A stretch of DNA of 64,000 nucleotides. It comes from Psychroserpens ponticola (lineage in GTDB: Bacteria; Bacteroidota; Bacteroidia; Flavobacteriales; Flavobacteriaceae). Where the stretch lies: positions 3,610,001 through 3,674,000 of the forward strand of contig NZ_CP116221.1 of assembly GCF_023556315.2 (NCBI RefSeq), given 5' to 3'. Both the position numbers and the translations under genes were made by a program. The notes below the pieces were generated by a model. It worked only from the letters and a program-made list of their open reading frames with translations. It ran no database searches and was not told the origin of the DNA. Shown here in pieces: positions 1 through 64,000 of the stretch; within the stretch, counting starts at the first letter, position 1; each line of letters begins with the position of its first letter.

Positions 1-22
1 AACTTTGTAAATATTTTGATTT

Positions 23-1234
23 ATGATAGAAAAAAAAGACATACAACTTGAAAAAGCTGTACTAATAGGTGTTATAACTAAAGAACAAAATGAAGAACGC
101 TCTAATGAATATTTAGATGAGTTAGAGTTTTTAACGTATACAGCTGGTGGTGAAGTGCTAAAACGTTTTACGCAGAAAATGGAAATGCCAAACCCGAAAA
201 CTTTTATAGGTACTGGTAAAATGGAAGAGGTAGCAACCTTTATTAAAAACAATGATGTTGGTACTGCTATTTTTGATGATGAATTATCTGCAGCACAAGA
301 ACGAAATATCAGTAAAATTTTAGAATGCAAAGTGTTAGATCGTACAAATCTAATTCTAGATATTTTCGCTCAACGCGCAACAACTAGCTATGCTAGAACT
401 CAAGTAGAGCTTGCGCAATGTGAATATTTGTTACCAAGATTAAAAGGAATGTGGACTCACCTTGAGCGACAAAAAGGCGGAATTGGAATGCGTGGTCCAG
501 GTGAAACTGAAATTGAAACAGACAGACGAATTGTAAGAGATAAAATCGCGCTACTTAAAGCCAAAATAAAAACCATTGATAAACAAATGGCTGTGCAACG
601 TGGTAACCGTGGTAAAATGGTGAGAGTCGCTTTGGTTGGTTACACCAATGTTGGAAAATCAACTTTAATGAATGTTGTCAGTAAAAGTGATGTCTTCGCT
701 GAAAACAAATTATTTGCAACCCTAGACACAACAGTAAGAAAAGTAGTCATTCAAAATTTACCTTTTTTATTAACTGATACAGTTGGTTTTATTAGAAAAT
801 TACCAACGCAATTGATAGAATCTTTTAAAAGCACACTAGACGAAGTTAGAGAAGCAGATTTATTGTTACATGTTGTTGATATTTCACATGCTAATTTTGA
901 AGAACATATTGATTCTGTGAATAAAATTTTAGGTGAAATTGACAGCTCAAACAAACCTACTATCATGGTTTTTAATAAAATTGATGCCTATAAAGCAGAA
1001 CCATTAGATGAAGATGATTTAATAACTGAAAAAACATCTGCTCACTACACATTAGAAGAATGGAAAAACACTTGGATGAATAAAGTAGGAAATAACGCTT
1101 TATTTATTTCTGCACTAAATAAGAAAAACTTAGACTCCTTTAAAAAACGAGTCTATGATGAAGTACGAGAAATTCATGTGACTCGTTTTCCTTATAATCA
1201 TTTTCTATATCCAGATTATGAAGATGAACAATAA
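23..1234 (+). CDS. hflX: Ribosome-associated GTPase HflX
   Basis: HflX is a GTPase that binds the 50S subunit and splits stalled or hibernating ribosomes under stress. The 403-residue protein has the HflX N-terminal domain (about 15-195), the glycine-rich GMRGPGETEIETDRR signature (about 156-169) and then a G domain. The P-loop GYTNVGKS lies at 206-213, followed by the DTVGF G3 box and an NKID G4 box. Length is within the usual range for the family. The ATG at 23 is the first in frame and lies just downstream of an AT-rich leader. The gene stands alone, facing the M13 peptidase gene across a hairpin terminator. Identification is from conserved motifs and is very secure. Confidence 0.96.
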   Translation: MIEKKDIQLEKAVLIGVITKEQNEERSNEYLDELEFLTYTAGGEVLKRFTQKMEMPNPKTFIGTGKMEEVATFIKNNDVGTAIFDDELSAAQERNISKILECKVLDRTNLILDIFAQRATTSYARTQVELAQCEYLLPRLKGMWTHLERQKGGIGMRGPGETEIETDRRIVRDKIALLKAKIKTIDKQMAVQRGNRGKMVRVALVGYTNVGKSTLMNVVSKSDVFAENKLFATLDTTVRKVVIQNLPFLLTDTVGFIRKLPTQLIESFKSTLDEVREADLLLHVVDISHANFEEHIDSVNKILGEIDSSNKPTIMVFNKIDAYKAEPLDEDDLITEKTSAHYTLEEWKNTWMNKVGNNALFISALNKKNLDSFKKRVYDEVREIHVTRFPYNHFLYPDYEDEQ

Positions 1235-1250
1235 TTTAGTTCTATAAAAA

Positions 1251-1276
1251 AAGGCTGTCTTTATAAAGACAACCTT
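1251..1276. terminator. Hairpin terminator shared by convergent hflX and M13 peptidase genes
   Basis: An inverted repeat aaggctgtcttt / aaagacaacctt with a very short loop and one mismatch is bordered by A-runs on the left and T-runs on the right. It lies between two converging genes and should terminate transcription from both sides. Confidence 0.75.
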
Positions 1277-1297
1277 TTTATTTTATATCAAATTTGA

Positions 1298-3361
1298 TTA
1301 CCAAATTCGGACTCTATCTTCTGGAGCAATCCACATAGCATCACCTTCCTTTATATCAAATGCTTCGTAAAAGGCATCAATATTTTTTAAAGGTTGAGTT
1401 GCTCTTACCATTCCTGGTGAATGTGTATCTGTTTTAATAAGTGTTCGTAATGCGTCGTCTCTTGTTAATGTTCTCCAAACTGTTGCCCAAGACATAAAGA
1501 AACGTTGTTCTGGTGTAAATCCATCAATGTTTTCTGGTCTTCCAGTTTTAGCATAATGCAACTGTAAACCATCATATGCTCCAAGTACACCTCCTAAATC
1601 TCCAATATTTTCTCCAAGTGTATACTTTCCGTTTACATAAACGCTATCTAAAACTTCTAGAGCACTATATTGATCTGCTAAAGCATCTCCACGTTTAGTA
1701 AATTCTTCAAGATCGGTAGGTGTCCACCAGTTCTTTAAGTTTCCATCAGCATCAAAACGCGATCCAGAATCATCAAACGCATGAGAGATTTCATGACCAA
1801 TAACAGCTCCTATTCCTCCATAATTTACGGCATCATCAGCGGTATAATTATAGAATGGTGGTTGCAAAATTGCTGCAGGAAATACAATTTCATTGTTAAT
1901 TGGACTATAGTAAGCATTAACCATTTGAGGTGGCATTCCCCATTCAGATTTATCAATTGGTTCATTAATATCAGATAAGTTATCATCTAAAGCCCAACGA
2001 CCAATAGCCATCATGTTTTCTGCATAGCTATTTCCTTCCTTAACCATTAAATCAGAATAATCTTTCCATTCATCTGGATAAGCAATCTTTACGGTGAATT
2101 TATCTAATTTCTCAATAGCTTTCACTTTGGTTTCATCAGTCATCCAATCTAATTTTTGGATTCTATTTTGAAATGCTGTGATTACATTTGCAATCATTTT
2201 CTCAGCTTTTACTTTTGCTTCTGGTGGAAATTTAGCTTCAACATACAATTGCCCAATAGCTTCTCCAACACTTCCAGTTACAGTTCCTAAAGCACGCTCT
2301 TCTGCGTCACGTTGCTTTTTAGCTCCACTCAATGTTTGTGCATAAAACTCCCAATTAGCTCTTTCAATTTCTGTGGTTAAGAAACCTGCAGCATTATCAA
2401 TTGTTGTCCAATCTATTAGTGTTTTAATATCTTCTATTGATGTGTTATTTAAGAAATCACTCAATGCAGACATATATTTCGGCTGAGCCACTAAAACCGT
2501 ATCAATTTGTTTTTTAATCCCTAGATCTGAAATCATTTTGCCCCAATCAATTGCAGGACACATTTCTTGCAATTGTGAGATAGATCTTGGATTATTATAG
2601 TTACGAGCATCTCTTGCAGCTACTTTATCTAATCTAGGCTCAACCAATTGAGTTTCCATTTCAATTATTTTAACAGCAGCGGCATTTGCATCTGCTTCAC
2701 TGTATTCAATAAATTGAAGCATTTTAGACACGTGAGCTTTATATTTTTCTCTGATTTCTTTAGACTTATCGTCCTGATCTAAATAATAATCACGTTGTAA
2801 CCCTGTACCTCCTGGGCCAACCCAAGCTGTATTCATACTACTATCATTCAAGTCTGGACCAGCACCTAGACCAGCAAATGGCGTAGCAAGACCTAAAGTA
2901 GTAGCTTCTGCTGTTTGCATGTCTGCAATACTTTTTATGCCATCAATTTTAGCAAGTACTGGTAATAATGGTTTGATACCAGCTTCATCTCTTGCTACAG
3001 TATCTAATTGCGATTCAAAAATTAAAAGTGCTTTCTTTTGGTCAGTACCTTCTTCATACTTACCTAACTCTTTAGACGTTTTTAAAATTTCTAAAACATC
3101 AGCTCTTGTTCCTTTTCGTAAAACTCCAAATCCGCCCCAACGTGTTTCTTCTTCAGGGATTTTTGTGTTTTTTTGCCAATTGCCATTTACAAAATTGTAA
3201 AAGTCATCTTTAGGATTTACATCCTTATCCATGTTTTCGAGATTAATTCCAGGAATTTTCTCAACCATAGTTGTTTCATCTTTTGCCTCCTCTTTACATC
3301 CTAAAAATGCAAATACAGCCAATACAGAAACTATCAAAATACTCTTGATATTAGTTTTCAT
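1298..3361 (-). CDS. pepO: M13 family zinc metallopeptidase, lipoprotein (PepO/neprilysin-like)
   Basis: A 687-residue zinc endopeptidase of the neprilysin family. The N-terminus is a lipoprotein signal ending in FLGC with Cys22, so the enzyme is probably anchored to a membrane and faces the periplasm or outside. The N-terminal M13 domain (about 45-430) is followed by the catalytic domain with HEISH at 523-527 as zinc ligands and catalytic Glu, and the third ligand region GENIGD at 583-588. The C-terminus carries the family-typical ending with W as the last residue. Full length for the family (about 670-700). It probably degrades extracytoplasmic peptides; the substrate cannot be inferred. 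Monocistronic, with a hairpin terminator downstream. Confidence 0.94.
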   Translation of the reverse strand: MKTNIKSILIVSVLAVFAFLGCKEEAKDETTMVEKIPGINLENMDKDVNPKDDFYNFVNGNWQKNTKIPEEETRWGGFGVLRKGTRADVLEILKTSKELGKYEEGTDQKKALLIFESQLDTVARDEAGIKPLLPVLAKIDGIKSIADMQTAEATTLGLATPFAGLGAGPDLNDSSMNTAWVGPGGTGLQRDYYLDQDDKSKEIREKYKAHVSKMLQFIEYSEADANAAAVKIIEMETQLVEPRLDKVAARDARNYNNPRSISQLQEMCPAIDWGKMISDLGIKKQIDTVLVAQPKYMSALSDFLNNTSIEDIKTLIDWTTIDNAAGFLTTEIERANWEFYAQTLSGAKKQRDAEERALGTVTGSVGEAIGQLYVEAKFPPEAKVKAEKMIANVITAFQNRIQKLDWMTDETKVKAIEKLDKFTVKIAYPDEWKDYSDLMVKEGNSYAENMMAIGRWALDDNLSDINEPIDKSEWGMPPQMVNAYYSPINNEIVFPAAILQPPFYNYTADDAVNYGGIGAVIGHEISHAFDDSGSRFDADGNLKNWWTPTDLEEFTKRGDALADQYSALEVLDSVYVNGKYTLGENIGDLGGVLGAYDGLQLHYAKTGRPENIDGFTPEQRFFMSWATVWRTLTRDDALRTLIKTDTHSPGMVRATQPLKNIDAFYEAFDIKEGDAMWIAPEDRVRIW

Positions 3362-3453
3362 AGTGTGTGTTTAGTTTTAATTTGATTAAAATTAGTTATT
3401 AATTAGAAGTCTTAACAAGCCATTTGTTACATATTAACAAAACATTAAGAGAA

Positions 3454-3978
3454 TTATTCTGGCTTCAAAATATTATTGGCTTCAAATTCAAGCTTTTTGT
3501 TGATTTGAAGATTAAGATTAGAGAACGCCACAAACACCTCCCTTAAAGCTTCTAGCTGTATGTCTTTCAAAATATTATCAAGCGACAGTAGGCTGTTTAA
3601 TTTAAGCATCTTGGTTTCTAAAGCTGTGATTCTTGCATTTATTTCATTTGTATTAATCGATTTTGGAATTTCTACCCTAAAAGCGCTTATAAATGTTGTA
3701 ATTAAGGAAATATCACTTTTAAAAAAAGATAAATCGGCTGCTTTTAAATAATTCATTTGAGTATTCAACTCTTGATACTTCTGCCAATCGTAAACAGCTT
3801 CTTTAGCATCATCACTGAGTCCAAAATCATTATACTTTAGACTTTTGATTTCATTTTTTGTAATCGTTTTAGATTGCTTATCACTTAATGTAGATTCAAT
3901 TTCTACGTTTTGTGTATCCGTTTTACAACCAACAATTAACAAACAAAGGAAACTAAAAAATAAAAGATTAAATCGCAT
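3454..3978 (-). CDS. Hypothetical lipoprotein
   Basis: A 174-residue protein that I do not recognise. The N-terminus is a typical bacterial lipoprotein signal with the lipobox LIVGC at residue 18. The rest is rich in Leu, Asn, Lys and Ser and looks predominantly helical, with possible coiled-coil character in the second half (about 85-165). It is transcribed in the same direction as the M13 peptidase, but about 90 bases separate them, so co-transcription is possible and not shown. The upstream minus-strand leader has a TATATTTA sequence that approximates the TAnnTTTG promoter element. Real gene judged from the signal peptide and Bacteroidota-like composition; function unknown. Confidence 0.75.
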   Translation of the reverse strand: MRFNLLFFSFLCLLIVGCKTDTQNVEIESTLSDKQSKTITKNEIKSLKYNDFGLSDDAKEAVYDWQKYQELNTQMNYLKAADLSFFKSDISLITTFISAFRVEIPKSINTNEINARITALETKMLKLNSLLSLDNILKDIQLEALREVFVAFSNLNLQINKKLEFEANNILKPE

Positions 3979-4090
3979 AAATAAGAGATTAAATTTAGTT
4001 GTAAATATAATTAAAGTGAATATACTTGGAAGTTAATCTCAACGGAATTAACAAAAAATAAAGTGTTGTTAATTTTAAGCTTTAATTTTT

Positions 4091-4118
4091 TTTGTCCTTT
4101 TTATTCTTAGTATTTTTG
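4091..4118 (+). promoter_or_regulatory. Putative Bacteroidota promoter for threonine dehydrogenase gene
   Basis: TATTTTTG at 4111-4118 matches the -7 consensus TAnnTTTG, with TTTG at 4091-4094 as a -33 candidate 16 bases upstream. The start codon follows at 4147. Confidence 0.5.
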
Positions 4119-4146
4119 ATTCGTATTAGTAAGCTTATAATTTTTT

Positions 4147-5112
4147 ATGTCTAAAGTATTAATCATTGGTGCTGGTGGTCAGATTGGTTCGGAGTTAACC
4201 TATAAACTACGTGAAATTCATGGTAGCAATAATATTGTTGCCAGTGATATTAACTGTTCAAATTTAGATATTGTCAATTCCGGTTGTTTTGAAATATTAG
4301 ATGCAAAAGACTACGATGCGATTAAAAATTGTGTTGAAAAACATACTATTGATACCATATACTTAATGGCTGCCATGCTAAGTGCAACAGGTGAAAAGCA
4401 CCCAATGATGGCATGGGATTTAAACATGAACTCTTTATTTCATGTTCTTAATTTGGCAAAAGAAGGTTTTATCAAAAAGGTGTTTTGGCCATCAAGCATC
4501 GCTGTTTTTGGACCTACCACACCTTCAATTAATACTCCTCAACATACCATCATGGAACCGACTACAGTTTATGGCATTACTAAACAAGTTGGAGAACGTT
4601 GGTGTGAATATTATCATAAACAATATGGTGTAGATGTTAGAAGTATAAGATATCCTGGAATTATAAGCTGGAAAACATTGCCAGGTGGAGGCACTACGGA
4701 TTATGCAGTAGAAATTTATCACAAAGCAATACTTGACAAAACTTATGAATGCTTTTTGTCTGAAGAGACTAAGCTTCCAATGATGTTTATGGACGATGCA
4801 ATTAATGCTACTATTAATATCATGCAAGCGCCTTCTGAAAACATAAAAATTAGATCATCATATAATTTAGCTGCTATTAGCTTTACGCCTAAAGAGATTT
4901 TTGAAAGTATTAGAGCTCAGATTCCAGATTTTTCAATGACTTACAATCCAGATTTTAGACAAGCTATAGCAGATAGTTGGCCAAAATCTATTGATGATAC
5001 GACAGCGAGAACCGATTGGAATTGGAAACACAAATACAATCTAGAATTAATGACTAAAGAAATGATCTCTCAGTTAGAAAAAAAATACGCGTCTTCAGAA
5101 AAAATGCACTAA
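4147..5112 (+). CDS. tdh: L-threonine 3-dehydrogenase, short-chain/epimerase type (NAD-dependent)
   Basis: A 321-residue extended short-chain dehydrogenase. The Rossmann nucleotide-binding motif GAGGQIG is at 8-14 and the catalytic YxxxK is YGITK at 142-146. The protein closely matches my memory of the Flavobacterium frigidimaris type of L-threonine dehydrogenase, including the FWPSSIAVFGPTTP and GGGTTDYAV segments. These enzymes oxidise L-threonine to 2-amino-3-ketobutyrate with NAD and resemble UDP-galactose epimerases rather than the zinc-dependent Tdh. The alternative would be a generic NAD-dependent epimerase, but the substrate-specific segments favour threonine dehydrogenase. The gene is transcribed alone from its own promoter; a hairpin follows before the next gene. 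Confidence 0.9.
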   Translation: MSKVLIIGAGGQIGSELTYKLREIHGSNNIVASDINCSNLDIVNSGCFEILDAKDYDAIKNCVEKHTIDTIYLMAAMLSATGEKHPMMAWDLNMNSLFHVLNLAKEGFIKKVFWPSSIAVFGPTTPSINTPQHTIMEPTTVYGITKQVGERWCEYYHKQYGVDVRSIRYPGIISWKTLPGGGTTDYAVEIYHKAILDKTYECFLSEETKLPMMFMDDAINATINIMQAPSENIKIRSSYNLAAISFTPKEIFESIRAQIPDFSMTYNPDFRQAIADSWPKSIDDTTARTDWNWKHKYNLELMTKEMISQLEKKYASSEKMH

Positions 5113-5144
5113 AACCATGATGACATTTTAGCACTGTCGCGATG

Positions 5145-5177
5145 TACCAATAGAAACATTAACATAAACTATTGGTA
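5145..5177 (+). promoter_or_regulatory. Inverted repeat just upstream of the lipoprotein start codon
   Basis: Perfect 9-base arms taccaatag (5145-5153) and ctattggta (5169-5177) separated by 15 bases end two bases before the ATG at 5180. It could be an operator or a hairpin masking translation initiation. It lacks a T-run, so it is not a typical terminator. Confidence 0.35.
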
Positions 5178-5179
5178 TT

Positions 5180-6289
5180 ATGAAATCTTATCATTTAATT
5201 CTCATCATTTCTGTTTTTTTTGCATTCTCTTGTAATAACCAAAAAAATAACAATCTATACTCCTCTAATATAGAAGGTGAAAAGAGCTTTAGAACTAATT
5301 CATCAAAAAAACTAAAGCTACACAAAATAAACAATCAGCAGTTTAAGATGATTTATGGTGTGATGCCAATTCCAAATTCATGGGAATTAGTCAATAATAA
5401 AAAAGATAACATTCAATTTCAAGCTCCAAATGGGACTAAAATCTATGGTGAACGGTTTAATTCGTTTTACTACTCAAATAATCAACAACAAAATTATTAT
5501 TCGCAACAAAACGGAACTCAGGTAAAAGCACCAAAAACAATCAATAGTTTTATAAATGAAGATTTAAAACCTTTGCTAGAATCTAATGGATTAACATATT
5601 TGGGACAATTTCCTTTACCTCAACTTGCTCAAGTAGACAAACAGCGTAACAATGCTATATTTAAGGCTACACCAGAAGAAAAAACCTTCGAATGTATTGT
5701 TACCGAATGGGTAGACAAAAAAGGCAATAAATCTTTAGGAATCATCAGGTATTTCACTAATTATTATACAGTAATTGGAGGTATGGATTGGGGTTACACA
5801 CTAAACTCTTTAGAAGCTCCGAAATCTGTGTATGAAGATGCTAAAAAAGATTACATTAATGCTTTGCTAAACTTACAGGTTAATCCAAACTGGCTTCAAA
5901 AAAACAATCAATATTACGCTCAAATGTCACAGCAAAATAATGCTGAGCATCAACAACGTATGGCAGCAATTCGTGCACAAGGCCAAGCCATTATTAATAA
6001 CGGAAATATATATAGTTCAATTTCAGATAGTAATCATGAAAGCTGGAAAAGACAAAATGCAATAACAGATGCTGGACATTCAAAATCTGTTAATGCCGTT
6101 TGGGAACGAAGTAATGTTACTGACCAAAATGGAAATCAATATCAAGTTGAAGGCTATTACAATAACGTTTGGAAAGCAAATAACAACGAATATGTTGGCA
6201 CAAACAACACCAACTGGAATCCAAATATTGATAACACCACAAATGGAATTAATTGGGAACAATTAGAATATACTGATGATTACTATTAG
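5180..6289 (+). CDS. Hypothetical lipoprotein rich in Asn and Gln
   Basis: A 369-residue protein with a lipoprotein signal (AFSCNNQ, Cys18). I do not recognise a named family. The central part (about 55-235) is probably a folded domain, containing the segments MIYGVMPIPNSWEL and GIIRYFTNYYTVIGG. The C-terminal third is very rich in Asn, Gln and Tyr, with recurring NAVWERS, NVWKAN and TNWNPN elements that look like short degenerate repeats. It precedes the membrane TPR and CHAT genes by about 200 bases, so a functional link is possible but not demonstrated. Lipobox, length and composition make it a real gene. Confidence 0.8.
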   Translation: MKSYHLILIISVFFAFSCNNQKNNNLYSSNIEGEKSFRTNSSKKLKLHKINNQQFKMIYGVMPIPNSWELVNNKKDNIQFQAPNGTKIYGERFNSFYYSNNQQQNYYSQQNGTQVKAPKTINSFINEDLKPLLESNGLTYLGQFPLPQLAQVDKQRNNAIFKATPEEKTFECIVTEWVDKKGNKSLGIIRYFTNYYTVIGGMDWGYTLNSLEAPKSVYEDAKKDYINALLNLQVNPNWLQKNNQYYAQMSQQNNAEHQQRMAAIRAQGQAIINNGNIYSSISDSNHESWKRQNAITDAGHSKSVNAVWERSNVTDQNGNQYQVEGYYNNVWKANNNEYVGTNNTNWNPNIDNTTNGINWEQLEYTDDYY

Positions 6290-6345
6290 GTCATTACAAT
6301 GAATTATAAACCATCAATTTTCAAACAAATAATTGTATCTTACTC

Positions 6346-6453
6346 ATGATTAGCCATTAACATCATAAAAACCTACAAAATAGACTACTGAAACAATATA
6401 AATCTAAAGATGTCTATGAAAAAACCCATAGAGAATTATTGCTTAAAAATTAA
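6346..6453 (+). pseudogene. Possible degenerate short ORF upstream of the TPR gene
   Basis: From the ATG at 6346 the frame reads four codons and then a TAA at 6358, after which about 30 codons stay open to 6453 (reading HHKNLQNRLLKQYKSKDVYE and on). No start codon lies inside the open part. The codon use looks like that of real genes here, but the stretch is short and AT-rich, so chance is a serious alternative. Confidence 0.2.
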
Positions 6454-6491
6454 AACTTGAAGAAGCATTATAATCTTCCAAATCTTAAAAA

Positions 6492-7217
6492 TTGAATATT
6501 AATAGCAACATATCACAAGAACAACTAGAAACCATTGAACGTTATATAACCAACACAATGATTTCTGAAGAGCTAAACGCGTTTAAAACGCAATTAGAAA
6601 ATAATCCAGATTTTAAAATTCAAGTAAATGATACCATCACATTACTTAAAGGAATTGAAGCGCAATCACTTAAAGAACAACTTAACGAATTCCATAAAGA
6701 CATACCAAAGCAAGAGCTTATAAAAAAGACACCAAAAATTCATTATTTGAAATTTAGAAAATTAGTTGCTGCTGCAGCTATTATAATTGCTCTTGGCAGT
6801 TTTTGGCATTTTAGACCAACCTCTTCTGAAAGGTTATATTCAAAATATTTCTATCCAGATCCAGGATTACCAACAACAATGAGTAATACTTCAAATTTTG
6901 AATTTTACGATGCTATGGTTAATTATAAACAAGGTGATTATAAAATAGCCATAAAAAAATGGAAAGCACTACCTTCTAAAAACGATACTATAAACTATTT
7001 TCTTGGTGTTGCATATTTAGCAGATAAAAATGAGGCTAAATCGATTCCGTTATTAGAACAATCCATTCAAAATAAAGAGTTTCCTTTAGTTAGTGATGCT
7101 CATTACTATTTAGGATTGGTTTATTTGAAACAAGGTAACATTGAAAAGGCAAAAAAAAATTTAAAAATTTCAAACCTTAAAAAAAGCAAAACGCTCCTTT
7201 CTGAAATAAAGAACTAA
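6492..7217 (+). CDS. Membrane TPR protein with anti-sigma-like N-terminus
   Basis: A 241-residue protein starting with TTG at 6492; no in-frame ATG gives the conserved N-terminus. Residues 1-75 form a helical module of the kind seen at the N-terminus of Bacteroidota anti-sigma-like proteins (ERYI, E, F, QLE and DFK pattern, then LKGIE). The same pattern occurs in the sigma-paired protein at 29455-30456. A single membrane helix lies at about 92-108 (LVAAAAIIIALGSFW). The C-terminal half has at least two tetratricopeptide-like helix pairs (about 140-230). It lies 22 bases before the CHAT gene, so the two are probably an operon. Unlike the other pair, no sigma factor gene precedes it. Confidence 0.75.
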   Translation: MNINSNISQEQLETIERYITNTMISEELNAFKTQLENNPDFKIQVNDTITLLKGIEAQSLKEQLNEFHKDIPKQELIKKTPKIHYLKFRKLVAAAAIIIALGSFWHFRPTSSERLYSKYFYPDPGLPTTMSNTSNFEFYDAMVNYKQGDYKIAIKKWKALPSKNDTINYFLGVAYLADKNEAKSIPLLEQSIQNKEFPLVSDAHYYLGLVYLKQGNIEKAKKNLKISNLKKSKTLLSEIKN

Positions 7218-7239
7218 CCATATTAAAAACAAAACAATT

Positions 7240-10200
7240 ATGAAGCAATTTTTCGATTGTCCAAGTCATACAATTCTTTTTATTTTAATAGTTGGTCTAA
7301 GTCAATTCGGCTATTCTCAACAGGATTCTATTTCAGGAATCAAGCTTATTGATTATTATTTAGTTAGTAATGACATCACTAAAGCAGATGTTGAATTAAA
7401 AAAACAAATTCAGGCGTTTCAAAACAATAACTCATTAGACTCTTTGGTTGGCTATCCTTATTATGTTGGAAAAGTTTCATTAGCAAAAACCAATAAAATT
7501 ACTGCTATAAAAACTGCTGAAAAATTTGTTGAAGACATCAATTCAAAAAGCAACAATCTTAATGTAAACTACAAAACCCTTTTAAGTCTTGCCGATTTTT
7601 ACGATGAAGTTAGTGAAAGTGAAAAATCTCTTGAAGTCACTGAAGAAGCACTTCGCATTGCTAAAAACATAAAAAACATAAAAGGCGATGCTATTGGCAA
7701 AATTCGTTATAATGTTGGTGCTTGCTTAATGTCTCTGAGCGAAGTAGAAAAGGCAAAAACTTATTTTATTGACGCATTAAAAGATTATGAATCTTACGAC
7801 AAAACAGATCCAAAAGCTTTATCAGACACCAATAATGCTATAGGAGCGACCATGTGGATGTCATCTAAGTTAGATAGTGCAAAACATTATTATTCAAAAG
7901 CCATCAAAGCTCTCGATTTGATAAAAGAAGAAGATTCGATTGAGAATTTATATCTAAAAACCGTCATCAAATCTAACATCTCATTACTAGAATACTCAAA
8001 TGGCGATTTTGAGCAAGCCATACACACACAAACAGCTGTGATTAATAATTATGAAACAGTTGCAAATAATTTGTTAGATGATAATATTGTATCAAAAGCC
8101 AAGCGTTATCAGGCTAGAGCGATTTCTAATTTAGCTGTCTTTTACCACGAATCTGGAAATTTGTATAAGGCTAATGAAATTTTAAAGTATTCTTTAGAAA
8201 AGAAAAAAAAGATGCAAAATACAGCAAGTGATATTGCAACGACTCTAATACAAATTGGTCAGTCGCAATTATCACTACAAAATTTAGATGAAGCCATTAC
8301 TTATCTTAATTCTGGATTACAACAACTGGAAAAAATCTCTAAAAATGATAACTATTGGAAAGCTACTGCTTTTCACGCCTTAGCAGAAGTCTATTCGGCA
8401 AAGAACAATAATCTAAAAGCGAAAGAGTTTTATGACAAAAGTGAAACGCTTTTTCTAAAAACTTTAGGCGATGAATATGATAAAGAATTTTTAAGTTTTT
8501 TAAGTAACAAAGCACTCTTTTTAGCTAAAAGCAACGACACAGAAAAAGCAGTAGAAGCTTCTCAAAAAGCCTACAATTACGTTTTAAAAAATGGCGAAGA
8601 CAACTCCTATCAACTCTTTAAACAAATTAGTAATCTTGCAGAGACATATTATTTATCAAAAGATTACAAAAGGTCGCAAGAATGGGTACAACGTGGTAAT
8701 GACTATTTAGATAACAACATAAAAAACAATACATCAAGTATTGATTCTTTAATCCTTCAGCTTAACAAACCTAATTTAATCCTATTAAATTCAAAATCTG
8801 AATATTATACATCGCAGTCACGAAATGTTAGTTTTTATAAAAATGAAATCAAAAAACTAGATGAAGCTTTAAATTTATTAGAACAACGAAAAGAAACGAT
8901 TTTCAATTCAGAAGACATCAACGTATTGCTTTCTGACTATAAAAACATTACAGATTATTCAAAAAAATTGAATTTAGAATTATTTGAAATCAACAACAAT
9001 ACTGAGCATTTAAAACGCCTAATAGAGCTTCATGAGTCTAGTATTTATAATCGTATTCGTTCAAGGCTTAATATGAGGAATAATTTATCGTTTTTACATA
9101 TTCCGAATGCTGTATTAGAAAGAGAAAAAGAATTGAAATTCTCCATTTCAAATTCATTAGAAGACACGACAAATTTTAATACCTTTTTAAATGCAAATAA
9201 CAATTGGACTACGTTTCTAGATTCATTAAAACTAGAACATCCTAAATATTACAAAATGCGTTATGCAAGCATTGAAACATCTATAGATAACCTTCAAACT
9301 AATATTCCTGAGCAAACAACAGTCATTCGTTATGTATATGTTGAGGATCAACTTTATGCGTTCTTAGTTAACAAAACCGATTATAATCTGATTAAATTAA
9401 ATTCAGAAGAGATTAGTGCTCTTATTATTTCTTTAAATGAAAATCAAATTAATGATGAACGCATAAACGACTATCTTTTTACATTATATAATCAACTTTG
9501 GAAGCCTTTTGAAGACAACATAGAAACAAAAAATATCATTATTATTCCTGATGGAGAGCTTTTTAATTTAAGTTTTGAAACCTTAACATCATCCAAAACA
9601 ACTTCATTTGAAGACATTGCCGAAAACAGTCTGATTTCTAAATATAATATGTCTTACAATTATAGTTTGCTACTCATAAACGAAAATCAGAAAGCAATAG
9701 ATTACACAAATGATTTTATTGCTTTTGTTCCTGAGTTTAATAAAACAATGAAAGATAACTACACCATGTCTATAACAGATTCATTAGCTCTTGACAAAAC
9801 CTACTTACATTTATTACCACAACCCTTTAGTGTTGAATTGGCAAAAGAATACTCAAAACTATTTAAAGGCAAATCATTTATAAATGAAAACGCATCCAAA
9901 CAACTATTCACAACAGAAGCTAATGAACATAAAATCATTCATATTGGCACGCATGCAGAGTCTAATAATTTATTACCGGAATTATCGCGTTTAGTTTTCG
10001 CTAAAGAAGCTTCAGGTAAAGACAATTCGCTTTACACCTATGAAATCTATAACCAAAATTTATCATCTCACCTTGCGGTATTAACAGCTTGTGAAACAGG
10101 AAAGCCAACACACCAAGCTGGAGAAGGAATGATTTCTTTAGCTCATGCATTTAATTATGCTGGAAGTGAAAGTATTTTAACGAGTCTATGGAAAATTGAT

Positions 10201-10470
10201 GAACAGTCTAGCACAAAAATAATCAAGTTGTTTTACGATAATATATCCGAAGGAATACCTAAAGACGAAGCCTTACGTTTAGCAAAACTAGATTATATTA
10301 AAACTGCCGATGGTCGCACAAAACATCCTCAATATTGGGCAGGTTTAGTGCTTATTGGTGATACAACTCCTATCGATTTACAAACGTCTTCTAATTTGGT
10401 ATTTTGGATAATAGGTTTTGTTATTGTACTTCTTTTAGTTCTAGCTTTAAAACGAAAACGCAAGTCATAA
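7240..10470 (+). CDS. TPR-CHAT domain protein, predicted membrane-anchored caspase-like peptidase
   Basis: A 1076-residue protein with an N-terminal signal segment (about 8-28), a long array of tetratricopeptide repeats (about 60-530), a helical linker and a C-terminal CHAT domain (about 760-1040). CHAT domains are caspase-HetF-type cysteine peptidases. The predicted catalytic pair is visible as His905 in HIGTHAES and Cys951 in LTACETG. A final transmembrane helix (about 1047-1069) followed by RKRKS suggests the TPR and CHAT parts lie outside the cytoplasm. It is transcribed with the upstream membrane TPR gene. Such genes usually follow an ECF sigma and anti-sigma-like gene in this phylum. 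The substrate is unknown; eukaryote-like TPR-CHAT proteins in other bacteria are proteases in signalling or defence. Confidence 0.88.
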   Translation: MKQFFDCPSHTILFILIVGLSQFGYSQQDSISGIKLIDYYLVSNDITKADVELKKQIQAFQNNNSLDSLVGYPYYVGKVSLAKTNKITAIKTAEKFVEDINSKSNNLNVNYKTLLSLADFYDEVSESEKSLEVTEEALRIAKNIKNIKGDAIGKIRYNVGACLMSLSEVEKAKTYFIDALKDYESYDKTDPKALSDTNNAIGATMWMSSKLDSAKHYYSKAIKALDLIKEEDSIENLYLKTVIKSNISLLEYSNGDFEQAIHTQTAVINNYETVANNLLDDNIVSKAKRYQARAISNLAVFYHESGNLYKANEILKYSLEKKKKMQNTASDIATTLIQIGQSQLSLQNLDEAITYLNSGLQQLEKISKNDNYWKATAFHALAEVYSAKNNNLKAKEFYDKSETLFLKTLGDEYDKEFLSFLSNKALFLAKSNDTEKAVEASQKAYNYVLKNGEDNSYQLFKQISNLAETYYLSKDYKRSQEWVQRGNDYLDNNIKNNTSSIDSLILQLNKPNLILLNSKSEYYTSQSRNVSFYKNEIKKLDEALNLLEQRKETIFNSEDINVLLSDYKNITDYSKKLNLELFEINNNTEHLKRLIELHESSIYNRIRSRLNMRNNLSFLHIPNAVLEREKELKFSISNSLEDTTNFNTFLNANNNWTTFLDSLKLEHPKYYKMRYASIETSIDNLQTNIPEQTTVIRYVYVEDQLYAFLVNKTDYNLIKLNSEEISALIISLNENQINDERINDYLFTLYNQLWKPFEDNIETKNIIIIPDGELFNLSFETLTSSKTTSFEDIAENSLISKYNMSYNYSLLLINENQKAIDYTNDFIAFVPEFNKTMKDNYTMSITDSLALDKTYLHLLPQPFSVELAKEYSKLFKGKSFINENASKQLFTTEANEHKIIHIGTHAESNNLLPELSRLVFAKEASGKDNSLYTYEIYNQNLSSHLAVLTACETGKPTHQAGEGMISLAHAFNYAGSESILTSLWKIDEQSSTKIIKLFYDNISEGIPKDEALRLAKLDYIKTADGRTKHPQYWAGLVLIGDTTPIDLQTSSNLVFWIIGFVIVLLLVLALKRKRKS

Positions 10471-10506
10471 AAAAGAGTTTCCAAATACATGAAAACTCTT
10501 TTTTTG
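10470..10506 (+). terminator. Terminator after the CHAT gene
   Basis: Arms aaaaagagttt (10470-10480) and aaactcttttt (10493-10503) form an 11-bp stem with a 12-base loop, followed by more T residues. It starts at the stop codon of the CHAT gene. Confidence 0.75.
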
Positions 10507-10637
10507 ACAAATTAGCTGATAAACCGTATTTATATAAATTCCCTACAAATTAATAGCAATGTTGGTTTATCATATAATCATCGGATTAATTCTAACATGT
10601 GAGCATAAAAAAACCCATTATTTTAAAACATCTGTTT

Positions 10638-12518
10638 TTAATTTGAAATTATTACCTTTCTAATTATCGTTTGATTAGAAAATTGATCATTAATATTCAA
10701 AAAATACACTCCACTTAATAAAGTGTTTATATTAATCATAGTGTCTGTAGAAGTCATATAACCTTCATTTACAACTTGTCCTAATTGATTAATTAAACGC
10801 CATTTTCCATCAATTACATCTTCAGTTTTAATATTCAAAATATTTTTTGCAGGATTCGGATAAACACTTAAGGCTTCCGAGGTCATAACATTTTCAACAC
10901 TTAAAGTAGCTCCAGGACCAACGAGATAAATAGAATCGTCTTCAATTTCTACAGAAAACGTAATAAAATTACCTTCAAACTCAGCTTCAATAGTTTCTGG
11001 TAAGCTATTAGTATTAAGTGAAGCCGCAGACAAAATTTCAAATACAGCATTATTTGGTGGTAAATAGCCTAAAATAACATTAATATTTCCGCTAATATCA
11101 GCGTTATCTTGAATCACAAGTCTATCATAACCTGTATCCACTGTTGGTCCATCAATCTCAATATTAAATACGGTATCACTTCCTGCGATAAAATCTCCAG
11201 CAATGGTTAAGGTGCCTGGAGAGCTCCCAGGAGACACATCTGAATTTACTTCAAAACTTGTTGGAAATTGTAGCGTTCCACTTCCTCCAAAATTAGAATA
11301 TGTACCTTGAATTACATCCTCAGTAAAAGCCAAAGTTCCCATCTCACTAATAATATCCGCATTATTATATAAATCCGTTAAATTAATCGTTGAAGTCCCA
11401 GAACCTGAAGTTTTTGTAATTCCATTAACACCTCTAATATCAAAAGAATGATTGGTGCCACTAGTATAACCTATAGTAATATTATCTGCATTTATATTAT
11501 AATTCACATAATTGAATATTACAATTTTACCATTATTAATATTCAAATTGCCTTGATTATGGTCAATATTAGTTCTAAAAGCCCAAATTTCAAAATCATC
11601 TTCCATCTCTTTTAAACCGGAACTATCGAGAATTAGATTTCCATAATTAATTAACAAGCATTGTCTATTAATATCTTCTTTTAAGATTTTACCAGCATTC
11701 CAAATTATTGTTCCTCCAATATTATTGTGCATACCATCTTCAACTGAAAAATCACCGTTAATAACAAGTGTATTATTCTTTCCAACAATAATTTCTTTCA
11801 CATGCGTTACTCCTGCTCCATTAGTATATGCTATGCTTCCAGAACCAGGCATGTTAATATAAATGATATCGTTTGCAACTGGAACACCATTTGGATCCCA
11901 ATTGGCAGCATTGTTCCATTGTCCATCTCCACCTTCTCCATCCCAAGACTTAGCAGTTGAATAGTTAATACCAGTCACAGTGTAATAAATACCATCAGCT
12001 TCACATTGCACACCAAAATCAACCTCAATACCAGAAGCTTGATTTTCTGGCACAAAAAGAGTTGTTGCTGTTCCACAAGAGCCTTGAGAGCCTTCAATAA
12101 TATTGAATGAATCTCCTATTTGAGGTCCATATCCAGACATATATATAACCATTTCACCATTAAAATAATAATTACCATAACATCTAATTTTTGTATACAC
12201 ATCAATTTCATTGATATATAATTCTACAGTACTGGTAACGTCAACAGTGAAATCATATAATAATTCAATATCACCTTGAACAAAAAGATTAGAGAAATTT
12301 CTAAGTTCTAACGAACCATATTGGTAAAACGATGATCCTTCATAATAAACAAATTGTCCATCAATTAAAATATCATCACCATTTTGAGGCACGTCAAAAT
12401 AAGACCAATTATCTGGGTCTTCCCAACTATAACCATCTCCATAGCCCGTAAATTCATTTTGAGCAAAAGCAGTAAGTGAGACACAAAACAGTGTCATAAA
12501 AAATAAAATTCGTTTCAT
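10638..12518 (-). CDS. Secreted protein with type IX secretion C-terminal sorting domain
   Basis: A 626-residue exported protein. It has a signal peptide (about 1-19, ending in AFA), then an Asn/Gly/Tyr-rich region with features of adhesin-like or G8-like beta-helix proteins. Two repeats of the type DGYSWEDPDNWSY / GDGQWNNAANWDPNGVP lie near 25-40 and 200-215. From about 430 there is a passenger-like segment (GSSPGTLTIAGDF), as in autotransporter-type beta-helices. The last 75 residues are a Por-type sorting domain (LSVYPNPAKN, ending in VIISN), which directs transport through the type IX system and attachment to the cell surface or release. The exact role is unknown; no enzyme motif is evident. 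Confidence 0.85.
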   Translation of the reverse strand: MKRILFFMTLFCVSLTAFAQNEFTGYGDGYSWEDPDNWSYFDVPQNGDDILIDGQFVYYEGSSFYQYGSLELRNFSNLFVQGDIELLYDFTVDVTSTVELYINEIDVYTKIRCYGNYYFNGEMVIYMSGYGPQIGDSFNIIEGSQGSCGTATTLFVPENQASGIEVDFGVQCEADGIYYTVTGINYSTAKSWDGEGGDGQWNNAANWDPNGVPVANDIIYINMPGSGSIAYTNGAGVTHVKEIIVGKNNTLVINGDFSVEDGMHNNIGGTIIWNAGKILKEDINRQCLLINYGNLILDSSGLKEMEDDFEIWAFRTNIDHNQGNLNINNGKIVIFNYVNYNINADNITIGYTSGTNHSFDIRGVNGITKTSGSGTSTINLTDLYNNADIISEMGTLAFTEDVIQGTYSNFGGSGTLQFPTSFEVNSDVSPGSSPGTLTIAGDFIAGSDTVFNIEIDGPTVDTGYDRLVIQDNADISGNINVILGYLPPNNAVFEILSAASLNTNSLPETIEAEFEGNFITFSVEIEDDSIYLVGPGATLSVENVMTSEALSVYPNPAKNILNIKTEDVIDGKWRLINQLGQVVNEGYMTSTDTMININTLLSGVYFLNINDQFSNQTIIRKVIISN

Positions 12519-12627
12519 AATTAATAGCTTTATATGTTTATATAGCTACATCGGAAAGAATTAAAAATGTGAGCAAAGAATAAGTCTGATACTGAATGTT
12601 TTATCAAAGAATATAACTATAAAACAA

Positions 12628-12655
12628 AAAAAGCCACTATTTCTAGTGGCTTTTT
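12628..12655 (-). terminator. Terminator downstream of tRNA-Asn
   Basis: Perfect 12-base arms aaaaagccacta (12628-12639) and tagtggcttttt (12644-12655) with a 4-base loop. It lies just past the 3' end of the minus-strand tRNA gene and is symmetrical, so it can also act on the plus strand. Confidence 0.8.
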
Positions 12656-12662
12656 AAACTTG

Positions 12663-12736
12663 CTCCTCCTCTTAGGCTCGAACTAAGGACCCTCTGATTA
12701 ACAGTCAGATGCTCTAACCAACTGAGCTAAGGAGGA
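12663..12736 (-). tRNA. tRNA-Asn (GTT anticodon)
   Basis: The 74-base cloverleaf reads on the minus strand. The acceptor stem is TCCTCCT pairing with AGGAGGA, the D stem is GCTC/GAGC and the anticodon stem is TCTGA/TCAGA around loop CTGTTAA. The variable loop is GGGTC and the T stem CTTAG/CTAAG has loop TTCGAGC. The discriminator is G and the 3' CCA is not encoded. The anticodon GTT gives Asn. Confidence 0.97.
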
Positions 12737-12913
12737 GTGTTTATCGCTTTTGCGAGGGCAAATATATACTATTTTTTATGTTTAGCAAAACGACTTTCAA
12801 ATTTTATTTTATTTTTTTATCATAAAATTTGAAACAAAATTTCACGATGTCTATGTTATAGAATATTAACGTTCAGAATAAACATTATTTTTAAAATATT
12901 GCTAAAAAATTAA

Positions 12914-14239
12914 TTAAATCCAATCATTAATATTAGCAAACAAGACTAAAGTAATTAAGATGATGAATCCTACCATTTGAGCACGCTCTAAAAACTTCTC
13001 GCTTGGTGCTCTTCCTGAGATCATTTCATATAATAAAAACATGACATGACCACCATCTAAAGCTGGTATTGGTAACAAATTAAGTACTCCTAACATAATC
13101 GAAAGAAATGCTGTTAGCACCCAAAACGCCTGCCAACTCCAAACACTAGGGAAAATACTATAAATGGCTTTAAATCCACCAACACCTTTATAAGCGCCTG
13201 TACTCGGATTAAATATAGCTTTTAATTGTGCGCCATATTTATTAAGTGTTTCAACAAAATCTGTTGCGCCTGCTCCAAAACTCTCACCAAAAGTATAAGT
13301 TTGTATAGCAATATCATAGTAGCCTAATTCTGCAAATCGATCATTATCAAAAGCGGGTTGAAAGCCAAATTTACCGTTTTCATCAACTTTTAATTGTCTT
13401 GTAATTGTATCATCACCTCTTAATAATTCTACGCTTAAAGTTTGACTTTTATAGTTTGTCATTAACGAATCTAGTTGATCAAAATACCTCAATGGTTTTC
13501 CTTCTATAGATGTAATAATATCTTCAGCTTTAATATCAAATGTTTTATTTAAAGAAGAGTCAGCGACTGCTCCAATCATAAATGGAATTCTGCGTTCAAA
13601 AAGATCTTTACTTTTAGCAGAAGTAAATTGTCCGAGAAAATCTTCTGGCAAATCAATTATTTGTTCTTTTCCATTTCTTTTAATAGTGATTGTTTCGGCT
13701 CCAATAATATTTGAACGCACATCATAGTCATTTATAACTTTAATATCATTTACCGCTAATATTTTATCTCCAGTTTTAAAACCTAAACCTTGAATAAACT
13801 CATTTTCAACCCAATATCCATCTTTTAAACTTTCTATTTTAGTCGTTTTATCTCCATATGCAAAAGCTAGAAACACGTAAATTACATAAGCTAGAATGAA
13901 ATTAACCGTAACTCCACCAAGCATAATTATTAAACGTTGCCAAGCTGGTTTAGAACGAAACTCCCATGGTTGTGGTGGTTGAGCCATTTGCTCTTTATCC
14001 ATGCTTTCATCAATCATTCCAGCAATTTTCACGTAACCTCCTAAAGGCAACCATCCAATACCATAAACAGTTTCTCCTATTTTTTTCTTAAACAGGGAAA
14101 ATTTAATATCAAAAAACAAATAGAACTTTTCTACTTTGGTTTTAAATAGTTTCGCAGGTATAAAGTGTCCTAATTCGTGAAGTACGATTAGAAGGGAAAG
14201 GCTTAATAAAAATTGTGATATCCGTATTACAAACTCCAT
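12914..14239 (-). CDS. rseP: RIP zinc metalloprotease RseP (site-2 protease)
   Basis: A 441-residue intramembrane protease that cleaves transmembrane anti-sigma factors and remnant signal peptides in the inner membrane. The first membrane helix carries the catalytic HELGH at 21-25. One or two PDZ domains occupy about 125-300. The third zinc ligand is in the last membrane segments in LPIPALDGGH (about 390). The order TM-PDZ-TM and the length match the family. In a genome with several ECF sigma/anti-sigma pairs, including the one at 29.5-31 kb, RseP could take part in anti-sigma turnover, though that is inference. The gene stands alone between tRNA-Asn and the M1 peptidase gene, 77 bases from the latter. 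Confidence 0.95.
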   Translation of the reverse strand: MEFVIRISQFLLSLSLLIVLHELGHFIPAKLFKTKVEKFYLFFDIKFSLFKKKIGETVYGIGWLPLGGYVKIAGMIDESMDKEQMAQPPQPWEFRSKPAWQRLIIMLGGVTVNFILAYVIYVFLAFAYGDKTTKIESLKDGYWVENEFIQGLGFKTGDKILAVNDIKVINDYDVRSNIIGAETITIKRNGKEQIIDLPEDFLGQFTSAKSKDLFERRIPFMIGAVADSSLNKTFDIKAEDIITSIEGKPLRYFDQLDSLMTNYKSQTLSVELLRGDDTITRQLKVDENGKFGFQPAFDNDRFAELGYYDIAIQTYTFGESFGAGATDFVETLNKYGAQLKAIFNPSTGAYKGVGGFKAIYSIFPSVWSWQAFWVLTAFLSIMLGVLNLLPIPALDGGHVMFLLYEMISGRAPSEKFLERAQMVGFIILITLVLFANINDWI

Positions 14240-14316
14240 GTATCTCTAGTCAAAATTTTACAAGACACAAAAGTAGTGTTTTGGTGGCATTTAGAAAACT
14301 ATATTTAAAGTTAAGC

Positions 14317-16254
14317 CTAATTTTTTAACAAGCTTTTATTAATTACGCCTTTATTAGTTTGAAATTGCATAAAAAGTAAGCCTTCCGAAAAAGATGACAC
14401 ATCAATTTTATCTGTCCATTCTGAACGATATAATAATTGACCAATAGTATTGTAAATTGTTATAGATTTGACTTCTAATGTTTCTGGTTTTTGAATACTT
14501 ACACTCACTGAAGACGGATTAGGAAACATTTTAAGATCACTTTCAATTTCGAACGTATCTAAGCTCAGTACCACTTGATTATTAGCTGAAATAATATCAA
14601 ATTCCGGATTAAAAATCACATCCTGAACCGCAAAATTCACAGTTTCTGAAAACTGTTGCATATTAGACGTATGATTTAACACCAGATCTAATTCTTCACC
14701 TAAAGTCCCTATTAATCGTATAGGAACTGGCGCTTCAAAAAATGATACTGATGCATGGCTTTGGTTTTGAGACAGTTCAATTGCAATTTCACTTGCTGAA
14801 GGCTGATTCCAACTGAGTGTATAACTTGGATAGCCTTGATTGTATAACCAATCACTAAAAAATTCGGTTAAATCTTCTCCAGAAGATGTTTCAACAATAG
14901 AAATAAAATCTTCAGTTTTTGCATATCCATAGGCGTGTTCAGGAGTACTCAGATAATCTTGTAATGCCTGAAAAAAGTTTGTGTCTCCTAATTTTTTCCG
15001 AAGCATATGTAATACCATAGACCCTTTGTTATAACTTAACCTAGAACTAAAAATACGACCAACACTTGTTGTATCAACATCACTCAAATACACTGCTCCA
15101 TTAACTTGTGAAGTAATAGAGTTAATACGTTGTTGTTTCCAAGTTCTAAAGGTATCGTTACCATCTAAATTTTCATAAACTAAACCTGATAAATACGTTG
15201 CAAATCCTTCGTTAAGCCAAATATCTTTCCAGCTACCACAAGTGATTTTGTTACCAAACCATTGATGCGCTAATTCATGAGCTATTAAATTTCTACCATA
15301 ACTACCCATAAAAGATACAGTTGTATGTTCCATACCTCCACCAAAACCAAATTCGGCATGACCATACTTTTCATCTTCATAAGGATAAGCTTCAAAAAGA
15401 TCAATAAATAAATCCATGATATCAACAGTAACAGGAGTACTTGCTTGTGCATTAGCTAAACTTTCAGGATATACATAATTCACAATATCAAATGGGTCTC
15501 CATTATTTGAAACCTCATGAGAATACACTTCATAATTAGTAACTGAAATTGCAATTAAATAAGCAGGAATTGGATAACGATGCTTAAAATGTGTTGTTTT
15601 TTCACCTCCATTTATTATCTGACTTTGCTCTAAACCGTTAGAAACTGCAATATATTCTTCATTAGTTGGATTAAATTGTGGTGAAGTTATATGTACATCA
15701 ATTGAATCAATTTTATCAATTAAATCTTGTTTACAAGGCCACCATGCTTTGGCACCATAAGGTTCAGATAACGTCCAAATAGTTGGATCACCATTATGAG
15801 TTTCTTGAACAAAAGAGCCTAAACCAGAAGCTATAGGATTTCCCGAATAACTAATCGTTAAAGAGTCTAAAACTCCTAAATTTTGAATAATAGGTAATGT
15901 AACCACCAATTCATCATTAGCATTTTGTGTGAATGCCAAACTATTTCCTCTTTGATCAACCTGAGAAACTATCATATTACTTGATAAATCAAAAGTAACT
16001 TCGTTTATAGCTTCTTTAGCTTCAAAATAAGTGGTAATGTCTCCAGAAATAAAAGCTACAGATGGATCTATATCCAATTCTAATCTATGATATTTTAAAT
16101 CATAATTTCCTGTGTTTAAATTAGCACGATGTATAATTTGGCTTAAGGCCGATTTGGCTTCAGAAAATCGAATTTCATCTAAAGTTTCATTGAAATCTTG
16201 AGAATACAAATTGAATGATAAAAAACAAAAAAGAGTGAGTAATAGTATTCTCAT
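14317..16254 (-). CDS. Secreted M1 family aminopeptidase with type IX sorting domain
   Basis: A 645-residue zinc aminopeptidase. It has a signal peptide (about 1-18). The M1 exopeptidase motif GGMEH is at 306-310, the zinc site HELAH at 326-330, and the third ligand is Glu349 in WLNEGFATYL. The C-terminal 75 residues form a Por-type sorting domain (LKMFPNPSSV, ending in LLKN), so the enzyme is expected to leave the cell through the type IX system and release amino acids from external peptides. The catalytic domain is shorter than in PepN, as usual for Bacteroidota secreted M1 enzymes. Monocistronic; the promoter is not obvious. Confidence 0.92.
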   Translation of the reverse strand: MRILLLTLFCFLSFNLYSQDFNETLDEIRFSEAKSALSQIIHRANLNTGNYDLKYHRLELDIDPSVAFISGDITTYFEAKEAINEVTFDLSSNMIVSQVDQRGNSLAFTQNANDELVVTLPIIQNLGVLDSLTISYSGNPIASGLGSFVQETHNGDPTIWTLSEPYGAKAWWPCKQDLIDKIDSIDVHITSPQFNPTNEEYIAVSNGLEQSQIINGGEKTTHFKHRYPIPAYLIAISVTNYEVYSHEVSNNGDPFDIVNYVYPESLANAQASTPVTVDIMDLFIDLFEAYPYEDEKYGHAEFGFGGGMEHTTVSFMGSYGRNLIAHELAHQWFGNKITCGSWKDIWLNEGFATYLSGLVYENLDGNDTFRTWKQQRINSITSQVNGAVYLSDVDTTSVGRIFSSRLSYNKGSMVLHMLRKKLGDTNFFQALQDYLSTPEHAYGYAKTEDFISIVETSSGEDLTEFFSDWLYNQGYPSYTLSWNQPSASEIAIELSQNQSHASVSFFEAPVPIRLIGTLGEELDLVLNHTSNMQQFSETVNFAVQDVIFNPEFDIISANNQVVLSLDTFEIESDLKMFPNPSSVSVSIQKPETLEVKSITIYNTIGQLLYRSEWTDKIDVSSFSEGLLFMQFQTNKGVINKSLLKN

Positions 16255-16324
16255 AAGAATTAAATTTTTCTTTCTTTAAGCAATATAGCGTGTTAAAAGT
16301 ACTGAATTTGTTATAAATCTGTCG

Positions 16325-16332
16325 TATTTTTG
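16325..16332 (+). promoter_or_regulatory. Putative -7 element for the SCO1 gene
   Basis: TATTTTTG matches TAnnTTTG and lies 37 bases before the ATG at 16370. A TTTG at 16307-16310 is a weakly spaced -33 candidate. Confidence 0.45.
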
Positions 16333-16369
16333 TAATCAAATCTTACATTAAAACCTTAAAAACCAAGTC

Positions 16370-17038
16370 ATGCTCGCGTTTTTTAAACAGTTTAAATTCT
16401 TTTTCATAGTACTCTTTATTGTCTCTGTAATTATTGTTTCTATTTTCTATTCTATTCTCAATGTAGAACAACCTTTACCTGTCTATCAACCAAACAGAAT
16501 AGATGCAACTCTAGTTGATAGTACAATTCAGCATAAAAAGAAATACCATACAATAGCCGATTTTAATCTCATTAATCAAAATGGAGAAACAATTACACAA
16601 GACACATATAAAGGTAAAATTTATGTGGCTGACTTCTTTTTTACAACGTGCCAAACTATTTGCCCAATAATGACAGATCAAATGCATCGCATTCAAAAAG
16701 ACATAATTAATGATGATGATGTGATGCTCTTATCACATTCGGTTACACCAGAAATAGATTCTGTAGCACAATTAAAGCGCTATGCAATTGAAAAAGGCGT
16801 TAATGACAACAAATGGAATCTCGTTACAGGCGATCGTAAACAAATTTATGACTTAGCAAGAAAATCATATTTAGTGGTTAAAACTGATGATTCTGAAGAC
16901 TACGGAATGGTTCATACTGAAAATTTCGCTCTTATTGATAAAGACAAGCAAATTAGAGGTATTTATAATGGAATTAGCCGAACATCTGTAGACTCTTTAC
17001 TTCAAGATATTAAACGACTTAAAAAGGAATATCAATAG
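16370..17038 (+). CDS. SCO1/SenC family copper-binding thioredoxin-fold protein
   Basis: A 222-residue membrane-anchored protein with one N-terminal transmembrane segment (about 9-29) and a thioredoxin-like domain facing the periplasm. The copper-binding CxxxC is Cys94-Cys98 (TTCQTICP), and the distal His ligand is His182 in GMVHTENF. SCO1 proteins deliver copper to the CuA centre of cytochrome c oxidase or act as thiol oxidoreductases. All three copper ligands are present, which favours the copper chaperone role. It has its own promoter and is separated from feoA by about 70 bases. Confidence 0.93.
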   Translation: MLAFFKQFKFFFIVLFIVSVIIVSIFYSILNVEQPLPVYQPNRIDATLVDSTIQHKKKYHTIADFNLINQNGETITQDTYKGKIYVADFFFTTCQTICPIMTDQMHRIQKDIINDDDVMLLSHSVTPEIDSVAQLKRYAIEKGVNDNKWNLVTGDRKQIYDLARKSYLVVKTDDSEDYGMVHTENFALIDKDKQIRGIYNGISRTSVDSLLQDIKRLKKEYQ

Positions 17039-17076
17039 TTTTAACACTACAATTTCTCCACTTTAAATTTTTGACT

Positions 17077-17084
17077 TATTTTTG
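17077..17084 (+). promoter_or_regulatory. Putative -7 element of the feoAB promoter
   Basis: TATTTTTG matches TAnnTTTG. The expected transcription start falls at about 17091, directly on the degenerate repressor site at 17092-17107. Confidence 0.5.
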
Positions 17085-17091
17085 CTTCTTT

Positions 17092-17107
17092 AAAATCAAT
17101 CTAAATA
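17092..17107. promoter_or_regulatory. Degenerate DtxR/MntR-type operator before feoA
   Basis: The 16-mer aaaatcaatctaaata and its flanks resemble the core of the palindrome at 20397-20428. Aligned to TTTAGATCAATCTAAA, the feoA sequence TTAAAATCAATCTAAA matches 14 of 16 positions, with the right half-site perfect. It overlaps the predicted start of transcription. Binding is inferred, not shown. Confidence 0.45.
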
Positions 17108-17110
17108 AGC

Positions 17111-17344
17111 TTGCAAATAACATTAGCAGATATAAAACGAGGACAACAAGCCATCATAACTGATGTTTCTTCAATTCATATTCCACTTAAATTACTAGAA
17201 ATGGGCTGTTTGCCAGGAAATTTAGTAGAACTTGTACAAGTGGCTCCATTTGCAGATCCAATGTATCTAAATATTAATGGAACACACTTAGCTATTAGAA
17301 AAGAAACTGCTATTCACATTTTAATTGACATTACCAATGCCTAA
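17111..17344 (+). CDS. feoA: Ferrous iron transport protein FeoA
   Basis: A 77-residue SH3-like FeoA domain protein that assists the FeoB ferrous iron channel at the inner membrane. The typical motif GQQAIITDV is near the N-terminus and PGNLVELVQ lies mid-protein, followed by DPMYLNINGTHLAIRKE. The start is a TTG at 17111; there is no in-frame ATG upstream, and the sequence from this TTG covers the entire domain. It overlaps the ATG of feoB by 8 bases, which indicates translational coupling. A repressor-like site lies a few bases upstream. Confidence 0.93.
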   Translation: MQITLADIKRGQQAIITDVSSIHIPLKLLEMGCLPGNLVELVQVAPFADPMYLNINGTHLAIRKETAIHILIDITNA

Positions 17345-19436
17345 ACAAATAAATGTTGCACTTATTGGTAATCCAAATACAGGAAAAACTTCTGTTTTTA
17401 ACGCTTTAACTGGTTTAAATCAAAAAGTTGGAAATTATCCTGGTATTACTGTTGAAAAAAAAGAAGGTGTTTGCAAATTACCAAGAGGCGTAAAAGCTCA
17501 TATCATTGATCTCCCTGGAACTTACAGTTTAAATGCGTCTTCATTAGATGAAAACGTTGTTATAGAATTGCTTCTTAATAAGAATGATAAAGATTTTCCA
17601 GATGTAGCCGTTGTTGTTAGTGATGTTGAAAACCTAAAACGAAACTTACTTCTCTATACTCAAATAAAAGATTTAGAAATCCCAACTATTTTAGCAATCA
17701 ATATGTCTGATCGAATGACATATAAAGGTATTCAGTTAGATATTCCACTTTTAGAAAAAGAGCTAAATACAAAAATTGCGCTTATAAGTACAAGAAAAAA
17801 TAAAGGCATAGATCAACTTAAAGAACTCATGATTAATTTCAAGGAACTTTCAACTAAGCCTTGCGTAAATGCTTCCGAAATTGATACGAATTACTTTGAT
17901 AGTCTTCGAAATGCATTTCCAAATCAATTGTTATACAAGCTTTGGCTTGTAATTACACAAGATGTAAACTTCGGAAAAACAGATAGAAATGAAGTTGATG
18001 CTATCAATAGCTTTAAAACAAAAAGTAAAGCAGATTTAAAACGATTACAGCAAAAAGAAACGATTAAACGGTATCAATTTATAAATAATACACTTAAAAA
18101 AGGACAAACAATCGATCTAAAATCTGCTAAAGATTTACGAATAAAACTAGATCGAATTTTAACTCATAAAGTTTGGGGTTATTTAATTTTCTTCGTGATT
18201 TTATTAACCATTTTTCAAGCTATTTATGATTGGTCTAGTATTCCAATGGACTTTATTGATAGTGTTTTTGCTTCTTTTAGTGAATGGACAAAAAACACTT
18301 TACCTCAAGGTGCGTTTACAAATTTGATTGCTGAAGGTATAATTCCAGGTCTTGGAGGAATTGTGATTTTTATTCCGCAAATTGCATTCTTATTTTTATT
18401 CATTGCTGTTTTAGAAGAAAGTGGCTACATGAGTCGTGTTGTCTTCTTAATGGATCGCATTATGAGACGTTTCGGATTAAGTGGAAAAAGTGTTGTTCCT
18501 TTAATTTCTGGAACAGCGTGTGCTATTCCTGCTATTATGGCAACTCGAAATATTGAAAGTTGGAAAGAGCGTTTAATTACCATTTTAGTTACGCCTTTTA
18601 CAACCTGTTCTGCACGACTTCCAGTATATCTTATTATTATCGCTTTGGTAATTCCTGAAGGCAGATTTATTGGGTTAAGCTATCAAGCACTCACCTTAAT
18701 GCTTTTGTATTTAATAGGGTTTGGAGCTGCAATATTTTCAGCTTGGTTACTAAATAAAATGCTTAAGATTAAGGGCAAAACCTTTTTTGTAGTAGAGATG
18801 CCTAATTACAAATTACCTCTATTCAAAAATGTAGCTTTAACGGTTATTGAAAAAACAAAGTCATTTGTATTTGGAGCTGGTAAAATAATACTAGCTATTT
18901 CTATTATATTATGGTTTTTAGCATCTTATGGTCCTGGTGATGAATTTAATAACGCTGAAGATATTGTAACTACAGAATATGCGTCGAAAGATTTAACTGC
19001 TCAAGAACTACAACAAAAAATAGCATCTCATAAATTAGAACATTCATTTATAGGTATTGCTGGACATGCTATTGAGCCAGCTATTAGACCTTTGGGTTAT
19101 GACTGGAAAATTGGTATTGCCATTGTGAGTTCATTTGCCGCTAGAGAGGTTTTTGTTGGAACATTAGCGACAATCTATAGCGTTGGAAGTGATGAAGAAG
19201 AAACCATTAAAAACAGAATGGCTGGAGAAGTGAATCCAATTTTGGGTGGACCATTATTTAATTTTGCTAGTGGAATTTCGCTCTTATTATTTTATGCTTT
19301 TGCCATGCAATGCATGAGTACTTTAGCGATTGTAAAACGAGAAACCAATAGCTGGAAGTGGCCAACTTTGCAACTTGTTGGCATGAGTGCTTTTGCTTAT
19401 GTAGTTGCTTTAATCGCTTTTCAAGTTTTAAAATAA
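17337..19436 (+). CDS. feoB: Ferrous iron transport GTPase FeoB
   Basis: FeoB moves Fe(II) across the inner membrane. From the ATG at 17337 the protein has 699 residues; a TTG 12 bases upstream is in frame but less likely. The N-terminal G domain has the P-loop GNPNTGKT at 11-18, a LPGTYSL G3 box and a NMSD G4 box. The helical guanine-dissociation-inhibitor-like region precedes about eight membrane helices with two Gate domains; the GTACAIPAI segment and the TTCSARLP segment are recognisable. Full length. The start overlaps the 3' end of feoA by 8 bases, and the small Cys-rich gene follows after 31 bases, giving a three-gene iron uptake operon. Confidence 0.96.
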   Translation: MPKQINVALIGNPNTGKTSVFNALTGLNQKVGNYPGITVEKKEGVCKLPRGVKAHIIDLPGTYSLNASSLDENVVIELLLNKNDKDFPDVAVVVSDVENLKRNLLLYTQIKDLEIPTILAINMSDRMTYKGIQLDIPLLEKELNTKIALISTRKNKGIDQLKELMINFKELSTKPCVNASEIDTNYFDSLRNAFPNQLLYKLWLVITQDVNFGKTDRNEVDAINSFKTKSKADLKRLQQKETIKRYQFINNTLKKGQTIDLKSAKDLRIKLDRILTHKVWGYLIFFVILLTIFQAIYDWSSIPMDFIDSVFASFSEWTKNTLPQGAFTNLIAEGIIPGLGGIVIFIPQIAFLFLFIAVLEESGYMSRVVFLMDRIMRRFGLSGKSVVPLISGTACAIPAIMATRNIESWKERLITILVTPFTTCSARLPVYLIIIALVIPEGRFIGLSYQALTLMLLYLIGFGAAIFSAWLLNKMLKIKGKTFFVVEMPNYKLPLFKNVALTVIEKTKSFVFGAGKIILAISIILWFLASYGPGDEFNNAEDIVTTEYASKDLTAQELQQKIASHKLEHSFIGIAGHAIEPAIRPLGYDWKIGIAIVSSFAAREVFVGTLATIYSVGSDEEETIKNRMAGEVNPILGGPLFNFASGISLLLFYAFAMQCMSTLAIVKRETNSWKWPTLQLVGMSAFAYVVALIAFQVLK

Positions 19437-19467
19437 AGGTTTATATTTATAATTCGACTAAAACAAA

Positions 19468-19608
19468 ATGAACACCATAATACAAAACATACTTGTCTTT
19501 TCTGCTGTAAGCATCGCCTTAGTGTTCTTGGTTCGTAAATTTGTTTGGAAACCGAAAAAAGCTTCAGCAAAATCTTGTGGTGGAGATGATGGTTGTGGTT
19601 GCCATTAA
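19468..19608 (+). CDS. FeoB-associated Cys-rich membrane protein
   Basis: A 46-residue protein. It has one transmembrane segment (about 5-23, ILVFSAVSIALVFLV), then a basic stretch (RKFVWKPKK) and a C-terminal cluster of three Cys and a His: SCGGDDGCGCH. Small Cys-rich single-span proteins of this type accompany FeoB in many bacteria, in the manner of FeoC-like partners. Their role is not established; metal or Fe-S binding near the cytoplasmic mouth of FeoB is plausible. It starts 31 bases after the feoB stop. The gene is shorter than common ORF cut-offs and easily missed. Confidence 0.88.
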   Translation: MNTIIQNILVFSAVSIALVFLVRKFVWKPKKASAKSCGGDDGCGCH

Positions 19609-19692
19609 CATAATTCTTAAGTACTCATCTTGTCAATTAGTACCCAATCGAGTGATCATTGTATAACCTGATTAGATGTCAATTAAAAATTT

Positions 19693-20349
19693 TTATAGTT
19701 GTTTTAAAAATAAATTTTTAGCAACATTTTGAGAAACGACCACTTCAGAATTATTCAATTTTATTTTAACAGAATTATCAAAAGGTTCTTTATAAAGTAA
19801 TTCAATAATGGTACCTAAACCAATTTTATTACTATCTAAATATTGTAAAAAACTAGTAGATGTATCTTCAACTCCAATGCATTTATAGGTTGTTCCAACG
19901 ATAGCTTGAGACAAGGTGATTTTTTCAATTTTATTAAACTTACCATCCTTATCTGGTATAGGGTCTCCATGAGGATCGTGAGTAGGAAATTTTAAAAAGG
20001 CATCAAGTTCGTTTATAAGTTTTTCAGATTTAATATGTTCCAAATGTTCTGCTATTTCATGTACCTCATCCCATGTAAAATTTAATTTATCAACTAAAAA
20101 CACTTCCCAAAGTCTATGTTTTCTAACAATATTAACCGCAACTATAATTCCACTATTAGTTAATTTAACACCTTGATATTTTTTATAATCAAGATATTCT
20201 TTTTCAGCTAATTTCTTAACCATATCTGTAACAGATGAAGCTTTGGTTTTTAAAGCTTCTGCAATTGCATTGGTGTTTACCATTTCTTTCCCATAGACTC
20301 CTAAATGATAAATTGCCTTAATATAATTCTCTTCTGTTAATGTAAGCAT
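19693..20349 (-). CDS. DtxR/MntR family metal-dependent transcriptional repressor
   Basis: A 218-residue regulator. An N-terminal winged helix (about 1-65, including TENYIKAIYHL and KASSVTDMVKKL) precedes the dimerisation and metal-binding domain (about 66-140, with HRLWE, EHLEHI and HDPHGDPIP). A C-terminal SH3-like FeoA domain occupies about 145-215. The His and Glu residues in these segments fit the family's metal sites. In this family Fe(II) or Mn(II) binding drives DNA binding. It is transcribed divergently from a TonB receptor and metal ABC genes, with a 32-bp palindrome between, so it very likely represses that operon and itself. The exact metal cannot be read from sequence. Confidence 0.93.
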   Translation of the reverse strand: MLTLTEENYIKAIYHLGVYGKEMVNTNAIAEALKTKASSVTDMVKKLAEKEYLDYKKYQGVKLTNSGIIVAVNIVRKHRLWEVFLVDKLNFTWDEVHEIAEHLEHIKSEKLINELDAFLKFPTHDPHGDPIPDKDGKFNKIEKITLSQAIVGTTYKCIGVEDTSTSFLQYLDSNKIGLGTIIELLYKEPFDNSVKIKLNNSEVVVSQNVAKNLFLKQL

Positions 20350-20371
20350 GTTCTGTTATAAAAATTATTAT

Positions 20372-20379
20372 CAAAGGTA
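20372..20379 (-). promoter_or_regulatory. Putative -7 element of the DtxR-type repressor gene
   Basis: On the minus strand this reads TACCTTTG, matching TAnnTTTG, 22 bases before the ATG at 20349. The palindromic operator lies immediately upstream, around the -33 region, which suits autorepression. Confidence 0.5.
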
Positions 20380-20396
20380 AAGTTTATATTTTTAAT

Positions 20397-20428
20397 AATT
20401 AATTTTTAGATCAATCTAAAAATTAATT
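20397..20428. promoter_or_regulatory. 32-bp palindromic operator between repressor and TonB receptor genes
   Basis: Perfect 15-base arms aattaatttttagat (20397-20411) and atctaaaaattaatt (20414-20428) flank a central CA. The core TTTAGATCAATCTAAA resembles metal-repressor sites of the DtxR/MntR class. It ends right at the TATATTTG -7 element of the receptor promoter and sits upstream of the repressor's own -7 element, so one bound dimer pair could control both directions. Confidence 0.8.
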
Positions 20429-20436
20429 TATATTTG
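20429..20436 (+). promoter_or_regulatory. Putative -7 element of the TonB receptor/metal ABC operon
   Basis: TATATTTG matches TAnnTTTG and abuts the right arm of the palindrome; the ATG is 17 bases downstream. A bound repressor would cover the -33 region. Confidence 0.55.
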
Positions 20437-20453
20437 CTTAAAAATTAATTAAG

Positions 20454-22706
20454 ATGAAGCGAATATTTGTTTTATTTTTACTAGTAAACTCACTACTTGA
20501 AGCGCAGAATTCATATACTATTCAAGGTCGAGTATTATCTCAAAATGAAGGGCTTCCATTTGTAAGTGTCTATTTAAAAAATTCAAATCTGGGAAGTACA
20601 ACTGACGAAAATGGAAACTTTAAAATCTCAAATGCAACTTCAGGAAAACACGAGATCATAGCTTCTTTTGTAGGCTATAGAACAGAAAAAAAAGCCATAA
20701 TACTTTCAGAAAATTTAAATGGTCTGATTTTTAATTTAGAAATTGATAGTTCACTAGATGAAGTGGTCATCACTGGTACACTTAAACCTGTGAGTCGTTT
20801 AGAAAGCGCTGTTCCTGTTGAAGTGTATTCTCCTGCTTTTTTCAAAAAAAACCCTACTCCAAATATTTTTGAAGCACTACAAAATGTCAATGGTGTTAGA
20901 CCTCAACTTAATTGTAATGTTTGTAATACAGGAGATATTCATATTAATGGACTAGAAGGACCTTATACACTTGTCTTAATTGATGGCATGCCTATCGTAA
21001 GTGGATTATCTACTGTTTACGGATTATCTGGAATTCCAAATTCTTTAATAGAACAAGTAGAAATCGTCAAAGGTCCAGCCTCCACCTTATATGGAAGTGA
21101 AGCCGTTGGAGGCTTAATAAACATCATTACAAAATTACCAGAAAATGCGCCAATTGTATTTGCTGACAGCTTCATTAATACTTGGGGAGAACTTAATGTT
21201 GATGCTGGTTTTAAAACAAAAGTCGGTGAAAAAGCTACACTTTTATTCGGTACAAATTATTTCAAATTTAATAATCGTGTAGATAATAACAATGATAATT
21301 TTACAGATCTTACACTACAGAATCGCATTTCTATTTTTAACAAATGGGACTTCAAACGAAAAGAAAATAGAACTTTTTCATTAGCTGGACGCTTTTTTTA
21401 TGAAGATCGTTGGGGAGGAGAATTACAATGGAATCCTAGTTTTAGAGGTGGTGATGAAGTATATGGCGAAAGCATATACACGACTCGTTATGAACTGCTT
21501 GGGAAATACCAACTGCCTATTGATGAAAAAGTAAATTTCCAATTTTCTTATTCTGATCATGATCAAAATTCGGTGTATGGCACTACACCTTATTTGGCAA
21601 AACAACGCATTGGATTCGGTCAGTTGGTTTGGGATAAGCCGCTTAAAAATCATGACCTTTTATTTGGAACAGCCATTCGGTATAATTATTACAATGACAA
21701 CACAACAGCGACTTTAAGCGCTGATGAAGTCACAATTCCATCTCTCTTTATACAAGATGAAATTAAATTAAACGAAAAAAACAACCTACTGCTTGGTTTG
21801 CGATATGATTATGATAAAAGACACGGATCAATTATAACTCCTCGAATGGCCTACAAATACAAACCTACTCCTGATGATATTATTAGAATAAATGCTGGCA
21901 CAGGGTTTAGAGTCGTCAATTTATTTACCGAAGAACATGCTGCTTTAACTGGAGCAAGAGATGTAATTATTGAGGAAGAATTAGAGCCTGAACAATCTTA
22001 TAATATCAATGTAAACTATCTAAGAAAACTTTACACAAAAAAAGGCATGATATTTACTTTTGATGCTTCAGTTTGGTACACCCATTTTACAAATGCTATA
22101 ATTCCAGATTATGATACAAATCCAAATCAGATTCTTTATGATAATCTAGATGGTTATTCAACTTCTAAGGGAATCAGCTTAAATATAGACGCTGTTTTAG
22201 CTAACGGAATTAAAGGGAGTATTGGAGCGACATATCAAGATGTTACACAAACCGAAAATGATAATACTACACAACAAATACTAACTGAAAAATTTACTGG
22301 CACTTGGGCATTATCTTATACACACCAACCTACAAAAATCACAATTGATTACACTGGAAATATTTATGGTCCAATGCGATTGCCAACACTTGGTGGTTTA
22401 GATCCTAGACAAGAATATTCGCCTACTTGGAGTATTCAAAACATACAGTTTACTTATGATGCCATAAATAATATTGAACTTTATACAGGAATAAAAAACC
22501 TTTTAAACTGGACACCAAATAAAGGAAATCCTTTTATTATTGCAAGAGCTAATGATCCTTTTGATGAAAACGTAACTTTTGACCCTCAGGGAAATGCTAT
22601 AGCTACAACTGAAAACCCATATGCTCTAACCTTTGATCCTTCTTACGTTTATGCACCAAATCAAGGCATTCGTGCGTTTTTTGGATTAAGATATACACTA
22701 AAATAA
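20454..22706 (+). CDS. TonB-dependent outer membrane receptor, probably for metal or metal chelate
   Basis: A 750-residue outer membrane receptor. The signal peptide (about 1-17) is followed by a carboxypeptidase-D-like regulatory domain (about 22-100), the plug (about 110-225) and a 22-strand barrel ending in FFGLRYTLK with a C-terminal aromatic pattern. The plug contains LNCNVCNTGDIHINGLEG, a Cys-x-x-Cys that is unusual for the fold and could bind metal. Position decides the likely substrate: the gene is divergent from a DtxR/MntR-type repressor, directly behind its operator and upstream of a TroA-like metal transporter. Together they form an outer-to-inner membrane path for a divalent metal. 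Confidence 0.92.
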   Translation: MKRIFVLFLLVNSLLEAQNSYTIQGRVLSQNEGLPFVSVYLKNSNLGSTTDENGNFKISNATSGKHEIIASFVGYRTEKKAIILSENLNGLIFNLEIDSSLDEVVITGTLKPVSRLESAVPVEVYSPAFFKKNPTPNIFEALQNVNGVRPQLNCNVCNTGDIHINGLEGPYTLVLIDGMPIVSGLSTVYGLSGIPNSLIEQVEIVKGPASTLYGSEAVGGLINIITKLPENAPIVFADSFINTWGELNVDAGFKTKVGEKATLLFGTNYFKFNNRVDNNNDNFTDLTLQNRISIFNKWDFKRKENRTFSLAGRFFYEDRWGGELQWNPSFRGGDEVYGESIYTTRYELLGKYQLPIDEKVNFQFSYSDHDQNSVYGTTPYLAKQRIGFGQLVWDKPLKNHDLLFGTAIRYNYYNDNTTATLSADEVTIPSLFIQDEIKLNEKNNLLLGLRYDYDKRHGSIITPRMAYKYKPTPDDIIRINAGTGFRVVNLFTEEHAALTGARDVIIEEELEPEQSYNINVNYLRKLYTKKGMIFTFDASVWYTHFTNAIIPDYDTNPNQILYDNLDGYSTSKGISLNIDAVLANGIKGSIGATYQDVTQTENDNTTQQILTEKFTGTWALSYTHQPTKITIDYTGNIYGPMRLPTLGGLDPRQEYSPTWSIQNIQFTYDAINNIELYTGIKNLLNWTPNKGNPFIIARANDPFDENVTFDPQGNAIATTENPYALTFDPSYVYAPNQGIRAFFGLRYTLK

Positions 22707-22746
22707 ACTGATGATTTTTTAGTACTTTCACATTAAATTAATTACA

Positions 22747-23661
22747 ATGAAAAAACTACTTGCTGTATTAATATTAATTACCTCCTTTGGCTGTAAAAAC
22801 AACACTCAATCTACTGCTAATGGAAAACTAAATGTAGTTGCAACAACTTCAATGATTACAGACTTGGTGGCAAATATTGGTGGTAACAATATCAATATAC
22901 AAGGCTTAATGGGAAGTGGTGTTGATCCACATTTATACAAAGCAAGTGAAGGCGATGTTACCAAGTTAGTTAACGCAGACATTATTTTTTACAATGGTTT
23001 ACATCTTGAAGGCAAACTTGTAGAGGTGTTTGACAAAATGGGAAGTCAGACGAAAACACCAATTGCTCTCGGTGAAGAATTAGATAAAAACACCTTGATT
23101 GGTTCAGATTATTTTGCATCTAATTATGATCCGCATGTCTGGTTTGACATAAATTATTTTAAGCAATTTGCTAAAAAAGTAACTCAAGTACTTTCTGAAA
23201 AAGATCCTGAAAATGCAGATAACTATAAAACTAATGCAACCACATATATCAATAAATTAAATACACTTCAATCAAAATTGAAAAGTATTATTAAAACGCT
23301 TCCAAAAGAAAAAAGAGTATTAGTAACTGCACATGATGCATTTAATTACTTCGGAAAGGCTTATGACTTTGAAGTTGTTGGATTGCAAGGCTTATCTACA
23401 GCTACTGAAGCTGGAGTACAAGATGTTCAAAAATTATCAGCATTCATTATTGATAAAAAAATCAAAGCTATTTTTGTTGAAAGTTCTGTTCCTAAACGAA
23501 CTATTGAAGCTTTGCAAGCAGCTGTAAAATCTAAAGGTCATGATGTCTCTATTGGTGGTACTTTATATTCTGATGCATTGGGAACTACAGGAACTATTGA
23601 AGGCACTTATATTGGCATGTTTGAATATAATGTGAATACGATTGTGAATGCATTAAAATAA
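22747..23661 (+). CDS. TroA-like metal ABC transporter substrate-binding lipoprotein
   Basis: A 304-residue cluster A-I solute-binding protein with a lipoprotein signal (SFGC, Cys16). The metal ligands line up with those of Treponema TroA: His62 and His130 (each in a DPH motif), His196 (VTAHDAF) and Asp276 (LYSDALG). The spacing of 66 and 80 residues between the last three ligands is the same as in TroA. It lacks the long His-rich loop of typical ZnuA, so manganese, iron or zinc are all possible. It lies 40 bases after the TonB receptor and upstream of the ATPase and two permeases, and shares their predicted repressor. Confidence 0.92.
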   Translation: MKKLLAVLILITSFGCKNNTQSTANGKLNVVATTSMITDLVANIGGNNINIQGLMGSGVDPHLYKASEGDVTKLVNADIIFYNGLHLEGKLVEVFDKMGSQTKTPIALGEELDKNTLIGSDYFASNYDPHVWFDINYFKQFAKKVTQVLSEKDPENADNYKTNATTYINKLNTLQSKLKSIIKTLPKEKRVLVTAHDAFNYFGKAYDFEVVGLQGLSTATEAGVQDVQKLSAFIIDKKIKAIFVESSVPKRTIEALQAAVKSKGHDVSIGGTLYSDALGTTGTIEGTYIGMFEYNVNTIVNALK

Positions 23662-23663
23662 AG

Positions 23664-23757
23664 GTTGCGATGTCATTCAGAAGGAGGCACGACTGAAGTA
23701 TCTATCAGGATTTTTTTTTAAATTCTTCGCTTTGCTCTGAATGTCACAAAACAACAA
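23664..23757. repeat. Imperfect inverted intergenic repeat inside the metal transport operon
   Basis: The 5' part has gtcattcagaaggaggcacgac and the 3' part has cgctttgctctgaatgtcac. The ends (gtcattcaga / tctgaatgtcac) can pair imperfectly. Sequences of the type TGTCATTCTGAGCGAAGC are common mobile intergenic repeats in Bacteroidota, to judge from memory. It may weaken expression of the downstream ABC genes. Confidence 0.45.
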
Positions 23758-23763
23758 ATAATT

Positions 23764-24501
23764 ATGAAACAAAACATAGCAGTACAAATAGATGATTTAA
23801 CAGTAGCTTACAACTATAAGCCTGTACTTTGGGATATTGATTTAGAAATTCCAGAAGGTGTACTCATGGCTATTGTTGGTCCTAATGGCGCAGGAAAATC
23901 AACACTTATTAAAGCTGTTTTAGGAATTTTAAAACCCATTGCTGGTAGTGTTTCTATTTACGGAAAATCTTATAAAAAACAACGATCTTTAGTGGCTTAT
24001 GTGCCACAGAAAGGAAGTGTTGACTGGGATTTCCCAACAACTGCACTTGATGTTGTTACAATGGGAACATACGGAAGTTTAGGATGGATAAAGCGTCCAA
24101 GACAAAAAGAAAAGAAAGCGGCTTTAGAAGCATTAGAAAAAGTTGGCATGCTGCCTTTTAAAAACAGACAAATTAACCAACTATCTGGTGGTCAACAACA
24201 GCGTATTTTTTTAGCTAGAGCGTTAGTGCAAGATGCTTCTATATATTTTATGGATGAACCTTTTCAAGGTGTAGATGCAACAACAGAAATCGCAATAATC
24301 AATATTTTAAAGGAATTACGAAAAGCTGGAAAAACGGTTATTGTGGTTCATCACGATTTACAAACGGTTCCTGAATATTTTGATTGGGTTACATTTTTAA
24401 ACGTTAAAAAAATAGCTACTGGTCCAGTTAAAGACATCTTCAATGATGATAATTTGACCAAGACCTATGGTATTAATTATAAAGTAAGTATTCAGGAATA
24501 A
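23764..24501 (+). CDS. Metal ABC transporter ATP-binding protein
   Basis: A 245-residue ATPase subunit of the Mn/Zn/Fe uptake class. Walker A is GPNGAGKST at 39-47, the Q-loop is in [12 protein letters not shown], the signature is LSGGQQQR, Walker B is IYFMDEPF and the H-loop is in VVHHDLQ. The VDWDFPTT segment after the Q-loop is characteristic of TroB/MntB-type ATPases. The stop codon overlaps the ATG of the first permease (TAATG), so it is translationally coupled. Confidence 0.95.
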
Positions 24502-25628
24502 TGAATATCCAAGAATATTTTTCTCTAGTCTTCACAGACTACACTCTAAGAACCATCACACTAGGAACTGCTATTTTAGGTGCTGTTACTGGAATGTTAG
24601 GTAGCTTTGCTGTACTAAGAAAACAGAGCCTATTAGGTGATGCTATTTCTCATGCTGCGCTTCCTGGAATTGCTATTTCATTCCTTATTACTGGAGCAAA
24701 AGACAGCAATACCTTGTTACTTGGCGCATTAGTAAGTGGATTGATTGGCACGTTTTGGATAAGGGGAATTATTACCAAAACACATCTTAAATCTGATACT
24801 GCTTTAGGTCTCATTTTATCTTTGTTCTTTGGCTTCGGAATGTTATTACTAACATTCATACAAAAACAACCTAATGCTAATCAAGCTGGACTTGATAAAT
24901 ATTTATTTGGTCAAGCAGCAACACTTGTTGAAAGTGATATTTGGTTGATGGCAACAGTAACTGGAATTTGCTTTTTCGTACTACTACTTTTTTGGAAAGA
25001 ATTTAAAATTTTATTATTCGATAAAGAGTATGCAAAAACACTCGGTTTCAACACTAAAGTTATAGACATCCTAATTACAAGTTTTATTGTTTTAGCAATT
25101 GTTTTAGGGCTTCAAACCGTTGGTGTAGTACTAATGAGTGCTATGTTATTAGCTCCAGCTGCAGCTGCTCGACAATGGACAAACAGCCTTGCTAAAATGG
25201 TGTTTTTAGCTGCAATATTTGGAGCGTTTTCTGGCGTTTTGGGAACCGCAATTAGTGCTAGTCAAAATAACCTTTCAACTGGACCAGTAATTGTTATTGT
25301 TGCTGCTGTTTTTGTATTAATTTCTTTTATATTTTCTCCAAGTCGTGGATTGCTTTTTAAACAAATTCGATTTATAAAAAACAGACGTGATTTAGAATTG
25401 CATAAGACTTTAGCCTTTATGTATCATATTGCTGAAACACATGAAAACACCTCTCATCCTCATGAAATTAAAATCTTAAATAATTTTCATGGATTTACAA
25501 AAGGTACTTTAAAAAAACTTGTTGAAAAAAATTATGTGACGCTTCAAGGATCTACTTGGAGTTTAACTAATGAAGGATTTAAATCGGCTTCGAATTTGTA
25601 TAATCAATTAACAAAACAAGATGAGTAA
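24501..25628 (+). CDS. Metal ABC transporter permease with C-terminal winged-helix-like extension
   Basis: A 375-residue ABC-3 family membrane subunit. The permease part (about 1-285) has eight or so membrane helices and the family segment LLGDAISHAALPGIA. Beyond it are about 85 cytoplasmic residues (LHKTLAFMYHIAETHENTS and on) that resemble a winged helix of the DtxR type (LKKLVEKNYVTLQG, LTNEGFKSA). This part is rich in His. Similar extensions occur in other Bacteroidota and spirochaete TroC-type permeases. The start overlaps the ATPase stop by one base and the end overlaps the next permease by eight. Confidence 0.93.
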   Translation: MNIQEYFSLVFTDYTLRTITLGTAILGAVTGMLGSFAVLRKQSLLGDAISHAALPGIAISFLITGAKDSNTLLLGALVSGLIGTFWIRGIITKTHLKSDTALGLILSLFFGFGMLLLTFIQKQPNANQAGLDKYLFGQAATLVESDIWLMATVTGICFFVLLLFWKEFKILLFDKEYAKTLGFNTKVIDILITSFIVLAIVLGLQTVGVVLMSAMLLAPAAAARQWTNSLAKMVFLAAIFGAFSGVLGTAISASQNNLSTGPVIVIVAAVFVLISFIFSPSRGLLFKQIRFIKNRRDLELHKTLAFMYHIAETHENTSHPHEIKILNNFHGFTKGTLKKLVEKNYVTLQGSTWSLTNEGFKSASNLYNQLTKQDE

Positions 25629-26781
25629 TGCTCAAATAGAAATACAAATCATTGCAAGTCTTGTTGCTATTGCTTGCGCTATTCCAGGTACATTTTTGGT
25701 GCTTCGGAAAATGGCGATGATAAGTGATGCTATTAGTCATTCTATATTGCCAGGAATTGTGATTGGCTTTTTTATAACACAAGATTTAAATTCGCCATTA
25801 CTCATTCTTCTTGCAGCTTTAACTGGTGTGATTACTGTTGTTCTAGTTGAGTATATTCAAAAAACAGGACTGGTAAAAGAAGACACAGCTATTGGATTGG
25901 TATTTCCTGTCTTATTTAGTATTGGTGTTATTATGATTGCTAAAAATGCTAATGATGTCCACTTAGATATAGATGCTGTATTACTAGGTGAATTAGCATT
26001 TGCTCCTTTTGATCGTTTACTAATTTCTGGAGTTGATGTTGGTCCGAAATCATTATGGATTATAGGAAGTATTCTCCTAATTACAATCGCGTTATTATTT
26101 GCCTTTTTCAAAGAATTAAAACTAAGCACCTTTGATAAAGGTTTAGCAGCTTCACTTGGATTTTCACCAATTGTCATTCATTATGGATTGATGACTGTAT
26201 CTTCAATAACAACGGTTGGAGCTTTTGATGCCGTTGGTGCAATTTTAGTCGTTGCCTTAATGATAGCTCCTGCTGCTGCTGCATACTTATTAACTACAGA
26301 CCTTAAAAAAATGCTAATCTTGTCTATTATTTTTGGTGTTTTTAGTGCAATTTCTGGGTATTGGTTTGCGCATTGGTTAGATGCTTCAATTGCTGGTTCA
26401 ATAACAACAATGCTTGGTTTATTGTTTTTAACTGTCTATTTATTTGCTCCTAGTAAAGGTATTATTGCTGTAATGTACAGAGAAAAACAACAACGAACTG
26501 AAGTGTCATTACTAACATTTCTACTGCATTTAAAAAATCATGATGATGAGCAAGAACGTCATGTAAATCATTTAAATGAACATATCAATTGGCAAAAAGT
26601 AAGATCAAAAACCGTACTAGATCTAGCCTCAAAAAACAATATGATTGAAATCGATAATAATATTGTATCACTGACGTCTAAAGGCGATGAATTTACTACA
26701 CAAGCCATTGATTATATCATTACCAATGAAGATTCCCAAATTGAAGACATGAAGGATGATTTCTTTCTGTTTAGAGGATAG
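25621..26781 (+). CDS. Second metal ABC transporter permease with His-rich C-terminal extension
   Basis: A 386-residue ABC-3 family permease that is homologous to its neighbour and presumably forms a heterodimer with it. The membrane part (about 1-285) contains the diagnostic MISDAISHSILPGIV segment. The C-terminal 100 residues (about 286-386) are cytoplasmic and again look like a winged helix, with a His-rich part HLKNHDDEQERHVNHLNEH and LTSKGDEFTTQA. The extension might sense metal or lock the transporter, which is inference only. It ends the operon; the next gene is 144 bases downstream with its own operator. Confidence 0.92.
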   Translation: MSNAQIEIQIIASLVAIACAIPGTFLVLRKMAMISDAISHSILPGIVIGFFITQDLNSPLLILLAALTGVITVVLVEYIQKTGLVKEDTAIGLVFPVLFSIGVIMIAKNANDVHLDIDAVLLGELAFAPFDRLLISGVDVGPKSLWIIGSILLITIALLFAFFKELKLSTFDKGLAASLGFSPIVIHYGLMTVSSITTVGAFDAVGAILVVALMIAPAAAAYLLTTDLKKMLILSIIFGVFSAISGYWFAHWLDASIAGSITTMLGLLFLTVYLFAPSKGIIAVMYREKQQRTEVSLLTFLLHLKNHDDEQERHVNHLNEHINWQKVRSKTVLDLASKNNMIEIDNNIVSLTSKGDEFTTQAIDYIITNEDSQIEDMKDDFFLFRG

Positions 26782-26875
26782 TATATTATCCAAAAACTAT
26801 CCTATTTTAACTTTTAGATGTCAATTCCACATAGAATTATTGTGAGTTTATAAAATAAATTATCTATATTTATAA

Positions 26876-26900
26876 TTGGTTAACCAAACTGGTCTACCAA
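26876..26900 (+). promoter_or_regulatory. Tandem operator-like repeats upstream of the alginate lyase gene
   Basis: TTGGTTAACCAA (26876-26887, a perfect palindrome) is followed by CTGGTCTACCAA (26889-26900), identical at 10 of 12 positions and offset by 13 bases. The shared form is TGGTnnACCA. Such sites suit a GntR- or LacI-type regulator of carbohydrate use. They lie 26-50 bases before the ATG at 26926. Confidence 0.5.
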
Positions 26901-26925
26901 TTATATCAATATAAATACCTGTTTT

Positions 26926-29445
26926 ATGTTTCAAAAACTACACTTCTGCATTTCTTTAATCGTGTTAATGCTTTTTTCGAATACAACATTTGCAACCGAT
27001 TATACAGTAAATTCTGCTGATGAATTTAATAACCTTACGCTACAGCCATGTGATGTTGTAACATGGACTAATGGCACGTATTCAAATCAAGAAATTGTTT
27101 TCTCAGGCATTGGTGAGTCTGGAAGTCCGATTGTATTGAAAACAGAAACACCTGGAGGTGTAATTTTCACAGGAGAATCTAAACTGAATATGTATGGTGA
27201 GTATCTTATTGTTGATGGCTTTTATTGGAATGGAGGTATAGGTTTTAATAACCATACTGAATTTAGGAGAAGTGGTTCAGATACCGACTTTGCAAATAAT
27301 TGTATTCTACGAAATTGTGCTTTTAATAATTTACAACCTGAAGACCCAATAGATGAGCCAGATGCTAAAAGTAGATGGATCGTGCTTTATGGTTCTAACA
27401 ACACCATTGAACACTGTTCATTTCTTAATAAAGACACAACAGGTGTATGCATTTTGGTAGAATTAGAATATCACAATGGAAACCCCGTTAATCATAACAT
27501 ACAAAACAATTATTTTTACAATGTTTCACCAAAAGATGGTCGTGAAAATTCTGGTGATTCTGAAGGAATAAGGATTGGGTCAAGTTCAGAACAAACCGTA
27601 AATGCAAGCTTACTTGTAGAACACAACTATTTTCAAGAAGTAGATGGTGAGAACGAAATTATTTCAAATAAAAGCCTTGGAAACACATTCCGAAACAACA
27701 CATTTAGAAACTGTAGAGGTTCATTAGTACTAAGACATGGTGCTCAAGCTTTGGTGGAAGGCAATTATTTCTTAGGAGAGAATAAAGAAAATTCTGGTGG
27801 TATACGAGTCTCTGATCAAGACCATATTATCATTAATAACTACATGCAAGAATTAGATAATGCATCTAGTATATACAATAATGGAATTACTTTAATGGGT
27901 GGAGACACTGCTTCAGGTGGCACAAGTAATGGTTATCAAACCGTAAGTAATGTATTAATCGCATTTAATACAATATATAATTCTGATGATCCAATTCATT
28001 ATAATGATGAAAAAGGTAATAATGTGCCGCAAGGCACAATAGCTAATAACCTTATTTACAGTACTAACGGAAATATTGTTACTGGAGATATTGCTAATAT
28101 TGGAGGAGGAATGAACTATGATGGTAACATATTTGGAGGCTCAACAATAGGGATTACAGATCCTGGAATCACAGATACAAATGGAGATTTTACAGCAAAT
28201 GGTGAACTGTTTAAGCCTAGTACTACTGGTCCAGCTGCAAATACTGCATCAGGTACTTATAACCAAGTTACATTAGATATAGAAGGATATAATAGACCTG
28301 TAAACACTAAAGACGTTGGTGCACACGAAATTATTGGTGCTACAGGTATTGCAACAAACCCAATTCCAATAGAAGATGCTGATGTTGGTAACGGAATTGG
28401 TGTTTGCTATTTAAATGCTCAGGAAATGCCCTCATCTAGTTCTTGCCCTTTAATAGAATATGGAACTAATTGTGCACCAATTCAAGTTACAGGTGTTGAA
28501 GTGAATCCAGAAATGACAAGTCTTGAAATAGGTAACACACAACAATTAACAGCGACTATAATACCTTCTAATGCGACTAATATTCAAGTGACTTGGTCAT
28601 CTAGTGATGCTTTAATTGCAACAGTTAACACTAACGGTTTGGTTACTGCAATGAGTCCAGGAATAATAACAGTAACGGTTACTACAGTTGATGGATCACA
28701 TATAGATACAGCAAGCATAGAAGTTTTAGAGCCTCTTACACCACCAGATTGCGTTCAAGGCACCAACCTTTCATTATCAGCAAATGTGGTTAGTTATTCA
28801 GCCCAGCAGACTGCCAATCCTGCAAGTAATGTTATAGATGGAGATTCGGGTAATCGTTGGTCTGCAGAAAACTTTCCTCAATCCATGGTTTTTGATTTAG
28901 GTGATGGTTTAAACGTTAATGAAATTAATTTATATACATATCAAAATCGTGATTACCAATATTTAGTAGAAGGCTCTGAAACATCTGCAACATCAGGATT
29001 TGTAACACTTGTAGATAGACAAACAAACACTGCCACGACAACAGTATTCAATGATACTTTTGATTTAACAGTAGTAAGGTACATTCGTTTAACAGTAACT
29101 GGTGCAGCCACATATACTGGACCATGGGTTTCAATTGCTGATCTTGAAGTTATTTGTGCTGGTTCAAGTTTATCTGTTTCTGATCATCACATTGACAATA
29201 AAATCAAAGTGTATCCAAATCCGTTTAATTCTGAAATACATCTGGATATTCCTACAGATGAAGTCAATACTATTTCTAAAATTAAACTTATTGATATCAC
29301 AGGCAAATTGATACAAGAGGAAAGTATTATTTCTAATTTAATGTCTATAAAATTCAATTACAACCTTTCGAAAGGCTTGTATTTTATACAAATTTTAGAC
29401 ACAAATAGTCAAATACTATATACACAGAAAATGATAAAAAGATAA
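26926..29445 (+). CDS. PL6 family alginate lyase, multidomain, type IX-secreted
   Basis: An 839-residue secreted polysaccharide lyase. After the signal peptide (about 1-24) comes a chondroitinase B/PL6 right-handed beta-helix (about 25-480). The catalytic pair of the family is visible as Lys249 (IISNKS) and Arg270 (LVLRHG), 21 residues apart. A BIG2 immunoglobulin-like domain (about 523-607), an F5/8 type C carbohydrate-binding domain (about 612-745) and a Por-type sorting domain (about 757-839, IKVYPNPFNS) follow. PL6 enzymes cut alginate, mostly poly-MG and poly-G, by beta-elimination. No other alginate gene is adjacent, so this is an isolated locus. Substrate is inferred from the family; chondroitin-type activity is less likely. 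Confidence 0.9.
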   Translation: MFQKLHFCISLIVLMLFSNTTFATDYTVNSADEFNNLTLQPCDVVTWTNGTYSNQEIVFSGIGESGSPIVLKTETPGGVIFTGESKLNMYGEYLIVDGFYWNGGIGFNNHTEFRRSGSDTDFANNCILRNCAFNNLQPEDPIDEPDAKSRWIVLYGSNNTIEHCSFLNKDTTGVCILVELEYHNGNPVNHNIQNNYFYNVSPKDGRENSGDSEGIRIGSSSEQTVNASLLVEHNYFQEVDGENEIISNKSLGNTFRNNTFRNCRGSLVLRHGAQALVEGNYFLGENKENSGGIRVSDQDHIIINNYMQELDNASSIYNNGITLMGGDTASGGTSNGYQTVSNVLIAFNTIYNSDDPIHYNDEKGNNVPQGTIANNLIYSTNGNIVTGDIANIGGGMNYDGNIFGGSTIGITDPGITDTNGDFTANGELFKPSTTGPAANTASGTYNQVTLDIEGYNRPVNTKDVGAHEIIGATGIATNPIPIEDADVGNGIGVCYLNAQEMPSSSSCPLIEYGTNCAPIQVTGVEVNPEMTSLEIGNTQQLTATIIPSNATNIQVTWSSSDALIATVNTNGLVTAMSPGIITVTVTTVDGSHIDTASIEVLEPLTPPDCVQGTNLSLSANVVSYSAQQTANPASNVIDGDSGNRWSAENFPQSMVFDLGDGLNVNEINLYTYQNRDYQYLVEGSETSATSGFVTLVDRQTNTATTTVFNDTFDLTVVRYIRLTVTGAATYTGPWVSIADLEVICAGSSLSVSDHHIDNKIKVYPNPFNSEIHLDIPTDEVNTISKIKLIDITGKLIQEESIISNLMSIKFNYNLSKGLYFIQILDTNSQILYTQKMIKR

Positions 29446-29454
29446 CTGTTTTAA

Positions 29455-30456
29455 CTACTTTTTTAAAAGAGTTCTACCAGTAATCCAAAAGAGTTCTGAT
29501 TCGTAAAACAATAAAGATGTTTCTATTACTCGATCTGACTTATCTCTAGGTGACTTAGATATAAATCGTGCTTTAGTAGCATTAAAATTTAATTGGTGTG
29601 TACTGTCAATATCACTATTAATTGCAGTAAAATAAATAATGTTTTTATCTGAAACCCAAGTTCCTTTTGCATATTTGTTTCGTTCAGGAGGGATTCCATT
29701 GTCGTGCCTATCGTATTCGTGAAACTCAAATGTTCCATTTTGGTTAAGAGTAAGTTTGTCAATAATAAGAGCATTACTAGCCTCCAACTTCATTTCATAT
29801 GTACCAATGAGACTATTTATAAAAGCAATTTCTGGAATGTTAAGTGTTGCGCTATCTTTGATGGTCTCCGAAAACACCTTTTCAGTTTTATCTATAACGG
29901 CTTGCGGTTTCTTTTTAATAGATATCGAATCTAAAGGAAACCTAACGAATTCTGATTCTTTTACTTTCACTCTTTCTGTTTGATCCTTCAATTCTTGAGA
30001 CGTAATTAGAGTCTTTTCTTTTGAAGATATTTTAATTATATCGACACCAACAACTGCTGAATCCTTTAAAATTTTTATTTCTCCCTGTTCTATTTCTTCT
30101 ACTAAATCCGTATTTGAAATTACAACCGTATTACTTTCTGTGATAGGTTTAGAAGTTTTAATTTGTGAAGCCTTAAAGAAAGTCATCCAAACTAGTAATA
30201 GAACAACTATAAATGACAACGATATACCAGAAATTTTTAACCACCTAAATTTATAGTATGATTTTTTTGCGGTTTGAATTTCTTGCTTTAATCCTGCGCG
30301 TTTTACCCCTTGAATGAGTATTAATTGTTCTTTATACAAGTCTTGAAACTCTAAATCTGTTTGTAATTGGTTTTCAATAGTTTCTATTTCATCATGATTA
30401 AGACTTTTATCTAAATATTTATGGATTAATTCTATATTTTTTATATCTGTTTTCAT
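29455..30456 (-). CDS. Anti-sigma-like membrane protein with lipocalin-like C-terminal domain
   Basis: A 333-residue single-span protein. The N-terminal 70 residues (IHKYLDKSL, then ENQLQTDLEF and a GVKRAGLK segment) form the helical module typical of Bacteroidota anti-sigma-like proteins. A membrane helix lies at about 75-92 (ISGISLSFIVVLLLVWMTFF). Beyond a Lys/Ser/Glu-rich linker, the C-terminal part (about 215-333) looks like a lipocalin-like or META-like beta domain (GTYEMKLEAS, GTFEFHEYDR, KGTWVSDKN). It starts 12 bases after the ECF sigma gene and almost certainly forms an operon with it, with the N-terminus likely to bind that sigma factor. Confidence 0.8.
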   Translation of the reverse strand: MKTDIKNIELIHKYLDKSLNHDEIETIENQLQTDLEFQDLYKEQLILIQGVKRAGLKQEIQTAKKSYYKFRWLKISGISLSFIVVLLLVWMTFFKASQIKTSKPITESNTVVISNTDLVEEIEQGEIKILKDSAVVGVDIIKISSKEKTLITSQELKDQTERVKVKESEFVRFPLDSISIKKKPQAVIDKTEKVFSETIKDSATLNIPEIAFINSLIGTYEMKLEASNALIIDKLTLNQNGTFEFHEYDRHDNGIPPERNKYAKGTWVSDKNIIYFTAINSDIDSTHQLNFNATKARFISKSPRDKSDRVIETSLLFYESELFWITGRTLLKK

Positions 30457-30468
30457 GTTTCCTGATGT

Positions 30469-31023
30469 TTAGGATTGAGCCGCTTGTTGATGGTTTTGAT
30501 AAATTGCTCGTGCTTTAGATAAGCATTTGTACTTCTGATTTTTGGCGATTTTTTCTGATGAAAATTGCATCACTGTAGAAATCTCTTTAAATGACATACG
30601 TTGGTGGTAAAACAGTAATAAGAGTTTTTTACAGCGTTCTCCTAATTCAAAAAAAGCGTATTCAGCTAATTTGAATTGTTCCTCATCTTGAATAGTTTCA
30701 ATAATGATTTCTTCATTTTCATTTAATTGATTTGAAATTATCTTTAATTCCTTTTTTTGCATATCGCTCCAAATAAATCGAGAAACTGAATACAAATAGG
30801 TGTAAAATGATGATGTAAGTGTAAAATCGGTTTTTTCTAAATTTCGATACAGAATGATTAAAGATTCTTGAAAAACATCTAATGCATCTTGCTTTTGTCC
30901 ACCTTTAGAAAGTATTACGCTTTCAATTCTAGGATACAATTGATAAAGTTTCGCAAAGGCTTTTTCACGCTGACCATTTTTAAAGCACAGCAAGATTTTT
31001 TGATCGTTCATAGAGCTATTCAA
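30469..31023 (-). CDS. ECF-type RNA polymerase sigma factor
   Basis: A 184-residue sigma-70 family member. Region 2 (about 15-90) includes DALDVFQESLIILYRN, the usual DxFQE helix. Region 4 (about 125-175) contains CKKLLLLFYHQRMSFKEIS, a helix-turn-helix for the -35-type element. The second Met (residue 5) is an alternative start. The linked membrane protein 12 bases downstream is the likely anti-sigma factor. Its regulon cannot be told from this sequence, but a type IX cargo protein and an alginate lyase are close by. Confidence 0.9.
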   Translation of the reverse strand: MNSSMNDQKILLCFKNGQREKAFAKLYQLYPRIESVILSKGGQKQDALDVFQESLIILYRNLEKTDFTLTSSFYTYLYSVSRFIWSDMQKKELKIISNQLNENEEIIIETIQDEEQFKLAEYAFFELGERCKKLLLLFYHQRMSFKEISTVMQFSSEKIAKNQKYKCLSKARAIYQNHQQAAQS

Positions 31024-31252
31024 ATTTCATTTCAAGAACTATGCAATATTTAATTCCAGTATTTTCTCATTCTTGTTTTGTTTGAAAAGTATTCTGAAAT
31101 CATTGATATTACATTATTTGAAGTTTTACCAAAAAATAGTGGATTGCAATTAGAAAACATGAAATTAGAGAATATTTTTCTTCTAGTTAATTTTGAAATA
31201 TATTACTTTCAATAAAAAAGGAGGTATTTTATAAAATGCATAACAAAAACAA
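31024..31252. other. Intergenic region with no recognised feature
   Basis: AT-rich spacer between two minus-strand genes. No ORF longer than a few codons with plausible start, no tRNA and no strong hairpin are evident. Confidence 0.5.
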
Positions 31253-31882
31253 TTAATTATTCCCGTTTTTGTATAAAGGCATGGTTCCCCAAACAAGTCT
31301 CAAGGCTTCTTCAGAACCAGGTTCAACTTTCAATTCTGTTCGGCATACCTCAATAATATCATTAATTCTGTTTTCAATTATTTTATAATCATTAACTTCT
31401 TTTCCTTCGAATACTATTTTTACATCTATATTATCTTTAAAAGCAAAAAATACTTTTTTTACTACATAAGATGACTTTTCTGTATTGCTTAAAACCGTAT
31501 ATTCCATAAGCATTGAATCAAATGGTGCGTCGTAATCATCATATTCAGTATTACCATTTTTCATAGGAAATAGCCATATTGTAACGCCATCTCCAATTTT
31601 ATTTTCATTTTTTATCCCATAATATGCATAATCAATAAATGAAAAGCCTAAATTATTAAGTTTTTCAAATTGACGATTTTGAGCGGGAAATTTTGGATCT
31701 TCAGAGCCCGTAATTAAAAACAGTTCTCCAAATGTTGGTTTATTCGATTTAAAGATAAATTCAATATAAATTCCCTTCGTTGCCATTGTTTTTAATTCAG
31801 CTGAAGATTTTTCGTTTAACTCTTTTTGTTCTTGAAAACCAAAAAGAAATACTGTGAGTATTATTAGGCTTAAACTTCTCAT
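31253..31882 (-). CDS. Hypothetical exported protein
   Basis: A 209-residue protein that I do not recognise. A short signal peptide (about 1-16, SLIILTVFLFGF) suggests export. The body is mixed with several aromatic and Asp/Asn-rich segments, such as YDDYDAPFDSMLMEYT and a central GDGVTIWLFPM segment. No conserved catalytic motif is seen. It stands alone between an ECF sigma gene and a type IX cargo gene, both on the same strand but about 230 and 150 bases away. It is probably a real gene from its codon use and signal peptide. Confidence 0.7.
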   Translation of the reverse strand: MRSLSLIILTVFLFGFQEQKELNEKSSAELKTMATKGIYIEFIFKSNKPTFGELFLITGSEDPKFPAQNRQFEKLNNLGFSFIDYAYYGIKNENKIGDGVTIWLFPMKNGNTEYDDYDAPFDSMLMEYTVLSNTEKSSYVVKKVFFAFKDNIDVKIVFEGKEVNDYKIIENRINDIIEVCRTELKVEPGSEEALRLVWGTMPLYKNGNN

Positions 31883-32032
31883 AATGTTTTTTAGTTTGTT
31901 TTTGACGTATTAGTAACTTGCTATACTTATTAATGGTCAAAAGCTAAAAAGGTCTCCTAAAATTATTCGATTATTTTATTGCAAAAAGAAAACCGCAAAT
32001 AAGAAAGATTAGTGTTTTGTAATCAAATGACG

Positions 32033-33094
32033 TTATTTAATAATTACTTTTTTAGTAATAACACCAAGTTCATTTGAAGCCCGAATAAAGTAAATCCCAG
32101 AAGCTTGATTTATATTTTTAAGAGACACAGAGCTATTATCTAAACCTATTCGATTAGAAATAGTTTGTACAACTCTACCTGAAACATCTAATAATTGAAT
32201 TGTAATGGATTCAGAATTTAAATTAAATACACTTATAGTACTTGTAGCATCTATTGGGTTTGGAGATACAGTAAAATTAAATGCATTAGTATTGAATTCT
32301 TCAACAGACAACACACCTAAATCCACAAAAACGACACTGCTTCCCATTGGAATTCCCATAATCCCTGTAGCCTTGTTTATACCAATATCTGCAGGATTAC
32401 TCAAAGAAGGTGTGCTTACTGTTTCTGGGTTTTCAAAATTAGAATCGTACTTTGTTATTCTATCTGGTGTCCAAGAAGATACATAATAATTACCAGCTGC
32501 ATCATCATCAATTCCATCAATATTACTAAGAGATGTTGTTATAATTGTTGATACTTGATTGTTGGATAAATCCACTTGTTTAATTTGGGCATTGCTATTC
32601 CAAGACGTATAAATCAAACGATTATTGTCACCATCATATAAAATACCATTTGGAGTATTTTGAGTATTTGCAACAATTTGAGTTGTAACTGGACTAGCAA
32701 AATCTGAAAAGTCAATGCTATAAATTTCATCTTGACCAAAATCAGTAACATAAATAGTATGCACACCATCACTTGTCATTCCGTTTAAAAAAGAGGCTCC
32801 AGAAATTGTAGCTATCGTTACTTGTTGTTCTGTAGTTAAATCGTAACCTACAATATTAGACCCTTGAACACCAAAAACGGTATTTCCCATAACTTCGAGC
32901 CCAAAAGACGCTCCTCCAGTTCCAAAATAACTGAGATTACCTTGACCATCATCACTAATTATCCTGCTTCCGTTAGAGACTAACCATCGATCATTGATAG
33001 GATCATACTCTACACTTTCAGCTCCAGAGTAACTTTGGGAAAAGGAAAAACAAAATGTAAACAACAAAATAGAATAAGTAATTGTAAGCTTCAT
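32033..33094 (-). CDS. Secreted beta-propeller (SMP-30/NHL-like) protein with type IX sorting domain
   Basis: From the ATG at 33094 the protein has 353 residues and begins with a canonical signal peptide (MKLTITYSILLFTFCFSFSQ). A reading starting 60 bases upstream would put a charged stretch before the signal and is rejected. The body (about 20-265) has the repeating blades of an SMP-30/NHL-like propeller (TPNGILYDGDNNRLIYTSW, IDGIDDDAAGNYYVSSW). The last 75 residues are a Por-type sorting domain (FTVSPNPIDA, ending in KVIIK). It is exported through the type IX system; its ligand or substrate is unknown. Confidence 0.85.
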   Translation of the reverse strand: MKLTITYSILLFTFCFSFSQSYSGAESVEYDPINDRWLVSNGSRIISDDGQGNLSYFGTGGASFGLEVMGNTVFGVQGSNIVGYDLTTEQQVTIATISGASFLNGMTSDGVHTIYVTDFGQDEIYSIDFSDFASPVTTQIVANTQNTPNGILYDGDNNRLIYTSWNSNAQIKQVDLSNNQVSTIITTSLSNIDGIDDDAAGNYYVSSWTPDRITKYDSNFENPETVSTPSLSNPADIGINKATGIMGIPMGSSVVFVDLGVLSVEEFNTNAFNFTVSPNPIDATSTISVFNLNSESITIQLLDVSGRVVQTISNRIGLDNSSVSLKNINQASGIYFIRASNELGVITKKVIIK

Positions 33095-33450
33095 AGAATT
33101 GCATTTTTTTATAAAAATAGGAAATAGAAATTTATTCAATATTTTACCTCGCACAATTCACACAAAATAAGCTTTGTGGTCTTATCAATATTCTACCTAA
33201 TGGGTTGGTTTCTTGGTGTTTTAAAGAAAGTACAAATCATCATCATTAATTTTAGAAAGCACAGTTTTTAATGCGTTGTTTTTGCTTTCAGATTAACGTA
33301 GAGACGCTTCAGTAGTTGAAATCTCATCTAGTATAGTTGTTTTTACATGTGCTATATCCAAAACGTATAATTGTGTAATTCATCTAAAATAAACGATTTA
33401 AATGAAAGTTTTGCTTTTATTGTCGACTATAATACCCTTAATCTATTAAT
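33095..33450. other. 356-base intergenic region, mostly empty
   Basis: Spacer between a type IX cargo gene and a small membrane protein gene. It holds the upstream region of the former and AT-rich DNA without a convincing ORF, RNA or repeat. Confidence 0.5.
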
Positions 33451-33600
33451 ATGGAACTTATTGAATACATAACAGGTAAAGGCGGAATAATGATTCTTGG
33501 CCTAATTGCAATAGCTGCATTTATCTACAGAAAATATAAGGAAAAACGTTATTTTAGAGATATAGAAAAACGGATAAGTAAAAGAAATCAAAATACTTAA
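33451..33600 (+). CDS. Small single-span membrane protein
   Basis: A 49-residue protein with one membrane helix (about 12-27, [15 protein letters not shown]) and a very basic C-terminal tail ([18 protein letters not shown]). No family is recognised. The ATG at 33451 has an AT-rich leader. It converges with the TerB-DnaJ gene and the two stops overlap by four bases. The hydrophobic-then-basic organisation makes it more than chance, but its short length keeps confidence moderate. Confidence 0.5.
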
Positions 33601-34388
33601 AACCCTCTTTCTTTCTGCAATTGTTCGTAAGCTTTTTGAACTTGTCTAAATTTTTCTTCAGCACCTTGTTGATGTTCCTTTCCTAAATGAATTACTTTAT
33701 CTGGATGGTATTTTTTAGCCATTTTTCGATACGCTTTCTTAATCTCATCTACTGAAGCACTTTTAGTAATTTCTAAAATTTTATAAGCATTATCACTGCT
33801 GTTATAAAACATGGCTTTAATACTTTCATAATCACGTGAACTTATGCCCAAATAACCACATATGGTATAGATTTGTTTCACCTCAACTTCAACTACTATG
33901 CCATCAGATTTAGCTATTCCGAAGAGAAAATGAACCAATTGTAAACGTGACGAATGGTCCATCATTTGCTTAATTTGCATGCATACTTTTCTGGTTGGAA
34001 TTTGTTGCTGACTAATATTTTTGAACAATCGAAATGCATGATTAGCACGTTCTTTACCATACATACTTACAAACTGTTGTCTTACAAAATCTAATTCTTT
34101 TTGATCTTGAATCCCATCAGCTTTAATGACAACTGAAGCCAAAATAAGTAAACTCACTTCAAAATCTCCAGATTGTGTTTGAGAACGCTGTGTTTGTTTC
34201 CCATAATTAGGCCTCTTATTATGCGTTCCTCGAGATTGCTTTCTAGATGTTTGTCCATCACCTAATAAAAAGCCGCCTTGTTGCGCTGTGCCATCAATTA
34301 AACTACCAATCGCTAATCCTATAATAGCACCAATTGGTCCTCCAAAAGACCATCCTAAAGCACCACCAATCCATTTTGCAAAACTCAT
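33597..34388 (-). CDS. TerB and DnaJ domain protein (DjlA-like co-chaperone)
   Basis: A 263-residue protein. The N-terminus has a Gly-rich hydrophobic stretch (about 8-35, [17 protein letters not shown]) that could insert in a membrane. A TerB-like helical domain follows (about 75-190; [19 protein letters not shown] is characteristic, with Asp-rich metal-type positions). A J domain ends the protein (about 198-263), with the HPDK tripeptide-containing motif that stimulates DnaK ATPase. The layout is like DjlA. It probably serves DnaK at the inner membrane. Monocistronic. Confidence 0.9.
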
Positions 34389-34532
34389 GTATGTGTTTAT
34401 TTTTAATTAAATCAAATATACTACAGTTAGTATATTTTTATCAACATTTGTTACTGAATTTATATATAGAAAACCTAAATAGCTTCATTGAAACTGCCAA
34501 CTGAAGACTTAATACAACACAGTTATTTTACG

Positions 34533-34540
34533 TATCTTTG
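34533..34540 (+). promoter_or_regulatory. Putative -7 element of the bacilliredoxin gene
   Basis: TATCTTTG matches TAnnTTTG, 33 bases before the ATG at 34574. Confidence 0.5.
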
Positions 34541-34573
34541 CAATCTAAATATTAATCTTATAAAATTAAATAT

Positions 34574-34984
34574 ATGTATCCAGCAGAATTGGTAAAACCC
34601 ATGCGTGAAGATTTAACTAACGTTGGTTTTGAAGAATTACATACATCAGAAGCTGTTGAAACCGCATTGAGCAAAGAAGGAACAACTTTAATCGTTGTAA
34701 ATTCAGTTTGTGGTTGTGCAGCAGCAAATGCTCGTCCAGGAGCAAGAATGAGTTTACAAAATGCTAAGCGTCCAGATCATATTGTCACTGTTTTTGCAGG
34801 TGTTGACAAAGAAGCTGTTGATGCGGCAAGAGCACACATGGTTCCATTTCCTCCAAGTTCGCCAAGTATGGCATTATTCAAGGATGGCGAATTGGTTCAC
34901 ATGCTAGAACGTCATCATATTGAAGGTCGACCAGCAGAATTAATTTCTGAAAACCTTGTAGATGCTTACAACGATCATTGCTAG
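34574..34984 (+). CDS. BrxA/BrxB family bacilliredoxin
   Basis: A 136-residue thioredoxin-fold protein of the YphP/YqiW (DUF1094) family. The signature CGCAAANARPG begins at Cys46, giving the CxC(A) active site with Cys46 and Cys48. Bacilliredoxins remove bacillithiol from S-bacillithiolated proteins in Firmicutes; in Bacteroidota the family is common and acts as a disulfide isomerase or thiol reductase, possibly with bacillithiol. Full length for the family. It is followed by a strong terminator and has its own promoter. Confidence 0.92.
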   Translation: MYPAELVKPMREDLTNVGFEELHTSEAVETALSKEGTTLIVVNSVCGCAAANARPGARMSLQNAKRPDHIVTVFAGVDKEAVDAARAHMVPFPPSSPSMALFKDGELVHMLERHHIEGRPAELISENLVDAYNDHC

Positions 34985-35009
34985 AAAACCTAAAATTATT
35001 ATAGAATTA

Positions 35010-35037
35010 AAAACCACGATTAAGTCGTGGTTTTTTT
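35010..35037 (+). terminator. Terminator after the bacilliredoxin gene
   Basis: Arms aaaaccacga (35010-35019) and tcgtggtttt (35025-35034) with a 5-base loop, followed by a T-run. Confidence 0.85.
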
Positions 35038-35061
35038 ATGACATTAAATTACATTTGTTAA

Positions 35062-35799
35062 ATGAGAAAACTATTGGCTTATCCATTAACAGTATTATAC
35101 TTGTTTGTGTTTGGAATGACTTTGCTCATTTTTCATCCAATACAATGGATTTGTTTTAATGTTTTCGGTTATCAAGCTCATAAAAAAAGTGTTGATGCGC
35201 TTCAATTTTGCCTTGTAAGATGTTTGCATATTTTAGGAACGCGTTTTACTTGGAATAATCCTCATAAGATTCCAAAAAACAAACCTTTAATTATAGTGTC
35301 AAACCACCAAAGCATGTACGATATTTCGCCAATTATGTGGTTTATGAGGCAGCACCATATTAAATTTGTTAGTAAAAAGGAACTTGGAAAAGGCATTCCA
35401 AGTGTGTCGTATAATTTACGTCATGGTGGTTCGGTTTTAATAGATCGAAAAAATCCGCGTCAAGCTTTACCTGCAATGCTTGAATTTGGAACATATATAG
35501 AAAATAACAATCGTACTGCAGTTATCTTTCCTGAAGGCACACGTAGTAAAGATGGGCATCCAAAACCATTTAAAACAAAAGGAATGGAGTTGTTATTTAA
35601 AAAAGCGCCTTCAGCATTAGTGGTTCCTATAACTGTAAATAATTCATGGAAAATGTTGCGTTATGGAAAGTTTCCAATGGGAATTGGAAATCACTTAAAG
35701 TTTACAGTGCATGAACCTGTTGAATTAAATACAGTTAAGGATCAAAAAGAACTCATAAAAAACATTGAAACAACCATCATTAATGCTATTGAGCATTAA
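35062..35799 (+). CDS. plsC: 1-acyl-sn-glycerol-3-phosphate acyltransferase
   Basis: A 245-residue inner membrane acyltransferase that makes phosphatidic acid from lysophosphatidic acid. Two hydrophobic helices open the protein (about 5-35). The catalytic HxxxxD motif is in NHQSMYD at 81-87 (His82, Asp87) and the substrate-binding motif is FPEGTRS at 156-162. It sits directly upstream of an acyl-ACP desaturase gene with an 18-base gap, so the two likely work together in membrane lipid synthesis and unsaturation. Confidence 0.94.
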   Translation: MRKLLAYPLTVLYLFVFGMTLLIFHPIQWICFNVFGYQAHKKSVDALQFCLVRCLHILGTRFTWNNPHKIPKNKPLIIVSNHQSMYDISPIMWFMRQHHIKFVSKKELGKGIPSVSYNLRHGGSVLIDRKNPRQALPAMLEFGTYIENNNRTAVIFPEGTRSKDGHPKPFKTKGMELLFKKAPSALVVPITVNNSWKMLRYGKFPMGIGNHLKFTVHEPVELNTVKDQKELIKNIETTIINAIEH

Positions 35800-35816
35800 T
35801 ACTAAAACCTAAATTA

Positions 35817-36806
35817 ATGTCCCATAAAAATATAAGATTAGAAGTGATGCATCACCTAGAAAAAGATGTTGATAAACTTATCGAAAAATACCTTATTCCT
35901 ATTGAAAAAATCTGGCAACCAACTGACTTCTTGCCAAATACTGAAAACGATAATTTCTTAGAAGAAGTGAAGGAAATAAGAGAATTATCTAAAGAATTAC
36001 CATATGACTTTTGGGTAGTTTTAGTAGGTGATATGATAACTGAAGAAGCGCTACCAACTTATGAGTCTTGGTTAATGGACGTCGAAGGCGTTGGTCAATC
36101 GGAACGAAATGGTTGGTCAAAATGGGTGAGACATTGGACTGCAGAAGAAAACCGTCATGGAGATGTTCTTAATAAATATCTTTATTTATCAGGACGAGTA
36201 AATATGAAAGAGATTGAAAAAACAACACAATATCTCATTGCTGATGGATTTGATATAGGAACAGGACAAGATCCATATAAAAATTTTGTTTATACAAGTT
36301 TTCAAGAATTAGCAACTTACATTTCCCACAATCGTGTAGCAAAAATTGCTAAAGAAAAAGGCAGCAAACAGCTTTCTAAAATGTGTAAAATCATTTCAGG
36401 CGATGAAATGAGACATCATCATGCATATTCTGAATTTGTAGATCGTATTTTTGATGTTGATCCTAGTCAAATGATGATGGCTTTTCATTTTATGATGAAG
36501 CAAAAAATTGCTATGCCAGCTCATTTTCTTAGAGAATCTGGAGATAAAATCAGTACCGCATTTGAAGAGTTTTCAAATACAGCACAACGTATTGGTGTTT
36601 ATACTTCTTTAGATTATGTTGATATTTTACAAAAACTAATTGATCGTTGGGATATTGGTAACATTAATAACCTTACAGATGAAGCAGAGAAAGCTCGTGA
36701 TTATCTAATAAAACTTCCATCTAGAATGATACGCATAGCAGAGCGAATGAAAATCCCTGAAAACTCTTTTCAATTTAAATGGGTAGAACCAGCTGTATTG
36801 AAATAA
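35817..36806 (+). CDS. Acyl-ACP desaturase (ferritin-like diiron)
   Basis: A 329-residue soluble desaturase. The two diiron-binding ExxH motifs are EENRH at 110-114 and DEMRH at 196-200 (Glu197, His200). Family members insert a cis double bond in acyl-ACP, usually at Delta-9. A long variant with the KWVRHWTAEENRHG sequence is common in Bacteroidota and high-GC bacteria. The neighbouring plsC gene, the short gap and a terminator just beyond point to a two-gene lipid operon; it may help adapt membranes to low temperature. Confidence 0.93.
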   Translation: MSHKNIRLEVMHHLEKDVDKLIEKYLIPIEKIWQPTDFLPNTENDNFLEEVKEIRELSKELPYDFWVVLVGDMITEEALPTYESWLMDVEGVGQSERNGWSKWVRHWTAEENRHGDVLNKYLYLSGRVNMKEIEKTTQYLIADGFDIGTGQDPYKNFVYTSFQELATYISHNRVAKIAKEKGSKQLSKMCKIISGDEMRHHHAYSEFVDRIFDVDPSQMMMAFHFMMKQKIAMPAHFLRESGDKISTAFEEFSNTAQRIGVYTSLDYVDILQKLIDRWDIGNINNLTDEAEKARDYLIKLPSRMIRIAERMKIPENSFQFKWVEPAVLK

Positions 36807-36821
36807 ATTATTACAACACAT

Positions 36822-36852
36822 AAAATTCCTTTCTTAAACTGAAAGGAATTTT
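36822..36852 (+). terminator. Terminator after the desaturase gene
   Basis: Twelve-base arms aaaattcctttc (36822-36833) and gaaaggaatttt (36841-36852) around a 7-base loop, followed by TTA-rich sequence. Confidence 0.8.
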
Positions 36853-36864
36853 TAATTTTAGATT

Positions 36865-37521
36865 ATGTATACTTCCGAAGAAATTATAGAAAAAACGAAA
36901 GACTTCGTTAAAATCACACTCGAAAATGCTGAAGGTGGTCACGATTGGTTTCATATTGAACGTGTTTATAAAAATGCACTACTCATATCAAAAAAGGAAA
37001 ATGTAGATCTGTTTATTGTATCCCTTGGAGCTTTATTGCATGATATTGCTGATAGTAAATTTCATAATGGAGATGAAAGCATAGGTCCACAAAAAGCTAG
37101 AGCGTTTTTATTAGATATAAATGTTGATTCTGAAGCTATTGAACATGTTGTGAAGATTATTGAAAACATCTCTTTCAAAGGCGGAAATGTTTCTCAAAAT
37201 TTTTCATCTGCTGAATTAGATGTTGTACAAGATGCAGATCGATTAGACGCGCTTGGTGCAATTGGCATCGCAAGAACATTTAATTATGGTGGTTTTAAAA
37301 ATCGTAAATTATATGATCCTTCAATAGAACCCGATTTAAATATGAATAAAGAAGCCTATAAAGCTTCTAAAGCACCAACTATTAATCATTTTTATGAAAA
37401 ATTACTACTTCTAAAAAATAGAATGAATACAAAAACAGGAACTCAAATAGCAATAAAGAGACACAATTATATGAAATCATTTCTGCAGCAATTTTATTCA
37501 GAATGGAATGGAGAACACTAA
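36865..37521 (+). CDS. HD domain phosphohydrolase
   Basis: A 218-residue metal-dependent hydrolase of the HD superfamily. The conserved residues are GGHDWFHIERV (His25, His29 region), LLHDIADSK (the HD pair) and the final metal Asp in VVQDADRLDALGAIG. The order and spacing match the YedJ-like phosphohydrolase group. Substrates of this group are unclear; nucleotide or phosphate ester hydrolysis is likely. Its ATG lies close behind the desaturase terminator, so it may be read through or have its own weak promoter. Confidence 0.9.
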   Translation: MYTSEEIIEKTKDFVKITLENAEGGHDWFHIERVYKNALLISKKENVDLFIVSLGALLHDIADSKFHNGDESIGPQKARAFLLDINVDSEAIEHVVKIIENISFKGGNVSQNFSSAELDVVQDADRLDALGAIGIARTFNYGGFKNRKLYDPSIEPDLNMNKEAYKASKAPTINHFYEKLLLLKNRMNTKTGTQIAIKRHNYMKSFLQQFYSEWNGEH

Positions 37522-37646
37522 TTTACTTCTCTTTTACAATTTCTAATACTGTTATTGTTGTAGTATTCACAATTGTTAGAATTTGTTACTGATTAACTAA
37601 AATGATACTCAAATGTTATTCGGTTTATCTTTTAATCTAAAAAAAC

Positions 37647-38519
37647 TTAATGAACCATTAATTTTAATTCGCCTCTATATTTAGATGCACTTTTTCCAGT
37701 AAATTCCTTGAATAATTTATTAAAATGCGAAAAATTATTAAATCCACATTCATAACTTACATCTGCAATACTCATTTGACTTTCCGACAATAACTTTGTT
37801 GCATGTACAACGCGATATTCATTTACAAGCTTAGTGAATGTTTTTCCTGTTACTTTTTTAAAATACCTGCAAAAAGCTGGAACAGTCATACTTACTTTAT
37901 CAGCAATTTCATCTAAGGTAATATGTTGTGTGAAATTTTGATTTACATATTTAAAAATGATATCAATCCGAGCGCTATCTTGAGGTTCAGCCTCAAATGC
38001 AAAACCATCAGCATTTAAAATCGTATAGTCTTCAGATTTTGCTAAACCATGTAAAATTTCAAGTAGAACCAATATCTTTTTGAAACCTTCTTTTTCAGAA
38101 AGTTTTTCAATTTTCTTACCTATTTTTTGTTTCGTTTTCACACCAAACAAAATGCCACTTTTAGAACGTTCAAATAAATTACTAATGCCTTCCATTTCTG
38201 GAACATTAAAAAAATAATCTCCTAAAAACTCTGGTCTAAACTGAACAATGGTTTCACTTCCATTTATTGTAAGTCGATCTGTAAATCCGTTATGAGGTAA
38301 ATTGGCTCCAATAAGTATTAGTTGACTATTATTAAAGTATGATAAATGATTTCCAATATGTCGCTTTCCTTTTCCTTTATTAACATAAACCAATTCAACT
38401 TCAGGATGAAAATGCCAAAAGGGCTTTTTTTCTCCCATATAAGCCTCTTGCTTCATAACCTTAATAGAACTCCCAAACTCTGGGCTTATTTTTTCTAATG
38501 TAGGCTTTCTTATGCTCAT
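37647..38519 (-). CDS. AraC family transcriptional regulator with cupin sensor domain
   Basis: A 290-residue regulator. The N-terminal cupin-like ligand domain (about 10-110) includes PFWHFHPEVELVYVNKGKG and the C-terminal domain (about 185-290) has two helix-turn-helix units of the AraC/XylS type (ITLDEIADKV, SIADVSYECGFNN and FNKLFKEFTGKS). The arrangement is like carbohydrate-responsive regulators in this phylum. The divergent neighbour is a secreted protein gene, with about 200 bases between starts, which might be a target. Effector unknown. Confidence 0.92.
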   Translation of the reverse strand: MSIRKPTLEKISPEFGSSIKVMKQEAYMGEKKPFWHFHPEVELVYVNKGKGKRHIGNHLSYFNNSQLILIGANLPHNGFTDRLTINGSETIVQFRPEFLGDYFFNVPEMEGISNLFERSKSGILFGVKTKQKIGKKIEKLSEKEGFKKILVLLEILHGLAKSEDYTILNADGFAFEAEPQDSARIDIIFKYVNQNFTQHITLDEIADKVSMTVPAFCRYFKKVTGKTFTKLVNEYRVVHATKLLSESQMSIADVSYECGFNNFSHFNKLFKEFTGKSASKYRGELKLMVH

Positions 38520-38684
38520 AATTCTTTCTTTAATACAAAGTTAACTGTAAATGAATTTCAAAAGTATGTATAATTATCAAAAATGTATCCTAAATTAACC
38601 AATTATTTGTTTTCATTAGGTGATTGTGATAATTTAGAACACATATGTGCCAAAATGGATGTTTTCTAAAGACCTAAAGCAGTA

Positions 38685-38692
38685 TAGATTTG
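38685..38692 (+). promoter_or_regulatory. Putative -7 element of the secreted protein gene
   Basis: TAGATTTG matches TAnnTTTG, 24 bases upstream of the ATG at 38717. Confidence 0.45.
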
Positions 38693-38716
38693 TACCCATA
38701 ATCATAAAACCCAAAC

Positions 38717-39292
38717 ATGATGAAAACAATTAAAAAAATGACACTAATAGTATTAATGTTAGTAACAACATTAAGCTATGCAGGCAAAAGAAAAATTAGA
38801 TCTTTTTCAAAAGTTACTATGGTCGAATTTGTTAATGCAAAAAAAGGGCAAGAACTTTTAGTAAAAGATAAGTATGGATCAGTTCTTCACTCAGAAACTG
38901 TTAAAGATAATGGAAAGCTTTCTAAGTGGTTTGATTTAAACGAACTTGAAAATGGAAATTACTCAATTGAGTTAGAGAAAGATTTTGAAATAATAGTCAA
39001 ATCATTTGAAATTAAAAATAATGAAGTTCTATTTTTAAAAAACGGTGAAACAAAATCATTTAAACCAGTAATAAAGACTAAAAACAATAAATTATTGGTA
39101 TCTCAATTGTCTTTAGAATCAAATCCTATACATGTAGAAATCTATTATGAAGATTCACTTATATATACTGAAACTTTACAAGGTGAAAAAACTTTAAATC
39201 GTATTTACAGCCTTTCAAAGGCTGAAAGAGGTGACTATCATACTGTTATAAAAACAAATAACAGAACCTTTGTTAAATATTTTGAATTATAA
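38717..39292 (+). CDS. Hypothetical secreted beta-sandwich protein
   Basis: A 191-residue exported protein with a clear signal peptide (about 1-22, ending SYA). The remaining part appears to be two related beta-domains of about 80 residues each: LVKDKYGSVLHSETV with FDLNELENGNYSIELE, and IYYEDSLIYTETLQ with SLSKAERGDYHTVIK. This resembles duplicated DUF3244-like or Por-sorting-like folds, though I do not recognise a named family. The start could be either of two adjacent Met codons. It diverges from an AraC regulator and ends at a strong bidirectional terminator. Confidence 0.75.
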   Translation: MMKTIKKMTLIVLMLVTTLSYAGKRKIRSFSKVTMVEFVNAKKGQELLVKDKYGSVLHSETVKDNGKLSKWFDLNELENGNYSIELEKDFEIIVKSFEIKNNEVLFLKNGETKSFKPVIKTKNNKLLVSQLSLESNPIHVEIYYEDSLIYTETLQGEKTLNRIYSLSKAERGDYHTVIKTNNRTFVKYFEL

Positions 39293-39306
39293 AACAAATT
39301 CAAACG

Positions 39307-39344
39307 AAATACAAAAAGCCATCAGTTGATGGCTTTTTGTATTT
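39307..39344. terminator. Bidirectional terminator between convergent genes
   Basis: A near-perfect 38-bp palindrome whose core caaaaagccatca (39312-39324) pairs with tgatggctttttg (39327-39339). A-run and T-run flank the stem on both strands. Confidence 0.88.
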
Positions 39345-40416
39345 AAAATAGTTTCATCTGACCATATTTATAAACGTCATGCAGTTCAGTATTTAATTTG
39401 GGCATTGATTTATTTTTAAAATATTTTAAGCGAGCCAACTTAATTAAATCATTAATGTGTTTTGCAAATTCTCCTTCACCTTGCATTCGTGTTCCAAATC
39501 TAGAATCGTTTAATGTTCCTCCATGACAATTTTCAATTTGATGCAATACTTTTTCAGCGCTATCTGGTAAGGTTTTTTGTATCCAATCTGTAAAAATTTC
39601 TCCAATAGCACCATTTAATCTCACAATAGTATGCGCCATAGTTGATGCTCCAGCTTCAGAAGCTGCTTTTGCTAGAGACAAAATTTCATGACTATTAATT
39701 GAAGGTATGATTGGTGCAAACATCACGTTTACCGGAATTCCGTTTTCACTTAATTCTTTAACAACTTTTAGTTGTTTTTTAATAGTTGCTGTTCGTGGTT
39801 CTAAAATTCTTCTAGTCGCTTCAGAAAGAGACGTTATAGAAATATTAACACTAATCAAATTATCTTTGGCTAAGGCTTTAATAATCTCTAAATCACGAAG
39901 TATTAGTGCGTTTTTGGTTATAATTGAAACAGGATGTTTATATTTTAAAAACACTTTCAAGCAAGCTCTAGTGATTTCAAATGTTTTTTCTGCTGGTTGG
40001 TAACAATCTGTATTTCCAGACATGACTATTGGATAAGCTTTCCAACTTTTTCGTCTTACAAAAGCTTCTAATAATATTGGTGCATCCTTCTTTACTAAAA
40101 TTCGACGTTCAAAATCCAATCCAGCACTAAATCCCCAAAATTCATGACTATTTCTTGCATAACAATAGACACAACCATGCTCGCAACCTTGATACATATT
40201 CATAGAATATGCCATTCCGACATCTGGACTAGCGAGCTTATTCACTATTGTTTTAGGAAAAACCGGTAAATATTGGGTTCTATTTTGATCTGGTTCTTCG
40301 CCTTCCTTTGCACAATATTCTAAAAAATCATCTCGTTGTTCATGGCTTAACTCAAAGAAACGGTTATGAACATTTTTTTGAGCACCACGACCTTTTACAC
40401 TATCTTTTTTAAACAT
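39343..40416 (-). CDS. PA0069 family radical SAM protein
   Basis: A 357-residue radical S-adenosylmethionine protein. The [4Fe-4S] motif CxxxCxxC is Cys78, Cys82 and Cys85 in GCEHGCVYCYARN. This places it in the SPL-related PA0069/Rv2578c group, whose members are annotated as DNA repair photolyase-like proteins, with function not established. The N-terminus (KGRGAQKNVHNRF) is the typical group signature. The adjacent genes do not reveal a pathway. It faces a secreted protein gene across a shared terminator. Confidence 0.92.
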   Translation of the reverse strand: MFKKDSVKGRGAQKNVHNRFFELSHEQRDDFLEYCAKEGEEPDQNRTQYLPVFPKTIVNKLASPDVGMAYSMNMYQGCEHGCVYCYARNSHEFWGFSAGLDFERRILVKKDAPILLEAFVRRKSWKAYPIVMSGNTDCYQPAEKTFEITRACLKVFLKYKHPVSIITKNALILRDLEIIKALAKDNLISVNISITSLSEATRRILEPRTATIKKQLKVVKELSENGIPVNVMFAPIIPSINSHEILSLAKAASEAGASTMAHTIVRLNGAIGEIFTDWIQKTLPDSAEKVLHQIENCHGGTLNDSRFGTRMQGEGEFAKHINDLIKLARLKYFKNKSMPKLNTELHDVYKYGQMKLF

Positions 40417-40499
40417 ATTTCATAATTTTTTGTAAAATTACAAAATACCAAATTTCAAACGACAACTTAAAATTTTGGTTATCAACAAAAATAAAAATA

Positions 40500-41282
40500 T
40501 TATTTTCCTGGGAAGTCTGCTTTTCTTTTTTCTAAAAATGCAGTAGTTCCTTCTGTGAAGTCATCTGTACCGAAACATTTTCCAAATTGTTTAATTTCGG
40601 TTTTATAACCATCAACGCCATCTTTAAAGTTCGCATTAATAGATTTGATAGCCGCTTTAATTGCTACTGAAGAGTTTCGCATGATTTTACTTGCAATCTT
40701 TTCACAAAGTGCTAACAATTCCTCTTGTTCAACAACATGATTTACCAATCCGTAATTTAAGGCTTGATTGGCATCAATCATACCTGCTGTCATCACCATT
40801 TCCATTGCGCGACCTTTACCTACCAATTGAGGCAGACGTTGTGTACCACCATAACCTGGAATAACTCCAAGAGATACTTCTGGTAAACCCATCTTAGCAT
40901 TTGAACTTGCAATTCTAAAATGACAAGCCATTGCCAATTCTAAACCTCCTCCTAATGCAAAACCATTAACCGCAGCGATTACTGGAGTCGATAAATTTTC
41001 AACAAAATCAAATAACAACTCCTGACCTTTGGCAGCTAATTTTCCTCCTTGTTTGACATCAAAATCTGCAAACTCACTAATATCTGCACCAGCTACAAAA
41101 GCCTTTTCTCCACTTCCTGTAATAATAATTACTTTTGTGTCTTTGCTGCTATTAGCTTCATCAAAAGCATCATGCAACTCTTGTATAGTGTCTTTATTTA
41201 AAGCATTAAGTTTATTAGGTCTGTTGATTGTAATCGTTGTTATTCGGCTATTGGTAGTCGATAAAATATTCTGGTAGCTCAT
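40500..41282 (-). CDS. Enoyl-CoA hydratase/isomerase family protein
   Basis: A 260-residue crotonase. The oxyanion-hole segments are AFVAGADISEF (about 60-70) and VNGFALGGGLELAMACH (about 105-121), and the catalytic Glu residues are in GGGLELAMA and GLPEVSLGVIPG. Full length for short-chain enoyl-CoA hydratases, which hydrate trans-2-enoyl-CoA in beta-oxidation. It begins 15 bases after the histidine kinase gene, so the two are probably co-transcribed. Subtype (EchA, PaaF-like or other) cannot be told from sequence. Confidence 0.92.
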   Translation of the reverse strand: MSYQNILSTTNSRITTITINRPNKLNALNKDTIQELHDAFDEANSSKDTKVIIITGSGEKAFVAGADISEFADFDVKQGGKLAAKGQELLFDFVENLSTPVIAAVNGFALGGGLELAMACHFRIASSNAKMGLPEVSLGVIPGYGGTQRLPQLVGKGRAMEMVMTAGMIDANQALNYGLVNHVVEQEELLALCEKIASKIMRNSSVAIKAAIKSINANFKDGVDGYKTEIKQFGKCFGTDDFTEGTTAFLEKRKADFPGK

Positions 41283-41296
41283 GGTGTTTTGTCTTA

Positions 41297-42751
41297 TTAA
41301 ATCTTAGGGAAAGTAACGGTAAAAATGGTTCCTATTCCTTGTTGAGATGTAAAGGTAATACTTCCTTTATAAGTTTCAACAATATTTTTTACCATCGCGA
41401 GTCCCAATCCCATTCCGCTGGTTTTAGTGGTAAATTTAGGTTCAAAAATCTTGCTTTTATTTTCTTCAGCAACACCTATACCATTATCTTCTATAGTAAT
41501 TTTGATCATCTCCTTCTCTGAAGATACTCTTACAATAATCTTTGGATCTTCTTTATCATGTGGAATCGCTTGAATTCCATTTTTGACTAAATTAGTCACA
41601 ACTCTGATCAACTGTGTACGATCAAAATTTGCCATGAGTTCAGAATTATCTGTTGAAAATTCAATATTATCTTCACTGAAAATATCTAAGGCTAATTTGA
41701 CAATATTCGAAACATTTAGTGTTTCATTCTTTTGCGCAGGCATTTTTGCAAAGTTTGAAAATGCAGATGCAATAGAACTCATTGTATCTATTTGCTGAAT
41801 AAGTGTTTTACTGTATTCATCGACTTTTTGATAAATGTTTTCGTCTTCAGGGTTAAACTTTCGCTGAAAACTTTGTACACTCAATCGCATTGGTGTCAAT
41901 GGGTTTTTAATTTCATGAGCGACTTGTTTTGCCATTTCTCTCCAAGCCTGTTCACGTTCACTAGTAGCCAACTGAACAGCACTTTCTTCAAGTTCATCAA
42001 TCATACTATTATATGAATTAACTAAGGTTGATATTTCTTCACTTGAAGATTCTATATCAATCTTTTTATTCCGTTTTTCTAAACGTGTTTGATTGATTTT
42101 ATCTGAAATTGTTTTTAATGTACGTGTTATATATTTTGATAATAACAGTGCCAAAATTACAGCAATTAACATCATGAATAAATACGCATAACCTAAGCGT
42201 TCTAAAAACTCATTAAGTTCTTTATTTAGAAAATCGTCATTTTCTAAGTATGGCAAATTTAATATCGCTAGTGGCTTAGATTTTTTATCATAAACAAAAC
42301 TATAAGACGATTGAAATGTTTCTCCATTCTTTCTGTTTTTAACAACATATCTATGATTTGCTGTATTTGAAATTGCATTTAACACTTCTGTGTCAATACA
42401 TTTTGTTATTGAATCATTTTTAAAACTTGCCTTAGAAGATTTTAAAAGTCCACCATCTAAATCATATAAATTAATTCGCAAACTATGAATATCTGCAATA
42501 TTATAAATTTCGTCCTTGAATATTAATGGAACATTCTCTGTTGCAACTTCCCAAGTTGTCTTTTCAATCACCTTATTGATATGACTAATAATAGCAATTT
42601 CTTTACGTTCTAATCGCTCTTTATGATAATCTATAGCCTCTTCATTATATTGATAAATAGTAACAGCAGCTATTAAAATTGAAGCGATAAGCACCAATAA
42701 TATCATTGCAAAAAAGATACGAACTCGTAAAGACAATTTTTTTAACCTCAT
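41297..42751 (-). CDS. NtrY-like membrane sensor histidine kinase
   Basis: A 484-residue two-component sensor. Transmembrane helices lie at about 10-32 and 187-206 and enclose a periplasmic sensing region. A HAMP linker (about 207-260) and a HisKA domain with the phosphoacceptor His279 in VAHEIKNPLTPMRL follow, then a HATPase domain with DNGIGV and GMGLGLA boxes. It belongs to the NtrY-like group. No response regulator is next to it; the partner must lie elsewhere. It precedes an enoyl-CoA hydratase gene and follows hemJ by 62 bases on the same strand. Confidence 0.92.
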   Translation of the reverse strand: MRLKKLSLRVRIFFAMILLVLIASILIAAVTIYQYNEEAIDYHKERLERKEIAIISHINKVIEKTTWEVATENVPLIFKDEIYNIADIHSLRINLYDLDGGLLKSSKASFKNDSITKCIDTEVLNAISNTANHRYVVKNRKNGETFQSSYSFVYDKKSKPLAILNLPYLENDDFLNKELNEFLERLGYAYLFMMLIAVILALLLSKYITRTLKTISDKINQTRLEKRNKKIDIESSSEEISTLVNSYNSMIDELEESAVQLATSEREQAWREMAKQVAHEIKNPLTPMRLSVQSFQRKFNPEDENIYQKVDEYSKTLIQQIDTMSSIASAFSNFAKMPAQKNETLNVSNIVKLALDIFSEDNIEFSTDNSELMANFDRTQLIRVVTNLVKNGIQAIPHDKEDPKIIVRVSSEKEMIKITIEDNGIGVAEENKSKIFEPKFTTKTSGMGLGLAMVKNIVETYKGSITFTSQQGIGTIFTVTFPKI

Positions 42752-42813
42752 CTGAAAATTTGTAATGATTTTAGGTGTAACTTAGGTTAAATGTAACAAT
42801 AATTAAGCCAATA

Positions 42814-43362
42814 TTAAGCATTTGGATTTTTGTGTCGTATATTTTTATAAAGCTTAAAACCTAGCATTAATAAAATTCCTAAAACAAAAATTCCAATTAC
42901 ACCAAACACCCAATTAATTGCACTTTTTAAGATGACTAAAAACACAACTGCAAACAATATAAATGTAGCACCTTCATTCCAAAGTCTCATAAAATTTGAA
43001 GATTTATTTACTTCGTCACGCTGCAACTGGATGTAATAGTGATGTGTTTTTAAATGATATAAAATCAACAATACAACAAATGTTAGCTTAACATGCATCC
43101 ATGATTGTTCTAGCCAAAAAGGCTGTAAAATAATTAACCATATAGCAAAACCTGTCGCTAAAATTGCTGATGGCCAAGTAATGATATTCCATAAACGTTT
43201 TGCCATTAATTTTAGCTGCTTGCCTAAAATTTCCTTTTCAGGAGAGGGTTTGTGAAAAGCTTCTATTTGATACACAAAAAGCCGAGGAATGTAAAACAAA
43301 CCTGCAAACCAAGTCACTATAAAAATGAGGTGTAATGCTTTTATGTAATTGTAATATTCCAT
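42814..43362 (-). CDS. hemJ: Protoporphyrinogen oxidase HemJ
   Basis: A 182-residue integral membrane protein of the UPF0093 family. It opens with YYNYIKALHLIFIVTWFAGLF, where the conserved His (about residue 11) is thought to bind haem, and has four or five membrane helices. HemJ oxidises protoporphyrinogen IX to protoporphyrin IX in bacteria lacking HemG and HemY. The assignment fits the rest of the window, which holds the remaining late haem genes. It lies 62 bases before the sensor kinase gene. The region just upstream carries a GC-rich REP. Confidence 0.9.
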   Translation of the reverse strand: MEYYNYIKALHLIFIVTWFAGLFYIPRLFVYQIEAFHKPSPEKEILGKQLKLMAKRLWNIITWPSAILATGFAIWLIILQPFWLEQSWMHVKLTFVVLLILYHLKTHHYYIQLQRDEVNKSSNFMRLWNEGATFILFAVVFLVILKSAINWVFGVIGIFVLGILLMLGFKLYKNIRHKNPNA

Positions 43363-43384
43363 TTAAATATTTTATTATGTTGTG

Positions 43385-43454
43385 TCTCGACTCCGCTCGA
43401 CATGACAGAAGAATTCTAATTTAAAGATAACTGTCACATCGAGCGGAGTCGAGA
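43385..43454. repeat. REP element, family A (paired inverted repeats)
   Basis: Outer arms tctcgactccgctcga (43385-43400) and tcgagcggagtcgaga (43439-43454) are perfect complements. An inner pair catgacag/ctgtcaca also nearly pairs. The same outer arm recurs at 52991. It lies between hemJ and the propeller protein gene, in GC-richer DNA than its surroundings, and is probably a mobile intergenic repeat. Confidence 0.85.
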
Positions 43455-43466
43455 TGTTTATTGCAC

Positions 43467-46400
43467 TTAATCCTCTACAAATAAATAGTTTAATTGCTTT
43501 TCGTTAAATGCAGAATTAAAAGCACTAATCTCATCACTAATTAACATATCAAAAGCATTTAATTGTACTTTAATTTCTGCTGACAATTCATTCTTTACGG
43601 CAATATCTTGATCTGTTGGCGCAAAATCTCCCATTCCAACCAAAGCATTTAGATGCCCTAATTTGTTGGTTAATCTAATTGGGAAATTTAACGGATCTTG
43701 ACCACTTCTGTTTTTCGTTTGATACAACGCTTCTTCAATTTTAGTAAAGTCTTCTTTAATAGCCTTCGCTTTTTCTAACAACTCTTTTAAATCCTCATTG
43801 TCTTTATATTGCGCTTCAAATGCTGAAAGTTGTTCTTTAATATTTCTAATTTTCTTAATCGATTTATGAGCATCATCCATTGTTTTATTGACATCAGTAA
43901 TGAAATCAAATTGCTTTTGCATATCAGCTTGAGTACTTTCAGCTCTTTGATCTGCAACGATATTAAAGGATTGCGGAATTGAATTTCCATTTACATTTAA
44001 GTTCACTTTGTAAGCTCCAGGAATTGCAACTGGTCCATCTAAACTTGCCCACCATAAAATCATGCCTTCTAATTTTTCAGCACCTTCATAAGTCATGTCC
44101 CAAATAAACTGATTCATTCCTTTTTTCACTTCGAGCTTATCTTTCTTTTTATTATTTGTAGAATAGGTTTTTATGGTATCTCCTTTTTGATCAAAATACG
44201 TTAAAGACACTTCATCATTTTCTTTGTCATAACTTTTTAAATTGAAATAAGTCATCACGCCATTTGGATGATTCGTTCCAGACGTTTTACTGTCTTTATG
44301 ATAACCAGCTTGTATGCGATAAGTATCTTTCGGTTTGAATAATGTATTGGCTTCGGAAGGTGAATCATTTAACTGATGTAAAACTGTTAAATCATCAATC
44401 ATCCAAAGACTTCTTCCTTGTGTTGCAACGATTAAATTATTGTCTTTTATCGCTAAATCAGTAATTGGTACAATTGGAAGATTTAATTGAAATGGTTTCC
44501 AATTTACACCATCATTAAACGAAATATACATTCCTGTTTCAGTCCCAGCATATAACAAACCTTTTTGATTAGGATCTTCTCTTACGACTCTGGTGAAATG
44601 TTCTGGATGTATTCCATTCGTGATTGTCGCCCATGTTTTTCCGTAGTCAGTGGTTTTATATAAATATGGCGTAAAATCTCCTGTTTTGTATTTAGTTCCA
44701 GCTACATAACATGTTCCAGCATCAAAAGCACTTGGTTCAATACTATTAATCATCATCCATTCTGGCATGCCTTTAGGAGTTACATTTTCCCAATTTTGAC
44801 CTCCATCTTTTGTAACATGAATCAATCCATCGTCACTTCCAACCCAAAGTAAGCCTTCGGTTATAGGTGATTCTTGTGCTGCAAAAATGGTACAGTAATA
44901 CTCTACTGAAGTATTATCTTGCGTAATTGGTCCTCCTGAAGATTTTAGTTTTTCCGGATCATTTCGAGTTAAATCTGGACTCACAATGTCCCATGATTGT
45001 CCTTCATTTTCAGTCACATGGACATGTTGAGAAAAGGTGTATAAACGATCTGGATTATGCTTTGAGAAAATTATTGGGAAATTCCACTGAAAGCGATATT
45101 TCATACCTTCTGCGCCATGACCCATTGGATTATCTGGCCAAACATTGATAGCTCTAACGGTTCCGCGTTTGTGATTATATCGTGTTAAAAAACCATCGTA
45201 ACTTCCTCCATACACAATATCATCATCTTCTGGGTCTATTGCGATATGTGCCGATTCTCCTCCAGCTGTAGATTCCCAATCATCATCAGAAATCGACCAA
45301 CCATCTGTTCTGTGAGGAATTCTAATTGTTGAATTATCTTGTTGAGCTGCATAAATGCGATATGGAAAATGGTTATCTGTCGTAACACGATAAAATTGTG
45401 ATGTTGGCTGATTGTGGTATGTACTCCAGGTTTCTCCTCCATCATAAGTGACTTGTGCTCCTCCATCATCACCAATAATCATTCGGTTTGGGTTTTCTGG
45501 AGCAATCCATAAATCGTGATGATCTCCATGTGGTGCATTATGTGTGCTGAATGATGTTCCACCATCTGTACTTTTATGATAACGTACATTCAATACATAA
45601 ACCATATCAACATCCTTAGTATCAGCATACAATCTTGTGTAATACCAAGCTCGCTGACGTAATTTACGTTCACTATTTACTTGTGACCATGTATCTCCTC
45701 CATCATCACTTCTGTACAAACCACCTTTATCTTTATTCTCAATGATAGCCCAAACACGTTGGTTATTTACTGGTGACACAGTGACTCCAATAATCCCAAG
45801 GGTTCCTTCAGGAAATCCTTTTTTAGTAGAAATTTCTGTCCACGTTTCACCTTTATCTATACTTTTCCATAGTGCCGAACCTTCACCACCAGAACTCAAA
45901 CTATAAGGAGTTCGTTGCACTCTCCATGTAGAAGCATACAAAATTCTTGGGTTGGTTGGATCAATCAATAAATCTACAACTCCAGCATGCTCATTAGCAA
46001 ATAACGTTTTCTTCCATGTTTTCCCTCCATCTACGCTTTTATATACACCACGTTCTTGGGTTGGTTTGTATATATTTCCTAAAACACCAGCATATACAAC
46101 ATTATGATCGGTTGGATCAACCGCAATTCTTGGAACATGACGTGAGTTTTTCAGTCCTGCAGATTTCCATGTTTTTCCAGCATCAACACTTTTCCAAATA
46201 CCATATCCTGAAGACACATTTCCGCGAACGGTTTTTTCTCCACCACCAACATAAATAACATTAGGATCGCTTTTAGAAACCGTAATTGCACCAATACTTC
46301 CACCGAAAAACCCATCAGAAATATTATCCCAACTTCGTCCACCATCTAACGTTTTCCAAATCCCTCCACCTGTAGAGCCAAAATAATATAGGTTAGGTTT

Positions 46401-46559
46401 ATTAGGAACTCCTGTGACAGCAGCGCTTCGACCACCTCTAAAAGGACCAAGTAATCGGTATTCTAAAGCTGAATATTTTGATTCATCAAAAGTCTGTGCT
46501 TCTAATTGTGTGAAGTTTCCGAAGAAAAAAAGACAAAAAATAAAAGAGAAAAATCTCAT
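43467..46559 (-). CDS. Secreted BNR/Asp-box beta-propeller protein (VPS10/sortilin-like)
   Basis: A 1030-residue exported protein. The signal peptide (about 1-21) is followed by a propeller region (about 30-730) with about eleven Asp-box repeats of the SxDxGxTW type (for example TLDGGRSWD, SVDGGKTWKK, SDDGGDTWSQ, TYDGGETWST). The C-terminal 300 residues hold a beta-rich domain and a helical segment (about 890-960). There is no type IX sorting domain. These proteins are annotated as glycosyl hydrolases or VPS10-like, but no catalytic residues of sialidases are evident, so a binding role is as likely. Monocistronic, with a REP after its stop. Confidence 0.88.
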   Translation of the reverse strand: MRFFSFIFCLFFFGNFTQLEAQTFDESKYSALEYRLLGPFRGGRSAAVTGVPNKPNLYYFGSTGGGIWKTLDGGRSWDNISDGFFGGSIGAITVSKSDPNVIYVGGGEKTVRGNVSSGYGIWKSVDAGKTWKSAGLKNSRHVPRIAVDPTDHNVVYAGVLGNIYKPTQERGVYKSVDGGKTWKKTLFANEHAGVVDLLIDPTNPRILYASTWRVQRTPYSLSSGGEGSALWKSIDKGETWTEISTKKGFPEGTLGIIGVTVSPVNNQRVWAIIENKDKGGLYRSDDGGDTWSQVNSERKLRQRAWYYTRLYADTKDVDMVYVLNVRYHKSTDGGTSFSTHNAPHGDHHDLWIAPENPNRMIIGDDGGAQVTYDGGETWSTYHNQPTSQFYRVTTDNHFPYRIYAAQQDNSTIRIPHRTDGWSISDDDWESTAGGESAHIAIDPEDDDIVYGGSYDGFLTRYNHKRGTVRAINVWPDNPMGHGAEGMKYRFQWNFPIIFSKHNPDRLYTFSQHVHVTENEGQSWDIVSPDLTRNDPEKLKSSGGPITQDNTSVEYYCTIFAAQESPITEGLLWVGSDDGLIHVTKDGGQNWENVTPKGMPEWMMINSIEPSAFDAGTCYVAGTKYKTGDFTPYLYKTTDYGKTWATITNGIHPEHFTRVVREDPNQKGLLYAGTETGMYISFNDGVNWKPFQLNLPIVPITDLAIKDNNLIVATQGRSLWMIDDLTVLHQLNDSPSEANTLFKPKDTYRIQAGYHKDSKTSGTNHPNGVMTYFNLKSYDKENDEVSLTYFDQKGDTIKTYSTNNKKKDKLEVKKGMNQFIWDMTYEGAEKLEGMILWWASLDGPVAIPGAYKVNLNVNGNSIPQSFNIVADQRAESTQADMQKQFDFITDVNKTMDDAHKSIKKIRNIKEQLSAFEAQYKDNEDLKELLEKAKAIKEDFTKIEEALYQTKNRSGQDPLNFPIRLTNKLGHLNALVGMGDFAPTDQDIAVKNELSAEIKVQLNAFDMLISDEISAFNSAFNEKQLNYLFVED

Positions 46560-46606
46560 TGTAAAGGTGGTTTTGTTAGTTGTATAAAAATAAGCATAAA
46601 ATAATA

Positions 46607-47959
46607 TTATGCTGCTGTCTTGCTCAAATTTAACTTGACTTCACGATGTAAAAATAGAGCAGTAACAATTGTCGATAACACATCTGAAATTGGAAAAGAC
46701 ATCCAAACACCTAGTTCGCCATAAAATTTTGGTAAAATAAAAATCAATGGAATAAAGAAAAATCCTTGACGTGTTAATGTTAATAGTAATGCTGGAATTG
46801 CTTTTCCAACAGCTTGAAAATAGGCAGCTCCAATTAGTTGAACTGCAATAATTGGTGTTGCTGCAAAGACCCATCGCATAGCAGAAGGTGTTTCCTTGAT
46901 AACGTCTGCATCAGTTGTAAATAATCTAGTGATGTCTTCAGGGAAAATCATCAACATAATAAATACTAAAGTCGCTAAAGCTGCTGCATATTTTAACGCT
47001 GTAGAAATGGCTTGTTTAACGCGTTCGTATTGATTAGCACCATAATTAAAACCTGCAATAGGCAAAAACCCTTGTGTAATTCCGAAAACAGGAAATAAGG
47101 CAAACATGAGCATTCGACCAACAATGGCATAAGCAGTTACAGAGGTTTCTCCTCCAAGGTCGAATAAAATATTATTCATAAACAAGTACGTAATACTTAC
47201 AATAGCCTGTCTTGAAAGCGTTACAAATCCTAAAGACCCTATTTCTTTAACAATAGGAAGCTTCAATTTAAACTGACATTTAATGAGTTTTAATTCTGAA
47301 TTTTTAGATAAGAAATACCAAAAAACAAACAAAAAACACAACAAATAGGATAGTGTTGAAGCCCAAGCTGCTCCAGCCATTCCTAGATCCATGAGGTTTA
47401 TAAAAACGTAATCTAACACCAAATTCGCAACTGAAGGAATCATCATGGCATACATGGCGAATTTTGGTTTCCCTTCTGCTCTTATAACGGTATTTCCCAT
47501 CATGCAAAGTGCCAAGAATGGAATTCCGTAAAGCACAATAGTATAATAGATTTTAGCAGGTTCGAAAATAGCACCTTTACCTCCAAATACAGGAATAATA
47601 TCATCTACATATAAAAGACCAGGAATAATTAATAGAATCGTAAATAGAAGTGTAAGTGTAATTTGATTGCCAAAGGTTTGTAATGCTTTTGTTGTATTAT
47701 TTGCACCTAATGCTCTTGAAATAATTGAAGAACCTCCAACACCAATACTCATTCCTAAAGCAGCAATAAAAAAAGAGACAGGAAGCACGACATTAATTGC
47801 AGCTATGGCAGTTGAACCAATCCAGTTTCCAACAAAAATTGTGTCTACCAAAATATTGAGAGACATCACTAAGATTCCAATAGATGCAGGAACAGCTTGT
47901 TTAATCAGCAATTTACCAATGGGCTGAGTTCCTAAATCTTTTGAAGCCGTATTTGACAT
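46607..47959 (-). CDS. MATE family efflux transporter
   Basis: A 450-residue membrane protein with twelve predicted helices in two homologous halves. The N-terminal half contains the usual PASIGILVMSLNILVDTIFVG and the second half FGITQGFLPIAGFNYGA, both typical of the MATE family of sodium- or proton-coupled drug and toxin exporters. The ATG overlaps the hemH stop (TAATG), so it is translationally coupled to ferrochelatase. A role in exporting porphyrin or haem-related compounds is conceivable from that context but is inference. Confidence 0.93.
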   Translation of the reverse strand: MSNTASKDLGTQPIGKLLIKQAVPASIGILVMSLNILVDTIFVGNWIGSTAIAAINVVLPVSFFIAALGMSIGVGGSSIISRALGANNTTKALQTFGNQITLTLLFTILLIIPGLLYVDDIIPVFGGKGAIFEPAKIYYTIVLYGIPFLALCMMGNTVIRAEGKPKFAMYAMMIPSVANLVLDYVFINLMDLGMAGAAWASTLSYLLCFLFVFWYFLSKNSELKLIKCQFKLKLPIVKEIGSLGFVTLSRQAIVSITYLFMNNILFDLGGETSVTAYAIVGRMLMFALFPVFGITQGFLPIAGFNYGANQYERVKQAISTALKYAAALATLVFIMLMIFPEDITRLFTTDADVIKETPSAMRWVFAATPIIAVQLIGAAYFQAVGKAIPALLLTLTRQGFFFIPLIFILPKFYGELGVWMSFPISDVLSTIVTALFLHREVKLNLSKTAA

Positions 47960-48990
47960 TATGCAGTAACTGTTTCAGTTTTTGCCCAATCAGTTATCCA
48001 ACTAGATAATAAATCAACAAATTCTTTGTCATCGTTTAAACACGGAACCGTTGTAAAGTCTTTTCCTCCCATTTCATGGAAAATTTCTTCGCCTTCCATC
48101 GCTATTTCTTCAAGGGTTTCCAAACAATCACTAACAAAGGCTGGAGTTACAATAGCCATTTTTTTGATGCCTTGTTTCCCTAATCGCTCGATGGTTCTGT
48201 CAGTATAAGGTTGTAACCAAGGATCAAAACCTAATCTCGATTGAAAGGATGTTGAAAAACTACCTTCTTTTAAGTTTAATTTTTCAGCAACAAGCCTAGT
48301 CACTTCTAAACATTGATGTCTGTAACAAAACTCATGTGCAGGAGATGCGGTTACACAACAACTACCATCAATTTTACAATGCGATTTTGTGATGTCTCTT
48401 TTGCGAATATGACGTTCTGGAACACCATGATAAGAAAATAATAAATGCTCATAATCTTTACTTTCCAAATACTTTTCAATAGAGTTTGATAAGACATTAA
48501 TATAATTAGTATTGTTATAAAACGATTTAAGGTCTTGAATACTAATGTTAGGAAAATGTGCTTTTCTAATCTCTTCCGCTAACACCAAAATTGTTTCGGT
48601 CGTTGCCATTGCAAATTGAGGATACAACGGAATTAAAAATACTTCATCAACACCTTTATCAACCAATTCCTGAAGCCCTTTTTTAATGGTCATACTTCCA
48701 TAACGCATAGCCAAAGACACAGGCAAATCAACCTGATCTTGAATTTTGTCTTGTAATCGTTCAGACAATACAATCAAAGGAGATCCTTCTTTCCACCAAA
48801 TCTTTTTATATGCTGCTGCTGATGCTTTTGGTCGTGTGTTTAAGATAATGCCTTTTACGAGTAATGTTCTTGCCCAAAGAGGCACATCAATAACACGTTC
48901 ATCCATTAAAAATTCACCTAAATATTTTTTAACGTCTTTAGGTTCTGGAGAATCTGGCGAGCCTAAATTAACAAGTAAAACTCCTTTCAT
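47959..48990 (-). CDS. hemH: Ferrochelatase
   Basis: A 343-residue enzyme that inserts Fe(II) in protoporphyrin IX, the last step of haem synthesis. The N-terminus KGVLLVNLGSPDSPEP and the active site FSYHGVPERHIRKRD (His in the SYHG motif) are diagnostic. The CCVTASPAHEFCYRHQC segment has several Cys that could hold an Fe-S cluster, as in some bacterial ferrochelatases. It has its own TATTTTTG promoter element (minus strand). It starts 72 bases after the AraC gene and is coupled to the MATE gene. Confidence 0.96.
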   Translation of the reverse strand: MKGVLLVNLGSPDSPEPKDVKKYLGEFLMDERVIDVPLWARTLLVKGIILNTRPKASAAAYKKIWWKEGSPLIVLSERLQDKIQDQVDLPVSLAMRYGSMTIKKGLQELVDKGVDEVFLIPLYPQFAMATTETILVLAEEIRKAHFPNISIQDLKSFYNNTNYINVLSNSIEKYLESKDYEHLLFSYHGVPERHIRKRDITKSHCKIDGSCCVTASPAHEFCYRHQCLEVTRLVAEKLNLKEGSFSTSFQSRLGFDPWLQPYTDRTIERLGKQGIKKMAIVTPAFVSDCLETLEEIAMEGEEIFHEMGGKDFTTVPCLNDDKEFVDLLSSWITDWAKTETVTA

Positions 48991-49021
48991 GTATTTATGT
49001 TTCTTTTGCTATTTTGTTTTT

Positions 49022-49029
49022 CAAAAATA
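49022..49029 (-). promoter_or_regulatory. Putative -7 element of hemH
   Basis: On the minus strand this reads TATTTTTG, matching TAnnTTTG, 32 bases before the ATG at 48990. Confidence 0.5.
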
Positions 49030-49062
49030 CAACAGTATTTTTTGTAACTAATCTTATTCTGT

Positions 49063-49983
49063 TTAACTCAACGACATCAAATACTTCTTTGGAGTCGTTC
49101 CGTATTTCTTTTTAAAAGCCGAAATGAAATGACTCGATGTACTGTATCCAACTTTAAGTCCGACTTCATTTACATTGTGATCACCTGCTTCCAATAATTT
49201 TCTAGCCACTTCCATTTTATAATCAAACAGGAAACTAAAAACGGAATCGCCATAAATTTGCTTGAACCCTTCTTTTAACTTTTTTAAACTAAGTCCGATT
49301 TCTTCAGAAAGTTCTTGTAAAGTTGGTGGTTCAGCCATTCTAGATATGATGATATCTTTCGCTTTTCTTATTTTAATTACATTTGTTTCGTCTACTAAAA
49401 ACGGACATTGCTCAATATCGGCATCTTCACTTCTGTTAAAATATAAACTCAATAATTCTAGCGCTTTTCCTTTAAAATAAAGGTTTTTAATAGAGCTATT
49501 TAAATTATAATTAATCATTTGATTCAACGCAATTGCCATAGAAGGAGAAATTTTTCCGTCTTTATAATACTTCTTATCCTTATTGTCATCACTTAAAAAT
49601 GTGATATAATCCGCTTCTTGAGAAAATAATCCGTGAAATTTCTTTATAGAAACGAGTACAGAAACTAACCAAGATTTAGAATGCACTTCTAAATGAATCG
49701 GCAAATCACGTTCAGGATTATATAATAACAATGAATTTTCTTCTTCAATATTTAGGCGATAATTACCATTATTAAAGATAAACTCACTAGAGCCTTTTAT
49801 ACAAAAGTGAAACTGAATAAAACTACTATCAATCTCACGTTCAACAATTTGAATCGCATCAGATTCATTTTGATAGGTTAATGCAAAAAAACCATCATCT
49901 AATTTAGATTCTTCAAAAGAACCTCTAGCGATATTTTTCGAATGTATAAAATCCGATTTATTTTTATTGTTATTTAGATTCAT
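49063..49983 (-). CDS. AraC family transcriptional regulator located between hemA and hemH
   Basis: A 306-residue regulator. An N-terminal effector or sensor domain (about 20-150) is followed by an AraC/XylS DNA-binding domain (about 205-306) with two helix-turn-helix units (PTLQELSEEIGLSLKKLK and NEVGLKVGYSTSSHF). It lies between divergent hemA and the downstream ferrochelatase gene, so it may regulate haem genes. I recall a similar gene order in other Flavobacteriaceae, which would support that. Its own promoter is TATTTTTG at 50020-50027. Effector unknown. Confidence 0.92.
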   Translation of the reverse strand: MNLNNNKNKSDFIHSKNIARGSFEESKLDDGFFALTYQNESDAIQIVEREIDSSFIQFHFCIKGSSEFIFNNGNYRLNIEEENSLLLYNPERDLPIHLEVHSKSWLVSVLVSIKKFHGLFSQEADYITFLSDDNKDKKYYKDGKISPSMAIALNQMINYNLNSSIKNLYFKGKALELLSLYFNRSEDADIEQCPFLVDETNVIKIRKAKDIIISRMAEPPTLQELSEEIGLSLKKLKEGFKQIYGDSVFSFLFDYKMEVARKLLEAGDHNVNEVGLKVGYSTSSHFISAFKKKYGTTPKKYLMSLS

Positions 49984-50019
49984 TCTAAACTAATAAGCTT
50001 TAAAGTCTTGTTTTCACTA

Positions 50020-50027
50020 CAAAAATA
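50020..50027 (-). promoter_or_regulatory. Putative -7 element of the AraC gene
   Basis: On the minus strand this reads TATTTTTG, matching TAnnTTTG, 37 bases before the ATG at 49983. It is divergent from the hemA promoter about 100 bases away. Confidence 0.5.
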
Positions 50028-50121
50028 TGACATTTATCATTTTATAATAAGAAATATCATTAAAAAACCACAAACGATACTAAAAGTTCTTCTAGCGTTG
50101 TTTTTTATCTGCCAAGCTTTA

Positions 50122-50129
50122 TATTTTTG
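50122..50129 (+). promoter_or_regulatory. Putative -7 element of the hemA operon
   Basis: TATTTTTG matches TAnnTTTG. The expected start of transcription, about 50136, lies just after an alternative TTG start at 50132, which rules that TTG out and favours the ATG at 50153. Confidence 0.55.
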
Positions 50130-50152
50130 CTTTGGTATTATCCAAATCAGGT

Positions 50153-51415
50153 ATGGAGCACTACAATATGTCGAAAGGCACTACATTTTATGCAATTGGT
50201 TTAAGCTATAAAAAAGCTGATGCTGAAGTGCGTGGTCATTTCAGTTTAGACGAAACATCTAAACTTGCTGTATTAGAGCAAGCAAAACAAAATGGTATTG
50301 AAAGTTTAATCGTTACTTCTACGTGTAACAGAACTGAAATTTACGGATTTGCACAACATCCATTTCAATTGATTCAATTGCTTTGCGAAAACACAAAAGG
50401 CACTGTTGAAGAGTTTCAAAAAGTTGCTTATGTGTATAAGAACAGAGATGCTGTTTCCCATATGTTTCGTGTTGGTTCTGGATTAGACAGCCAAATTCTT
50501 GGTGATTTTGAAATTATAAGTCAGTTAAAAATTAGTGCAAGATTCTCTAAAAAACAGGAATTACTTAATCCTTTTTTAGAGCGATTAATAAACGCAGTTA
50601 TACAAGCTTCAAAACGTATTAAAACCGAAACCGAAATTTCTTCAGGAGCCACATCTGTTTCATTTGCCTCTGTGCAATATATTATGAATGAAATTGATAC
50701 GGTTTCAGAAAAGAATATTTTACTATTCGGAACAGGGAAAATTGGAAGAAATACATGTGAGAACTTAGTAAAACATACTAAGAACGAACATATCACTTTA
50801 ATCAATAGAACTAAAGGTAAGGCTGAAGCGATTGCAGGTAAATTCAATTTAATTGTAAAAGACTACGCCAATCTTCAAGAAGAAATTAACACCTCTGATA
50901 TTTTAATTGTTGCTACTGGTGCCCAAAACCCAACGGTTGATAAACACTGTATTCAAACAACCAAACAATTATTAATTTTAGATTTATCAATACCAAAGAA
51001 CGTAAATGAAAATGTGACTGATTTGGAGAATGTGACTTTAGTTCATTTAGATGATTTATCACAAATTACAGATGAAACTTTAGAGCGAAGAAAAGCTCAC
51101 ATTCCTGTAGCTGAAGCAATTATTGAAGATGTCAAATCTGATTTTAATGCATGGTTGGAGACGCGGAAATTTGCACCTACTATTAAAGCTTTAAAACATA
51201 AACTTACTGATTTTGCAGTGGCAGAATTAGACACACAACGCAAAAAAATGAGTGACTTTAATGAAACTCAAGCTGAAGTTATTAGTAATAATATCATTCA
51301 GAAAATAACAAATCATTTTGCACATCATTTAAAAGGCGATGATGTATCTACAGACGATAGCCTTGAACTCATAAAAAAAGTGTTTCAACTAGAAGCAACT
51401 AAAGAGAATGTCTAA
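50153..51415 (+). CDS. hemA: Glutamyl-tRNA reductase
   Basis: A 420-residue enzyme that reduces glutamyl-tRNA to glutamate-1-semialdehyde, the first step of the C5 pathway for haem. The N-terminal catalytic domain carries the nucleophile Cys58 in STCNRTEIYG, followed by an NADPH-binding domain (GTGKIGRN) and a helical dimerisation domain. The start at ATG 50153 (MEHYNMSKG) is preferred, because the -7 element lies at 50122-50129 and an in-frame TTG upstream would not be transcribed; ATG 50168 is an alternative. The gene overlaps hemCD by 8 bases. Confidence 0.95.
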   Translation: MEHYNMSKGTTFYAIGLSYKKADAEVRGHFSLDETSKLAVLEQAKQNGIESLIVTSTCNRTEIYGFAQHPFQLIQLLCENTKGTVEEFQKVAYVYKNRDAVSHMFRVGSGLDSQILGDFEIISQLKISARFSKKQELLNPFLERLINAVIQASKRIKTETEISSGATSVSFASVQYIMNEIDTVSEKNILLFGTGKIGRNTCENLVKHTKNEHITLINRTKGKAEAIAGKFNLIVKDYANLQEEINTSDILIVATGAQNPTVDKHCIQTTKQLLILDLSIPKNVNENVTDLENVTLVHLDDLSQITDETLERRKAHIPVAEAIIEDVKSDFNAWLETRKFAPTIKALKHKLTDFAVAELDTQRKKMSDFNETQAEVISNNIIQKITNHFAHHLKGDDVSTDDSLELIKKVFQLEATKENV

Positions 51416-52982
51416 AATTATAAGAATTGGTACTCGTGATAGCGAACTTGCGTTATGGCAAGCCAAAACCGTACAAAGTCAACTAGAACATTTAGGTCAT
51501 AAAACACAAATAGTTCCTGTTAAATCAACAGGAGACATCGTTTTAGATAAGCCTATTTATGAACTAGGAATTACAGGTGTATTTACAAAAACACTAGATA
51601 TAGCAATGCTCAATGAAGAGATTGACATTGCTGTTCATTCTTTAAAAGATGTCCCAACATTACTCCCAAAAGGTATTGTTCAGGCTGCTGTTTTGAAACG
51701 AGGAAATGTTAGAGATTGTTTAGTGTTTAAACGCAATGAAGAATTTCTATCACAACGAGATGCCGTTATTGCAACAGGTAGTTTACGAAGACGAGCACAA
51801 TGGTTAAATCGTTATCCAACACATACTATTGTTGGTTTACGTGGCAATGTAAATTCACGTTTACAAAAATTAGAAGACAACGATTGGAATGGCGCTGTTT
51901 TTGCAGCTGCTGGTTTAGGAAGACTCGACATAAGACCTGAAGAAAGTTTCAATTTAGAATGGATGATTCCTGCTCCTGCTCAAGGTGCTGTTATGATTAC
52001 TGCCTTAGAAAGTGATGAAGAAACACTTGCTATTTGTGCAGAAATTAATCATAAAGAAACTGAAATTGCAACATCAATAGAACGTGAGTTTTTAAATCGT
52101 TTAGAAGGTGGATGCTCTGCTCCTATTGGTGCTTTAGCTTTTGTAAAAGATGAAGAAGTTCATTTACAAGCTGTTTTATTAAGTCTTGATGGAAGCAAAA
52201 AAATTGAAGTCCAACGTACAGTTACTCTCGATAAACACGATGAATTAGCACAATTTTGTGCTGATTATATAATCGAACGTGGTGGAAAACGTTTAATGGA
52301 TCATCTTAAAAAATCATCTCAAGACACTAATATCTATTCAACTAAAACGTTAACCGATGATCAGAAACAATTGTTTCATGAGGATGTGGTTTCTGAAAGC
52401 TCAGATTTTATAAAAATCAGCTTAAATCGAATGACACCAAAGGTCTTAAAACCTTTACCAAAAAATGTGATCATTACGAGCAAAAATGCAGTTGAGGCCT
52501 TACTAACAAACTTTGCGCCTCAAGAATTACAATTTGAAAACATCTATTGTGTAGGTAGAAAAACCAAACGTTTTGTAGAACGTAAAATTGGAAAAGTAAA
52601 ACATACTGAAAATAACTCTAAAGCTTTAGCTGAATATTTAGTTGAATACATTGATGGTACAGAGGTCACCTATTTCTGTAGTGATATTCGTATGGATGAA
52701 TTACCAAGTATTTTAAATGAAAATAATATTGTGGTTAAAGATGTTACAGCTTACGAAACTAAATACGATTCAGTAAAAATTAATGACACTATAAAAGGGG
52801 TTATGTTTTATAGTCCGTCAACTGTGCAAAGTTATAAGCAAGAAAATGATGATGATGTTATAGCATTTTGCATTGGAGAAACAACAGCTAAAGAAGCAAG
52901 TAAGCATTTTGATGATGTACGAATTGCAAAAATCCCAACAGTTGAAAGTGTGATTGAGTTGGTGAATGAGTATTTTCAATAA
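51408..52982 (+). CDS. hemC-hemD: Hydroxymethylbilane synthase/uroporphyrinogen-III synthase fusion
   Basis: A 524-residue fusion of two consecutive enzymes. HemC (about 1-305) polymerises four porphobilinogens; RIGTRDSELALWQAK opens it and the dipyrromethane-binding Cys lies in EGGCSAPIGA. HemD (about 320-524) closes the ring to uroporphyrinogen III. HemD is poorly conserved, but the two-lobe pattern (NVIITSKNAVEALLTN and VMFYSPSTVQSYKQ) is recognisable. Fused HemC-HemD is common in the phylum. The start overlaps hemA by 8 bases; a strong REP follows the stop. Confidence 0.94.
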   Translation: MSKIIRIGTRDSELALWQAKTVQSQLEHLGHKTQIVPVKSTGDIVLDKPIYELGITGVFTKTLDIAMLNEEIDIAVHSLKDVPTLLPKGIVQAAVLKRGNVRDCLVFKRNEEFLSQRDAVIATGSLRRRAQWLNRYPTHTIVGLRGNVNSRLQKLEDNDWNGAVFAAAGLGRLDIRPEESFNLEWMIPAPAQGAVMITALESDEETLAICAEINHKETEIATSIEREFLNRLEGGCSAPIGALAFVKDEEVHLQAVLLSLDGSKKIEVQRTVTLDKHDELAQFCADYIIERGGKRLMDHLKKSSQDTNIYSTKTLTDDQKQLFHEDVVSESSDFIKISLNRMTPKVLKPLPKNVIITSKNAVEALLTNFAPQELQFENIYCVGRKTKRFVERKIGKVKHTENNSKALAEYLVEYIDGTEVTYFCSDIRMDELPSILNENNIVVKDVTAYETKYDSVKINDTIKGVMFYSPSTVQSYKQENDDDVIAFCIGETTAKEASKHFDDVRIAKIPTVESVIELVNEYFQ

Positions 52983-52990
52983 AAAAGACC

Positions 52991-53041
52991 TCTCGACTCC
53001 GCTCGAGGTGACAGAATCTGTCACCTCGAGCGGAGTCGAGA
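52991..53041. repeat. REP element, family A, perfect 51-bp palindrome after hemCD
   Basis: Arms of 25 bases (52991-53015 and 53017-53041) are exact complements around a single central A. The outer 16 bases tctcgactccgctcga are identical to those of the element at 43385. It begins 8 bases after the hemCD stop and can form a long stem on the transcript, so it may reduce read-through into hemE. Confidence 0.92.
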
Positions 53042-53070
53042 CCTAATTGAAAAAATTACGTTTAATTAAA

Positions 53071-53099
53071 AAGATTCTTGCCTTCGCAGGAATGACAGA
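53071..53099. repeat. Short REP-like repeat upstream of hemE
   Basis: Contains ttgccttcgcaggaatgaca, which forms a small imperfect hairpin (cctTCGcagg type). Such TTCCTGCCTTCGCAGGAATGACA-like units are frequent intergenic repeats in this phylum, as far as I remember. It ends four bases before the hemE start. Confidence 0.5.
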
Positions 53100-53102
53100 C
53101 AT

Positions 53103-54128
53103 ATGATAAAAAACGATTTATTTTTAAGAGCACTAAAAGGTGAAACAGTCGAACGTCCACCAGTTTGGATGATGCGTCAAGCAGGTCGTTATCTTCCTGA
53201 GTTTATGGAAATCAAAGCAAAATATGATTTCTTTACACGATGTCAAACACCAGAATTAGCAAGTGAAATTACAGTGCAACCTATTCGTCGCTACGGAATG
53301 GATGCTGCTATATTGTTTTCAGATATTTTAGTGATTCCTCAAGCCATGAATATTGAAGTTCAAATGAAACCAAATTTTGGTCCTTATTTGCCAAATCCTA
53401 TTCGCTCACAAAAAGATGTCGATAATGTTATTGTTCCAGATGTTAAAGAAGCTTTAAATTATGTTTACGAAGCCATAAAAGCAACTAAAGAAAAATTAAA
53501 TGATGAGATTCCTTTAATTGGATTTGCTGGTTCACCTTGGACAATCTTATGTTACTGTGTACAAGGGCAAGGCAGTAAAAACTTTGATAAAGCGAAAGAG
53601 TTTTGTTTTACAAATCCTATTGCAGCTCATCAATTATTACAGAAAATTACAGATACTACAATTGCGTATTTAAAAGAAAAAGTAAAAGCTGGTTGTAATG
53701 CTGTACAGGTATTCGATTCTTGGGGAGGAATGTTGTCTCCTGTTGATTATCAAGAATTCTCATGGCAATATATTCAGCAAATTATTGATGCTTTAAAAGA
53801 AGATGCTCCAGTAATTGCATTTGGTAAAGGCTGTTGGTTTGCTCTTGGAGATATGGCAAAATCTGGAGCTTCTGCTTTAGGTGTTGATTGGACATGTTCT
53901 GCAAAAAATGCGAGATATTTAAGCGGTGGAAATATTACTCTGCAAGGTAATTTTGATCCAACACGATTGTTTTCTCCGCCTTCAGAGATTAAAAAAATGG
54001 TACACCAAATGATTAACGAGTTTGGAAAAGACAGATATATTGTAAATTTAGGTCATGGCATTTTACCCAATATTCCGTTAAACAATGCAAAAGCATTTAT
54101 CGATGCTGTAAAAGAATATAAGGCTTAG
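53103..54128 (+). CDS. hemE: Uroporphyrinogen decarboxylase
   Basis: A 341-residue cytoplasmic enzyme that removes four carboxyl groups from uroporphyrinogen III to give coproporphyrinogen III. The N-terminal signature [16 protein letters not shown] (about 19-34), [11 protein letters not shown] and the GFAGSPWT segment are diagnostic, and the C-terminus has NLGHGILPN. Full length. A pair of REP elements separates it from hemCD, and a 200-base region follows it, so it may rely on read-through or its own promoter. Confidence 0.96.
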
Positions 54129-54328
54129 CACAAGTTGGGCGTTACCACAAGGGTCGCGCTTTACTCATTGAAGCTATTTGATATTGATGAATTCGTGAAT
54201 ATAAATATTTCCCAAGTCGCTATCAAAGATGAGCTCCAACAATTGCTCCATCGCTAACGCAAATCGAGATACAATTGTTACCTTAGTTCTCTAAATTAAA
54301 TAGATTCCTACTTTTTATAGGACATATT
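54129..54328. repeat. GC-richer intergenic segment, probable Bacteroidota mobile repeat
   Basis: No ORF is seen. The segment gttgggcgttaccacaaggg and a second part ttgctccatcgctaacgcaa are clearly richer in GC than the neighbourhood. I recall similar GGGCGTTACC...AGGGTCGCGC stretches between genes in other Flavobacteriia. The ends do not form one clean hairpin. It separates hemE from the EI24-type gene. Confidence 0.35.
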
Positions 54329-55099
54329 ATGATAAAGAACATATTAAATGGCATACAAGCATATTCAGGTGCTTTAGCATTAATTTCAAAGCTAAAGCTT
54401 TGGAAGTTCTTTTTCGTTCCTATCATCATCAGTATTATTACAGCAACAGTTATTATCCTCACGGCTTATGGCTTATCTGACAATATTAGTGACTACATTA
54501 CAAGTTTATTACCTGACTGGGCTGAGAATTCATGGATAAAAGGGATTTTCTCATTCATTAGTGGAATTATAATTTTAGCCATTGGATTAATTCTATATAA
54601 ACACATCATTATGGCACTTTCTGCACCATTTATGAGTCCAGTTTCAGAAAAAATTGAAGTCTATTTAACTGGAGCCGAAAGAAAAAACCATAGAAATACA
54701 ACGTTTAAAGAACAACTTTGGCGAGGTATTAGAATAAATATAAGAAATCTTGCTAAAGAACTCCTAATCACTATTCCTATTCTATTGTTAAATTTTATTC
54801 CTATTGTAACTATTTTTTCAACAGTTTTACTATTCCTTGTTCAAGCCTATTATGCTGGTTTTGGAAATATGGATTATACCTTAGAGCGCCATTTAAATTA
54901 TCGCAAAAGTGTTCAATTTGTAAGAAAAAACAAAGGTGTTGCCATTGGAAACGGAATTGTTTTTATCCTATTCTTACTCCTTCCTGTTATTGGTGTGATT
55001 CTCGTTTTACCAATGAGTGTTACTGCAGCTTCAATAAAAACAGTTAAGCTTCTTGAGGAAGAAAACCTTCTTTTAGAACATAAAATTTTAGTATCGTGA
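54329..55099 (+). CDS. EI24 domain membrane protein
   Basis: A 256-residue integral membrane protein with four to five helices (about 28-50, 70-92, 145-175, 205-232). The segment NILNGIQAYSGALALISK and the later NYRKSVQFVRKNKGVAIGNG are characteristic of the EI24/CysZ-like family. Function in Bacteroidota is not established; CysZ members move sulfate, but the group here is distant. It overlaps the next gene by four bases (GTGA) and thus is co-translated with it. Haem genes surround it. Confidence 0.87.
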   Translation: MIKNILNGIQAYSGALALISKLKLWKFFFVPIIISIITATVIILTAYGLSDNISDYITSLLPDWAENSWIKGIFSFISGIIILAIGLILYKHIIMALSAPFMSPVSEKIEVYLTGAERKNHRNTTFKEQLWRGIRINIRNLAKELLITIPILLLNFIPIVTIFSTVLLFLVQAYYAGFGNMDYTLERHLNYRKSVQFVRKNKGVAIGNGIVFILFLLLPVIGVILVLPMSVTAASIKTVKLLEEENLLLEHKILVS

Positions 55100-55632
55100 T
55101 TGCTCAATTTGATGGCTTCGAAATTAATCCTATTCACGAAGGTGATGCTTGGAAAATCTGTGATTTTGTGATTGCAAATACCGATCGTTTAAAACGTTAC
55201 TTTCCGAAGACATTAGAACAAAATTTGAATCCGACGCTTTCTCAAATTTATGTTGAAAATCGCGTAAAAGCATTTCAAAATAAAGATGGATTTGTATTCA
55301 CATTAAAACAAATAGAAACACGAAAACTTATTGGACTCATTATCTTAAAAGAACTCAATTGGACTTCAAAACAAGGTGAATTTGCTTATGCTATAGATTA
55401 CAATTTTAATGGAAAAGGATTAATGTCTAAAGCCATAGAAAAGCTTTCAGTTTACGCTTTTGAAACTTTAGGATTAGAACGATTGCAAATCATCTCACAT
55501 AAAGAAAACCGATCTAGTGTTAAAGTCGCGTTGAATAATCATTTTGAGTGGCAAAAAACATTGAAAAATGAATTTACACCTAAAGGCGAGCAACCTTTAG
55601 ATATGGAATTATACGAATTATATAAAGACTAA
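55096..55632 (+). CDS. GNAT family N-acetyltransferase (RimJ/RimL-like)
   Basis: A 178-residue acetyltransferase beginning with GTG at 55096, which overlaps the preceding stop by four bases. The GNAT fold is apparent from the N-terminal INPIHEGDAWKICDFV, the central LIGLIILKELNW and the acetyl-CoA binding region YNFNGKGLMSKAIEKL, followed by LERLQIISHKENRSS. It resembles ribosomal-protein serine acetyltransferases of the RimJ/RimL group. The substrate is unknown. The gene ends just before the left REP of the transposase unit, 6 bases from the stop. Confidence 0.9.
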   Translation: MIAQFDGFEINPIHEGDAWKICDFVIANTDRLKRYFPKTLEQNLNPTLSQIYVENRVKAFQNKDGFVFTLKQIETRKLIGLIILKELNWTSKQGEFAYAIDYNFNGKGLMSKAIEKLSVYAFETLGLERLQIISHKENRSSVKVALNNHFEWQKTLKNEFTPKGEQPLDMELYELYKD

Positions 55633-55637
55633 AATAT

Positions 55638-55663
55638 CCTGCAAGGTTTCCAAAACCTTGTAG
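55638..55663 (+). repeat. Left REP palindrome of the RAYT unit
   Basis: An 11-bp imperfect stem (ctgcaaggttt pairing with aaaccttgtag) around a 3-base loop. Its reverse complement matches the REP at 56202-56227 at 25 of 26 bases, so the two form inverted ends of a transposase unit. Confidence 0.88.
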
Positions 55664-55682
55664 ATCTTTTAAAAAGAAAAAC

Positions 55683-57173
55683 ATGAAGTTAGACAACTTA
55701 GAAAAAGATCATTATTATCACATTTACAATCGTGGAATTAATAGTGAAGTCATTTTTAAGAATGATGATAACATGTTGTATTTTCTAAACTTATCAGGTA
55801 AATACTTAAATGATAATGCTGATATTATTGCTTACTGCTTAATGAACAATCATTTTCATTTCATCATTAAAGTTACTAATGAGAAAAACATAACAAATTG
55901 CTTTTCTAATTTTTTTAATTCTTATGCTAAAGCTTATAACAGACAACAAGGAAGAACTGGAAGTTTATTTGAAAAGCATTTTAAACGAAAACGATTAGAT
56001 ACAGAAGATTATCTAAAAAATCTAATCTTATATATTCATAACAACCCTATCAATGCGATTGAAAATTATAAATTCTCATCTTATTTGCATTACTTGAATG
56101 GTACTAATCCTAATTCTTTTAATTTGGCAAAATCAGAAATCTTAAGAGTTTTTGATAGTATTGAAAATTTTGAGCATATGCATAAAAATTCAGATTCATA
56201 CCTACAAGGTTTTGAAAACCTTGCAGGAAAAGAAAAAAAATTAGAAGAAAAAATAACTTTTGATTCTGAAATCAAAGATAAGTTCTTCAAATACATACAC
56301 GAATTACAAGACACAATCTCGTCTAAATTGGAAGCGATTGATGGTAAAGCAAAATTTCAAGAAGACCTTTGGAAACGTCCTGAAGGTGGAGGCGGAAGAA
56401 CTCGCGTGATAGAAAACGGGAACGTCTTTGAAAAAGGTGGTGTCAATATCTCTGGTGTTCACGGAAAATTACCAGAAAGCATGCAAAACTACTTTGGTGT
56501 TGAAGATGCTAACTTTTTTGCTTGTGGTTTAAGTTTAGTATTACATCCTAAAAACCCAATGGTTCCAACAGTTCATGCGAATTGGCGCTATTTTGAAATG
56601 TATGACCAAGAAGGTAACATTGTTGATCAATGGTTTGGTGGTGGACAAGATTTAACGCCTTACTATTTGTTTGAAGACGATGCTAAACACTTTCATCAAA
56701 CATGTAAAACAGCATGTGATAAGCACGATCCTGAATTCTATAAAAAATATAAAGCGCGTTGCGACGAGTATTTTTACAACACACACAGAAATGAAGGTCG
56801 TGGTATTGGAGGTTTATTCTTCGATTATTGCAAAGCTTCAGATGATATGAGTATGCAGAATTGGTATGATTTTGTAACAGAAATTGGTGATAGTTTTCTT
56901 GATGCTTATGTTCCTATTGTTGAAAAACGAAAAAATATAGAATCTACAAAACCACAACGTGATTGGCAAGAAATTCGTCGTGGTCGTTATGTAGAATTTA
57001 ATCTAGTTCATGATAAAGGCACGCTTTTCGGATTAAAAACCAACGGAAGAATTGAAAGTATTTTGATGAGCCTACCACCACATGTACAATGGGTTTATGA
57101 CCATCATCCAGAAGCAGGAAGTGAGGAAGAAAAATTAATTAAAGTATTACAAAATCCTGTAAACTGGGTGTAA
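55683..57173 (+). CDS. hemF: RAYT transposase fused in frame to oxygen-dependent coproporphyrinogen III oxidase
   Basis: A 496-residue fusion. Residues 1-~180 are a complete REP-associated tyrosine transposase (Y1 family): HYYHIYNRGI opens it, the HUH motif is His57-Phe58-His59 in NNHFHF, GSLFEKHFKRKRL follows, and the catalytic Tyr117 is in ILYIHNNPIN. Residues 197-496 are full-length HemF, with GGGGRTRV, VHANWRYFEM and RRGRYVEFNLVHDKG; it converts coproporphyrinogen III to protoporphyrinogen IX with oxygen. Residues ~174-183 (YLQGFENLAGK) are encoded by the right REP. The expected HemF start (usually MKDKF) is here EIKDKF, with ATC at 56271 in place of ATG. No ATG, GTG or TTG lies between Met166 (56178) and HemF, so expression must use the fusion start or Met166. 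Confidence 0.93.
   Translation: MKLDNLEKDHYYHIYNRGINSEVIFKNDDNMLYFLNLSGKYLNDNADIIAYCLMNNHFHFIIKVTNEKNITNCFSNFFNSYAKAYNRQQGRTGSLFEKHFKRKRLDTEDYLKNLILYIHNNPINAIENYKFSSYLHYLNGTNPNSFNLAKSEILRVFDSIENFEHMHKNSDSYLQGFENLAGKEKKLEEKITFDSEIKDKFFKYIHELQDTISSKLEAIDGKAKFQEDLWKRPEGGGGRTRVIENGNVFEKGGVNISGVHGKLPESMQNYFGVEDANFFACGLSLVLHPKNPMVPTVHANWRYFEMYDQEGNIVDQWFGGGQDLTPYYLFEDDAKHFHQTCKTACDKHDPEFYKKYKARCDEYFYNTHRNEGRGIGGLFFDYCKASDDMSMQNWYDFVTEIGDSFLDAYVPIVEKRKNIESTKPQRDWQEIRRGRYVEFNLVHDKGTLFGLKTNGRIESILMSLPPHVQWVYDHHPEAGSEEEKLIKVLQNPVNWV
56202..56227 (+). repeat. Right REP palindrome, inside the fusion coding sequence
   Basis: CTACAAGGTTTT pairs with AAAACCTTGCAG save one A-C mismatch. It is the inverted partner of the REP at 55638-55663 and is translated as part of the fusion protein. 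Confidence 0.88.
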
Positions 57174-57174
57174 C

Positions 57175-57567
57175 ATGAAATGCTACTGCGGAAATAACAA
57201 AACCTATAATAACTGCTGTGAAGTCTTTCATTCAAACAATGGAAAAACAGAAACCGCTCAACAATTAATGCGATCAAGATATAGTGCGTTTGTATTAGCC
57301 AATGGTGATTATTTAATGCAAACACATCACAACTCTACAAGACCTATAACAGAAAAAAAAGCGATTGTAAAATGGGCGAAATCTGTAGATTGGATCAAAC
57401 TAGAAATTCTTGAAACAGCTAATGGTTTAGAAAATGATGATAAAGGAACAGTAACGTTTAATGCTTATTTTTATGACAACAAATCCATCGATGTTATTCA
57501 TGAAAAATCTGCTTTTATAAAAGAAAACAACAAATGGTATTACTTAGGTTATGCCAAAAAAATATAA
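57175..57567 (+). CDS. YchJ-like protein with SEC-C type zinc motif
   Basis: A 130-residue protein. The N-terminus MKCYCGNNKTYNNCC is a SEC-C zinc-binding motif of the CxCx(n)C(C) type, followed by the YchJ-family segment QQLMRSRYSAFVLANGDYLMQTHH. The rest is an NTF2-like fold ending in NKWYYLGYAKK. Members of this family are common but their function is not known. The ATG lies one base after the hemF stop, so the two are translationally coupled. A REP follows in the gap before hemB. Confidence 0.88.
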   Translation: MKCYCGNNKTYNNCCEVFHSNNGKTETAQQLMRSRYSAFVLANGDYLMQTHHNSTRPITEKKAIVKWAKSVDWIKLEILETANGLENDDKGTVTFNAYFYDNKSIDVIHEKSAFIKENNKWYYLGYAKKI

Positions 57568-57648
57568 AACATTAGAAGTCACAAAGAAAATTAATGGAAC
57601 TATTGCAACATCCAATAAGTTAAACGTAAAAACTAACAACGAAATAAC

Positions 57649-57677
57649 ACCTACAAGGTCTCGAAGACCTTGTAGGT
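57649..57677. repeat. REP palindrome, same family as the RAYT unit, upstream of hemB
   Basis: Perfect 13-base arms acctacaaggtct (57649-57661) and agaccttgtaggt (57665-57677) around a CGA loop. The outer CTACAAGGT/ACCTTGTAG is shared with the RAYT-flanking REPs, while the inner bases have changed in a compensatory way. It is a solo copy, 18 bases before the hemB start. Confidence 0.9.
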
Positions 57678-57694
57678 ATATTAAAATAAAATCT

Positions 57695-58684
57695 ATGTAT
57701 CCACTAAGAAGAAACCGAAGATTAAGAACCAACGAAGCGATTAGAAGCTTAGTTCGTGAAACTATAATTACACCAAACGATTTCCTTGTCCCGCTTTTTG
57801 TTGTGGAAGGAAAAGGCATCAAACAAGAAATTGCATCTATGCCAAATTATTACCGTTTCAGCTTAGATTTATTAGAACACGAAGTAAAAGAACTCTGGAA
57901 ATTGGGTTTAAAATCAGTTTTACTATTCGTAAAAGTGCCAGACAATCTTAAAGATAATAAAGGCACTGAAGCTATAAATCCAAACGGATTGATGCAACGC
58001 GCCATCAAAACTGTGAAGAATGTTTGTCCTGGAATGTTAGTAATGACAGATGTTGCACTAGATCCATATTCATCGTATGGTCATGATGGCATTATTCAAA
58101 ACGGAAAAATTATCAATGATGACACAGTAGATGTGTTAGCCGAAATGAGCTTATCTCATGTGCAAGCTGGAGCCGATTTCGTTGCTCCAAGTGATATGAT
58201 GGATGGTAGAATTTTATCAATTCGTGAAGCTTTAGAGGACGACGGGTTTACAGACACTGGTATCATGAGTTATTCTGCCAAATATGCATCAGCTTTTTAT
58301 GGTCCTTTTCGTGATGCTTTAGATTCTGCTCCTGCAGAACTTAAAGATGTTCCGAAGGATAAAAAAACATATCAAATGGATTTCGGGAACCGTTTTGAAG
58401 CCATAAGAGAAACCGAAATGGATATTGATGAAGGCGCAGATATCGTGATGGTAAAACCAGGTTTATGTTATTTAGATATTGTTCGCGAGATTAAAAATGA
58501 AGTCGATGTTCCTGTTGCTGTGTATCAAGTTTCAGGTGAATATGCTATGCTTAAAGCAGCTGCCGAAAAAGGTTGGTTAGACCATGATGCAGTTATGATG
58601 GAGCAAATAATTGCAATAAAACGGGCTGGAGCAGATGTGATTGCTTCTTATTTCGCTAAAGATGTTGTAAAATTATTATCGTAA
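57695..58684 (+). CDS. hemB: Delta-aminolevulinic acid dehydratase (porphobilinogen synthase)
   Basis: From the ATG at 57695 the protein has 329 residues and begins MYPLRRNRRLRTNEAIRSL, the normal family start. A longer reading from 57551 adds 48 residues across a REP and is rejected. HemB joins two 5-aminolevulinate molecules to form porphobilinogen. The Schiff-base Lys is in VMVKPG; the sequence DVALDPYSSYGHDG has Asp and Ala where zinc-type enzymes have Cys, so this is a Mg-type enzyme without catalytic zinc. It closes the haem cluster. Confidence 0.96.
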   Translation: MYPLRRNRRLRTNEAIRSLVRETIITPNDFLVPLFVVEGKGIKQEIASMPNYYRFSLDLLEHEVKELWKLGLKSVLLFVKVPDNLKDNKGTEAINPNGLMQRAIKTVKNVCPGMLVMTDVALDPYSSYGHDGIIQNGKIINDDTVDVLAEMSLSHVQAGADFVAPSDMMDGRILSIREALEDDGFTDTGIMSYSAKYASAFYGPFRDALDSAPAELKDVPKDKKTYQMDFGNRFEAIRETEMDIDEGADIVMVKPGLCYLDIVREIKNEVDVPVAVYQVSGEYAMLKAAAEKGWLDHDAVMMEQIIAIKRAGADVIASYFAKDVVKLLS

Positions 58685-58714
58685 ATTCGCAACAATTAAA
58701 ACTAAAAACTATCC

Positions 58715-59839
58715 ATGGGATTACTGATATTTTATGCTATAATTTCCATTTTCTTTTCCTTTCTCTGTTCTATTTTAGAAGCTGTTCTTCTAAGTGTAAC
58801 ACCAACTTTTATTAATTTAAAAAAGAGTGAAGGCAAAGCTTATGCTGAAGATTTAGAAGTGCTCAAAAAAGATGTCGATCGTCCGCTTATTGCCATTTTA
58901 ACTTTAAACACAATAGCACATACTGTTGGTGCAATTTTAGTTGGTGTACAAGCAAAAGTGGCTTACATAGAACTTTATGGTTCTACAACTAGAAGTGTTT
59001 TAGGCATAACGTTTACCGAAGATTTAATGGTTGGTGTGGTATCTACAATTATGACTATTTTAATTCTTGTGGCTTCAGAAATTATTCCAAAAACTATTGG
59101 TGCTACCTACTGGAAACAACTTGCAAATTTTACAACCAAAGCATTACATGTTTTAATTTTTCCTTTAAGATGGACTGGTATTCTTTGGCTTTTACAACTC
59201 ACTACAAAACTAATAGGAGGCAAAGGTCATGGAAGTATTTTAAGTAGAGAAGGGTTTTTAGTCATGGCAGATATGGCTCATGAAGAAGGTGTTTTTCAAG
59301 AGAATGAAAGTAAAATTATAAAAAATTTATTAACCTTTAAAGAGGTTTTTGCTAAGGACGTCATGACACCTAGAACGGTTATGAAATCTGAAGATGAAAA
59401 AACAACTGTTGAAGACTTTTTCAACAAAAACATGAACCTTAGGTTTTCTAGAATTCCTGTTTTTGCTGATGATCCTGATAACATTAAAGGACTTGTTTTA
59501 AAAGGTGAAGTCTTTAAAGAAATGGCTTTAAATAACGGTTCTAAAAAACTTTCAGAATTGAAACGAAATATTATTGTTGTTTCTAGAGAATTACCTATTC
59601 CTAAGCTGTTTGAGAAATTAGTTGAAAGCAGAAACCATATGGCTATAGTTGTAGATGAATATGGCTCTGTAAGCGGTTTGGTTACTATGGAAGATGTGAT
59701 TGAAACACTTCTTGGTCTTGAAATTATGGACGAAAGTGATAATGTATCTGACCTTCAGCATATGGCTAGAAAAAGTTGGGAAACTAGAGCAAAAAAATTA
59801 GGCATCCTTGATGATAAGCCTTCAGAAGAGAACGAATAG
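58715..59839 (+). CDS. CNNM/CBS domain membrane protein (hemolysin C-like family)
   Basis: A 374-residue protein. A DUF21/CNNM transmembrane domain with three to four helices (about 1-185) includes ILEAVLLSVTPTFINLKKSEG and VASEIIPKTIGATYWK, and a pair of CBS domains (about 205-335) follows with KDVMTPRTVMKS and VDEYGSVSGLVTMEDVIE. There is no C-terminal CorC domain. Relatives transport Mg(II) or sodium; the hemolysin name is historical. It follows hemB by 30 bases and precedes the methyltransferase gene by 2 bases. Confidence 0.9.
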   Translation: MGLLIFYAIISIFFSFLCSILEAVLLSVTPTFINLKKSEGKAYAEDLEVLKKDVDRPLIAILTLNTIAHTVGAILVGVQAKVAYIELYGSTTRSVLGITFTEDLMVGVVSTIMTILILVASEIIPKTIGATYWKQLANFTTKALHVLIFPLRWTGILWLLQLTTKLIGGKGHGSILSREGFLVMADMAHEEGVFQENESKIIKNLLTFKEVFAKDVMTPRTVMKSEDEKTTVEDFFNKNMNLRFSRIPVFADDPDNIKGLVLKGEVFKEMALNNGSKKLSELKRNIIVVSRELPIPKLFEKLVESRNHMAIVVDEYGSVSGLVTMEDVIETLLGLEIMDESDNVSDLQHMARKSWETRAKKLGILDDKPSEENE

Positions 59840-59841
59840 CA

Positions 59842-60315
59842 ATGGAAACTTGTATTATGTCTTCACCTTTAGGTTATACCAAAATTGTTGGTGATGCAAA
59901 TGGTATTTCAGAAGTGATAGTCCTTAATTCAGAAGAAAGTATAACAGACATTATACCTATAGAACTTGAAGATTGTGTCATTCAGCTTCAAGAATATTTT
60001 GAAGGCACTCGAACTAAGTTTGACCTTAACTTAAATCCGCAAGGCACAGAATTTCAGAATAAAGTTTGGAAACAATTAGAGCAAATTCCTTATGGAAAAA
60101 CATTTTCCTACTTAGAATTATCAAGACAGCTTGGTGACATAAAAGCCATTAGAGCAGTCGCTAATGCTAATGGTAAAAATCCGTTATGGATTATTATTCC
60201 GTGTCATCGTGTTATTGGAAGTGATGGTAGTTTAACTGGATATGCTGGTGGTTTACACCGAAAACAATGGCTCTTAGAACATGAAAGCCCTTACAAACAA
60301 CAACGCTTATTTTAA
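59842..60315 (+). CDS. ogt: Methylated-DNA--[protein]-cysteine S-methyltransferase
   Basis: A 157-residue DNA repair protein that transfers methyl groups from O6-methylguanine to its own Cys. The active site is IIPCHRVIGSDGSLTGYAGG, with the acceptor Cys in PCHRV. The helix-turn-helix segment KTFSYLELSRQLGDIKAIRAVANANG precedes it. Length suits the Ogt type without the Ada N-terminal domain. It lies 2 bases after the CNNM gene stop and is likely in the same transcript. Confidence 0.95.
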   Translation: METCIMSSPLGYTKIVGDANGISEVIVLNSEESITDIIPIELEDCVIQLQEYFEGTRTKFDLNLNPQGTEFQNKVWKQLEQIPYGKTFSYLELSRQLGDIKAIRAVANANGKNPLWIIIPCHRVIGSDGSLTGYAGGLHRKQWLLEHESPYKQQRLF

Positions 60316-60370
60316 GGTACAAATTGCTGCTTCTAAAAAATTATAGAACAATTAAACAACTTGAATTTTA

Positions 60371-61504
60371 ATGAAAAATTTAAAATGGACACTTATAACA
60401 ATTACTGCAGTAGTCCTTTTATTGTATGTTTTTGACTATGGATATATTTTAAGAGGTGTTCGTGTTGTCTATTTCACTGGTCACAATTCAGCTTTTATTG
60501 ACGATTTCCCTTATTTTGAAAACGATATCATTGAAAAAGGGGATAAAATTGAGGCTTGGGCAAAGCATAAAGATTTTAATTCGGTTGAACCCACAAAAAT
60601 CTTAAAAAGAGCAAATAAAAATTGGGGAACAGTAGCTTATGTCATCATAAAAAATGATAGTATTTGGTTTGAAGAGTATTATGATGGTTTTGACGAAAAT
60701 TCGAAAACAAATTCGTTTTCAATGGCAAAAAGTTATGTTTCAGGTTTATTAGGAAAAGCAATTATGGATGGCTATATTAAAAGTTTAGATCAACCAGTAA
60801 GTGATTTTTATCCAGAATACAGTTATGCTAAAACTACAGTTGGAGATTTATCATCTATGGCTTCAGGCTTAGATTGGGTTGAACATTATACAAGTCCGTT
60901 TTCTGTTACAGCCAGAGCAAATTATGATGATGATTTATCTGAAACTATTTTAAATCAGAAAGTTGTTAAAACGCCAGGTGTAGAATTTGAATACTTAAGC
61001 GGAAGCACTCAATTATTAGGAATGGTTATTGAAAAAGCATCTGGTAAAACCTTATCAAATTATTTATCTGAAAGTTTCTGGAAACCTCTAGGCTCGTCAG
61101 ATAATGCCATATGGCAATTAGATGATGAAGACAATAGACTTGCCAAAGCATTTTGTTGTATTGGTAGCAACGCTAAAGATTTTGCTCGTTTTGGTAAGCT
61201 TTATAAAGACCATGGAAAATGGAATGGACAACAAATTTTAGATTCTGCTTTTGTCGCAAAATCTATAGTGCCACGTTTTCCTGAAAGTCCAGAATACGGC
61301 TATGGTTGGTGGCTAAAAGAACATTTAGGAAAACAATTCTTTATGATGCAAGGTCATCTAGGTCAATACGTCATTGTACAACCTAAAGATAATGTTATTA
61401 TTGTCAGATTAGGACATTCAAAAGGGCCTGAAAATCCTTTAGAAACTTACACTGATGATGTTTCAATTTACATTGAAGAAGCTTATGAAATGCTAAACAA
61501 ATAG
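60371..61504 (+). CDS. Serine hydrolase of the beta-lactamase/penicillin-binding fold
   Basis: A 377-residue protein with an N-terminal membrane anchor or signal (about 7-22). The beta-lactamase-related domain (about 75-360) carries the catalytic SxxK in SFSMAKSYVSGL (nucleophile Ser in SMAK) and the second motif region in EYLSGSTQLLG. The family contains class C-like esterases, D-aminopeptidases and peptidases, so substrate is open. Periplasmic or exported location is likely. It is transcribed alone, with a promoter-like element before the next gene. Confidence 0.87.
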   Translation: MKNLKWTLITITAVVLLLYVFDYGYILRGVRVVYFTGHNSAFIDDFPYFENDIIEKGDKIEAWAKHKDFNSVEPTKILKRANKNWGTVAYVIIKNDSIWFEEYYDGFDENSKTNSFSMAKSYVSGLLGKAIMDGYIKSLDQPVSDFYPEYSYAKTTVGDLSSMASGLDWVEHYTSPFSVTARANYDDDLSETILNQKVVKTPGVEFEYLSGSTQLLGMVIEKASGKTLSNYLSESFWKPLGSSDNAIWQLDDEDNRLAKAFCCIGSNAKDFARFGKLYKDHGKWNGQQILDSAFVAKSIVPRFPESPEYGYGWWLKEHLGKQFFMMQGHLGQYVIVQPKDNVIIVRLGHSKGPENPLETYTDDVSIYIEEAYEMLNK

Positions 61505-61569
61505 CAATTCTATATATAAATAATTCTAATCATATAGCACAAAATAGAAATTTTGTAGAATATATTCTA

Positions 61570-61577
61570 TATTTTTG
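61570..61577 (+). promoter_or_regulatory. Putative -7 element of the penicillin acylase gene
   Basis: TATTTTTG matches TAnnTTTG, 29 bases before the ATG at 61607. Confidence 0.5.
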
Positions 61578-61606
61578 TATCTTTAGTGCTGAATACTTAT
61601 TCACCT

Positions 61607-64000
61607 ATGAAGTACATTAAACTCGTTTTATCGCTTTTAGCTACAATAGCAATCTTTTATGTATTAAACACAAAACTTGGTGACCTTCCGCCTTTAGGGA
61701 AATTTTTAGCGCCAACCGAAGGTATTTGGCAAAATGAAACCGATGATGCAACTTCTGGTATTGTTTCTATCGATGGTTTAGAAAACGAAGTTACAGTACA
61801 TTACGATGCTCAACTCATTCCACATGTCTTTGCTAAAAATGATTATGATTTATATAAAGCACAAGGTTATATAACTGCCAAACATCGTTTTTGGCAAATG
61901 GAGTTTCAGACCTTTGCTGCTGCTGGACGAATTTCAGAAATTATTGGAGAAAAAGGCCTCGAATTTGATAGAGCGCAACGCAGAAAAGGAATGCTTTTTG
62001 GTGCTGAAAACAGTTTAGAGGTAATTAAAAATGATCCTGAATCTCTTAAATATCTGGAAGCCTATAGCGATGGAGTCAATGCTTATATTAGTCAGCTTAA
62101 ACCAAAAGACTATCCTGTTGAATATAAATTATTAGGCTATAAACCAGAAGCTTGGAACATTGATAAAACTATGCATCTATTAATGTATATGACTGACATG
62201 CTCTGTGGAAAAGATTATGATTTAGAATATACTAATATGCTCAGAAAGTTTGGTGAAGAGCGTTTCAATTTATTATTCCCTGACTTCTTTGATGTCAATG
62301 AACCAGTAATTCCAAAAGAACAAGATTGGAGTTTTATTGATGTTGAACAGACTGAAACTCCATTAAGCGAATTGCCATTAGATTCTATTTCAGAAACAAT
62401 GGTAAAACCTCACCCAAATAATGGAAGTAATAATTGGGCTGTAAGTCCACAAAAATCATCTACAGGAAATGCAATTCTAGCAAACGATCCTCATTTAGGA
62501 TTAAAACTTCCTGCTATTTGGTTTGTCATGCAATTGAATTCTCCAAATCAAAATGTATTTGGGGCAACACTTCCAGGAGCTTTAGGAGTTATAATTGGGT
62601 TTAATAATGATATTTCTTGGGGAGTTACAAATGCGACAAGAGATGTTAAAGATTGGTATAAAATAGAGTTTCAAGATAAAAGCAAGCAAGCTTATAAATA
62701 TGATAACGGTTGGAAAAAAACATCAGTTAGACTCGAAGAAATAAAAATTAGAGGTAAAGAAACATATATAGATTCAGTAATTTATACGCATCATGGACCT
62801 GTAAGTTACGATCATACATTTAAAAGTGATGATGAGAAAAAGGGGTTTGCGATGAAATGGGCTGGTCATAAAGGACACAACTTTACAGAACTGTTTTTAA
62901 AACTCAATAAAGGCAAAAACTATGACGACTATTTAGATGCCATTTCAAATCATGTTGCACCTGCTCAAAATTTTGCTTTTGCATCAACTCAAGGCGATAT
63001 TGCATTATGGGTTCAAGGTGAGTTTGCAAATAAATGGGAAGGTCAAGGAAAGTTTTTGCTAGATGGAAGCGATCCAGAACATGATTGGCAAAGTTTTATT
63101 CCGAAAGAGTTTAATCCTCATATTAAAAATCCAGAACGCGGTTTTGTGAGTTCAGCAAACCAACATCCTGTTGATGAAACTTATCCTTTTTATGTATTTA
63201 ATGATGGCTATGAAACCTATAGAAATCGAGTAATTAATAATTATTTAAGAGTAAGGGAAACCGTTAATATTCAAGATTTTAAAAACCTTCAAAACAATAA
63301 TTATAATTTAAAAGCAAAAGAACTCATTCCATTTATGTTAAGTCATATGGAAACTCCTGCATTAACTAAAGATGAACAATTGTTATTAAATCATGTGAGA
63401 CAATGGAATTTTAATACAAGTCTAGATAATGTTGGCCCAAGTATTTGGTCAACATGGATTAAACATTTATATCGAATGACTTGGGATGAATTTGATGCAA
63501 AAGGTGAAGCGTTAACAGCGCCTTTTATGTATCAAACTATTTACATGTTGAAGACTCATCCTAATGACCCTTTTATGGATATAATAGATACTCCAGAAAA
63601 GGAAACTGCCATAGATTTATTTAGTCTATCATTTAAAGCCGCTGCCAAAGAATTAAACGAATGGAAAACTGAAAATGGCGATTATGAATGGAGGCATTAT
63701 AAAGGCGCATATGTTGGTCACCTTTTGCAATCATTGCCTGCTTTTTCTAGATTTGACATTCCGGTTGGAGGCGATCGTCATACTGTAAATGCATCAGGTG
63801 TTAATCATGGTCCTTCATGGCGAATGATTGTTGAAATGTCTTCACCTCCAAAAGCAGTAGGAATTTATCCAGGTGGACAATCAGGTAATCCAGGAAGTGT
63901 GTACTACGATAATTTTATTAACGATTGGGCAGCTGGAAATTATTATGATTTATTATTTATGCAAGACGAAAATACAACTGAAGGCGTTACTTCTACACAA
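61607..64000 (+). CDS. Penicillin acylase family protein (3' end outside the window)
   Basis: An Ntn-hydrolase that would be activated by autocleavage into two chains. Only the first 798 residues are in the window, with no stop before the end. It opens with a signal or membrane segment (about 5-19). The alpha chain (about 40-250) contains KAQGYITAKHRFWQMEF, and the nucleophile of the beta chain is Ser274 in NGSNNWAVSP. The later GVTNATRDVKDWY segment is typical. These enzymes cleave amide bonds in penicillins, acylhomoserine lactones or other amides; the natural substrate here is unknown. It has its own promoter element. Confidence 0.92.
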   Translation, partial: MKYIKLVLSLLATIAIFYVLNTKLGDLPPLGKFLAPTEGIWQNETDDATSGIVSIDGLENEVTVHYDAQLIPHVFAKNDYDLYKAQGYITAKHRFWQMEFQTFAAAGRISEIIGEKGLEFDRAQRRKGMLFGAENSLEVIKNDPESLKYLEAYSDGVNAYISQLKPKDYPVEYKLLGYKPEAWNIDKTMHLLMYMTDMLCGKDYDLEYTNMLRKFGEERFNLLFPDFFDVNEPVIPKEQDWSFIDVEQTETPLSELPLDSISETMVKPHPNNGSNNWAVSPQKSSTGNAILANDPHLGLKLPAIWFVMQLNSPNQNVFGATLPGALGVIIGFNNDISWGVTNATRDVKDWYKIEFQDKSKQAYKYDNGWKKTSVRLEEIKIRGKETYIDSVIYTHHGPVSYDHTFKSDDEKKGFAMKWAGHKGHNFTELFLKLNKGKNYDDYLDAISNHVAPAQNFAFASTQGDIALWVQGEFANKWEGQGKFLLDGSDPEHDWQSFIPKEFNPHIKNPERGFVSSANQHPVDETYPFYVFNDGYETYRNRVINNYLRVRETVNIQDFKNLQNNNYNLKAKELIPFMLSHMETPALTKDEQLLLNHVRQWNFNTSLDNVGPSIWSTWIKHLYRMTWDEFDAKGEALTAPFMYQTIYMLKTHPNDPFMDIIDTPEKETAIDLFSLSFKAAAKELNEWKTENGDYEWRHYKGAYVGHLLQSLPAFSRFDIPVGGDRHTVNASGVNHGPSWRMIVEMSSPPKAVGIYPGGQSGNPGSVYYDNFINDWAAGNYYDLLFMQDENTTEGVTSTQ

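Follow-up and report, generated by a model that had tools for sequence, protein, structure and literature searches.

A RAYT module in frame with hemF

A REP-flanked module of a REP-associated tyrosine transposase (RAYT), resident 5' of hemF, has probably, and often, captured the hemF start, and would thus be costly to lose. In Psychroserpens ponticola the two genes form a single open reading frame on the + strand at positions 55683–57173 of the window (the whole 64,000-nucleotide stretch of DNA that was analysed), 496 codons long, with an ATG start and zero internal stops. The product matches Pfam Y1_Tnp at residues 9–121 (25.3 bits against a cut-off of 23) and Pfam Coprogen_oxidas, over the full length of that domain, at residues 202–495 (about 442.5–445 bits). 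The first-pass annotation of this DNA had described a continuous frame joining a RAYT with intact catalytic residues to a full-length HemF, and both statements are borne out. The RAYT domain (TnpA_REP, Y1 HUH; codons 1–162, 55683..56168, + strand) bears the start codon of the frame and carries the HUH motif His57-Phe-His59 (55851..55859) and Tyr117 (56031..56033), which from its position in the alignment we take to be the catalytic tyrosine. All three residues are invariant in a 12-row alignment, and in the 55 distinct fusions described below His57 is kept in 54 and His59 and Tyr117 in every one. The HemF part, an oxygen-dependent coproporphyrinogen III oxidase domain with solved relatives 1tkl, 1txn, 2aex and others, occupies 56271..57173 (+ strand), stop codon included.

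In the AlphaFold model of the fusion the RAYT half is good (blocks of pLDDT 75–96) and the HemF half uneven (overall 71.2, pTM 0.51), so we make no claim about contacts between the domains. The best transposase match of the modelled RAYT half in Foldseek is 4er8 (chain A), the structure of a RAYT in complex with a REP hairpin, with an E value of 8.8e-6, ranking above IS608 and ISDra2; phmmer, run on PDB sequences with the RAYT half as query, returned nothing meaningful.

Two REPs (both on the + strand) accompany the RAYT. The left one, CCTGCAAGG...CCTTGTAG, lies directly 5' of the RAYT start at 55638..55664. The right one, CCTACAAGGTTTTGAAAACCTTGCAGG, at 56201..56227, lies in the joint and is translated as LQGFENLAG, as the first reading of the sequence had it. 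The linker joining the two enzymes spans 56169..56270 (+ strand), and its residues 172–194, with pLDDT below 50, are predicted to be disordered. It includes Met166 (56178–56180), the last in-frame start codon ahead of HemF. The native start position of hemF, codon 197 (56271..56273), which is also the right border of the module, reads ATC; the nearest in-frame ATG, GTG or TTG upstream of it is the ATG of codon 166, and the first one downstream is a TTG 19 codons inside HemF. The changed start codon and the lack of any alternative between codon 166 and HemF had both been noticed earlier, and both hold.

The P. ponticola genome, assembled as one contig of 4.03 Mb, contains one HemF and one Y1_Tnp match. 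The fusion lies in a haem cluster with the gene order hemE (URO-D), EI24 protein, GNAT acetyltransferase, RAYT–HemF, YchJ-like protein and hemB (ALAD). A pattern drawn from the REPs of the window has 14 matches at 10 places in this genome, two of which adjoin the RAYT, and the reversed pattern, used as a control, has none. The genome also encodes HemN (TIGR00538, 415.7 bits against a curated cut-off of 325). This rules out that HemF is its sole coproporphyrinogen oxidase. The first-pass annotation had called HemF apparently essential and had named a second hemF or a hemN that carries the function as a point of refutation; any dependence would at most concern aerobic haem synthesis.

Distribution in Flavobacteriaceae

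The hemF–RAYT module is a minority state in Flavobacteriaceae. Among 397 evenly drawn genomes of the family, 63 have a RAYT profile match at an E value of 1e-12 and 17, that of the window included, have a full open-frame RAYT–HemF fusion. In nine others an unfused RAYT lies 5' of hemF on the same strand, within about 250 bp in five and at 1.05–2.65 kb in four, and the hemF-linked RAYT reads through into hemF in 17 of 26 genomes of this even sample. These 17 fused and nine upstream RAYTs account for all 26 matches above 200 bits. Across 395 genomes of the whole class, RAYTs from outside the family reach at most 175 bits, as against more than 200 for every hemF-linked RAYT of the even sample, and, one frame of 379 aa aside, none of the open frames listed for them exceeds 272 aa. 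In a RAYT tree a branch with an SH-aLRT of 96 separates all 68 hemF-linked rows from 13 RAYTs found elsewhere, a part of those not linked to hemF; the tree (81 rows) was made by a quick method, is unrooted and leaves 35 of 78 inner branches open.

A wider collection was drawn from the best 80 of 578 relatives in a contig scan together with other searches, and consists of best-hit lists rather than a random sample. We designate its loci by L-numbers and genomes by G-numbers, G000 being the genome of the window. After removal of duplicates it holds 55 distinct in-frame fusions, spanning several genera, 72 lone hemF loci, many covered with a flank of 1.5 kb only, and 13 loci with an adjacent unfused RAYT, a number (and hence also the total of 85 unfused hemF) in which L029 and L180, the same place, are counted twice. 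No RAYT on the opposite strand was found at the loci of these three classes. Other Flavobacteriaceae with such fusions, for which the first-pass annotation had proposed a search, are thus represented by 54 distinct in-frame cases beside that of the window, and the fusion is not the one-off that it first appeared to be. These 54, coming from other records, exclude chance or an assembly error as its origin. We likewise assign practically no probability to an artefact of sequencing or to a fused pseudogene in decay: nothing in its support was found at the 55 loci, which come from many assemblies, have low dN/dS and keep their catalytic residues.

One genome in the collection, G017, has two HemF matches (L008 on C77, and another on C59); it is listed with 6% contamination.

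Structure of the joint

Loci with a RAYT next to hemF form a graded series. At one end the RAYT has its own stop followed by a REP-bearing spacer (L071, L072, L074, L163 and L164); in L073 its stop lies within the REP, in L145 it lies five nucleotides ahead of the hemF ATG, in L148 it overlaps the hemF start as ATGA, and the series ends in the full fusion. Among the 55 fusions the linker measures 29–77 residues (median 38) and in 49 carries one of three REP types (Q, S and R); the other six have decayed or different palindromes. The right-hand REP is translated in two frames, one giving LQGFENLAG or LSGFENLTG and the other RPARFEKPARS, which suggests that the joint arose more than once. By eye, a palindrome similar to the left REP precedes the RAYT in most fusions, with the contigs of L067 and L068 starting just upstream of the RAYT. 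Some loci also have a REP arm in the first 120 bp past hemF, which can place hemF itself between REPs; this applies to 18 of the 55 fusions and 3 of the 72 lone hemF loci, and to none of the 13 with an adjacent unfused RAYT.

Two further features were seen upstream of these genes. At many unfused loci (L007, L009, L015, L087, L193 and others) a gene ending in ...EKATYCNKSMV or similar appears by eye to stop directly 5' of hemF, and in L045 a 35-residue RAYT fragment (5001–5105) lies upstream of the fused RAYT.

Loss of the hemF start codon

The first-pass annotation had suggested that the hemF start region be compared among relatives, and the comparison sets the two classes of loci apart. Codon 197 is something other than ATG, GTG or TTG in 30 of the 55 fusions, compared with 6 of the 85 unfused hemF genes (Fisher p 8e-10, kinship ignored). 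The remaining fusions have ATG (23) or GTG (2) there, and a separate HemF product may be made in these 25. Winogradskyella sediminis DSM 28134 (L033) is one of the start-less cases, and W. thalassocola DSM 15363 (L048) one of those that retain the ATG. In the 30 start-less fusions the codon is ATC (15), ATA (5), ACC (3), GTC (2), TTT (2) and GTT, GTA and CTC (1 each), and in 28 of them the closest upstream start codon is at least 20 codons away, the exceptions being L127, with a GTG two codons upstream, and L076, with a TTG seven codons upstream. With the start codon gone from this position, HemF in the start-less fusions is most likely translated from the start of the RAYT.

Of the six unfused hemF genes with an altered codon, two (TTA and TAT) are preceded by an ATG at a distance of one to three codons, L083 (ATA) retains an apparent decayed linker, and L024 and L104 (both GTC) and L133 (ATA) have an open extension upstream. 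That of L024 (in G002) runs for about 108 open codons and has no RAYT match.

A neutral reading of the joint would be that an adjacent RAYT merely lost its stop and that HemF begins internally, at the ATG where this is kept and otherwise at ATC or ATA. Such read-through would fit the graded series from the spacer of L071 and L072 through the stop in the REP of L073 and the ATGA overlap of L148 to the full fusion, as well as the 23 fusions that retain the ATG, and the ATC or ATA found in 20 of the 30 start-less fusions might permit weak initiation. Against it, 10 of the 30 have ACC, GTC, GTT, GTA, TTT or CTC at codon 197, all unusual starts (L127 and L076, with their GTG and TTG two and seven codons upstream, are among these); unfused hemF genes hold a start at that position (ATG, TTG or GTG) in 79 of 85 cases; and HemF in pairs of start-less fusions is under strong selection. 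We therefore consider neutral read-through improbable and prefer capture of the hemF start by the RAYT.

Selection on the two halves

In 16 pairs of fused loci with a RAYT dS of 0.35–0.73, which overlap in membership, dN/dS is 0.11–0.28 for the RAYT and 0.04–0.07 for HemF. Among start-less fusions in particular, HemF dN/dS is 0.03 in L033/L034 and 0.06–0.07 among L060, L065 and L123. In the five closest RAYT pairs the RAYT value of 0.15–0.51 is based on too few changes to judge, and a sixth pair has no synonymous change. These ratios indicate purifying selection on the RAYT and HemF halves alike.

Selection on the RAYT would also be expected if the two halves were functionally coupled, with the RAYT half regulating or localising HemF, for example by binding the REP that its own gene or transcript contains and so providing haem-linked control. 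The placement of REPs ahead of the RAYT, within the joint and past hemF (the arm seen in 18 of 55 fusions as against 3 of 72 lone loci) would suit this idea. We nevertheless think it unlikely, since most relatives do without the fusion (17 of 397 genomes have it) and losses are known, since the downstream arm is missing from all 13 adjacent-unfused loci, and since the joint varies in frame, REP type and linker length (29–77 aa), unlike a tuned one.

Exchange and loss at the hemF site

The divergence of the two halves is discordant in both directions. Near-identical RAYTs sit on diverged hemF genes in L033/L034 (RAYT dS 0.03, HemF dS 0.88) and L040/L075 (0.06 and 1.14), and the reverse pattern is found in L043/L044 (HemF dS 0.21, RAYT dS 2.25), L053/L056 (0.19 and 0.89) and L039/L049 (0.47 and 1.40), all values above 1 being rough. 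A single ancient fusion inherited strictly vertically is rejected on this ground and because fused and unfused hemF genes interleave. The HemF tree, a quick one with 69 of 136 inner branches open, has 29 changes between the fused and unfused states, seven of them forced by well-supported branches.

Fourteen pairs that include a fusion were compared, and in 13 of them homology to hemF restarts no more than a few bases from codon 197; the exception, the window against L004, shares a longer stretch because L004 has a scar. The near-identical tract of L040/L075 runs from the last codons of the upstream gene to about 27 bp inside hemF, whose first codons are conserved anyway, and that of L033/L034 starts at a REP and ends at about codon 197.

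L055, which is fused, and L204, an empty site, differ by a clean 691 bp from the upstream TAG stop to the hemF ATG, with no target duplication. Their flanks are 96.5% identical over 1.9 kb on the left and 0.9 kb on the right, and further out 87% identical over 3.5 kb on the left and 93.5% over 2.0 kb on the right. Of the four S-type REPs in G089, the genome of L204, one lies at the same place in the genome of L055 (97.6%, 940 bp) and another in a stretch that is 77% alike over 818 bp, in a comparison covering seven of the nine REPs of the latter genome. The shared place suggests that a RAYT was once present in G089 and was then lost, and favours reading the 691-bp difference as loss of the module. 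Scars of REP or linker were found in L004, L005 and L083, the first two retaining one REP and the linker tail, in the old frame, ahead of a usable hemF ATG.

Taken together, the distances and alignments indicate that the module has been exchanged between species and lost at the hemF site. The first-pass annotation had spoken of a captive transposase that cannot be lost. The idea of captivity stands; the impossibility of loss does not, given the empty and scarred sites in relatives and the presence of HemN, and as most collected hemF loci (72 distinct) have no adjacent RAYT, captivity is at best partial.

The route by which the module reaches new genomes is compatible with more than one process. 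We see close to an even chance that ordinary homologous recombination in the region of hemF spreads it and that the RAYT plays no part in its own movement; this concerns the route only and is compatible with capture of the hemF start as the main explanation. Homologous recombination does act at this locus, since in fine alignments hemF is mosaic in L037/L107 and L037/L038, and the drop in flank identity further out from L055/L204 and the constant location of the module, as expected from allele replacement, are in keeping with it. Less easily reconciled with this route are the tracts of L033/L034 and L040/L075, which stop within about 30 bp of the hemF start and, on the other side, at a REP or where the upstream gene ends. 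The same holds for L055 and L204, between which the module is precisely what differs at the site. A stronger claim would be that hemF–RAYT is a homing, self-addicting element which inserts only at the hemF start, swaps in its own translation start and is kept because inexact loss silences aerobic haem synthesis; this we hold to be possible, if rather doubtful.

L037, L038 and L107 had themselves been candidates for RAYT transfer (RAYT dS 0–0.02, HemF dS 0.26–0.29) and were rejected as such, the upstream side being equally alike and hemF mosaic. To the left of the Q-type module of L033 lies, by eye, the apparent left end of an S-type element like that of L041, as if the hemF site had had successive occupants.

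REPs elsewhere in the genome

REPs of the three types were counted on the forward strand of 56 chosen genomes, with genomes labelled by our interpretation of their joints; nine with R-type, other or unclear joints (G118, G212, G250, G182, G029, G436, G442, G443 and G445) were left out of the comparisons of Q and S. The RAYT type at hemF goes together with the REPs dispersed in the genome. Q-type REPs number 1–26 in each of 14 Q genomes, as against 0–6 in 22 genomes without a hemF-linked RAYT (p 2e-6) and 0–10 in 11 S-type genomes (p 3e-4), and S-type REPs number 0–19 in the 11 S genomes, as against 0–4 in the 22 genomes (p 2e-6) and 0–3 in the Q genomes (p 4e-4), kinship being ignored in all four tests. 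The control, each REP pattern read backward, gave zero in 56 of 56 genomes each time.

This agreement has exceptions: the R-type genomes G442 and G443 have 15 and nine REPs of the Q type, and G445 lacks all three types. G428 and G197 have only two S-type REPs each, both adjoining their own RAYT, so a genome with few REPs of the three types left can still retain a fused RAYT. The top counts among genomes without a hemF-linked RAYT belong to G364, G019, G008 and G089, of which G019 and G008 have scars and the other two are near fused relatives. In L218 (G360:C1:87844-87925) two REPs stand 55 bp apart in mirror order, resembling a REPIN.

A model for capture of hemF

The explanation that we prefer may be set out as follows. 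In a minority of Flavobacteriaceae a REP-flanked RAYT module occupies the position immediately 5' of the hemF start codon, where it may have arrived either by its own action (site-specific transposition) or by homologous recombination, and in most of these the RAYT frame runs via the right-hand REP into hemF. A ribosome starting at the RAYT ATG would then make a two-domain protein consisting of an HUH transposase of REPs, a floppy linker and HemF, and in start-less lineages HemF would be made only in this form. The HemF half would perform aerobic haem synthesis and the RAYT half would presumably still act on single-stranded REPs. Once the native start had decayed, imprecise loss of the RAYT would be loss of HemF, which HemN would cover only in part. 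Takeover of the hemF start would in this way make loss of the RAYT costly and prolong its stay, a form of addiction.

Relation to known systems

The module has the common features of RAYT (TnpA_REP) systems with their REPs, or REPtrons: a Y1 HUH domain, flanking REPs, a single copy and REPs dispersed in the genome. It differs from known RAYTs in that its frame continues into a complete metabolic enzyme, in that its clade was seen at one chromosomal site only, and in its exchange between species. By motif alone, the nearest described RAYT group is subclass 2.4 of Quentin et al. (2018; PMC6006769), a study that reports REP insertions within tnpAREP genes of this subclass and states that unexpectedly long proteins were set aside as gene fusions or annotation errors. 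Recognition of REPs is treated in PMC8266576.

Transposases of the IS200/IS605 family, which excise precisely, share the Y1 HUH fold, and presence or absence of the hemF module without target duplication resembles such excision. They differ in that multiple copies would be expected of them, whereas here there is one Y1_Tnp match, and the model is nearer to the RAYT 4er8 than to IS608 or ISDra2. HemF proper has the same complete domain and many solved relatives; here, by contrast, it has an N-terminal transposase part and no start codon of its own.

Bertels and Rainey (2011; PMC3116915) describe RAYTs as unable to mobilise themselves and as transferred laterally between distant organisms but rarely at the species level, and they ask what saves the RAYT–REPIN association from extinction, suggesting an addiction system or a function for the cell. 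PMC8049555 describes RAYTs as single-copy and vertically inherited and sees no sign that REPINs are transferred to a significant extent at the species level. The hemF module differs from the RAYTs of Bertels and Rainey in being exchanged and tied to hemF, and it raises the same question of persistence. That question is stated as an open one in PMC3116915, and here RAYTs of one group are physically linked to a metabolic gene that is conserved, with related fused, scarred and empty genomes that make the idea of addiction directly testable. If the fusion product is made, a transposase would serve as the leader of a housekeeping enzyme. The first-pass annotation knew of no described RAYT–HemF fusion, and our searches of the open-access literature likewise found none.

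A frame of another kind was met in L213 (G268:C16, 2106–5192), where a distant RAYT (profile E 2.7e-19), which has no Pfam Y1_Tnp match at an E value of 0.001, and a PIF1–HRDC–HTH_40 helicase share one frame of 1029 aa. The peptide HTVTQSHGVS occurs in it twice, inside the RAYT part and at the joint, and is perhaps a translated repeat.
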